This document shows positions 1-34,199 of a stretch of 34,199 bases of DNA, piece by piece; position 1 is the first letter of the stretch, and the number at the start of each line of letters is the position of its first letter. Origin of the DNA: an uncultured Caulobacterales bacterium (GTDB lineage Bacteria; Pseudomonadota; Alphaproteobacteria; Caulobacterales; Caulobacteraceae); assembly GCA_903858685.1 (NCBI GenBank), contig CAIOJR010000154.1, forward strand, positions 1 to 34,199. The letters are read 5' to 3'. The position numbers and the translations under genes are program-made. Below the pieces are notes generated by a model that did not search any database, was not told the origin of the DNA, and worked only from the letters and a program-made list of their open reading frames with translations.

Positions 1-140
1 GTGCGCACCCGCGCCAGCACCTGGCCGGTAATCGGCGAATGGGCCGCAAGGTCGCCCGAAAGCGCGTCTCCTGGCACGCCCAGACGCTCCAGAATGGCGA
101 GGGTCTCAGAAACAGCATCGGGAAAGACATGGTCGGTCAT
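1..140 (-). CDS. Aldehyde dehydrogenase, ALDH7-like (partial, N-terminus only)
   Basis: Only the first 46 codons are inside the window; the gene runs off the left edge. The visible protein starts MTDHVFPDAVSETLAILERL and continues with GGDLAAHSPITGQVLARV. That last stretch is the usual opening of an aldehyde dehydrogenase, and the GGD-SPITG wording recalls the ALDH7 group (alpha-aminoadipate semialdehyde / piperideine-6-carboxylate dehydrogenases of lysine breakdown). The Cys and Glu catalytic residues lie outside the window, so the assignment rests on the N-terminus only. Its ATG overlaps the TGA of the upstream FAD monooxygenase gene by four bases (137-140), so the two are probably co-translated. 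Other ALDH subfamilies remain possible. Confidence 0.65.
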   Translation of the reverse strand, partial: MTDHVFPDAVSETLAILERLGVPGDALSGDLAAHSPITGQVLARVR

Positions 141-1309
141 GCTGCATCATACCCGTAGAGCCAGTCAAAGCGAGCCGCCGCTCCGCCCGGCGTGAAACGA
201 TCCACAAGCTTGGCGGCTGAAAACGCGGCTCTGGCGCCAGCCTCCGGCAGATGAAACAGGCGTGCGTTGCGGGCCGACCATGCCTGCACCCGGGAGGTCC
301 GCGGCTTTCGGTCGCGCTCATAGGCCGCCAGAGCCAGCACAGGATCAGCATGGGCGGCGAGACGCGTCGCGAGCACTGCGGCGTCCTCGATCGCCATGGC
401 CGCGCCCTGAGCCAGAAAGGGAAGCATGGGGTGGCACGCATCACCGGCCAGTGTAGCGCGCCCAAGGCTCCACTGCCGCAGGGGCGCTCGGCCATAGAGG
501 GCCCATCGGAAGGGCTGCTCCACCGATTCGCACAGCGCCCGGACGGGCTCCGGCCAGCCCGCGAAATCAGCCTGAAGCTCGGCCGGGTCGCCCGGTTCGT
601 TCCAGGATTCCACCAGCCAGTCGCGTTCGACCACGCCGACAAGGTTCACCAGAGCCCCGCCCCGCAGATAATAGTGGACGAAGTGCTTGCCCTGTCCGGT
701 CCAGACGGCGGCGACCGGTGGAATCAGGTCCTTGGGCAGCCGCGCCGCCTCGACCACGCCGCGCCACGCCACCTGGCCGGTGAAACGCGGCGCCTCCGGC
801 CCGAACAGGGCCTGGCGGACCCGGGAGCGAACGCCGTCGCAGCCGACAAGAATATCGCCGACGATTCGATCTCCGCACTCCAATTCAAGGCTCGCCCGAA
901 CATCTGAGGTCTGCGCGCCGCAAACCTTTTCACCCAGTCTGAGCTCAACCTCCGACCGCTGACGAACTGCGCTCAGCAAGATTGCGTGAAGATCGGCCCT
1001 GTGGACCTGAAAATAAGGCGCGCCCCAACGACGCAGGGCGGCGGCGCCCAGCGGATTGCGAAGCAGCAGATCGCCCCGCGCGCAGCCTCTCACCTCAGCC
1101 GCCAGCGGCGTGAACGCGACCTCGGCCAAAGTGGCTTCCAACCCAAGCCCTGCAAGGACCTTGCAGGCGTTCGGCCCCAGTTGCAGACCAGCGCCGACCT
1201 CGCCCATTTCTGCACTCTGTTCAACCATGGTGACGCTGTGACCATGCCGCGCCAACGCCAGCGCCATGGTCAGGCCGCCAATTCCTGCGCCAGCGATTAT
1301 CGCGTGCAT
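137..1309 (-). CDS. FAD-dependent monooxygenase, salicylate hydroxylase-like
   Basis: A 390-residue group A flavoprotein monooxygenase, a normal length for the family. It opens with the Rossmann motif GAGIGG (residues 7-12) for the ADP part of FAD. It has the central DG motif (GCDGVRSRVRQ), which contacts FAD and NADPH, and the late GD motif (GDACHPMLPFLAQG), which binds the FAD ribityl chain. Such enzymes hydroxylate aromatic or related ring substrates with NAD(P)H and O2 in the cytosol; the substrate cannot be read from the sequence. The ATG at 1309 is preceded by a GGAG ribosome site. Its stop overlaps the start of an ALDH7-like gene, which suggests a shared catabolic operon. It is divergent from the glycosyltransferase gene across a 180-base intergenic region. 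Confidence 0.88.
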   Translation of the reverse strand: MHAIIAGAGIGGLTMALALARHGHSVTMVEQSAEMGEVGAGLQLGPNACKVLAGLGLEATLAEVAFTPLAAEVRGCARGDLLLRNPLGAAALRRWGAPYFQVHRADLHAILLSAVRQRSEVELRLGEKVCGAQTSDVRASLELECGDRIVGDILVGCDGVRSRVRQALFGPEAPRFTGQVAWRGVVEAARLPKDLIPPVAAVWTGQGKHFVHYYLRGGALVNLVGVVERDWLVESWNEPGDPAELQADFAGWPEPVRALCESVEQPFRWALYGRAPLRQWSLGRATLAGDACHPMLPFLAQGAAMAIEDAAVLATRLAAHADPVLALAAYERDRKPRTSRVQAWSARNARLFHLPEAGARAAFSAAKLVDRFTPGGAAARFDWLYGYDAA

Positions 1310-1366
1310 GCTCTTGACTCCGCCCGCCGGTTGAAGCGGGTTTAAACTTGATGGACGTCTGGCCTA

Positions 1367-1391
1367 TGGTCGCGCTGAATGGGAGCGACCA
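1367..1391. promoter_or_regulatory. Inverted repeat in divergent intergenic region
   Basis: The arms TGGTCGC (1367-1373) and GCGACCA (1385-1391) are perfect complements around an 11-base centre, in the gap between the divergent monooxygenase and glycosyltransferase genes. No T-run follows on either strand, so a protein-binding site is more likely than a terminator. No regulator gene is adjacent. Confidence 0.3.
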
Positions 1392-1489
1392 CAGGGATCC
1401 ACGGATGGGCTCTGGACTCAGCGTGACTGTAATGAGATGCGCATCCTAGCCGCCCAGATGGGTAGAAGAACAGAGCATGGGGGACCGAT

Positions 1490-2743
1490 TTGGTTCTGCA
1501 GTGGCGTACGGACGATGAGCAGGTCAGCCCACGATCGCAGATTGGCGTCGCGGCTCAAACTGCATGGAACGACCCCGCGCCAAGGGCGGGTGCGGTCCCG
1601 TCACATCTGATTGACACCACCATGCTGTACGCGCCCCGCTCGGGCGGCGTGAAGCGGTATCTGCTGGCGAAACGCAGCTGGTTCGCCGACCATCGCCCCG
1701 GCGTGGCGCACACCCTGGTCGTGCCGGGAGACGCCACGCGCAATAATGGTCGGGGGACGCTGACGGTGGCCGCCGTGCGTCTGCCCTTTGGCGACGGCTA
1801 TCGCTGGCCGACCTCCATCCGGCGCTGGACCGAGCATCTGGTTTCCCTTCGGCCCAGCCTGATCGAGGCGGGCGACCCTTACGGCCCCGGCCATGCGGCG
1901 CTGGACGCCGGCGAGCGGCTGGGCGTGCCGGTCGTCGGCTTTTGCCATTCCGACCCTGCGGCTCTGGCGGCCCTGCATCTGGGAAGCTGGGCGGAGCCGA
2001 CCGTGCGCCGTCGCTGGGCGCGACTGTTCCGACGCTTTGACCGGGTGGTGGCCCCGTCGATGCATATAGCCGAGCGCCTCGATTCTGCAGGCGTCCCCAA
2101 TGTCCATGTGCAGGCTCTGGGCGTGGACACCCACCTGTTCAGTCCAGAACGCCGCGATCCGGCACGGCTGAGGCAGGAACTGGGCCTTGCGCCCGACACC
2201 AAGCTGCTGGTCTTTGCCGGACGACCGGCGCGCGAAAAGAATGTCGATGTGCTGCTCGAAGCCGTCGACCTTTTGGGAGACGACTATCATCTGCTGCTGA
2301 TCCATGCCGGCATGGGCTGCCGCGCTCAGGACAACGCCACCTTCCTGGACTATGTGAAGGAGCCGCGCGAAATGGCGCGTCTGCTGTCCAGTTGCGACGC
2401 CTTTGTCCACGCCAATGACCGCGAGCCGTTCGGCCTGATCGCCCTTGAGGCCATGGCCTGCGGCCTGCCCATGGTCGGGGTCTCGTCCGGCGGCATAGCT
2501 GAACTGGTGGACGAAGAGGTGGGCCAGCTCGCCCACCGCGCCACGCCGGAAGCCATGGCCGAGGCGATTGTAGCGCTGTTCGAGCGGGACCCGTCGTCGG
2601 TGGGAGCCGCCGCGCGCCACCGGGCGGTGAACCGGCATGGCTGGGACGCGACCTTCTGCGGTCTGTCGTCGCTCTATGGTCAATTGTGCGGTGCGCCGGA
2701 AGAGATCGCCTCACCCCTGCCCTTCACGCGCGAACGCGTCTGA
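1490..2743 (+). CDS. Glycosyltransferase family 4-like (GT-B fold)
   Basis: A 417-residue retaining GT-B glycosyltransferase. The N-terminal half carries the acceptor-domain signature around residues 45-60 (MLYAPRSGGVKRYL). The C-terminal half has the nucleotide-sugar domain with GRPAREKNVDVLLEA and the EX7E motif EPFGLIALE (E312 and E320). These enzymes transfer a sugar from an activated donor to a glycan or lipid acceptor at the cytosolic membrane face; donor and acceptor are unknown. The start is TTG: in this frame there is a stop at 1463, no ATG or GTG until codon 45, and a GGGGGA ribosome site five bases before the TTG. Starting at M45 would remove the first beta-strand. The aminotransferase gene follows 11 bases after the stop, so the two are probably cotranscribed. 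Confidence 0.85.
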   Translation: MVLQWRTDDEQVSPRSQIGVAAQTAWNDPAPRAGAVPSHLIDTTMLYAPRSGGVKRYLLAKRSWFADHRPGVAHTLVVPGDATRNNGRGTLTVAAVRLPFGDGYRWPTSIRRWTEHLVSLRPSLIEAGDPYGPGHAALDAGERLGVPVVGFCHSDPAALAALHLGSWAEPTVRRRWARLFRRFDRVVAPSMHIAERLDSAGVPNVHVQALGVDTHLFSPERRDPARLRQELGLAPDTKLLVFAGRPAREKNVDVLLEAVDLLGDDYHLLLIHAGMGCRAQDNATFLDYVKEPREMARLLSSCDAFVHANDREPFGLIALEAMACGLPMVGVSSGGIAELVDEEVGQLAHRATPEAMAEAIVALFERDPSSVGAAARHRAVNRHGWDATFCGLSSLYGQLCGAPEEIASPLPFTRERV

Positions 2744-2754
2744 AAGACCCGTCC

Positions 2755-3921
2755 GTGTCAGGCTTCAATACGGTCTTCACCTCACTTCCCACGACCATCT
2801 TCGAAGTGATGAGCGTGCTGGCGCGCGAGCATCAGGCCGTCAATCTGGGACAAGGCTTTCCCGATGATCCCGGCCCGGAGGACGTCCGCCGCGCCGCTGC
2901 CGAGGCGGCGGTGAACGGCGACAACCAGTATCCCTCCATGATGGGACTGCCTGAACTGCGGGAAGCTGTGGCGGGCTACTACAACCGTCGTGACGCGCTC
3001 GGCGTCGATCCGGCACAGGTGGTGGTGACCTGTGGCGCGACGGAGGCGCTCGCCGCCTCGATCCTGGCCCTGATCCAGCCGGGGGACGAGGTGGTGATGT
3101 TCCAGCCGCTCTATGACTCCTATGCGCCTGTGGTGCGGCTCGCGGGCGGCGTGCCGAAATTCATCAGCCTGTCGCCGCCGCACTGGCGCATCACGGAAGA
3201 CCTGCTGAGCCAGGCAATCAGCGACAGCACCAAGCTGATCATCTTCAACAACCCGCTCAACCCCGCCGCCGTTGTGCATGGTCTGGACGAACTGTCCGCC
3301 ATAGCCCGGGCCTGCGTCCGTCACGACGTAATCGCCATCTGCGACGAGGTCTGGGAGGAGGTGCTGCTGGACGGCCGCGCCTTTACCCCACTCTTCGCCC
3401 TGCCCGGCATGGCGGAGCGCTGCGTCAAGATCGGCTCCGCCGGCAAGATGTTCTCGCTCACGGGCTGGAAGATCGGCTGGACCATTGCTGCGCCGCGCCT
3501 GACCGCCGCCATCGCCAAGGCGCACCAGTTCCTGACCTTCACGATCGCACCGCCCCTTCAACGCGCGGTGGCCTATGGCCTGACCCGCGATGGCAGTGGC
3601 TTCGAGGCCATGCGGGCGGGCTTCCAGCGCTCGCACGACCGTCTGGCGGCTGGGCTGACCAAGGCGGGCTATGCGGTGGCCAAGGCCCAGGGCACCTATT
3701 TTCTGAATATCGATCTGACGCGTTCTGGCCTCGATCTGGATGATCGGCGCTTTGCGCTCAAGGCGGTCAAGGAATTCGGCGTGGCCAGCATCCCCGTATC
3801 GGCCTTTTACGACCGCGATCCTGTCACCACGACGGTGCGCCTATGCTTCGCCAAGCGGGATGAAACGCTCGACGCCGGGATTGAGCGACTGGCACGCCTG
3901 CGCGATAGGTTGACGCGCTGA
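2755..3921 (+). CDS. PLP-dependent class I/II aminotransferase
   Basis: A 388-residue fold-type I aminotransferase. Visible motifs are VNLGQGFPDDPGP near the N-terminus, the substrate/PLP Asn motif NNPLNP, the PLP-ring Asp in CDEVWEE, and the Schiff-base lysine K231 in SAGKMFSLTGWKIGW. A conserved Arg for the substrate carboxylate lies near the C-terminus (VRLCFAKRDE). The layout resembles kynurenine/methionine aminotransferases (YbdL/KAT type), which move an amino group from a hydrophobic or sulfur amino acid to a 2-oxo acid; the exact substrate is open. An open frame extends back to 2686 inside the glycosyltransferase gene. I chose GTG 2755 because relatives begin just before the FxSLPTTIFE segment. 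It is likely translated from the glycosyltransferase transcript. Confidence 0.87.
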   Translation: MSGFNTVFTSLPTTIFEVMSVLAREHQAVNLGQGFPDDPGPEDVRRAAAEAAVNGDNQYPSMMGLPELREAVAGYYNRRDALGVDPAQVVVTCGATEALAASILALIQPGDEVVMFQPLYDSYAPVVRLAGGVPKFISLSPPHWRITEDLLSQAISDSTKLIIFNNPLNPAAVVHGLDELSAIARACVRHDVIAICDEVWEEVLLDGRAFTPLFALPGMAERCVKIGSAGKMFSLTGWKIGWTIAAPRLTAAIAKAHQFLTFTIAPPLQRAVAYGLTRDGSGFEAMRAGFQRSHDRLAAGLTKAGYAVAKAQGTYFLNIDLTRSGLDLDDRRFALKAVKEFGVASIPVSAFYDRDPVTTTVRLCFAKRDETLDAGIERLARLRDRLTR

Positions 3922-3940
3922 TTTCGCCAAAATTGATCAA

Positions 3941-3968
3941 ATGACGTTCGCGTCGCCTCTGCTAGACT
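3941..3968 (+). promoter_or_regulatory. Candidate housekeeping promoter for the GST gene
   Basis: ATGACG (3941-3946) resembles a -35 element, and GCTAGACT (3961-3968) resembles the -10 of the Caulobacter housekeeping form TTGACGS-N10-14-GCTANAWC. The spacing is within range. It ends about 30 bases before the GST start codon. Pattern reading only. Confidence 0.4.
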
Positions 3969-3999
3969 CGCTTCAGCGACAAATCAGGAGCGGACAAGC

Positions 4000-4638
4000 A
4001 TGGCGCGATTCACCCTTTATGGCATGTGGCCGTCGGGACCGACCTACAAGGTGGGGCTGATGCTCTCTCTGGCTGGAGAGCCCTTTGATTATGTTCACGT
4101 AAATCTACGTGAGGGCGAACACAAGTCGCCGGAATATCTGGAGCATAACCGCTTCGGCGTTGTGCCGTCGCTGCTCGACAGCCGCACCGCGGAAAGCTAC
4201 GGCCAGTCCAGCGCCATCCTGCAATATCTTGCCGAGACCACTGGCAAGCTGAACGGTGTGGCCGCGTCGGAGCGCACCGTGGCGCGCGAATGGGTCTTCT
4301 GGTCAGCCGACCGGCTGGGCCCCGGCGTCTATCGCACCCGCGCCGCCAAGCTGGGCTTTGCGAAATTCCCCGATGAGGTCACGGCCCACTACGAGGCCAA
4401 TGCCCATCTGGCGCTGAAGGAACTGGACAGCTGGCTCAAACACAATGACTGGGTCGGCGGCGGCGCCAACCCGACCTTTGGCGATGTCGATATCTATGGC
4501 GTGGTGGGATATTGCGGTCAGGCCGGAGTTGGCCTGGACGATCATGGCGGCGTGAAGTCCTGGGTCAGCCGTGTGGAGGGCCTGCCCGGTTTCAGCAGCG
4601 TCGATCACCTGTTGCCCAAGGAATCGCGCAAGGCCTAG
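4000..4638 (+). CDS. Glutathione S-transferase family protein
   Basis: A 212-residue cytosolic GST, standard length. The N-terminal thioredoxin-like domain (about 1-78) begins RFTLYGMWPSGPTYKVGLML, has the cis-Pro region VVPSLL, and has the glutathione-contact segment SYGQSSAILQYL with QSS where most relatives have ES. The all-helical C-terminal domain (about 85-205) carries GGGANPTFGDVDIYG, matching the usual N-capping/ADI motif. GSTs conjugate or reduce electrophiles using glutathione; the class and substrate cannot be fixed here. The ATG has a good AGGAG site at 3986-3990. It appears to have its own promoter and is followed by a strong hairpin, so it is probably a single-gene unit. Confidence 0.87.
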   Translation: MARFTLYGMWPSGPTYKVGLMLSLAGEPFDYVHVNLREGEHKSPEYLEHNRFGVVPSLLDSRTAESYGQSSAILQYLAETTGKLNGVAASERTVAREWVFWSADRLGPGVYRTRAAKLGFAKFPDEVTAHYEANAHLALKELDSWLKHNDWVGGGANPTFGDVDIYGVVGYCGQAGVGLDDHGGVKSWVSRVEGLPGFSSVDHLLPKESRKA

Positions 4639-4648
4639 AGGTTTGGCC

Positions 4649-4679
4649 TCACCCTCCCGGTCGGACGCCGGGAGGGTGA
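4649..4679. terminator. Hairpin between convergent GST and acyl-CoA dehydrogenase genes
   Basis: A perfect 12-bp stem (4649-4660 paired with 4668-4679) around a 7-base loop lies 10 bases after the GST stop and 12 bases before the end of the convergent acyl-CoA dehydrogenase gene. There is no clear T-run on either side, so it may act in both directions without a classic U-tract, or protect 3' ends. Confidence 0.65.
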
Positions 4680-4691
4680 AAGCCGTCCCTG

Positions 4692-5903
4692 TTACAGACC
4701 GGTGGGCATGTCCTTGAACGCGACATCCTTGTCCACGCGCACATCGCCGGGCAGGCCCAGCACGCGCTCAGAGATGATGTTCTTCAGGATTTCATCCGTA
4801 CCGCCCGCGATCCGCAGACCCGCCGCCCAGAAGATCGACTGCTGGAAGCCCGCTTCGAGCGGCGCAAGCTCGGTGTCGGAAATGATCCCGTACTGGTCCA
4901 GCACCTCCATCGCCTCATGCGACATGGCCTGAAGCTGATTGGCGGACACGATCTTGCCAATGGACGCTTCCGGCCCCGGAGTCTGGCCGCGCGACAGGGC
5001 GGTGATGGAGCGGAAGCGGGTCAGCTTCAGCCCTTCGGCCTGCACATACCAGTCGGCCAGCTTTTCCCGGAACGCCTGATCCTCCAGCGCCGAGCCTGAA
5101 CCGCTGGGCGTCGACCGTGCGAGGGACAACAGCTCCCCATAGTTGGGGCCGGTTGCGCCGCCAACGGCCAGACGCTCGTTCATCAGGGTGACCAGCGCCA
5201 CCTGCCAGCCCTGGCCTGGCGTTCCCAGACGCTGACTGTCCTTGACGCGGACATTTTCGAAATAGACCTCGTTGAAGTTCGAACCGCCGGACATCTGGTG
5301 GATCGGTTTCACCGTCACGCCCGGATCCTTCATGTCGATCCAGAACATGGTCAGGCCCTTGTGCTTGGGCACGTCGGGATTGGTGCGGGTCAGGACGATG
5401 CCGTAGTCGCAGTAATGGGCACCGCTGGTCCAGACCTTCTGGCCGTTGATGACCCATTCATCCCCCTCCTGCACCGCCTTGGTCCGCAGGCCCGCCACGT
5501 CGGAGCCTGCCGCCGGCTCGGAAAAGAGCTGGCACCAGATCTCCTCGCCGCGCACAGCGGGACCGACAAACCGGCCCTTGGTGGCGTCGTCGGCAAAGGC
5601 CATGACCGTGGGAATGCACATGCCCAGACCGATGTCGAAGAACCCTCTGGGGGCGCCGACCTTGGCCTCTTCCTGACTGAAGATGACCTGCTGAATCGGC
5701 GTTCCGCCGCGCCCGCCCAGCTTTTCGGGCCAGGTGATGCAGGCATATCGCGCTTCAGCCTTCTTGGCTTGCCAGGCCTTGGCCAGTTTCAGCACTTCGG
5801 CTTCCGACTTGCCCAGCAGGTTGTCCTTGGGCGCGTTGGTTTCGAGCCAGTTGCGCACTTCGGCGCGGAAGGCGGCTTCTTCGGTTGTGTCGTTGAAATC
5901 CAT
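4692..5903 (-). CDS. Acyl-CoA dehydrogenase (subunit A of an adjacent pair)
   Basis: A 403-residue acyl-CoA dehydrogenase with the N-terminal helical (about 1-115), middle beta (about 120-225) and C-terminal helical (about 240-395) domains. Visible marks are QLFSEPAAGSDVAGL and GQKVWTSGAHYCDYG in the flavin-binding middle domain, and the C-terminal GGTDEILKNIISERVLGLP, which fits the FAD-binding end of the family. These enzymes make the alpha,beta-double bond of an acyl-CoA and pass electrons to ETF. The ATG at 5903 has an AAGGAA site. The gene follows a second acyl-CoA dehydrogenase on the same strand after 11 bases. Such pairs often encode hetero-oligomers acting on bulky acyl chains such as steroid or branched side chains; that is inferred. 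Confidence 0.9.
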   Translation of the reverse strand: MDFNDTTEEAAFRAEVRNWLETNAPKDNLLGKSEAEVLKLAKAWQAKKAEARYACITWPEKLGGRGGTPIQQVIFSQEEAKVGAPRGFFDIGLGMCIPTVMAFADDATKGRFVGPAVRGEEIWCQLFSEPAAGSDVAGLRTKAVQEGDEWVINGQKVWTSGAHYCDYGIVLTRTNPDVPKHKGLTMFWIDMKDPGVTVKPIHQMSGGSNFNEVYFENVRVKDSQRLGTPGQGWQVALVTLMNERLAVGGATGPNYGELLSLARSTPSGSGSALEDQAFREKLADWYVQAEGLKLTRFRSITALSRGQTPGPEASIGKIVSANQLQAMSHEAMEVLDQYGIISDTELAPLEAGFQQSIFWAAGLRIAGGTDEILKNIISERVLGLPGDVRVDKDVAFKDMPTGL

Positions 5904-5914
5904 GATGTCGTTCC

Positions 5915-7030
5915 TTAAGCCGCGTTACGACGTTCGAGGTGGCTGATCAGCCGCTCTTTCCACTGACGGGCCGCGCCCGCGACGAGGCCAAGCTGCTTGG
6001 CCCGGCGATAATAGAGATGGGCGTCCACGTCCCAGGTGAAGCCCATGCCGCCGTGGGTCTGGACGTTTTCCTTGGCGGCGAACCAAAAAGCGTCACTGCC
6101 CGCGATCCGCGCCGCGCTGGCCGCAATCGGCAGTTCCGGCGCAGAGGTGTTGAGCGCCCAGGCGCCGTAATAGGCGTTGGAGCGGGCCAGCTCATTCTTC
6201 ACATACATGTCGGCCAGCTTGTGCTTGATGGCCTGATAGCCGGCGATGGTGCGGCCGAATGCATAACGGCCCAGCGCATATTCCTTGGCCATTTCAAGGC
6301 TCTTGTCGGCGCCGCCGACCTGCTCGAAGGCCAGGAGAACGGCGGCGCGGTCAAACACGGCCTCCATCAGATCAAGCCCCTGGCCCACCTCTCCCAGACG
6401 TTGCGCAGCCGCGCCGGAGAAGGTCAGACGGGCGGCGTTGCGGCTGGGATCGACGGTTTTGAGAATGTCGCCAGACACGCTCTCACCTGTCAGATCCACC
6501 AGGAACAGGCCCGGCTTGCCGCCCTCCGAGGCCAGAACAACCGCCATCTGGGCGACTGAACCGTCGGTGACGGGGATCTTCACGCCGTTGATGCGGCCAT
6601 TCTCGACCGTGGTGGACAGGCTGTCCGCTGTCACAGCGCCCGGCCCCTCGGACGTGGCGAAGCAGCCGATCAGGTCGCCAGACGCAATGCGCGGCAACAG
6701 TTCGGCCTTTTGGGTCTCGCTGCCTGCCAGCATGATGGCCTCGGCGAAGAAATAGACGGTGGAGGCGAACGGGATCGGGGCGACGACGCGACCCAGCTCC
6801 TCGGCGATCGCGCAAAGCTCCAGATGGCCAAGGCCAAGGCCGCCATGCGCCTCAGGGATGGCCACGCCCAGCCAGCCCATTTCGGCAACGCCCTTCCAGA
6901 GATCGGCGTCATGCGTTTTTTCGGGATTGTCGAGAACCGAGCGGTTCACTTTCGCCCCGGCGCGGGCGTCGAGAAACTTTCGCGCCTCCGCTTTCAGGAA
7001 TTTCTGATCATCCGAGAAGTCGAAATTCAC
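5915..7030 (-). CDS. Acyl-CoA dehydrogenase (subunit B of an adjacent pair)
   Basis: A 371-residue acyl-CoA dehydrogenase starting VNFDFSDDQKFLKAEARKFL. It has the usual N-terminal helices, an abbreviated middle domain (CFATSEGPGAVTADSL) and the C-terminal ENVQTHGGMGFTWDVDAHLY segment typical of the smaller partner in paired dehydrogenases. An open frame continues back to an ATG at 7090. I prefer GTG 7030 because the family begins with xNFDFSDDQ and an AGGGAG ribosome site sits just upstream. It is the first gene of the unit and lies 11 bases before subunit A. The middle domain matches the FAD-binding pattern less well than subunit A, which fits a heteromer with shared active sites; this is inference. 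Confidence 0.88.
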   Translation of the reverse strand: MNFDFSDDQKFLKAEARKFLDARAGAKVNRSVLDNPEKTHDADLWKGVAEMGWLGVAIPEAHGGLGLGHLELCAIAEELGRVVAPIPFASTVYFFAEAIMLAGSETQKAELLPRIASGDLIGCFATSEGPGAVTADSLSTTVENGRINGVKIPVTDGSVAQMAVVLASEGGKPGLFLVDLTGESVSGDILKTVDPSRNAARLTFSGAAAQRLGEVGQGLDLMEAVFDRAAVLLAFEQVGGADKSLEMAKEYALGRYAFGRTIAGYQAIKHKLADMYVKNELARSNAYYGAWALNTSAPELPIAASAARIAGSDAFWFAAKENVQTHGGMGFTWDVDAHLYYRRAKQLGLVAGAARQWKERLISHLERRNAA

Positions 7031-7184
7031 CGGCCTGCTCCCTTGCTGCGCCCCATAATCCGTACCGGGCGTCGTTCTGTCAGGGACCATAAGCTTCTAA
7101 ATTGACGGGGAAAAGATTGACCCCGCGTCAAGGATTGGCGCCGTAGCGTCCGCCTCCCTGCCCAGTCGGATCGGTGCGACGTCT

Positions 7185-7847
7185 ATGGCCAAGACCCAGT
7201 TTCTCAAAAACCAGAAGGTATGGGTGGAGTCTGTCGGCGCCTGGTCGATCATTGAACGGATCAATCCGGTCTGGGCCAAGGGCTTCGAAGAGCCCGTAAG
7301 GATCACCTATGACGTCGGGCTGGGGCGCGAGTTTCTGGGCCACGAACTGACGCCAGAGCCGCCGAGCGCCACACCCGGGCTGTCCGAAAAGGAGCCCAGA
7401 TGGCGGATCCTGAGAGCCCGCAACAAGTGGCAAACGCCGCCGGACTGTGTCCATCATCCGCATCCGGGAAGCTTTCCCGTGGTGGTGACCGACGAGAATG
7501 ACTGGGGGGGGTGGCGAGTGCCGGGTGCGGAATATGACCGAAGTCCCGATCGAATCGAGGCTCAGGCCCGCGCCATCGCCCAGACGCCGCGCCTGTTGCG
7601 GCTGGCCCGGTCGCTGGCGAATCTGGCGGCCGAACTGGCGGACGATGCGCCTGCGAGCCTGATGGAATTGGGTCAGGAAGCTGACGCCATCCTGGGTCTG
7701 TGCGGCGGCGCGTCAGCTCCGGCCGCCGCGGCAGGGGGCTGGCCCGCCCCCCAAATGTCCGCACCCCAGCCCGCGTCGCCTGAACCCAAGAGAGACCAGG
7801 AAACGCAGACCGGGGAAGCGGCCAATCCGTTCGCGTTCGAGCTTTAG
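7185..7847 (+). CDS. Conserved-looking protein of unknown function
   Basis: A 220-residue soluble protein that I do not recognise. The first about 130 residues look globular, with a small beta-rich start (QKVWVESVGAWSIIERI) and many Trp residues. A helix-forming stretch follows (about 130-175, rich in Ala, Leu and Arg). The tail is Pro/Ala-rich and low complexity (about 180-210) and probably disordered, ending NPFAFEL. There is no signal peptide or membrane segment. The ribosome site before the ATG is weak. It is divergent from the acyl-CoA dehydrogenase unit across 154 bases, and its stop codon overlaps the convergent OmpW stop by four bases. The codon use and the coherent protein suggest a real gene; no function is assigned. 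Confidence 0.7.
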   Translation: MAKTQFLKNQKVWVESVGAWSIIERINPVWAKGFEEPVRITYDVGLGREFLGHELTPEPPSATPGLSEKEPRWRILRARNKWQTPPDCVHHPHPGSFPVVVTDENDWGGWRVPGAEYDRSPDRIEAQARAIAQTPRLLRLARSLANLAAELADDAPASLMELGQEADAILGLCGGASAPAAAAGGWPAPQMSAPQPASPEPKRDQETQTGEAANPFAFEL

Positions 7848-8503
7848 AACTTGTAGCCCACGCCAGCCGACACCACCCAGGGATCGAGATCGACGCTGGA
7901 GGTCAACGCGCCGCCATTGATCGTGGCCTTGGTGTTGAAGAACACCTTCTTCACATCAAGGTTCAGGCTCCATTTGCCCTGCAGGGCGTAGTCGAAGCCC
8001 GCCTGCAAGGCTGTGCCGGCGCCGTCCTTCAGCTTGGTGGTGAAGCCGTTCTTGTTCGAACCGCCGTAGAAAATCATGTAGTTGACGCCAGCGCCGACAT
8101 AGGGGCTGAACTTCGCCTTGGGCGCAAAGTGGTATTGCAGCGACAGGACCGGCGGCAGAACCCAGGTGTCATAGATCTTTACATTGGTCGTACCGCCCAC
8201 GGCCTTGACCGAATGGTCGGAGGTTCCCGCGATCAGTTCAGCCGCCAGATTGTCGGTGAAGAAATAGGTCAGGCCAATGGTCGGCACATAGCTGTCGCTG
8301 ACATTGGCTTTCAGGCCGGTGTCGGCGCCAGCCGCGGTCATCACGCTGTTACCGGCGTCCGGAGAAACGTCGGTCATGCGCACGTTCAGCATGATCGTGC
8401 CCTTAGCCTTGGGCTGAAAGGCGTCATCGGCATGAGCCGCGCCGGCCAGAGCCAGGGCGGCGGCGCCGGCCAGAAGCGCAGTTTGGAAACGGTTGGTCAT
8501 CAT
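7844..8503 (-). CDS. OmpW family outer-membrane protein
   Basis: A 219-residue small outer-membrane beta-barrel. The first 26 residues form a signal peptide (two Met, basic patch, Ala/Leu core, AHA cleavage site before DDAFQP). The mature part has alternating beta-strand segments, including VPTIGLTYFFTDNLAAELIAG and APKAKFSPYVGAGVNYMIFY, typical of the eight-stranded OmpW barrel. It ends in aromatic YKF as outer-membrane proteins do. OmpW proteins form a narrow hydrophobic channel for small nonpolar molecules; the cargo is unknown. An AGGGGATAA segment precedes the paired start codons at 8503 and 8500. It is transcribed divergently from pepN and appears monocistronic. Confidence 0.9.
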   Translation of the reverse strand: MMTNRFQTALLAGAAALALAGAAHADDAFQPKAKGTIMLNVRMTDVSPDAGNSVMTAAGADTGLKANVSDSYVPTIGLTYFFTDNLAAELIAGTSDHSVKAVGGTTNVKIYDTWVLPPVLSLQYHFAPKAKFSPYVGAGVNYMIFYGGSNKNGFTTKLKDGAGTALQAGFDYALQGKWSLNLDVKKVFFNTKATINGGALTSSVDLDPWVVSAGVGYKF

Positions 8504-8592
8504 TTATCCCCTGTGTAGTCGTTGCGCCGCGCCAGTGACTCGACAAAGCGACGTCGACGACAGGGTTGAACGCCCCCTGAACAATTCGCGCT

Positions 8593-8614
8593 TTGACGCG
8601 GCTCAAGGTTATTC
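8593..8614 (+). promoter_or_regulatory. Possible promoter element upstream of pepN
   Basis: TTGACGC at 8593-8599 matches the Caulobacter -35 well. The following GTTATTC (8608-8614) is a poor -10 at a short spacing of 8 bases. Only the -35-like match is convincing. Confidence 0.25.
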
Positions 8615-8655
8615 AGCCTGTGGCCGAGGCGTGGCCTTGGCGCTACACCTTGCAC

Positions 8656-11274
8656 ATGCGCACAGAGTCCCCCGCCCCGATCCGCCTGGCCGAATACCGG
8701 CCCTTCCCGTTTGCCATCCAGTCGATCGACATGGATTTCCAGCTCTCGCCGAACGCAACGCGCGTCACGACGCGGCTCAGCGTCGCGCGAACAGGCGAGG
8801 CGGACGCCGCGCTGGTGCTGGACGGCGTGCGGCTCAAGCTGCTGTCCGTCGCGGTCGACGGGGCGACGCTGCGGCCCGACCAGTATCAGCTCAGCCCCGA
8901 ACACCTGACCCTGCCCGATCTGCCCGACCAGTTCGTGCTCCAGACCGAGGTGGAGATCGCGCCGGCGTCCAATACCGCGCTGGAGGGGCTCTATATGTCG
9001 GGCGGTCGCTTCTGCACCCAATGCGAGGCGGAGGGCTTTCGCAAGATCACCTACTTCCCCGACAGACCAGACGTCCTGAGCCGTTTCACCGTGCGGATCA
9101 CCGCCGACCTCGCCTTCCCCCATCTGTTGTCCAACGGAAATCTGATTGAACAGGGAGACGCCGAAGACGGGCGCCACTTCGCCGTCTGGAACGATCCCTT
9201 CCCCAAGCCCGCCTATCTGTTCGCCCTGGTGGCGGGCGCCCTTGACGTGCTGGACGACAACTTCATCACCATGAGCGGGCGCCAGATCGCGCTGCGCATC
9301 TTTGTCGATCCCGGCCAGTCGTCGCGCGCCGCCTACGCCATGGACGCTCTGAAACGCTCCATGCTCTGGGACGAGCAGGTGTTCGGGCGTGAATACGACC
9401 TCGATCTGTTCATGATCGTCGCTGTTCGCGATTTCAACTTCGGGGCCATGGAGAACAAGGGGTTGAACGTCTTCAACTCGTCACTGCTTCTGGCTGACGA
9501 GGCCACCGCCACTGACGCCGATTTCGAGCGCATCGAGAGCGTGGTGGCCCACGAATATTTTCACAACTGGACCGGCAACCGGATCACCTGCCGCGACTGG
9601 TTCCAGCTATGTCTGAAGGAAGGTCTGACAGTTTTCCGTGATCAGAGCTTTTCCGCCGACCAGCGCGGCGAGACGGTGCAGCGCATCAAGGACGTCAAGA
9701 TGCTGCGCGCCCGCCAGTTCCCCGAGGATGGCGGTCCGATGGCCCATCCCGTGCGCCCGTCGAGCTATGTGAAGATCGACAACTTCTATACCGCCACCAT
9801 CTATGAAAAGGGCGCGGAGGTGATCCGCATGCTCAAGACCCTGATCGGCGACGATGCGTTCCGGGCGGGCATGGATATCTATTTCGCGCGCTGGGACGGC
9901 TGCGCCACGACGGTCGAGGCCTTTATCGCCTGTTTTTCCGAAGCCAGCCAGCGCGACCTGACGGGCTTTTTCAACTGGTATGAGCAGGCGGGAACGCCGG
10001 AAGTGCGGATCGCCCGGGACTATGACGCAGCGTCAAAGGTCCTGACCCTGACATTGGCTCAGACCACAGCGCCAACGCCGGGGCAGCCGACTAAAAAAGC
10101 CCTGCCGATTCCGGTCCGGATCGGCCTTCTCGACAGCCAGGGCGCGTCCCTGTCGGCACGCCTTGACGATGTGACCGCCGATCAGCATCTGGTGGTTCTG
10201 ACCGAAGACATGATGACTGTGCGGCTTGAGGACGTGGCCGCCCCGCCGGTGGTGTCGGCATTGCGCGGGTTCTCGGCGCCGGTCAAGCTGGTGACGGACG
10301 CCGCGCCGCGCGACAACTATGTGTTGATGGCGTCCGACGTGGATCAGTTCAACCGATGGGAAGCCAGTCAGGTGCTGGCGCGCGACCTCATCCTCAGCCG
10401 CGCAGCAGGCCGCCCCGACGAGACGGGCGAGGAGCGGTTCGCCGAGGCGCTCGGGCGTTCGCTGGCCGACGACGACGCCGAACCCGCCTTCCGGGCCCTC
10501 ATGCTGGGCCTGCCGAGCGAAGCCGATCTGGCGCTGGAGGTGGCAGGCCCGGTCGATCCTGCCGCCATCCACGAAGCTCGCGACGCGCTGCGCACACGCA
10601 TCAGCGCACATCTGGGCGACCTGTTGCGCAGGCTGCATACGGGATTGCAGAGTGTCGACGCGTTTTCGCCTGATGCGGCTCAGGCGGGCCGACGCGCGCT
10701 GCGGAATGCGGCCCTGGACCTGATTTCAGCCCTTCCGGACGCCCATGCTGTGGCGCGAGCCGAGGGGCACTTCCATTCCGCCTCCAATATGACCGACATG
10801 ATGGGCGGCCTGTCCGCACTGATGCAGGTCGGCGGCGACACATTCGACCGCGCGCTCACCGATTTCTACGCCAGATGGCGGACGGAACCGCTGGTGATCG
10901 ACAAGTGGTTCTCCATCCAGGCGCGCTCGCCCGCCGACGACGTCCTGGGCCGCGTGCTAGGCCTGACCGCTCATCCAGACTTTGATGCGAAAAACCCCAA
11001 CCGCCTGAGGGCGCTCGTGCAGGGGTTCAGCGTCGGCAATCCTTATCGTTTCCATGCTCCCGATGGGGCGGGCTATCGTTTCCTGGCGGATCAGATCATC
11101 GCAGTGGACAGTATCAACCCGATGGTGGCCGCACGTCTGCTTGAGCCCCTGGGCGGCTGGTCACGGTATGAACGCGCGCGCGCCGACAAGATGAAGGCGG
11201 AGCTGAAACGCATTGCGACGGGAGAGCGCGTTTCCAAAAACGTTTTGGAACTGGCCTCAAAAGCGCTCGGCTAA
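8656..11274 (+). CDS. pepN: Aminopeptidase N (M1 family metallopeptidase)
   Basis: An 872-residue cytosolic zinc aminopeptidase of the E. coli PepN type. It has the substrate N-terminus motif GAMEN at 263-267, the zinc site HEYFH at 299-303, and the third ligand E322 in LKEGLTVFRD. The N-terminal beta domain covers roughly 1-190, the catalytic domain 190-440, and the remainder forms the middle beta and long helical C-terminal domains (DUF3458-type). It trims N-terminal residues from peptides. The frame opens at a TTG at 8593, but ATG 8656 (MRTESPAPIRLAEYRPF) fits the family start, so I used it. The PleC-like kinase gene starts 98 bases after its stop. A striking AT-rich palindrome lies inside its last codons (11232-11250). 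Confidence 0.95.
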   Translation: MRTESPAPIRLAEYRPFPFAIQSIDMDFQLSPNATRVTTRLSVARTGEADAALVLDGVRLKLLSVAVDGATLRPDQYQLSPEHLTLPDLPDQFVLQTEVEIAPASNTALEGLYMSGGRFCTQCEAEGFRKITYFPDRPDVLSRFTVRITADLAFPHLLSNGNLIEQGDAEDGRHFAVWNDPFPKPAYLFALVAGALDVLDDNFITMSGRQIALRIFVDPGQSSRAAYAMDALKRSMLWDEQVFGREYDLDLFMIVAVRDFNFGAMENKGLNVFNSSLLLADEATATDADFERIESVVAHEYFHNWTGNRITCRDWFQLCLKEGLTVFRDQSFSADQRGETVQRIKDVKMLRARQFPEDGGPMAHPVRPSSYVKIDNFYTATIYEKGAEVIRMLKTLIGDDAFRAGMDIYFARWDGCATTVEAFIACFSEASQRDLTGFFNWYEQAGTPEVRIARDYDAASKVLTLTLAQTTAPTPGQPTKKALPIPVRIGLLDSQGASLSARLDDVTADQHLVVLTEDMMTVRLEDVAAPPVVSALRGFSAPVKLVTDAAPRDNYVLMASDVDQFNRWEASQVLARDLILSRAAGRPDETGEERFAEALGRSLADDDAEPAFRALMLGLPSEADLALEVAGPVDPAAIHEARDALRTRISAHLGDLLRRLHTGLQSVDAFSPDAAQAGRRALRNAALDLISALPDAHAVARAEGHFHSASNMTDMMGGLSALMQVGGDTFDRALTDFYARWRTEPLVIDKWFSIQARSPADDVLGRVLGLTAHPDFDAKNPNRLRALVQGFSVGNPYRFHAPDGAGYRFLADQIIAVDSINPMVAARLLEPLGGWSRYERARADKMKAELKRIATGERVSKNVLELASKALG
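11232..11250. repeat. AT-rich perfect palindrome inside the 3' end of pepN
   Basis: TTCCAAAAACGTTTTGGAA has perfect 8-base arms around a 3-base centre, in otherwise GC-rich coding sequence, 24 bases before the pepN stop and about 120 bases upstream of the kinase start. It uses TTG and AAA codons, unlike the CTG/AAG preference around it. It could be an operator for the kinase gene or an RNA hairpin. Confidence 0.5.
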
Positions 11275-11372
11275 TCACGCGAAGCAGTTATATCTCCGTT
11301 ATTCAGGGCCTGTTAGGGAATCGGAGGGGCGCGGAGTTGGTCGGACGCGCTAGACTAGGGGCGGCATCCAAA

Positions 11373-13910
11373 ATGTCCGGCGCTGACACCGCCGGGGCTG
11401 GGCAAGCCTTGACCAGACCCTTCCCTGCGCGGTCACGGATACTGGTGCTGAGCGCGCTGCTGCTGTTGTCGGCCTATACTGTCTTTGCCGGTCTGCGCAT
11501 TCATCAGGGCGCCGACAGGGTGACGGAAAGCTCCGCCCTGAAGCCGGCGGTGGACGCCGCCGCCGGCAGGCTGAACGCCCGCGCCGCCCCTCTGAAATCA
11601 GCCGCTGAAGCCGCAGCCCATCTTTTGTCAAAGAGCCGTGACACCGAGCCGCTGGAGGCTGCGGAACTGGCGCTGAAGCTCGCAGGACCGGGTGCGCTGG
11701 GCGCAGCGGTGGTGCGCGATGGCGAGGTGATCGGCGCGGCGGGACAGGGGGCGCGGTTTCATTGGCTGGACGCCGTGCGCGGCCAGGCGTCGACCATCAC
11801 CCAGATGGGACTGGCCCGATCGGGCGACGCCAGCCTCTATACCGTAACGCCCGCGGGAGACGCGGCCCGGCCGACCTATCTGGTGATCGCCTCGGACCTG
11901 AGCCTGTTCAGCGCAGACCTGGCCGGAGCGCCTCTGCGATCTGGCGTATCGCGCCTGTTGGTTCAGCACGACGGCCTGGTGGTTTCACCGCGCGCCGCCA
12001 AGGGCCCAAATACGCTGGACGGACTGGTCGGTCTGGATCTCTCGCGCATCAAGGCGGACGTTGCGGCAGGCGGCGAAACCGCAGTGGTCAATCCCGACCA
12101 CCATCGCACGCGCCTGTCCGCGGCCCCGGTCGGCGCAACGGGCCTTTTTGTCATCGACACCACGCCCGCCGATCTATTGGCGACCGAAGAGCGCCGGGCG
12201 CTGGCTGCAGACACTGTGTCGCTGCTGGCGCCTCTGGTGGTGGGCATCATACTGGCCCTCGTGGTGTTTCGTCAGGCCCGCAAGGCTGAGCTGGAACAGC
12301 AACAGCGCAGCGACAGCGAGCGCAAGTTTCGCAATGCCGTCGAGGCGGCCCATTGCGGCATCTGGGAATGGCGCATCCGCGACGACATGGTTTTCCTCTC
12401 CGACGTGACGGGCGTGATGTTCGGCTGGGGCGGCGGCGGCGTGGCGCAGGGACAGGAAGTGCTGGCCCGGATCGCACCGGAACACCGGGAGCGGGTGCGG
12501 CTGGCCCTAGCCGATGCGGCGGAGCACGGGGCCTTTGACGTGACCTTCAAGGTGCCGGGCCCGGACGGTCCCGCCTGGATTGATGCGCGCGGTCAGGGCT
12601 TTGGCGAGCGTGACGAGCTTGGCTATTCCGCCATTCTGGGCGTGGCGCTGGACGTGACTCAGGAAAGGCTTGCTCAGGCCCGGGTGATTTCGGCTGAAGA
12701 ACGCCTGAACGACGCCATTGAAAGCGTTTCAGAGGCTTTTGTGCTGTGGGACCGGCGCGGACGTCTGATCATGTCCAACCGCAATTATCAGGAGTTCTTC
12801 AATCTTGAAGCGCGCCTGTTGAAGCCGGGCGTGCGGCGCGACATGATCCAGAAGGTGGCGGAAGTGGCGGTGCGCGCCCACCAGCCTGCGCCCGACGGAC
12901 GCCCCGGCGTGCGCGAGGCCGAAATGCTGGACGGGCGCTGGCTTCAGATTTCCGAACGCCGCACTTCCGATGGCGGCCTTGTCATGACCGCCGCCGACAT
13001 CACCGCTGTGAAGCGGCAGGAAGAGGCGCGGCGACGCAACGAACAGGCCCTGCAACGCGCCGTGATCCGGCTGGAGGAAAGCGGCGCCGAGATGGCGGAA
13101 CTGGCCTACAAGTACGAGCAGGAAAAGATCCGCGCCCAGCAGGCCAACGCGGCCAAGAGCGAGTTCCTGGCCAATATGAGCCACGAACTGCGAACGCCTC
13201 TGAATGCGATCAATGGCTTCTCCGAAATGATGTCGATGGAGATGCTCGGGCCACTGGGCGATGCGCGCTACAAGGAATACGCCCACGACATTCTGGGCTC
13301 GGGGCAGCACCTGCTGGCCGTGATCAACGACATTCTGGACATGGCCAAGATCGAAGCTGGCAAGCACAGCCTGAACCTGGAGGCCGTCGATCTGAGAAGC
13401 GTCGCCGAAGACGCCACCCGCCTGATGCGCAACCGGGCTGAGGCGGGCGGGTTGACCCTGAGCGTGGAGATGGGCGACCTGCCGATCGTGGAGGCGGATC
13501 CACGCGCCGTGAAGCAGGTTCTGCTGAACCTCTTGTCCAATGCGGTGAAGTTCACCCCGCGCGGCGGTCAGGTCAAGATTGCCGCGCGCCGCGTGTCCGA
13601 TCGGGTGCGGATCAGCGTCATGGATACTGGCATAGGCATCGCCAAGAACGATCTGGCCCGCCTGGCGCGCCCGTTCGAGCAGGTGGAGAGCCAGTTGGCC
13701 AAGACCCAGCAGGGCACAGGCCTGGGACTGGCCCTGTCCAAATCTCTGGTCGAAATGCATGAAGGTCGGCTGGAGCTGATCAGCGAGCCCGGGCGCGGCA
13801 CCACTGTCAGCTTCGTTCTGCCGATCCAGCAGCGCCATGCGCCAGATCGCGCCTCGGCGTCGGATCTGGCGGCTGCGACGACGCCTAGCCTGGCCAGGGC
13901 CAAGGCATAA
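11373..13910 (+). CDS. pleC: PleC-like PAS sensor histidine kinase
   Basis: An 845-residue membrane histidine kinase. TM1 is at about 22-44, a periplasmic sensor at 45-279 and TM2 at about 280-300. Two PAS domains follow (about 313-433 and 441-548), then a coiled coil, HisKA with phospho-acceptor H604 in NMSHELRTPLNAINGFSE, and HATPase with NLLSNAVKF, DTGIGIA and GTGLGLAL boxes. Length, layout and the HisKA wording closely match Caulobacter PleC, the bifunctional kinase/phosphatase of DivK and PleD at the flagellated pole. Close relatives such as DivJ have a different N-terminus, so PleC fits best. The frame opens at TTG 11337; ATG 11373 has an AGGGGCGG site upstream. No response regulator is adjacent, as expected for an orphan polar kinase. 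Confidence 0.82.
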   Translation: MSGADTAGAGQALTRPFPARSRILVLSALLLLSAYTVFAGLRIHQGADRVTESSALKPAVDAAAGRLNARAAPLKSAAEAAAHLLSKSRDTEPLEAAELALKLAGPGALGAAVVRDGEVIGAAGQGARFHWLDAVRGQASTITQMGLARSGDASLYTVTPAGDAARPTYLVIASDLSLFSADLAGAPLRSGVSRLLVQHDGLVVSPRAAKGPNTLDGLVGLDLSRIKADVAAGGETAVVNPDHHRTRLSAAPVGATGLFVIDTTPADLLATEERRALAADTVSLLAPLVVGIILALVVFRQARKAELEQQQRSDSERKFRNAVEAAHCGIWEWRIRDDMVFLSDVTGVMFGWGGGGVAQGQEVLARIAPEHRERVRLALADAAEHGAFDVTFKVPGPDGPAWIDARGQGFGERDELGYSAILGVALDVTQERLAQARVISAEERLNDAIESVSEAFVLWDRRGRLIMSNRNYQEFFNLEARLLKPGVRRDMIQKVAEVAVRAHQPAPDGRPGVREAEMLDGRWLQISERRTSDGGLVMTAADITAVKRQEEARRRNEQALQRAVIRLEESGAEMAELAYKYEQEKIRAQQANAAKSEFLANMSHELRTPLNAINGFSEMMSMEMLGPLGDARYKEYAHDILGSGQHLLAVINDILDMAKIEAGKHSLNLEAVDLRSVAEDATRLMRNRAEAGGLTLSVEMGDLPIVEADPRAVKQVLLNLLSNAVKFTPRGGQVKIAARRVSDRVRISVMDTGIGIAKNDLARLARPFEQVESQLAKTQQGTGLGLALSKSLVEMHEGRLELISEPGRGTTVSFVLPIQQRHAPDRASASDLAAATTPSLARAKA

Positions 13911-14033
13911 GTCCCCTACCCCATGTTGGACCTTCGCCCGCATTGCACAGCCAGCCGAAACATGGTGGCCTGAGATCTGTTGCAGGTTGCAACGCCTGAT
14001 GCTCCGGTCCTGTTTGATTTTTGAGGAATCCTG

Positions 14034-15452
14034 ATGCGCCTTACCGCCGCCCTGGCCACAGCCATCGCCCTTTGCGGCGCGAGTTTCGCCTTAGCCCAGA
14101 GCGCCACGCCGGATCCGACCGAGCCCGGCTTCCGCGCGCTCTACAAGGAACTGGTCGAGACCAACACAACCCTGTCGACGGGAGATTGCACCCTGGCGGC
14201 CCAGCGGATGGCCGCGCGCCTGAAATCAGCCGGATATGCGGATCAGGACGTGAAGGTCTTCTTCACGCCGGACCATCCAAAGGAAGGCGGGCTGGTGGCG
14301 GTGCTGCATGGCCGCGACCCCAAGGCCAAGGCCATCCTGCTTCTGGCCCACATCGACGTGGTGGAGGCCAAGCGCGCCGACTGGACGCGCGACCCGTTCA
14401 CCCTGATCGAGGAAGGCGGCTATTTCTATGCGCGCGGCGCCTCTGATGACAAGGCCATGGCGGCGTCCTTCACCGACGTCATGGTCCGCTACCGGCAGGA
14501 GGGCTTCAAACCTCGTCGCGATGTCAAGCTGGCCCTGACCTGCGGCGAGGAAAGCGGATCAGCCGCGTTTAATGGCGCCGACTGGCTGGTGCAGAACCAC
14601 AAGGACTGGATCGACGCCGCCTTCGCCCTGAATGAAGGCGCTGGCGGTCTGATGGACGCCTCCGGCAAGCACATCTATCTGGGGATTCAGGCCGGCGAGA
14701 AGGTCTATCAGGACTTCCGGCTGGAGACGACCAATCCGGGCGGCCACTCTTCGCGCCCTGTCCCGGACAACGCCATCTACCATCTGGCCGGGGGGCTGAC
14801 CCGACTGGCGAGCTATGACTTCCCGCTTCAGATGACCGACACGACCAGGGCCTATTTCAGCCGCACCGGCGCCCTGATCGGGGGCGAGACCGGCGCAGCC
14901 ATGATCGCCCTGGCCAAGGATCCGACGGACAGAGCGGCTGAAGCGATCGTTTCGCGTGATTCCAGTTGGCATTCGATGCTGCGGACGACCTGCGTGGCCA
15001 CCATGCTAGACGGCGGCCACGCCACCAACGCCCTGCCGCAGCGTGCGGGGGCCAATGTCAATTGCCGGATCTTTCCGGGCGTCTCCGTCGCCAGTGTCAA
15101 GGAGACCCTGGAAAGGGTCATCGCCGACCCGAAGGTGAGCGTGACCGTCTCTGGCGAGTTGTCGCCAACGCCCGCTCCCCCGCCCCTGTCGCCTGCCGTG
15201 CTGGGCCCTGCGGAAAAGGTCGCCCATGAAATGTGGGGCGACATTCCCATCATTCCGGCCATGTCGACGGGCGCGACAGACAGCCGCTTTCTCAATGCCG
15301 GCGGCATTGCCAGCTACGGCCTGAGCGGCATGTTCAGCGAGCCGACCAGTTCAGGCGTGCACGGCCTGAATGAGCGCATTCAGGTCCGAGCCCTCCTGGA
15401 GGGACGCGAGTATCTCTATCGCGTGGTCAAGATCTATTCGGACGCCAAATAG
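14034..15452 (+). CDS. Secreted M20 family metallopeptidase
   Basis: A 472-residue exported zinc peptidase. Residues 1-22 form a signal peptide (MRLTAALATAIALCGASFALAQ). The metal site is visible as LLLAHIDVV (H106, D108), RGASDDK (D138, bridging), GEESG (catalytic E172 and ligand E173) and a C-terminal HGLNERI His. The dimerisation domain starts near NPGGHSS (H238). M20 enzymes remove amino acids from peptides or acylated amino acids; here this would occur in the periplasm. The ATG has a GAGGA site. It starts 123 bases after the PleC-like kinase gene and probably has its own promoter. Its specificity (dipeptidase, carboxypeptidase or aminoacylase) cannot be told. Confidence 0.92.
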   Translation: MRLTAALATAIALCGASFALAQSATPDPTEPGFRALYKELVETNTTLSTGDCTLAAQRMAARLKSAGYADQDVKVFFTPDHPKEGGLVAVLHGRDPKAKAILLLAHIDVVEAKRADWTRDPFTLIEEGGYFYARGASDDKAMAASFTDVMVRYRQEGFKPRRDVKLALTCGEESGSAAFNGADWLVQNHKDWIDAAFALNEGAGGLMDASGKHIYLGIQAGEKVYQDFRLETTNPGGHSSRPVPDNAIYHLAGGLTRLASYDFPLQMTDTTRAYFSRTGALIGGETGAAMIALAKDPTDRAAEAIVSRDSSWHSMLRTTCVATMLDGGHATNALPQRAGANVNCRIFPGVSVASVKETLERVIADPKVSVTVSGELSPTPAPPPLSPAVLGPAEKVAHEMWGDIPIIPAMSTGATDSRFLNAGGIASYGLSGMFSEPTSSGVHGLNERIQVRALLEGREYLYRVVKIYSDAK

Positions 15453-15476
15453 GCTTGGGGACCCGTCCGGGCGCGC

Positions 15477-16262
15477 CTAGCGAAAGCCGCCCGGCTCGTC
15501 CACATCCATCCATCCATCGAGAAAGTCGAACACCTTTCCCTTGAAACTGGCGTGGGTGATGGTGGCGAAGTGATCGCAGCCGGGCAGACTGACCGCCTTG
15601 GCGCCGGGGATCGCCTCCGCCAGCCCTTCCGGGCTGCCAGCCAGCAGATCACGCGCCCCTGCAACCACAAGCGTGGGCGCGCGCACCGCGAACAATGCGT
15701 CAGGGTCAAACCCATGTCCCTCGCCGCGTGAGCAGGCGGCCAGAGCCAGTCGGTCCTCGCCCTGCTCGTCGGCGAAATGACGGAAGCTTTTCAGAAGCGG
15801 ATTGTCGATCGCCTCCAAATCCTCAGTCTCCATTGCCTGCGCCATCTGGTCGATATGGCGGGGCGGATCAAAGATGCGCGCGCCGATCCCCCCCAGCACC
15901 AGATGATCAAAGCGGTGCGAATGGTCGAGCGCCGCTATCAGCGAAAGCCGCGCGCCGAGTGAAAAACCGATCAGTGTCGCCCGCTCGACCTCCAGATGAT
16001 CCATCAGCGCGATGATGTCCGACGCCATGGCGCTCTGACCATAATCCGACGGGTCGTGTGATTTCTCGCTCTGCCCATGTCCGCGAAGATCGAGGGCGAT
16101 CAGTCGCTCGCGCCGCTTTTCCATGGCCGCATACCAACCCGTCCGACGCCAGCCCTCGGCCCGGTTGGACGAAAAGCCGTGCACCAGCACCACCGTCTTC
16201 AAATCAGGACTGCCAATATCGTCATAGGCGATGGTCTGCCCGCTGGCGTTCGTGAAGTTCAA
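15477..16262 (-). CDS. Alpha/beta hydrolase
   Basis: A 261-residue alpha/beta-fold hydrolase, standard length. The oxyanion HG is at residues 28-29 (VLVHGFSSN), the nucleophile is S101 in GFSLGARLS, the acid lies in the late GARDLLAGSPEG strand, and the base is the His of GCDHFATITH. There is no signal peptide, so it is cytosolic. It resembles the 3-oxoadipate enol-lactonase/esterase group, but the substrate is unknown. The start is TTG at 16262, supported by a GGGAGG ribosome site eight bases before it. It converges on the M20 peptidase gene with a 24-base gap and diverges from the CPBP-fold gene. Confidence 0.88.
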   Translation of the reverse strand: MNFTNASGQTIAYDDIGSPDLKTVVLVHGFSSNRAEGWRRTGWYAAMEKRRERLIALDLRGHGQSEKSHDPSDYGQSAMASDIIALMDHLEVERATLIGFSLGARLSLIAALDHSHRFDHLVLGGIGARIFDPPRHIDQMAQAMETEDLEAIDNPLLKSFRHFADEQGEDRLALAACSRGEGHGFDPDALFAVRAPTLVVAGARDLLAGSPEGLAEAIPGAKAVSLPGCDHFATITHASFKGKVFDFLDGWMDVDEPGGFR

Positions 16263-16382
16263 GGCTCTGGCCTCCCAGGATCTGGTGCGAATATGGCGAC
16301 TTCATTTCGGCGACCATGCCGCCAGATGGCCGCGCGCGCCAGTCTGACCTTACGAGAGCGCAGCCCGCGCCAATTTCCCCTA

Positions 16383-16405
16383 TTGACAGTCTCAGGCCTG
16401 ATACC
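16383..16405 (+). promoter_or_regulatory. Candidate promoter for the CPBP-fold gene
   Basis: TTGACA (16383-16388) followed after 11 bases by GATACC (16400-16405) resembles a sigma-73-type promoter with the short spacing used in Caulobacter. It lies 22 bases before the GTG start at 16428. Confidence 0.35.
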
Positions 16406-16427
16406 CGACTTGCCGCCCTGACGGGGC

Positions 16428-17117
16428 GTGGAGTCCGTCGCGACCGGAGAGACGCTGTTGCTGGACATCGCCCTGACAATCGCCCTCACCCTCATTGTGC
16501 CGATTTACAATATCGTGCGCCAGAGCCGGACCGCGGGACAGCCAGCCGAGCCCCGTCTGACGCGCTATCGCCGCGCCCTGCTGCTGGCGCTGGGGCTGGA
16601 CGCAGTCCTGGTCGTGGACTGGATCGTGGGCGGGCGCAGCCTGACCATGCTTGGGCTCGATGCGCCGCTGAGCATAGCGGGACGTTACGGGCTGATCCTG
16701 GCGGGGATCGCACTGTGTCTGCTGGCCCTGTTCACTGCGACCGCCCGCGCAAGGGATGAAGCTCAACCGCCCGCCGACGCCCTGGAGATGCTGCCTCAAA
16801 CACCGCAGGAGGTGCGACTGTTCCTTCTGCTCAGTCTGGTCCTGGGCGTCAGTTGGGAACTGTTGTTTCGCGGCTATCTGCTCTGGTCGCTCAACCCGGT
16901 GTTCGGCGCTGGCGGTGCGGTGGCCGTGGCGGCGCTAGCCTACGCCGCAAGCCATGGCTTCAAGACGACGGGCAAGCTGATCGGCAGTCTGATTTCCGCC
17001 CTGCTCTTCACCACCGCCTACGCCCTTAGCCATAGTTTGTGGTGGCTGATCATGCTGCACGCCGGTCTGCCGATCATCGGCGTTCTGATCGGCCGGCGAA
17101 GGCCAAAAGACGTCTAA
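16428..17117 (+). CDS. CPBP-fold (Rce1/Abi-like) membrane protein with altered catalytic motifs
   Basis: A 229-residue membrane protein with about six to seven hydrophobic segments and a short cytosolic loop at 105-128. The WELLFRGYLLWSL stretch (143 onward) lines up with motif 1 (EExxxR) of the CPBP/Rce1 intramembrane proteases. AYAASH (H176) matches motif 2 (FxxxH), and LHAGLP (H211) matches motif 3 (HxxxN/D). The first motif-1 Glu is Trp143, and the final Asn/Asp is Pro215. In Rce1 these positions are catalytic, so this copy may bind rather than cut, or may use other residues. The start is GTG 16428; the ribosome site is modest. Its stop overlaps that of the convergent DUF3237 gene by four bases. 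The function is unknown. Confidence 0.75.
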   Translation: MESVATGETLLLDIALTIALTLIVPIYNIVRQSRTAGQPAEPRLTRYRRALLLALGLDAVLVVDWIVGGRSLTMLGLDAPLSIAGRYGLILAGIALCLLALFTATARARDEAQPPADALEMLPQTPQEVRLFLLLSLVLGVSWELLFRGYLLWSLNPVFGAGGAVAVAALAYAASHGFKTTGKLIGSLISALLFTTAYALSHSLWWLIMLHAGLPIIGVLIGRRRPKDV

Positions 17118-17620
17118 CCTATCCGATAGATGGTGATGCGCACCGCCGGGTGTTCCTTGTCGCCAGCAGACGAGATTGTGCCGACAAAGGTGGAATCGTT
17201 CAGCCAGCCATAGGCCCCCATCGGCGCCTCGAACCTGGGAACCGTCCACACATAATGGACGCCTTCCTTGTTGGTGTAGCTGACGCCCGTATTGCGCACA
17301 TGGATCTGCACATGGTCATCGGTCTCGATCATGTAGTCCGCGTCGATTATGGTCGAACCGTCCGCCCGGTGAAGCTGCCAGTCCGCTCCGCCGGGCAGGA
17401 CCTTTCCCGACAGCCCCGGCCCGGCAAATGTCCCGCCCGTGATGGGTATGCGGGTGCGAAGGCCGTTGGGCGTGGTCCCGATCGTCTCCATGGGCGCAAT
17501 CGTGACCCATTCCTCGAAGGCGAAGCGGCTGGGCACGGTCGCCGGAGCCGGCGCTGTCTGTCCCATCGCCGAGGTCGCCAGGGCGGCGAATGCGCAAACC
17601 AGCCGTAATCTGAATGACAT
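17114..17620 (-). CDS. Secreted DUF3237 domain protein
   Basis: A 168-residue protein. Residues 1-20 look like a signal peptide (MSFRLRLVCAFAALATSAMG, then QTAPAPA). The mature part matches the DUF3237 pattern: IGTTPNGLRTRIPITGGTF, GPGLSGKVLPGGADWQ, then IDADYMIETDDHVQIHVRNTG, and a late VPRFEAPMGAYGWLNDSTFVG. DUF3237 forms a small beta-barrel of unknown role; some members sit near catabolic genes. Export to the periplasm is unusual as far as I recall. It starts 38 bases after the sulfotransferase stop on the same strand, so it may be the third gene of the receptor-sulfotransferase unit. A GGGGGCG site precedes the ATG. Confidence 0.82.
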   Translation of the reverse strand: MSFRLRLVCAFAALATSAMGQTAPAPATVPSRFAFEEWVTIAPMETIGTTPNGLRTRIPITGGTFAGPGLSGKVLPGGADWQLHRADGSTIIDADYMIETDDHVQIHVRNTGVSYTNKEGVHYVWTVPRFEAPMGAYGWLNDSTFVGTISSAGDKEHPAVRITIYRIG

Positions 17621-17658
17621 GAGCGCGCCCCCGACCGCGTAACAGCGGCACTATCAGG

Positions 17659-19668
17659 TCAGTCGCGATAGCGGGTCAAGGCGTCGCCCAGTGCGATCTT
17701 CAAAGGCTCGAGCCAAGGCTCAAAGCTGCGCCACTGATCCAGCCCGTCGCGAAAGATCGGCTGGCGGACCTGTTCGGAACTGGGCGTGCGCACGCTGCGG
17801 CGGTTCTGGTGAAAGTCCACGCAACCGGGTTCGAAATCCAGCTCGCAATAGTCCAGGATCCTGCGAACACTGGTTTCCAGATCGTTCACCACATCTTCAT
17901 GCTGAACCCGCAGCACACGGCCCGGCAGGGCGTCGTCCCAGTGCTGCATCAGGTCCAGATAGGTCCGATAATAGCGGGCTATGTCATCGACGCCGTAGCT
18001 GAACTCCTGCCCCTGAGCGAAGAGCTGCTTCAGATTGCTGAAACAGCAGGACATGGGATCGCGCCTTGCATCGATAATCCGCGCGTTTGGCAGCAGCAGA
18101 TGAATCAGCCCTATATGCCTGAAATTGTTAGGCATTTTGTCTATGAAAAACGGGCGCCCTGACCGATAGACACGCGTTTCATCCAGAAAACGCGCGCCAA
18201 GTCGCGCGGCGTCTGCAGAGGTCAGCTCCTGCAGGGAGGCGGGATACCGGGGCTCCAGCAAGTCGGAATTGGGCCCCTGCAAGTCCAGTACTATGCGTTG
18301 AATATTGGCCAGCTCATGGGTCCCTTCAACCTGGGAGTGAGAGGCCAATATCTGTTCAAGCAGGGTGGAGCCCGCTCGCGGCAGGCCCAGAATGAATATC
18401 GGATCGGGACCGGGATCACCCCAGCCTGAGCGGGCGCTGAAGAACTGTCGGGTGCAGATTCTTGCCTGCTCCCGTGTATTGGTCTCAAAAACTTCCGGCA
18501 CATAGCGATTTTCCGACCGCTTCAAAGCGTTGCCGCGATCATAATAGGTCCAGGCTGACTCAGCGTCGCCCCGGTCTTCGTGCGCCTTGCCCAGGGCGAA
18601 ACACAGATGGTAGCGATCGGCCAGGCGAATTGTCGGCGCGGTTTCAACCTCAGCCATCCGGACCACTTCGTCCTCGCTGAACCGGAAAGTCTTCAGATTG
18701 GCCAGACTCCAATAGGCGTCGCCGAAATCAGGACGGGCCGCCGCCGCCGCCCGGTAGCTGTCAATCGCTTCTGGCGTGCGCCCGACCGTCTTCAGGGCAT
18801 GGCCCAGCCAAAGCGGAATATCCCAGGAATTGGGCGCATCGGCGTACATGTCGCAATAGATCTCAATCGCGCGCTCATTGTGACCCAGCCCGACCTCGGC
18901 GGTCGCCGCCACGGTGCGGTAGTCGAGGTTGGCGGGGTCCAGCGCCAGCAAAAGATCGACCTGCTGCAGGGCCTCGGTGTGACGCTGACGTCTGATCAAT
19001 GTCTGGGCGTAGTCATAGCGCGCGGCGAGATAGTCGGGAACAAGCTCCAGCAAGGCTTCCAGCAAGGCCTCGGCGTCGTCGAGCACATCCATCGCCAGGG
19101 CGATGCGCGCCAGAAGCCGCATGGCCTCCGGGTGGTTCCCGTTCTGCACTAAAAAGTTTCGTACAATGGGTTCCGCGCTCGCCAGATCGCCGTCTGAGAA
19201 CAGCGACGTGGCGGTGACCACGTCCGGCGGAAGCGCCTGGAGCGTTGTCAGATGCTCCACGGCCAGGGCGGCGTTGTCTGCATCATCGGTCATGCGATAA
19301 AGCCCGACCAGCATATTCCAGCTGGCGGGCAGAGCCGGGTTGATGTTCACGGCGATCAGAAGGCTGTTGATCGCCGACGCCGCATCGCGCTGCGCGACGT
19401 AACACATCCCGCGTTCCTGATGCAGGCGGCTGAACCCCGGATAGAGCCTTTCCATTCGCTGGAGCGTGGCCAGGGCGTCATCAATCTGCCCCAGATGGCG
19501 CTGACTGATCGCCTGGATAAGAAGCAGATCGCGGTTCTCTGGCCACTTGTTCAGCCAACCGGCCGCCTGGGGCAGGACATCAGCATGTTGTCCATCAAGC
19601 TGTTGACGCTTCAGTTGCTGAACAGCAGCCTCGACCTCAGACTGCGGTAGCGTCGTTGTCATGGACAT
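17659..19668 (-). CDS. TPR-repeat sulfotransferase
   Basis: About 669 residues. The N-terminal 400 or so are helical TPR repeats. The C-terminal about 270 residues are a PAPS-dependent sulfotransferase domain. The 5'-phosphosulfate loop is FILGLPRAGSTLLEQILASH, and the 3'-phosphate site is RIIDARRDPMSCCFSNL. There is no signal peptide or membrane helix, so it acts in the cytosol. Such proteins sulfate glycans, lipids or peptides; the acceptor is unknown, and the TPR part probably docks it. The open frame begins with TTG at 19680, followed by in-frame ATGs at 19668 and 19662. I chose 19668, but 19662 has the better GGGAT spacing. It follows the TonB-dependent receptor gene on the same strand, with a hairpin in between. 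Confidence 0.88.
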   Translation of the reverse strand: MSMTTTLPQSEVEAAVQQLKRQQLDGQHADVLPQAAGWLNKWPENRDLLLIQAISQRHLGQIDDALATLQRMERLYPGFSRLHQERGMCYVAQRDAASAINSLLIAVNINPALPASWNMLVGLYRMTDDADNAALAVEHLTTLQALPPDVVTATSLFSDGDLASAEPIVRNFLVQNGNHPEAMRLLARIALAMDVLDDAEALLEALLELVPDYLAARYDYAQTLIRRQRHTEALQQVDLLLALDPANLDYRTVAATAEVGLGHNERAIEIYCDMYADAPNSWDIPLWLGHALKTVGRTPEAIDSYRAAAAARPDFGDAYWSLANLKTFRFSEDEVVRMAEVETAPTIRLADRYHLCFALGKAHEDRGDAESAWTYYDRGNALKRSENRYVPEVFETNTREQARICTRQFFSARSGWGDPGPDPIFILGLPRAGSTLLEQILASHSQVEGTHELANIQRIVLDLQGPNSDLLEPRYPASLQELTSADAARLGARFLDETRVYRSGRPFFIDKMPNNFRHIGLIHLLLPNARIIDARRDPMSCCFSNLKQLFAQGQEFSYGVDDIARYYRTYLDLMQHWDDALPGRVLRVQHEDVVNDLETSVRRILDYCELDFEPGCVDFHQNRRSVRTPSSEQVRQPIFRDGLDQWRSFEPWLEPLKIALGDALTRYRD

Positions 19669-19701
19669 ATCCCGGCTCAAGAGGGCTTTCCAATAGCAGA
19701 A

Positions 19702-19727
19702 ATGGGCGGACGTTTCCGTCCACCCAT
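19702..19727 (-). terminator. GAAA-capped hairpin between receptor and sulfotransferase genes
   Basis: An 11-bp stem with one C-A mismatch (19702-19712 with 19717-19727). Read on the minus strand it has a GAAA tetraloop and is followed by TTTCTG. It lies 28 bases after the receptor stop. It may terminate most transcripts, so that the sulfotransferase is expressed at a lower level, or stabilise the receptor mRNA. Confidence 0.6.
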
Positions 19728-19755
19728 CCTGATAGTCTAGCGAAGTTGCTTTGGC

Positions 19756-22488
19756 CTAGAAGCTCTCGGAAATCTTCAGCCCGATCACCCGCGGCCTCAG
19801 CGGCACCTCAGCCTTGATGAACTGAGCCGAGGTCGTGAAGGTCGACACGTGCGAGTTCAGCAGGTTCGAGCCGATCAGCTGAAGTGTCCAGTTGTCCTTG
19901 GTCACGCCAATCGATCCGCCGAAGGTTGCCGAAGGCGCAAGCCGATAGCGGAGCTGCGTCGTGTTCGGCACCGGGTTCTGAGAGGGCAGATCACCCGACG
20001 GATAGTTCGCCGGCTGATTATACATGTGGCTGGTATAGGCGGAGTCGAGGCTTGCGAAAGCCTTGAACTCATTCACCGTCCAGTCGTAACGGGCGCGCAA
20101 TTCCGCCTGAAGCTGCGGCGAAAACGCTGAAACGCCACCCTTCACACCCAGAGGATTGGCATAGGGCGTGCCCTTGATCTCGGTGATGCAGCCGCCCACC
20201 TTGGCGCGCTGCGGATCCACCGCCGCACCGGCTGGCAAGGCGATGTTTGCCAGCAGACAGGGTGAATTGGCCTGACGGTTGTCATTGTAGCTCGCAGAGC
20301 CCATCAGGGTCAGGCCCTCGGTCACCCGCGCCGTGAATTGTCCCTCCACACCCTTGATCGTGTAGTTGGGGCCGTTCACCAGGAAGGTCGTGTTGCCCAG
20401 GCAGCAAGGCTGATAGAGCCCGAGCTGGACCTGCGTCCAGTCCATCACATAACCCGACACATTCAACTGCAGACGCCGATCGAACAGTTGCGTCTTGAAG
20501 CCGACTTCGTTGTTCACCAGGCTGTCCGGTGAATATCCGATCGGGGTCGCATATTGCGGATAGCCGTTGGCGTCATTGGCCTTGTTACGCGACGAACGGC
20601 TGAACCCGCCCGGACGGAAGCCTTCCGAATAGAGATAGTAGAACATGGTGGTCTCTGTGGGTTTCCACTGGAGGCCGACCTTGCTCTTGAATCCGGAATA
20701 GTTGACCTTCAGGTGCTCGGCGTCGATATTCGTGTTCAGGCCGCAGAGATTGGCCGCCGCATTGGCGATCCCCTTGGCTGTGCTGTCGACGAAGCACTTG
20801 CCGCCGGTCGAATAGACAGAGCCCTTTTCGTATTCGTCGTAGCTGTAATGGCGCGAACCGAAGGTCAGGATCAGCGTCTTGGGAATGATGTCATAGTCAA
20901 CCTGGCCAAAGAAGGCGAGCTGGTCATAGCCGCGCTGCACCACTTCACCAAAGCCGGTATTGTCCGGACGGAAGCCCGGTTGCAGCGCAGTGGACCCCGG
21001 ATAGGTCTGGACATTGAGGAAGCAGGGCGCACCGCCCGCCAGGGCGCTGGCCTGATTGGTTCCCTGATCGCAGGCGGGAACCGTCTTATAGTTGAAGTCC
21101 ATCATGTCATAGATGCGGTACTGTTCGTGGAACACGCCGCCCACACCGCGCAGGCGCCAGTCGCCTGGCGTGGACACGCGCAGTTCGTTGGTCAGGTGCG
21201 TGTTGCGCACCTTGTCGTACCAGCTGGTGATCGGCGAATAACAGCGGATGGGGCCGTTGCCGAGCAGGCCGGCAGTTCCACCCGTGCACTCATAATACTG
21301 CCCATAGAGCGTGCGTGAGTAGTTCGTATAGTCGTTTTGCTGCTTGATGTGACGGTCAGTAAAGGCGCCCGTATAGATCAGGCTGAGGTCCTTCACCTTG
21401 CCGTTTACCGTCCACGAGGTGTTCTCGTAGTTGTCCTTGTAATAGGTCGGCACGAAGGATGTGACCTGAAGCGGCTGGAGCTGCTGCTGATCCGAACCCA
21501 GCGGGAACTGCATCGACAGACCTTCAGCGTCGAGGTTTGCAACGCTCTGTGTGATCAGCAGGTCCCAATTCGGGGCCACATCCCACAACAATGAAATGCG
21601 CGCGCCTTCACGTGTCACCGGGTTCTGAGCGGGTTTGGCGAGCTGGTAATTATTGGCCACGCCTGCTTGACCGCCTATCTGGTTGGCCAGCGGAATGGTG
21701 CAGTAGCCCGTCAGGCCAGCTGCTTGACCATTGGGGCACAGACCCCCGGTCGGCTTGATCCCGAAATAGCTGTTGTCGTCAAGATTCTTGCGCGTGAAGG
21801 TGCTGGGGACGTTGTCAATATAGCCCCCCTGCTTGTCATTGTAGATCACGGCGCGCACGGCGATCTTGTCACCGATTGGCACGTTCAGCGTGGCATTGAG
21901 CGAATCGTTGGAGTCGCCATGTTCGGTATAGCCGTAGGAGCCCTCGACCTTGCCCTGGGTGACGCCGAGCTTGGGCTTGTTGGTGATGTAGCGCAGTGCG
22001 CCAGCCTGGGCCCCGCCGCCGAACAGCGTGCCTTGCGGCCCTTCGAGCACTTCGACCCGCTCCATATCGGCCATGTAGATGTCTACGTTGCGGCCGGGAA
22101 ACTGCATCGACTGGTCGTCCAGATAGATGGCGACGTTCGGGAAATTGCCGACCGTTGCGCTGGACTGGTTGCCCGACTGACCCGCCGACAGGCCGCGCAT
22201 GAAGATTGAGCCCTGTCCCGGACCGTTGGAGCCATAGCTGACATTCGGCGTAAACCGCAACAGGTCCGCCAGATCAACCACGTTCAGCTTGTTCAACGTC
22301 TCGCTTGAGAACGCCTGAACCGTCATCGGCACCTTTTGAACGGTCTCGTCACGGCGCTGAGCCGTCACGACCACTTCTTCAACGGAAATCGAAGGGCTGG
22401 CGTCCGCGGCGGGCGCAGCATAGGCCGCCGCACCGAGACTGCTGAGCACGGCCGCAGCCGCGCACGAGACGAGATAGCTGGCTTTCAT
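19756..22488 (-). CDS. TonB-dependent receptor
   Basis: A 910-residue outer-membrane active-transport receptor. A signal peptide (about 1-24, MKASYLVSCAAAAVLSSLGA) is followed by the TonB box region VEEVVVTAQRRDE. The plug domain comes next (about 50-190, with LADLLRFTPNVSYG and the VEVLEGPQGTLFGGGAQAGALRYI hallmark, positions near 22000-22060). The 22-strand barrel ends in the aromatic ISESF. Such receptors use TonB energy to import siderophores, vitamins, glycans or other large solutes; the ligand is not readable. An upstream in-frame ATG at 22500 exists, but ATG 22488 has a GGGGGAA site at the right distance. It is followed by the sulfotransferase gene and lies just downstream of the phosphonate operon on the same strand. 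Confidence 0.95.
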   Translation of the reverse strand: MKASYLVSCAAAAVLSSLGAAAYAAPAADASPSISVEEVVVTAQRRDETVQKVPMTVQAFSSETLNKLNVVDLADLLRFTPNVSYGSNGPGQGSIFMRGLSAGQSGNQSSATVGNFPNVAIYLDDQSMQFPGRNVDIYMADMERVEVLEGPQGTLFGGGAQAGALRYITNKPKLGVTQGKVEGSYGYTEHGDSNDSLNATLNVPIGDKIAVRAVIYNDKQGGYIDNVPSTFTRKNLDDNSYFGIKPTGGLCPNGQAAGLTGYCTIPLANQIGGQAGVANNYQLAKPAQNPVTREGARISLLWDVAPNWDLLITQSVANLDAEGLSMQFPLGSDQQQLQPLQVTSFVPTYYKDNYENTSWTVNGKVKDLSLIYTGAFTDRHIKQQNDYTNYSRTLYGQYYECTGGTAGLLGNGPIRCYSPITSWYDKVRNTHLTNELRVSTPGDWRLRGVGGVFHEQYRIYDMMDFNYKTVPACDQGTNQASALAGGAPCFLNVQTYPGSTALQPGFRPDNTGFGEVVQRGYDQLAFFGQVDYDIIPKTLILTFGSRHYSYDEYEKGSVYSTGGKCFVDSTAKGIANAAANLCGLNTNIDAEHLKVNYSGFKSKVGLQWKPTETTMFYYLYSEGFRPGGFSRSSRNKANDANGYPQYATPIGYSPDSLVNNEVGFKTQLFDRRLQLNVSGYVMDWTQVQLGLYQPCCLGNTTFLVNGPNYTIKGVEGQFTARVTEGLTLMGSASYNDNRQANSPCLLANIALPAGAAVDPQRAKVGGCITEIKGTPYANPLGVKGGVSAFSPQLQAELRARYDWTVNEFKAFASLDSAYTSHMYNQPANYPSGDLPSQNPVPNTTQLRYRLAPSATFGGSIGVTKDNWTLQLIGSNLLNSHVSTFTTSAQFIKAEVPLRPRVIGLKISESF

Positions 22489-22730
22489 AAGTTCCCCCAT
22501 TGAACGGGCGCCAGCAAGCGTCGGAGGCCAGAGTCGGAGGACCTACCCTCTTTCCCACAGCCCGATTCAACGCATAGAAACTGCTATGACGCGCCAAAGA
22601 TGAGGACTGGTATGAGCGTGCTCGATGACGGTTCGGCGACGGAAAAACTTCGTTTCCTTGAAGTCTTGTCGACAGTCACAAGACACTGTGGCGTCAAGTT
22701 CGCGCCGCGCTAATCTTGCGCTCTCAAAAT
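22489..22730. promoter_or_regulatory. Receptor upstream region with -35-like element and inverted repeat
   Basis: This 242-base gene-free stretch separates the phosphonate operon end from the receptor start. On the minus strand TTGACGC occurs at 22697-22691. Just downstream is an inverted repeat with arms GTCTTGT (22663-22669) and ACAAGAC (22678-22684), which would cover the -10 region. A GATTC (CcrM-type GANTC) site is at 22564-22568. I see no coding sequence here. Confidence 0.35.
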
Positions 22731-23282
22731 CTAAAGGTGATTCAACAGGCCATTCATCAGTGGAATAAAGTCAGAGAACGGAATATTTGCCGAATACAGA
22801 CGTTTACCCGTATCATCAAAGCGTCGCAGCGCCAGGGCGTCATGGAAATGGTTCAATCGCTCGAAAGCCAGCGCCTGACCGGTCTCAAACGGTCCGCCCT
22901 GAAGCGCCAGCGTCGCCTTTGAGGCCGCGCTCAGGCCCTCATAATATTGAGGCTCCTTCCAGCACAGATAACGCTTGGCTGCGACATGCAGGGCGATGGG
23001 ACCGGTCACAGCCTCTGCGAACAGGTCGGACAGGGCGTCGGCGCCGGTGATCTCGTGATGATCATCGCTCGAAAAGGACGCCACCGCCGACTCATCTTCG
23101 AACAGATGACCGACATCATGCAGCAGGGCCGCGACGACCAGGCTGGGCGAGCCGCCGCTCTGTCGCGCCAGCTGGGCGCATTGCACGGCGTGCTCCAGCT
23201 GAGTCACGCCCTCGCCATAGGCGAGAGCGCCCTGTGTGGCGTACAGATGCACGATTTGCTCAATGCTGGACAGTCTGGCCAT
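22731..23282 (-). CDS. HD-domain phosphonate-operon protein, PhnZ-like oxygenase
   Basis: A 183-residue HD-domain protein resembling PhnZ, the mixed-valence di-iron oxygenase that splits (R)-2-amino-1-hydroxyethylphosphonate into glycine and phosphate. The likely iron ligands are H31 in VTQLEHAVQCA, H55 and D56 in ALLHDVGHL, one of H75/H76, H99 in ALHVAAKRYL, and a late Asp in LRRFDD. K103 could bind the phosphonate. The segment QLEHAVQCAQLA and the length of about 185-190 residues match the phosphonate-operon HD family better than nucleotide HD hydrolases. The frame runs back to 23363 inside the transporter gene. ATG 23282 has a GGGGAG site and gives the family start MARLSSIEQIVHLY. It is the last gene of the operon and overlaps the transporter gene by 23 bases. 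No PhnY partner is in the window. Confidence 0.8.
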   Translation of the reverse strand: MARLSSIEQIVHLYATQGALAYGEGVTQLEHAVQCAQLARQSGGSPSLVVAALLHDVGHLFEDESAVASFSSDDHHEITGADALSDLFAEAVTGPIALHVAAKRYLCWKEPQYYEGLSAASKATLALQGGPFETGQALAFERLNHFHDALALRRFDDTGKRLYSANIPFSDFIPLMNGLLNHL

Positions 23283-24591
23283 GGCCACTCCCCGCGCCCA
23301 GCCGTCGCCAGAAGTAAAAGCCCGCGCCGACGACCAGCACGACGCCGACGGCTGAGGAGGCATAGGAAATGGTCTCCAGGAACTCCACCCAGGACAGTTT
23401 TACCCCCGCAAAGTCGCGAAACAGCAACAGCGCGACGGAACTGATATAGCCGCAAGCGTCGGCCACATAGATCAGGAAGCCTGCATTGCCCCCTCGCCCC
23501 GACGCCGCGATGAAGCGGTCAAACAGGATGGCGTTAAACGGCGTATAGGCCAGATAGAGCCCCGCCCCGAGCGCGATCATCCAGGTCACGGGCCCGATCA
23601 GGTGCGCCTTGAACGCATAGGTGCACAGGCCCGACAGCGCCAGCCCCACCCCGACCAGCAACAGATTGGCCATGAAGGCGTGGCGATTGTCGCGAACGAA
23701 CATGACCAGGGCGAGCATGGTCAGCACGATGACGGCGACGGGAATCTCTGACAGTGAAAATATCTGGGCGTCATTGTGAAAGCCTAGCCCGGCCCAGATG
23801 TCGGCGGCGAAATTGTCCCGGAAATCTCGCAGTGCGGTAAGCCCCACATAGGTGATCACCAGAACGACCAGTCCCGGCGCATAGGCCGAAAACAGCCGCA
23901 ATCGCGCGCCGGCGTCCATCGGGGTGCGAGGCACGCGCGTCGCCTCATCCTCTGCGGAGGGCGGCGGCAGCGCAGCAAGCCCGGACACGCAGATCAGAAG
24001 CAGCGGCGTAAACAACAACCCCGTCAGGGCGGGCATCCAGTATTCATTGGCCCAACCGCGCAGCAGGACGAACTCGCCCGCTGATTTCACCACGCCTGAC
24101 GAAACGATGAAGCTGGTGCACAGCATGGCGCCCAACACTTCCGACACCCGGCGCCCTTCCAGAAAGCCGAACACCAGTCCCCAGATCATTCCCAGCGCCA
24201 GACCGTTGACGAACAGGCAGGCAATATTCCAGGGCGCAGGAATCAGGGCGAACAGCACGAGCGCCGCCTCGCCCAAGCCGATCAGCAGCACAATACCCAG
24301 GGCGCGATGTTGGGGAGGGGTTTCGGAGATGAATTTGACGCCGAGAATCTTGGACAGGGCGTAGCCAAACACCTGGGCAATGACCAGGGCGCTCTTGTAC
24401 TTGACGATGAAGGGCGCTGCATCGGCAAAGCCCGCCACGGTGAAAGGCTTCCGGAAGGCGTACATGGCGAAATAGGCGCCAAAAGCCATCAGTCCGGCAT
24501 AGAGCGCAAAGATGGGCGCCGGGGCGCGCGACAACTGGTGGCGCAGCCCGCCCAAGATAGACCCTGAAGGGTTCGCTGAGCTGGCGGTCAC
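23260..24591 (-). CDS. DUF5690-like MFS transporter, candidate phosphonate importer
   Basis: A 443-residue membrane protein with about 12 hydrophobic segments and a polar central loop (about 208-232), the usual MFS layout. It resembles the DUF5690 group. YAFRKPF (R47) and GYALSKILG (K81) in the N-half, and the TALRDFRDN stretch (R255) at the start of the C-half, sit where the glycerol-3-phosphate antiporter GlpT has R45, K80 and R269, which bind phosphate. This alignment is from memory. With PhnX and the phosphonate flavoenzyme as neighbours, uptake of 2-aminoethylphosphonate, or exchange for phosphate, is the best guess. The start is GTG, overlapping the phnX stop (24588-24591). No phosphonate ABC transporter is present in the window. 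Confidence 0.78.
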   Translation of the reverse strand: MTASSANPSGSILGGLRHQLSRAPAPIFALYAGLMAFGAYFAMYAFRKPFTVAGFADAAPFIVKYKSALVIAQVFGYALSKILGVKFISETPPQHRALGIVLLIGLGEAALVLFALIPAPWNIACLFVNGLALGMIWGLVFGFLEGRRVSEVLGAMLCTSFIVSSGVVKSAGEFVLLRGWANEYWMPALTGLLFTPLLLICVSGLAALPPPSAEDEATRVPRTPMDAGARLRLFSAYAPGLVVLVITYVGLTALRDFRDNFAADIWAGLGFHNDAQIFSLSEIPVAVIVLTMLALVMFVRDNRHAFMANLLLVGVGLALSGLCTYAFKAHLIGPVTWMIALGAGLYLAYTPFNAILFDRFIAASGRGGNAGFLIYVADACGYISSVALLLFRDFAGVKLSWVEFLETISYASSAVGVVLVVGAGFYFWRRLGAGSGHGQTVQH

Positions 24592-25385
24592 GCGCCGGCG
24601 ATCCGCTTGGCGATGTCGTGCACGACGGACATCAGCTGGGACACGTCCTCAATCACATAGTCTGCGCCGGCGGCGCGCAACTGGCGCTCGGACTCGCTCA
24701 CGCGCTGAGCCCGATCCTCGTCCGACAGGGCCAGGAACGCCTCGCGACCCAGACCGACGCCATTTCCAGATGCCGAAAGCCCGACGGCCCAGCACCCGGC
24801 GTTCTTGCCTTCCTGCATGCCCACGGGGGCGTCGTCCACCTTGATGCAGGCGCTGGCGGGCCAGGCGTCCAGCGCAATCAGCGCCTTCCATGTCATGAAG
24901 GGGGCCGGTCGCCCGGTGGGCGTTTCGCCGGCGCAGACCACGAAGTCAGGCGCATAGCCCTGAGCGGCGGCGCTTGGAAGGATGTCCGCCATCATTTCGC
25001 GTGTGTAGCCGGTGCCAGAGCCGATCTTGACGCCGAGTCCGCGAAGCTCGGCCACCAGCTCCGCTGCGCCCGGAATCAGTTTCGCGCTTTTACCCGCCGC
25101 CGCCGTCATGGCGGGTTCGAGCTTGGCGTAGAGGGCCAGAACATCGGCCTCCGCCGCGACCGAGCCCTTGGCCGCCACCCAGCGCGCGGCGACACCCGGC
25201 TCCGCCAGAATGGCGCGCAGATGGTCAAGCTTGGCCTTGCCCATGTCGCGGCGCGCCTCGGCTTCAGACAGATCGACGCCGGCTTCGGCAAAGACGTCGA
25301 TCAGCGCTTCGACCGGCGCCATGCACCCGAAGTCGATGACCGTGCCTGCCCAGTCGAATATGACCGCCTTGACGGGAAAGCTCAT
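24588..25385 (-). CDS. phnX: Phosphonoacetaldehyde hydrolase (phosphonatase)
   Basis: A 265-residue HAD-superfamily enzyme that cleaves phosphonoacetaldehyde to acetaldehyde and phosphate. The nucleophile is D11 in IFDWAGTVIDFG. The cap-domain Schiff-base lysine is K52 in RRDMGKAKLDHLRAIL. Motif 2 lies around IGSGTGYTREMM, and the acidic motif is IKVDDAPVGMQEGKNAG, followed by WAVGLSASGNGVGL. The length and every key segment match true PhnX rather than generic HAD phosphatases. The protein is cytosolic. Its ATG overlaps the FAD oxidoreductase stop by four bases (25382-25385), with a GGAG site inside that gene, so the flavoenzyme product is very likely its substrate. The usual partner PhnW transaminase is absent from the window. 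Confidence 0.95.
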   Translation of the reverse strand: MSFPVKAVIFDWAGTVIDFGCMAPVEALIDVFAEAGVDLSEAEARRDMGKAKLDHLRAILAEPGVAARWVAAKGSVAAEADVLALYAKLEPAMTAAAGKSAKLIPGAAELVAELRGLGVKIGSGTGYTREMMADILPSAAAQGYAPDFVVCAGETPTGRPAPFMTWKALIALDAWPASACIKVDDAPVGMQEGKNAGCWAVGLSASGNGVGLGREAFLALSDEDRAQRVSESERQLRAAGADYVIEDVSQLMSVVHDIAKRIAGA

Positions 25386-26530
25386 GCATGGGTCTCCAGA
25401 TCTATATTGAACAGGTCGGCAATGACCCGCTCGGCAATGCCAAATCCCGTCGACGCGCCAGTGCCGCTGGTGACGATCACCAATCGCACGCCGGGCTCGG
25501 GCGTATCAATCAGATAGGTGCGATCATCCGCAACGGCATAGACGCCGGTCCAGCGCTCCACCACCTCTGGCGCGGCGCGCCCCATGGCGCGCTGATACTC
25601 GTCGAGGATGTCCGCCTCTGCCTGAGCTGGCGCGAACGGCGCAGGCAGATGACTGTAATGGTGACTGTCTCCCACAATCAGTCCGCCGTCCCCGCCCTGA
25701 GCCACGATCAGATGAACGCCATTGTCAAAATGGCTGGACTGTTCCTCGCGGAGCCGGGCCTCCAGCGCCCTGGCCTGCGGCAGGGCCGCATATCCGCGAT
25801 ACCGGGTCAGGCTGAGATCAGACATCACCGCTCCAGGCAGGCGGAAGCCGGGATCCGCCAATTTCAGCATCGACAGACGACATTTTTGCAAACCGAAACT
25901 GGCGATCCGATCAGGATAGAGAGTGACGAAATCATCGCCGGGGCACACCACGACCGCTCCGGCCTCCACCACTCCGCGCGACGTGTGAAGGCGTGGCGGG
26001 GTCGCATCAAAGGCCACCGTCTCATTAAGAAAGACGACACCCAGCGCCTCGCGCAGCCACGCGGTCAGAATCGGAATGACCGTGCGGGATTCGACCCGGA
26101 TCTCATGTGGACTATAGAGAACGCCCGCCAGGTCTGGTCCCCCAAGGCCGCCCGCCAGATTTCGGAAGGCGTCTGGCGCCAGCACTCGGCAGCCTGCGCC
26201 CATTTCCGTCGCCAGAAAGGCCTCGATCACCGCGACCGCCTCAGACGAGCGCGCGGTCACAAACAGTCCTTCATGCTCCACGGTCAGGCCGGCCTGAGCC
26301 GCGATCTCGACCCAGACGTCCCGTGTGCGGCGCGCCAGCGTCCAACTGTCGCCCCGCTCCTGTCCTGTCACCGTGATGAAGCCGAAATTGCGGATCGACG
26401 CGCCGTTGGCGCGGCTGTCCTTCTCGATGACGCAGACTCGCTTACCCGCACGCGCCGCCACAAAGGCGTGAGCAAGTCCGATCACGCCCCCGCCGATGAC
26501 AGCAAGATCGTAACAATTGGCTTTCGTCAT
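25382..26530 (-). CDS. Phosphonate-associated FAD-dependent oxidoreductase (TIGR03364 type)
   Basis: A 382-residue flavoprotein of the DAO family (glycine/sarcosine oxidase fold). The Rossmann motif is IGGGVIGLAHAF (G13, G15, G18), followed by the E of VIEKD for the ribose. The signature ASIRNFGFITVTGQERGDSW marks the clade linked to phosphonate operons (TIGR03364). The C-terminal FAD motif is TSGTGASTGFGIAERV. It probably oxidises the amine of 2-aminoethylphosphonate, its N-methyl form or the 1-hydroxy analogue, giving phosphonoacetaldehyde or a relative plus ammonia or methylamine and H2O2. The frame extends to 26578; ATG 26530 gives the family start. It is the first gene of the operon, with a palindrome 26-46 bases upstream. 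The substrate is not proven. Confidence 0.88.
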   Translation of the reverse strand: MTKANCYDLAVIGGGVIGLAHAFVAARAGKRVCVIEKDSRANGASIRNFGFITVTGQERGDSWTLARRTRDVWVEIAAQAGLTVEHEGLFVTARSSEAVAVIEAFLATEMGAGCRVLAPDAFRNLAGGLGGPDLAGVLYSPHEIRVESRTVIPILTAWLREALGVVFLNETVAFDATPPRLHTSRGVVEAGAVVVCPGDDFVTLYPDRIASFGLQKCRLSMLKLADPGFRLPGAVMSDLSLTRYRGYAALPQARALEARLREEQSSHFDNGVHLIVAQGGDGGLIVGDSHHYSHLPAPFAPAQAEADILDEYQRAMGRAAPEVVERWTGVYAVADDRTYLIDTPEPGVRLVIVTSGTGASTGFGIAERVIADLFNIDLETHA

Positions 26531-26555
26531 GCACCACCCGACCTGCACACTCTCA

Positions 26556-26576
26556 GTCTGGCACATTTGTGCAGAC
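26556..26576. promoter_or_regulatory. Palindrome upstream of the phosphonate operon
   Basis: GCACATTTGTGC (26561-26572) is a perfect 5-2-5 palindrome, and with a one-base bulge it extends to GTCTG...CAGAC (26556-26576). It lies 26-46 bases before the start codon of the first gene, a good place for an operator over the promoter or leader. No regulator gene is adjacent, and the site does not resemble a PHO box. Confidence 0.45.
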
Positions 26577-26715
26577 ACCCAACGGGCGAATTGCGGCCGA
26601 TGCGCATTGAGATGAATCTATAGGCGCCGTTTAAGACAGATCGGACTCGATCACTTAACAAATCGGTGACGATCACGCCGCCCGCGCGCCGGCCAAAACC
26701 TTCGCGCGGCTTCAT

Positions 26716-26898
26716 CTAAATATGACTGTCGCCTTGCGGCGCCAGCGCCGCCAGCACCTGATCGGGGTCCAGCCCCAGGGCCTCGACCTTTTCGCGCCAG
26801 CGCTCCAGCGCATCCCAGTAATAGTCGAATATGCAGGGACAACAGCCTCTGTTGCAGCATTCCTGTGGGTGCGGCTTGTATGGAGGCGAAGGGACCAT
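26716..26898 (-). CDS. Small Cys-rich oxidoreductase-like domain protein
   Basis: A 60-residue protein with the pattern PPYKPHPQECCNRGCCPCIF followed by DYYWDALERW, which fits the Oxidored-like family (PF09791): Pro-rich start, CC...GC..C cluster, then an amphipathic helix. The five cysteines (14, 15, 19, 20, 22) could hold a metal or Fe-S centre; the family's role is not established. Two overlapping frames in this stretch give no sensible protein. The ATG lies 12 bases after the stop of the TPR-glycosyltransferase gene, so it is probably read from that transcript. The ribosome site is weak. A 185-base gap follows before the phosphonate operon start. Confidence 0.75.
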   Translation of the reverse strand: MVPSPPYKPHPQECCNRGCCPCIFDYYWDALERWREKVEALGLDPDQVLAALAPQGDSHI

Positions 26899-26910
26899 GC
26901 TTCGCCGATA

Positions 26911-29211
26911 CTATTCTGCAGAGCAAAAATCCATGACGGCCCGACGCATTTCCCCCAGGGGCGGCGCCCAGTCATTGAAGTCTTTCTGCCGAAACAATCG
27001 GACGGATCGGTACCAGATGCTGTCCGACCGGTCATGAAGCCAGCGCCAGTCATTGGCCTTGGCGATCAGTATATAGACCGGCTTGCCCATGGCGCCGGCC
27101 AGATGACCGACCGCAGTGTCGCAAGTGACTACGAGATCGAGCCCGTCAATCAGCGCGGCGGTTTCGAGCATATCGCCTTGAGTGTAATCAAGCTCTGGCG
27201 CCAGAACCGCCGGATCCAGCACGCGCCCCCCGTTCGCCGGATCGTGTAGCTGTTCCAGTCCGGCGCCCTTCTGGAGACTGATCAGGGAAGCATCGACATC
27301 GCCCACGGCGTCCAGCAGCGCCTTGAGCGTCAGGCTGCGGCCGCGATCCACGCGCGTACCCAAAGAGCCCTGCCAGAACAGACCGATGCGCTTGCCTTCA
27401 GGCAGTCGGCGCCGCCATGCGGCCGCCCGGTCGGGATCGGCGCTGACATAGCCTTCGACCAGCGGCGGCGCGTCCGGGCCGTCGATGCGGGTGGAAAAGC
27501 GCATGGGAAGGCTGAAGAACGGCGCCTCGAAGTCCGGCGCCTCCCCCTCATCAGGGTTTTCGATCAGCTTGGCACCCAGATTTTCCATCAGTCGCGCCAG
27601 GGCGGGCCAAGAATGAACCCAGACCTCCGCGCCCCTTTCCAGCAAGAGCGGAATGTATCTGGCGCATTGCAACTGATCGCCCAGCCCTTGCTCGCGACGC
27701 AACAGCAGGGTGCGCCCCGTGAGGTCTTCCCCGTTCCATATCCGGCCACGCGGCGTCCAGAGGCGCAAGACATGGTCATACTCTCCCAACCGATCTTCAT
27801 AGGCCAGCCAGCCGCGCTCATAATCGCCCTGTTTGAGCCGGGAGAACGAGCTGACAAATCGGGCGTAACGCCATTGCGGCGCCAGCTTGAGCGTTTGTTC
27901 GAAATAGCGGTCCGCCAGATCAAACTGTCCGCGGCGATAGGCGATAATGCCCAGGCCGCAATGGGCCTCGTGACTGTCCGGCCACCGCGTCAGGATCTCT
28001 GTCAGGAAGGTTTCGGCCTTGACATAGTCCCCCGCATCATTGGCCAGCGCCGCTATGCCCAGCAGCGCCGTCCGCCCGCCCGGCGCCAGTTCAAGACTGC
28101 GCCGATAGAACTGTTCGGCCTTGTCGTCCTCAAGCAGCATCTGATGCACAATCGCTGTATCAGACAGAAGGTCGACATTGTCCGGCTCCATCGCCAGAGC
28201 CCGCTGCAGCAGCACAAGGGCGTTCTGCAGATGATTGAAATCCCGCAGAAAAATGGCGAAGTTCTTCAAGGCGACAATGGAGGTGGGCGCAAGTTCCACC
28301 GCCCGCGCAAAGGCGTTTCCCGCTTCCTCGATACGCGCTGCGGCCCTGAAGGCGACGCCCAGCCCGAGATAGAGATCGGCATTGCGAGGCTCGACCGCGC
28401 AGGCCGCCAAAAGGACGCGGATCGCCTCATCCGCATCGCCAGATTCGCGCGCGGCGTCCGCAAGGGCCAGTTTGGCGACGCTCCAATTGGGATTTAGCGA
28501 CAGCGAGCGGCGAAAGGCCTCAAGCGCCGCGCGATGCGATCCCAGAGCCCGTTCCGCCAGACCCAGATTGTAGAACAACTCCGCCGTCCACGCCCCTGTC
28601 GCGGCGGACTTCTCCACGGCGACCAGGAATCCGTCGCGAGCCTCAGCCGCCCTTCCGGAGTTCAACAACAGGATCGACAGAAGTTTGCGCGCTTCCAGGG
28701 CGTCGGGCGACGTCTCCAGAAACCGGGTCAGAACCGTGACAGCCTGGCTTGCCCGGCCAAGCCCCGTCAGCGCGCGGCCAAGATTGGTCGCCGCCAGTTC
28801 AGACCCGGGCGCCAAACATGAGAGCGTCTCCAGCACGCCCAGAGCTTCGGTCTGACGGCCCGCAGCCTCCAGCGCCCGGGCCAGATTGTGATAGGCGTTC
28901 TCCCAGTGCGCATCCAGTGCGATGGCGCGCCGGCCCGCATCTATGGCGCCCTCAATATCGCCAACGGTCAGAAGCGCGACCGACAGGTTGGACTGACTGT
29001 CCGCCGTCTCGCCCAGGCAGATGGAGCGCCGGATGGCCTTGACCGAGCCTTCGGCGTCGCCCCTCGTCATGCGCGCCAGACCCAGAAAATCATGGGCGGC
29101 GACGCTGTCGGGATGCCCGGCGGCGGCGGCCTCGGCGCAGGCCAGGGCCAGTTCAACATTGCCGGAAGCGAAGGCTCTGTTCGCCCTCTGGAGTTCAGCG
29201 TCGAGACTCAT
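26911..29211 (-). CDS. TPR-repeat protein with C-terminal glycosyltransferase (GT9-like) domain
   Basis: A 766-residue cytosolic protein. Residues 1-460 hold about 12 TPR helical repeats (for example AFRRSLSLNPNWSVAKLALA). A linker with YERGWLAYEDRL and RIWNGEDLTGRTLLLRREQG leads to a GT-B domain like the heptosyltransferase/FlbA-type proteins. The C-terminal part has RIGLFWQGSLGTRVDRGRS, then YTQGDMLETAALIDGLDLVV and CDTAVGHLAGAMGKPVYILI, the nucleotide-sugar site. Proteins of this shape often modify flagellin or surface polysaccharide, with the TPR part holding the acceptor; that is family knowledge, not shown here. The ATG at 29211 has weak ribosome-site support. It is followed by the small Cys-rich gene. 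Confidence 0.85.
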   Translation of the reverse strand: MSLDAELQRANRAFASGNVELALACAEAAAAGHPDSVAAHDFLGLARMTRGDAEGSVKAIRRSICLGETADSQSNLSVALLTVGDIEGAIDAGRRAIALDAHWENAYHNLARALEAAGRQTEALGVLETLSCLAPGSELAATNLGRALTGLGRASQAVTVLTRFLETSPDALEARKLLSILLLNSGRAAEARDGFLVAVEKSAATGAWTAELFYNLGLAERALGSHRAALEAFRRSLSLNPNWSVAKLALADAARESGDADEAIRVLLAACAVEPRNADLYLGLGVAFRAAARIEEAGNAFARAVELAPTSIVALKNFAIFLRDFNHLQNALVLLQRALAMEPDNVDLLSDTAIVHQMLLEDDKAEQFYRRSLELAPGGRTALLGIAALANDAGDYVKAETFLTEILTRWPDSHEAHCGLGIIAYRRGQFDLADRYFEQTLKLAPQWRYARFVSSFSRLKQGDYERGWLAYEDRLGEYDHVLRLWTPRGRIWNGEDLTGRTLLLRREQGLGDQLQCARYIPLLLERGAEVWVHSWPALARLMENLGAKLIENPDEGEAPDFEAPFFSLPMRFSTRIDGPDAPPLVEGYVSADPDRAAAWRRRLPEGKRIGLFWQGSLGTRVDRGRSLTLKALLDAVGDVDASLISLQKGAGLEQLHDPANGGRVLDPAVLAPELDYTQGDMLETAALIDGLDLVVTCDTAVGHLAGAMGKPVYILIAKANDWRWLHDRSDSIWYRSVRLFRQKDFNDWAPPLGEMRRAVMDFCSAE

Positions 29212-29319
29212 TTCACCCCTGTTGGAACCACAGAACAGGCGCTGAATTGGGCAAGCGCCTAGCGTGTGGTCAACAGGACAAATTCGCCCATAGAGCGCGC
29301 ATGTCTGACCGCCCTATCC

Positions 29320-30966
29320 CTATTTCACCACCGCCTCGCCCTCTGCCTCGCCCGTGGTGCAGCGGAAGCTGGCGGCGCTGTTTACATCTCCGCCCTGGTA
29401 TTTTGCGTAGGCCGGATAGGCGCAGAGCGGACGCGACACGCCGGGCAGGCTGGCGTTGCCCGAGGCGATGATGCTGTCCGGCGCCTTGGCGTCCTCCACC
29501 CAGGCCTGAATGGCGCCCAGCATGTCGAAGCTGTCAGTCGTCGCGCCGCCCGAGCAATGGTTCATGCCGGGCACTAGGAACAGGCGTGTCGCGTCCGCAG
29601 AGGCCGGATCGTCGCGCCGCACCGCCTCGAACCAGTTGACCGTGTCGGCCGCTGAAAACACGGGGTCCGCCACGCCGTGATACAGGATCAGCTTGCCGCC
29701 ATGTCCTGTGAAGCTGTTGATCTGCGTCGAGGTCGCATCATTGATCGCAGCCGTCTGGGCGGTCTGCTCAACCGCGCGGTCCAGATCAATCTCATAGGGA
29801 TTGCGACCCGGCTGGGCGGGGCTCATGAAATAATTGGCCAGCGAATCCGCGCCCAGACTCACATTCAGGGCGGGGATGCGGTCGGCGATCCCCAGCATCC
29901 ACAACCGCCAGCCCGCCTGCGACACGCCGCCGTCCCAGTAGAAGCGGCTATAGATGGCGCGCCCGGCGCCATCCTTGGCGCCAGCGAAGATGGCGTCCAG
30001 AACTTCAGCCTTTTGCGCCGTCAGACAGCCTTGGCTCTGTCCGGGCTTGCAGACCAGAGACCGGGCGGAAAAGCGGCAGGACTTGGGGTCGGAGACCAGT
30101 CCGTCGGCCAGACCATCCTGGCGGTCGCAGGCCTTGAGCACGCCACCGGACACCAGTTTAAGGTCTTCATCCGAAATGGCGCGGGCCAGATCTGGCTGGC
30201 CGTCGGCCCGCTTCGGAGAGATCTTCGCCAGTTCCCGCACGGCGAACGCTTCCTGGATTGCGGCGCGGGTCAGGCGATAGCCGGGCGCGCCCGCGACAAT
30301 GCCGTCGAACGCCAGCGGGTAACGCTGCGCCGCCATCAAGGCCTCGCGTCCGCCATTGGAGCAGCCGACGAAATAGGCGTGGTCGGGCGATTTTCGGAAA
30401 TAGGCGCGAATAATGGCCTTGGCGGTCATCGTGGTCTTGCCGACCGCCTGATAGGCGAAGTCCAACTTGGCCTGCTGATCGGAGGCGAAGCTCGCGTCCC
30501 GCCCCTCATGCCCCCCATCCATGGACGCCACGGCGAACCCGCGCGCGAGGGCCGACGGGCCCGAACTGCTCAGCCCCAGAGCCGGATTGACCGCGCCGTC
30601 CAGCCCGCCGCCGCCCTGGAAGAGAAAGCGGCCATTCCACGCGTCCGGCAGACGCACTTCGAATCCGACTCCAAAGGCGCGTCCGTCCCTGGCCGTGCGC
30701 GGCGCGATCACGCCCGTCACGACGCAAGCGGCGGGCAGGTCAAGCTGGGTCGCCGGGCCAAACATGTTGGAAAGCGATATTGGCCCCGCCGCCACATGCT
30801 CCGCCGAACGGATCACGAGTTCAGCCGACGCCAGCGACCTCAGCGACGAACATGCATCGGGTTGAACCGCGACAGGTGCAGCGGCTGCCGCAGGACCGGC
30901 GCCCGCGCCGGCCGTGGCGAGCGCTGATACGGCCAGCATAGCCGCGAGCAAAGCCTTGAACTTCAT
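29320..30966 (-). CDS. Secreted tannase/feruloyl esterase family hydrolase
   Basis: A 548-residue exported esterase. The signal peptide (about 1-30, MKFKALLAAMLAVSALATAG...AAAAA) is followed by the alpha/beta-hydrolase core. The CS-D-HC catalytic set of the family is visible: C202-S203 in VGCSNGGREAL, D434 in HGVADPVFSA, and H470-C471 in PGMNHCSGG. A calcium-loop-like CDRQDGLADGLVSDPKSC lies in the lid domain. Family members cleave ester bonds of gallate, ferulate or terephthalate-type aromatic acids in the periplasm or outside the cell. The frame runs back to 31020; ATG 30966 with an AGGAGAGGG site and the signal peptide decides the start. It lies downstream of an MFS gene on the same strand. 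Confidence 0.9.
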   Translation of the reverse strand: MKFKALLAAMLAVSALATAGAGAGPAAAAAPVAVQPDACSSLRSLASAELVIRSAEHVAAGPISLSNMFGPATQLDLPAACVVTGVIAPRTARDGRAFGVGFEVRLPDAWNGRFLFQGGGGLDGAVNPALGLSSSGPSALARGFAVASMDGGHEGRDASFASDQQAKLDFAYQAVGKTTMTAKAIIRAYFRKSPDHAYFVGCSNGGREALMAAQRYPLAFDGIVAGAPGYRLTRAAIQEAFAVRELAKISPKRADGQPDLARAISDEDLKLVSGGVLKACDRQDGLADGLVSDPKSCRFSARSLVCKPGQSQGCLTAQKAEVLDAIFAGAKDGAGRAIYSRFYWDGGVSQAGWRLWMLGIADRIPALNVSLGADSLANYFMSPAQPGRNPYEIDLDRAVEQTAQTAAINDATSTQINSFTGHGGKLILYHGVADPVFSAADTVNWFEAVRRDDPASADATRLFLVPGMNHCSGGATTDSFDMLGAIQAWVEDAKAPDSIIASGNASLPGVSRPLCAYPAYAKYQGGDVNSAASFRCTTGEAEGEAVVK

Positions 30967-31027
30967 GGTTGTCCCTCTCCTGGCGGATCGCAGCCTTCTT
31001 GAGTTTAGCGCGCGCGCCACCCCATTT

Positions 31028-31046
31028 ACGCTATATCACATAGCGT
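31028..31046. promoter_or_regulatory. Operator-like palindrome upstream of the esterase gene
   Basis: ACGCTATATCACATAGCGT has perfect 7-base arms (31028-31034 and 31040-31046) around 5 bases. It lies 62-80 bases upstream of the esterase start, between the MFS stop and the esterase. No T-run follows it on the minus strand, so a repressor or activator site is more likely than a terminator. Confidence 0.5.
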
Positions 31047-31063
31047 TTAACTGCAATCGGGAT

Positions 31064-32263
31064 TCAGACCGCCGGGATGCGTCGGCGCAGAGCAAACAGA
31101 AGCACGGCCAGCCCCAGGCAGACCCCGCCGCTGACCAGCGCGTCCGCTGCGAATGCGCCATTGGCGCCGCCCACAGCATAGGCCTGACCGTCCAGGATCT
31201 GCATATAGGTCAGAGGACCGGAACTGGCGGCCATGAGCAGACCAAATTGCGTCGCCGCCAGGGGATTGTCATCCCCGATGGTGCGCAGAATGATCAGGTT
31301 GGACACAGCAAAGGCCGCAGCCTGGAACACATTCTCTCCCATCAGGGCCAGCCCGAAAACGGCTGGCGTGCGCGGGGCCGCAATCAGGCCGAGGCTGAAC
31401 AGCGCCCCTAAGCCGCCGACCCACAGATAGAGCGGGCGCGGCGCCAAATAGGGGCTCAGCCTCGGGATCAACAGGCTGCCGCCGATTCCAGCCAGGGTGA
31501 CGCCTGCGCCGCCGATCAGCCCGACCATCTTCTCCGACGTGTGAAAGTCTCGCCCCAAGCCGCCGAGAATGTTGGTCAGGGCGAAGGATGTCGCGGGGGT
31601 GACGAACAAGAACAGCGTCCACAGCACAGAGGGACGCCGCAACAGGGCCCCCACATCGCGCGCGAAGTCCGCGAAGCTCTCCCGCGCCAGTCGCCCGTCG
31701 GCAGGCGGACAGTCGGTGAACCAGAACACAGGCGTCGCGCTCAGCAGCAGCAACCCCAAAAGCCCGGCGCCCAGCGCATAGGGCAGATCGCGCAGTAGCG
31801 GGATGGCCACCGTCGCCGCAACCCCGCCGCTGGCGATATTGGCCACGGCCAGCCACGCGCCCAGCTGCATCCTGTCGCCCATTTCCGTCAGATTGCCGAA
31901 CCACCCGCCGGCCGCCGCCGCCACCAGATAGGCCGCAAAGCTCGACACAAAGACCGCAACCGGCAAGACGGCGAGGTTTTTGACCAGCAACAGCGCCGTC
32001 ACGGTCGCGGCGGCGCTGATCAGGGACAGGCCGATCGCCCAGCTTCGCCGCGCAAACCGCCAGTCGAGCAAGGGCGCGAGAAGAAAGCTGAAAAATCCCG
32101 GCGCCAGGGCCAGCGATGTGATGGCCGCGATCCGCACCTCTGGCACATGATCCGCCGCCAAGAGTTGCGGCAAGGTGATCAGCATGATCGAGCCGTTCAC
32201 GCCCAATGGAAGAAACCCGAAACCCATCAACCAGATAGGCGGAAGCGAACGGTGAAGCGCCAT
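31064..32263 (-). CDS. MFS transporter (AmpG-like)
   Basis: A 399-residue inner-membrane protein with 12 hydrophobic segments. The N-half contains GFLPLGVNGSIMLITLPQLL and LAPLLDWRFARRSW, the latter close to the PxxDR/K motif A loop of AmpG- and acetyl-CoA-type MFS carriers. A cytosolic loop near residues 190-205 divides the halves. The cargo is unknown; the adjacent exported esterase suggests uptake of a released aromatic acid or sugar, but AmpG-like carriers also move muropeptides. A GGGGACC site precedes the ATG. It is the first gene of a minus-strand pair with the esterase, with an operator-like palindrome between them, and is divergent from the amidohydrolase gene across 149 bases. Confidence 0.85.
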   Translation of the reverse strand: MALHRSLPPIWLMGFGFLPLGVNGSIMLITLPQLLAADHVPEVRIAAITSLALAPGFFSFLLAPLLDWRFARRSWAIGLSLISAAATVTALLLVKNLAVLPVAVFVSSFAAYLVAAAAGGWFGNLTEMGDRMQLGAWLAVANIASGGVAATVAIPLLRDLPYALGAGLLGLLLLSATPVFWFTDCPPADGRLARESFADFARDVGALLRRPSVLWTLFLFVTPATSFALTNILGGLGRDFHTSEKMVGLIGGAGVTLAGIGGSLLIPRLSPYLAPRPLYLWVGGLGALFSLGLIAAPRTPAVFGLALMGENVFQAAAFAVSNLIILRTIGDDNPLAATQFGLLMAASSGPLTYMQILDGQAYAVGGANGAFAADALVSGGVCLGLAVLLFALRRRIPAV

Positions 32264-32363
32264 GGTCCCCAGACATCAAAGCAGCCAGGCGCAGCCGCGC
32301 CGGATGACACTAAGACTGGCCTCTTGCCTCACCCTAACCAACGGGCCAAGCTGTTCATAGAAC

Positions 32364-32381
32364 CACGACGGTCGGGTCGTG
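32364..32381. repeat. Short inverted repeat upstream of the amidohydrolase gene
   Basis: CACGAC (32364-32369) and GTCGTG (32376-32381) flank a 6-base loop in the divergent gap, followed on the plus strand by an A-run, so it is not a terminator. It may be an operator; support is slight. Confidence 0.25.
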
Positions 32382-32412
32382 AAAAAATCAGCGTCAAAGA
32401 GAGACGTCGTCC

Positions 32413-33723
32413 ATGAAATTCTCAAGAAACCTTCTGCTGAGCGCGGTTGCAACCGCTGCATTGCTGACTGTAGCCGGCGGCGCCAGCGCCAGAGACTATC
32501 TGATCCATGCCGGTCATCTGATCGACGGCGTGACCAAGACTGAACAGGCCAAGGTGTCGGTCCTGGTGCATAATGACCGGATCGTATCGGTCCAGACAGG
32601 CTTTGTCGACGCCCCCAAAGGCGCCGAACTGGTCGACCTGTCGGACTCCACGCTGCTGCCCGGCTTCATCGACTGTCATGACCACATCACCCAAAGCTTT
32701 CACCCGGGCGATCCGATCCGCAACACCCTGACCCGAACCGATTTTGACGACGAGCTGGATGGGGTGAACAATCTGAAGGCCGAACTGATGGCCGGCTTCA
32801 CCAGCATTCGCGATGTGGGCGGCTCGACGCCTGTTGTGGTCGCGCTGAAAAGGGGCGTCGCCAAGGGCGTCATACCCGGCCCGCGGCTGTGGGTGGCGGG
32901 CGCGCCGATCAGCCCCACGGGCGGGCATGGCGACCCCGCCAACGGACTTGATCCTGAACTGGCGCATCCCGGCTGGAACGACACGATTGTCGATAGCCCG
33001 GAGGCCGCGCGCCGCATTGTGCGCACGCTGAAGCGACAGGGCGCGGACCTCATCAAGATCCTGCCCTCGGGCGGGGTCATGTCCATCGGCGACGACCCCA
33101 AGCTGCAACTGATGGCTGATGACGAGATCAAGGCCGTGATAGACACCGCCCACGCGCTGGGCATGAAGGTCGCCGCCCATGCGCATGGCGAGATCGCCAT
33201 CAACCACGCGATCGAGCTGGGCGTGGATTCCATCGAGCATGGCTCCTATGCCGACGACGCCTCCTACAAGCTGTTCAAGCAGCATGGAACCTATCTCGTG
33301 CCGACCATGCTGGTGGGCGCGCGGGTCTATATTCACGCCAAGGAGCATCCGGAGGATCTGAACCCGTCGACCGCAGAAAAGGCGCTGGTGATCGGCCCGC
33401 TGCTGAAGCGCAATCTGCATGACGCCTATGCGGCCGGCGTGAAGATCGCCTTTGGCACGGACACCTTTGGCATGAGCGCCCATGGTGAAAACGGTCAGGA
33501 GTTCGCCATCATGGTGGACGCCGGCATGCCCGCAATGGAGGCGATCTGGGCGGCCACCCATAACGCCGCCGACCTGCTGGGCTCTTCCGAGGTCGGCGCG
33601 GTCGCGGCGGGCAAATATGCCGACATGGTGGCGGTCAGGGCGGACCCGCTGAGCGATATCAAGAGCCTCGAGCACCCATCCTTCATCATGAAGGGCGGGG
33701 TGATCTACAAGTCGGGCCAGTAG
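32413..33723 (+). CDS. Secreted metal-dependent amidohydrolase
   Basis: A 436-residue amidohydrolase-superfamily enzyme with a signal peptide (about 1-26, MKFSRNLLLSAVATAALLTV, cleaved near ASA). The binuclear metal site is complete: H89 and H91 in FIDCHDH, likely carboxylated K215 in DLIKILPSGG, H256/H258 in AAHAHGE, H276 in SIEHGS and D350 in FGTDTFG. The C-terminal beta part is typical (AAGKYADMVAVRADPL). The layout matches the imidazolonepropionase-like group that includes Caulobacter Xaa-Arg/Lys carboxypeptidases and other exported peptidases, so removal of C-terminal residues from dipeptides is likely but not certain. The ATG has a GAGAGACG site. A partial MFS gene converges 20 bases downstream. 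Confidence 0.9.
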   Translation: MKFSRNLLLSAVATAALLTVAGGASARDYLIHAGHLIDGVTKTEQAKVSVLVHNDRIVSVQTGFVDAPKGAELVDLSDSTLLPGFIDCHDHITQSFHPGDPIRNTLTRTDFDDELDGVNNLKAELMAGFTSIRDVGGSTPVVVALKRGVAKGVIPGPRLWVAGAPISPTGGHGDPANGLDPELAHPGWNDTIVDSPEAARRIVRTLKRQGADLIKILPSGGVMSIGDDPKLQLMADDEIKAVIDTAHALGMKVAAHAHGEIAINHAIELGVDSIEHGSYADDASYKLFKQHGTYLVPTMLVGARVYIHAKEHPEDLNPSTAEKALVIGPLLKRNLHDAYAAGVKIAFGTDTFGMSAHGENGQEFAIMVDAGMPAMEAIWAATHNAADLLGSSEVGAVAAGKYADMVAVRADPLSDIKSLEHPSFIMKGGVIYKSGQ

Positions 33724-33732
33724 ACCTCAGCC

Positions 33733-33768
33733 GGACGGGGAGATCAGCTTGCCAGAGCCTCCCCGTCC
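33733..33768. terminator. Possible terminator hairpin after the amidohydrolase gene
   Basis: A perfect 10-bp stem, GGACGGGGAG (33733-33742) with CTCCCCGTCC (33759-33768), with a 16-base loop, starts 10 bases after the amidohydrolase stop. It overlaps the last codons of the convergent MFS gene and has no T-run. Its placement fits a plus-strand terminator; the support is moderate. Confidence 0.4.
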
Positions 33769-34199
33769 AGGCTCCTCGTCAGGCGTCTCGGCACGATCAG
33801 CAGCAGGAGCGGCAGGACCAGATAGGCTGCGGCTGAAACGATCACCGCCATATTGAAGCCGCCCGCGCGATCATAGACCCAGGTCCCCCACAGATCCCCA
33901 ACCCGCCCTGACAGGTAAAAGGTCGTGTTTAGGATCAGCATCATCATGGTTCCCTCCAGCCCGCGCGGGGCGGAGCGGATCGCCAGATCCGTATAAGCGC
34001 CCGTCGCAAGGCCGGTGAGCAGGCCGTAGGCCACCGCCGCAAGCATCGCAGCGTCGACACTGCTCACCAGCAGCATCACCAATATGGCGGGGATGCCCAT
34101 CAAGGTGCCGATCCACAGCAGTCGCGACAGACGCACGATCTGGCACAGGCGACCATAGGCCAGAACCGCAAACATCTGCGCCACCCAGAACAGGGCGAA
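33744..34199 (-). CDS. MFS transporter (partial, C-terminal part)
   Basis: The frame is open to the right edge of the window, so only the last about 151 residues are visible. They contain four to five hydrophobic segments, including LLWIGTLMGIPAILVMLLVS and FNMAVIVSAAAYLVLPLLLL. Between them is the loop segment GAYTDLAIRSAPRGLEGTMM, which recalls folate/biopterin-type MFS carriers, although this is weak evidence. The cargo is unknown. It ends 20 bases from the amidohydrolase stop in convergent orientation. Confidence 0.75.
   Translation of the reverse strand, partial: FALFWVAQMFAVLAYGRLCQIVRLSRLLWIGTLMGIPAILVMLLVSSVDAAMLAAVAYGLLTGLATGAYTDLAIRSAPRGLEGTMMMLILNTTFYLSGRVGDLWGTWVYDRAGGFNMAVIVSAAAYLVLPLLLLIVPRRLTRSLDGEALAS

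Follow-up and report, generated by a model that had tools for sequence, protein, structure and literature searches.

A flavin oxidase in place of PhnW has already been published (PMC10590968), as has the grouping of such an oxidase with PhnX and an HD protein in one cluster (PMC11203657). PbfD enzymes convert N-methyl-2-aminoethylphosphonate (N-methyl-AEP) to phosphonoacetaldehyde in vitro, and PbfD2 does the same with 2-aminoethylphosphonate (AEP) (PMC10590968); outside PbfD1, phnX-linked clusters without phnW are common for PbfD. The PbfD2-PhnX system of M. fucicola (Zangelmi 2023, PMC10590968), to the extent that the accessible part of the report describes it, has in common with our locus a PF01266 oxidase encoded beside phnX, no phnW and a direct oxidation to phosphonoacetaldehyde, which in our case is proposed; the DUF5690 carrier and the TonB-dependent receptor belong to our locus. 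The Achromobacter cluster lysR, phnSTU, hpnW, phnX, phnHD (Epiktetov 2024, PMC11203657) likewise brings together a TIGR03364 oxidase for PhnW, PhnX and a TIGR03276 HD protein, but it is described with phnSTU transport genes and with phnW kept elsewhere, where our locus has DUF5690 and a TonB-dependent receptor. For phosphonate transporters in general, direct experimental data are quite limited according to one review (PMC10574752). AepP, a carrier of the major facilitator superfamily (MFS) related to GlpT, is needed by P. putida BIRD-1 for growth on AEP as nitrogen source (Murphy 2021, PMC8316502); compared by description, DUF5690 is an MFS protein too, but one with a Pfam family of its own, whose members match no antiporter model at the sequence level. 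The oxidase-for-PhnW chemistry being in print, the less expected part of the locus is DUF5690.

The window, the whole 34,199-nucleotide stretch of DNA that was analysed, carries the four genes on a single strand (minus, 26530..22731) in the order FAD-dependent amine oxidase (PbfD-like, 25382..26530), phosphonoacetaldehyde hydrolase phnX (24588..25385), DUF5690 MFS carrier (23260..24591, GTG start) and PhnZ-like HD diiron oxygenase (22731..23282), all free of internal stops. Consecutive genes overlap by 4, 4 and 23 bases, and the coordinates thus bear out the layout given in the initial annotation. A TonB-dependent receptor gene (19756..22500, Pfam Plug plus barrel) and a TPR-sulfotransferase gene (17659..19680, TTG start as listed with ATG codons at 19668 and 19662; PF13469, 175.5 bits) follow 3' of the HD gene on the same strand, at gaps of 230 and 75 bases; both are found again in related clusters and likely extend the four-gene unit. 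A second genome of the genus repeats the order FAD-phnX-MFS-HD-receptor, and among 60 relatives (window included) the FAD gene adjoins phnX in all 14 genomes with phnX over cut-off; the arrangement is therefore not due to chance. A single enterobacterial-type Pho box consensus, allowed up to three mismatches, matched the window three times (chance expectation 1.72), and no match lies in front of the oxidase gene.

We consider it probable that this operon serves to take up aminophosphonates and to release their phosphate with no need of PhnW, through receptor and DUF5690 entry, an oxidase-PhnX branch and an independent HD cleavage. The receptor may carry the substrate through the outer membrane, and DUF5690 would take the aminophosphonate through the inner membrane, probably by a mechanism like that of the organophosphate:phosphate antiporters. 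The flavoenzyme would then use O2 to turn AEP and/or its N-methyl form into phosphonoacetaldehyde, from which PhnX would yield acetaldehyde and phosphate, while the HD oxygenase, with no hydroxylase gene beside it, would independently cleave 1-hydroxy-aminoalkylphosphonate of external origin. This proposal builds on observed gene order, protein families, catalytic residues, recurrence and the absence of phnW over cut-off; what we infer is which substrates are used, which way transport runs and how it is coupled, and what the receptor and the sulfotransferase gene do.

The HD protein scores slightly under the curated TIGR03276 cut-off (205.3 vs 214.6 bits), as do those of near relatives (212.0 and 211.1 bits in L139 and L078). 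The six residues that we take to be the diiron ligands in PhnZ-type numbering (H34, H58, D59, H80, H104 and D161) all align in the window protein and are complete in 35 of 37 alignment rows. These ligands and the equivalents of K108, S126 and R158 are shared with PhnZ (PDB 4mlm; 42% identity over 156 aligned positions) and TmpB (PDB 6npa; 36% over 170). In contrast to both, the window protein has a lid one residue shorter, Y-G-E rather than Y-x-G-E, and its operon lacks a PhnY*/TmpA gene. That Y-x-G-E spacing marks the PhnZ-type group is an assumption of ours. All three HD genes that adjoin a separate tmpA encode Y-x-G-E; of the 27 that have no tmpA close by, 24, that of the window included, encode Y-G-E (three rows were set aside, namely a duplicate of L042, the fused L147 and L164; these counts also leave aside two fused proteins, both Y-G-E, and two references). 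This pattern speaks against an alternative that we regard as rather unlikely: that the HD protein completes a PhnY*/TmpA-type route whose hydroxylase is coded elsewhere, the operon then holding two convergent pathways. A possible hydroxylase is at hand in a TmpA-like protein on another contig of the genome (C254; 356.5 bits, cut-off 400), and although no dedicated PhnY* was identified in the genome, 11 PhyH-family matches lie elsewhere in it; the TmpA-like gene, though, already has an HD-like gene of its own behind it, and the window lid is of the kind typical where tmpA is not nearby. The shorter lid is a precise alteration with which substrate choice in PhnZ-type oxygenases could be probed.

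DUF5690, which the initial annotation took as one of four parts, is the least explained component of the operon. The window protein matches PF18943 at 502.6 bits (cut-off 25), and no mention of DUF5690 by name was found in the literature searched. Foldseek with its AF2 model (pLDDT 90) returned the phosphate exchangers SLC37A4/SLC37A2 at ranks 1-12 and GlpT at rank 27, and VIA-align placed G6PT first at Z 32.1, with unrelated MFS carriers at 28 to 31. Furthermore, R47 and K81 are present in 42/42 DUF5690 proteins and K48 in 41 (one has R), and a profile alignment sets these on GlpT R45, K46 and K80, the TM1 Arg-Lys pair and TM2 Lys that presumably form its phosphate site. R255 and R258 are likewise invariant across the 42, and the alignment puts neither on the GlpT TM7 Arg; a profile match between the C half and the antiporters is absent, the UhpT match covers 26 columns only, and UhpC barely separates from controls. 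Organophosphate-antiporter models in NCBIfam matched none of the 42 proteins at E up to 1, the sole transporter match there being XylE (E 0.0015, one member). A close sequence relationship to a solved transporter was rejected, since a search allowing E values as high as 1 found none. We propose that DUF5690 is an aminophosphonate importer like AepP.

The genomic linkage of DUF5690 was read from 80 loci, the best among at least 546 confirmed matches; these 80 come mostly from Caulobacterales and Sphingomonadales, so they are not independent. Within these 80, an FAD, phnX, HD or TmpA-type gene lies near DUF5690 in 58 (in 33 of the 47 loci of at least 20 kb), and in 13 the available flank has neither a phosphonate gene nor a receptor of the window type. 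An FAD gene or phnX occurs in 47 of the 80, at most 400 bases from DUF5690 in 40 of them (18 divergent, 16 upstream and 6 downstream on the same strand). Open reading frames with GC3 minus GC2 below 0.08 were discarded, a filter that can lose genes where GC is low, and calls were made by phmmer at E 1e-10; neighbors were annotated in part, so further carriers may stand close to DUF5690, and the phospholipase, regulator, PhnA and PhnY clusters were each named from single representatives. Among the eight TmpA-type loci, L095, L104 and L030 (the same gene as in L111) pass the TmpA cut-off and L084 and L108 fall under it, with L106, L114 and L147 lying outside the TmpA scan. Since only 5 of 385 genomes in a broad class sample carry DUF5690, we turned to the 60 relatives for a co-occurrence test: DUF5690 and phnX are both present in 13, DUF5690 alone in two (G031 and G053), phnX alone in one and neither in 44 (Fisher p 2.7e-10, without correction for kinship). 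In all four plasmid records with DUF5690, phnX is the adjacent gene or the one after it; three of these records are Bacteroidota with phnW.

The initial annotation further held that no ABC transporter would be needed, which is true of the operon and not of the genome: a search found phnCDE on another contig (C126), with PhnE and PhnC over cut-off and PhnD under it (220.8 vs 261.1). PhnCDE could import the substrate instead. Its presence is one ground for supposing that DUF5690 is an exporter of excess phosphate or a UhpC-like membrane sensor, with import left to the TonB receptor and PhnCDE. UhpC, a member of the same transporter family, is by annotation a glucose 6-phosphate sensor, and DUF5690 is over cut-off in the control genome, Caulobacter vibrioides, where PhnX, TIGR03364 and PhnW are not found over cut-off and Phn-HD and TmpA are unmatched. 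We nevertheless find such a role quite unlikely. DUF5690 adjoins phnX-phnW in Bacteroidota, directly 5' of the two genes in two annotated records; Rhizobium and Comamonas records without DUF5690 have ABC or EamA genes near FAD-phnX, as if importers were interchangeable; and AepP is a published precedent for MFS import of AEP (PMC8316502).

Taken as an importer, DUF5690, an unstudied transporter family, gains a testable job. A wider and tentative reading is that it could be an unrecognised family of aminophosphonate:phosphate exchangers in Alphaproteobacteria and Bacteroidota, serving at least four C-P routes (oxidase-PhnX, PhnW-PhnX, PhnWYA and TmpA; five if HD alone counts), with a dedicated TonB receptor in Caulobacterales and relatives and an orphan short-lid PhnZ using environmental hydroxylated phosphonates. 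Uptake would then be paid for by export of the freed phosphate, and the cell would therefore gain mainly nitrogen and carbon. Should DUF5690 exchange aminophosphonate for phosphate in this way, phosphonate-feeding bacteria would release phosphate to their surroundings.

PhnX scores 331 bits against a TIGR01422 cut-off of 220, and its D11 and K52, which we take to be the nucleophile Asp and the Schiff-base Lys, align with conserved residues of solved phosphonatases. The oxidase passes the curated TIGR03364 cut-off (397 vs 285.1 bits) and falls among mostly phnX-linked enzymes. A PbfD1 assignment was thought unlikely, the identity to an Acinetobacter PbfD1-type protein with phnW beside it being only 27%. 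A profile search of the genome found no PhnW over the family cut-off, which at that cut-off rules out a copy coded elsewhere; among the 60 relatives, PhnW is over cut-off in five and PhnX in 14, with both in one genome, so that phnW is missing in 13 of the 14 phnX-bearing relatives. The proposal that an oxidase stands in for PhnW is supported by the lack of phnW over cut-off and by an amine-oxidase-type flavoenzyme beside a canonical phnX; that phosphonoacetaldehyde would be made directly, perhaps from N-methyl-AEP, has the PbfD in vitro precedent and is not a new idea (PMC10590968). The substrates are probably AEP and/or N-methyl-AEP. It is improbable that the flavoenzyme instead has a different amine as its substrate, be it a glycine derivative, a secondary amine resembling glyphosate or a longer aminophosphonate, with PhnX serving only part of the products: glycine derivatives were predicted in silico for a TIGR03364 protein (PMC11203657) and the nearest PDB folds to the oxidase model are glycine oxidases, then an L-proline dehydrogenase and sarcosine oxidases, but the FAD-phnX adjacency in all 14 of the phnX-bearing relatives and the phosphonoacetaldehyde formed by characterised PbfD enzymes (PMC10590968) argue against it.

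The receptor may give this system its way in through the outer membrane. No precedent tying a TonB receptor or a phosphocholine-specific phospholipase C to AEP catabolism was found, as judged from literature listings. Relatives of the receptor above 800 bits occur in 21 of the 80 best DUF5690 loci (of at least 546), and its best paralogue in its own genome reaches 352 bits at 38% identity; on this comparison, made across different search set-ups, a generic paralogue was thought unlikely. Homologues of the TPR-sulfotransferase occur in 24 of the same 80 loci, and 17 of these 24 have the receptor as well.

The four genes form a real, conserved operon for aminophosphonates, with an enzyme chemistry that is already known. 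All lie on the reverse strand and, as the initial annotation had it, overlap by 4, 4 and 23 bases: a TIGR03364-type flavin oxidase gene (26530..25382) and phnX (25385..24588, TIGR01422), both over the curated cut-offs of their families; a DUF5690 carrier gene of the MFS type (24591..23260), over the PF18943 cut-off; and the gene of a PhnZ-like HD oxygenase (23282..22731), 9 bits below the TIGR03276 cut-off. Next on that strand come a TonB receptor gene (22500..19756) and then a TPR-sulfotransferase gene (19680..17659). Another TPR gene lies upstream of the operon, and between the two, again on the reverse strand, sits a PF09791 (Oxidored-like) gene of 60 residues (26898..26716), too short for the length cut-off of the ORF list used. 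The one Pho-box consensus searched for, of enterobacterial type, had no match in front of the oxidase gene.

PhnW is probably bypassed in this lineage. The genome holds a single TIGR03364 protein over cut-off, and a search for phnW, a check bearing on the replacement of PhnW proposed in the initial annotation, found none over cut-off (best 118.8 bits against 360.8). Among the 60 relatives compared, PhnX is over cut-off in 14 and PhnW in five (424.7 to 447.4 bits), both only in G015, and an FAD gene adjoins phnX in all 14 PhnX-positive genomes. The model of the oxidase (pLDDT 93.5) has glycine oxidases as its nearest folds; an L-proline dehydrogenase and several sarcosine oxidases come next. 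A FastTree tree was built from 71 flavoenzymes, its root being an Acinetobacter protein whose gene neighbours phnW (27% identical to the window oxidase); the window enzyme groups there with mostly phnX-linked enzymes, one of which, L098, has phnW nearby. That an oxidase replaces PhnW is therefore a sound but known idea, because a PhnW-free PbfD2-PhnX pathway has been put forward (Zangelmi et al., PMC10590968) and clusters are described that combine phnX with a TIGR03364 oxidase, an HD protein and the transport genes phnSTU (Epiktetov et al., PMC11203657). In the former account PbfD enzymes oxidise N-methyl-2-aminoethylphosphonate to phosphonoacetaldehyde, and PbfD2 also oxidises 2-aminoethylphosphonate (AEP) to the same product with a kcat/KM of 3400 per M per s; the latter mentions one further strain with a genome without phnW homologues. 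A Gloeocapsa plasmid (L184, 1-8205) carries a TIGR03364 oxidase with a HAD hydrolase and AEP-type ABC genes, together with phnF and the gene of a diphosphatase from the C-P lyase pathway; phnX is not among its annotations.

Our best guess for the window HD protein is a PhnZ acting on hydroxylated aminophosphonate from outside. It keeps all six diiron ligands and the equivalents of K108, S126 and R158. The three HD proteins adjoining a separate tmpA all have Y-x-G-E, as in PhnZ and TmpB. The 27 others come from the window, L042 of the same genome, L072 and 24 named loci; 24 of them carry Y-G-E, and L142 (Y-L-G-E), L083 and L042 differ. Two residues of this motif line the PhnZ lid. TmpA-like oxygenases below cut-off are fused to a PhnZ-like HD domain at L084:11278-12900 and L108:1468-3150, giving single chains 540 and 560 residues long, encoded beside DUF5690; a fused PhnY/PhnZ, PhoF, is mentioned from a fungus in a review. 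In some pseudomonads TIGR03276 proteins are described with PhnW and PhnX, without PhnY* (Epiktetov et al., PMC11203657).

What was not found in the papers searched is a connection of the DUF5690 family and the outer-membrane receptor to the aminophosphonate operon; the name DUF5690 occurs in none of them. Among the best 80 of 546 DUF5690 loci, 45 have the flavin oxidase, 40 PhnX, 27 the HD protein and eight a TmpA-type gene; at least one of these is present in 58, and 13 have neither a phosphonate-related gene nor a window-type receptor. Where the oxidase or PhnX occurs (47 of these 80 loci), one lies within 400 bases of DUF5690 in 40, in three layouts, which suggests repeated rearrangement around DUF5690 with the link retained. 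PhnW is found at three of the 80 (L098, L120 and L150), accompanied by neighbours clustering with PhnA and PhnY; the PhnA checked at L150 scored 594.9 (cut-off 407.55) and the PhnY checked at L098 861.3 (cut-off 635.65). All four DUF5690 records of the plasmid collection have phnX close by, in the order DUF5690-oxidase-phnX in Novosphingobium and DUF5690-phnX-phnW in Parabacteroides, Bacteroides and Phocaeicola (the last called by phmmer), and records without DUF5690 place oxidase-phnX near ABC genes (Rhizobium) or EamA genes (Comamonas). In the Parabacteroides and Bacteroides records (L180 and L185) the order makes a three-gene block, from which an inorganic phosphate transporter gene is one gene away in L180. 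Across the 60 relatives, DUF5690 and phnX are both present in 13, one or the other alone in two and one, and neither in 44 (p 2.7e-10, kinship ignored). Against the link, the control genome of Caulobacter vibrioides carries DUF5690 and has no PhnX, TIGR03364 protein or PhnW over cut-off and no match to Phn-HD or TmpA. In a broad sample of the class the family is uncommon, with 5 of 385 genomes carrying it.

We propose that DUF5690 works like an organophosphate:phosphate antiporter, on the strength of a fold ranking, an alignment of its N half and the precedent of AepP, a GlpT-related carrier described as required for growth of P. putida on AEP as nitrogen source (PMC8316502). We do not file it as a member of that family, since its C half has no profile match to the antiporters and it matches none of their sequence models. 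The confident model (pLDDT 90, pTM 0.88) gave human SLC37A4 and SLC37A2 at ranks 1-12 in Foldseek against the PDB, with GlpT at rank 27; VIA-align also put SLC37A4 top (Z 32.1), but other MFS carriers reach 28 to 31, so the modelled likeness is a lean and not proof. The N-half profile aligns in register at TM1 with GlpT (25.2, 101 columns) and UhpT (29.1, 26 columns) and weakly with UhpC (18.9), against 11.9 to 17.6 for seven further E. coli carriers, DgoT and LacY being truncated in this comparison; with the whole protein, UhpC (15.7) falls within the control range of 13.7 to 19.0. In the profile, R47, K48 and K81 of DUF5690 align with R45, K46 and K80 of GlpT, residues of its phosphate site.

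The expectation that no ABC transporter would be needed holds for the operon and fails for the genome, a draft of 3.87 Mb in 279 contigs (the window being C154), because contig C126 carries a phnCDE set (PhnE 284.6, cut-off 216.7; PhnC 281.5, cut-off 266.1; PhnD below cut-off, 220.8 against 261.1). A second HD-DUF5690 pair (7735-13330 of L042, G000:C217:23500-43000) is preceded by a LysR gene, for which the best family is the phosphonate type, below cut-off (186.7 against 341.1), and followed by phosphodiesterase and alpha/beta hydrolase genes. On C254 (L164, 6961-8675) a TmpA-like dioxygenase of about 356.5-356.8 bits misses the cut-off of 400; the HD-type protein after it keeps six of six ligands, and an NCBIfam match at E 1e-30 was not found for it.

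Receptors like that of the window (>800 bits) occur in 21 of the best 80 of 546 DUF5690 loci, 17 of them with a TPR-sulfotransferase gene, and the best paralogue in the same genome reaches 352 bits (38% identity). The window and 24 of these 80 loci have a TPR-sulfotransferase gene, a companion of TonB receptors in such clusters; the papers listed by a literature search showed no TonB receptor joined to AEP catabolism. Phosphocholine-specific phospholipase C (TIGR03396) clusters near DUF5690 in 21 of the same 80, at L097:6903-9032 (746.5, cut-off 580.25) and 20 further loci within L078-L157, often with HD and PhnR-like genes, a clustering which may point to phosphonolipids as a source. In the window's own genome a phospholipase C gene of this kind stands apart, on C232.
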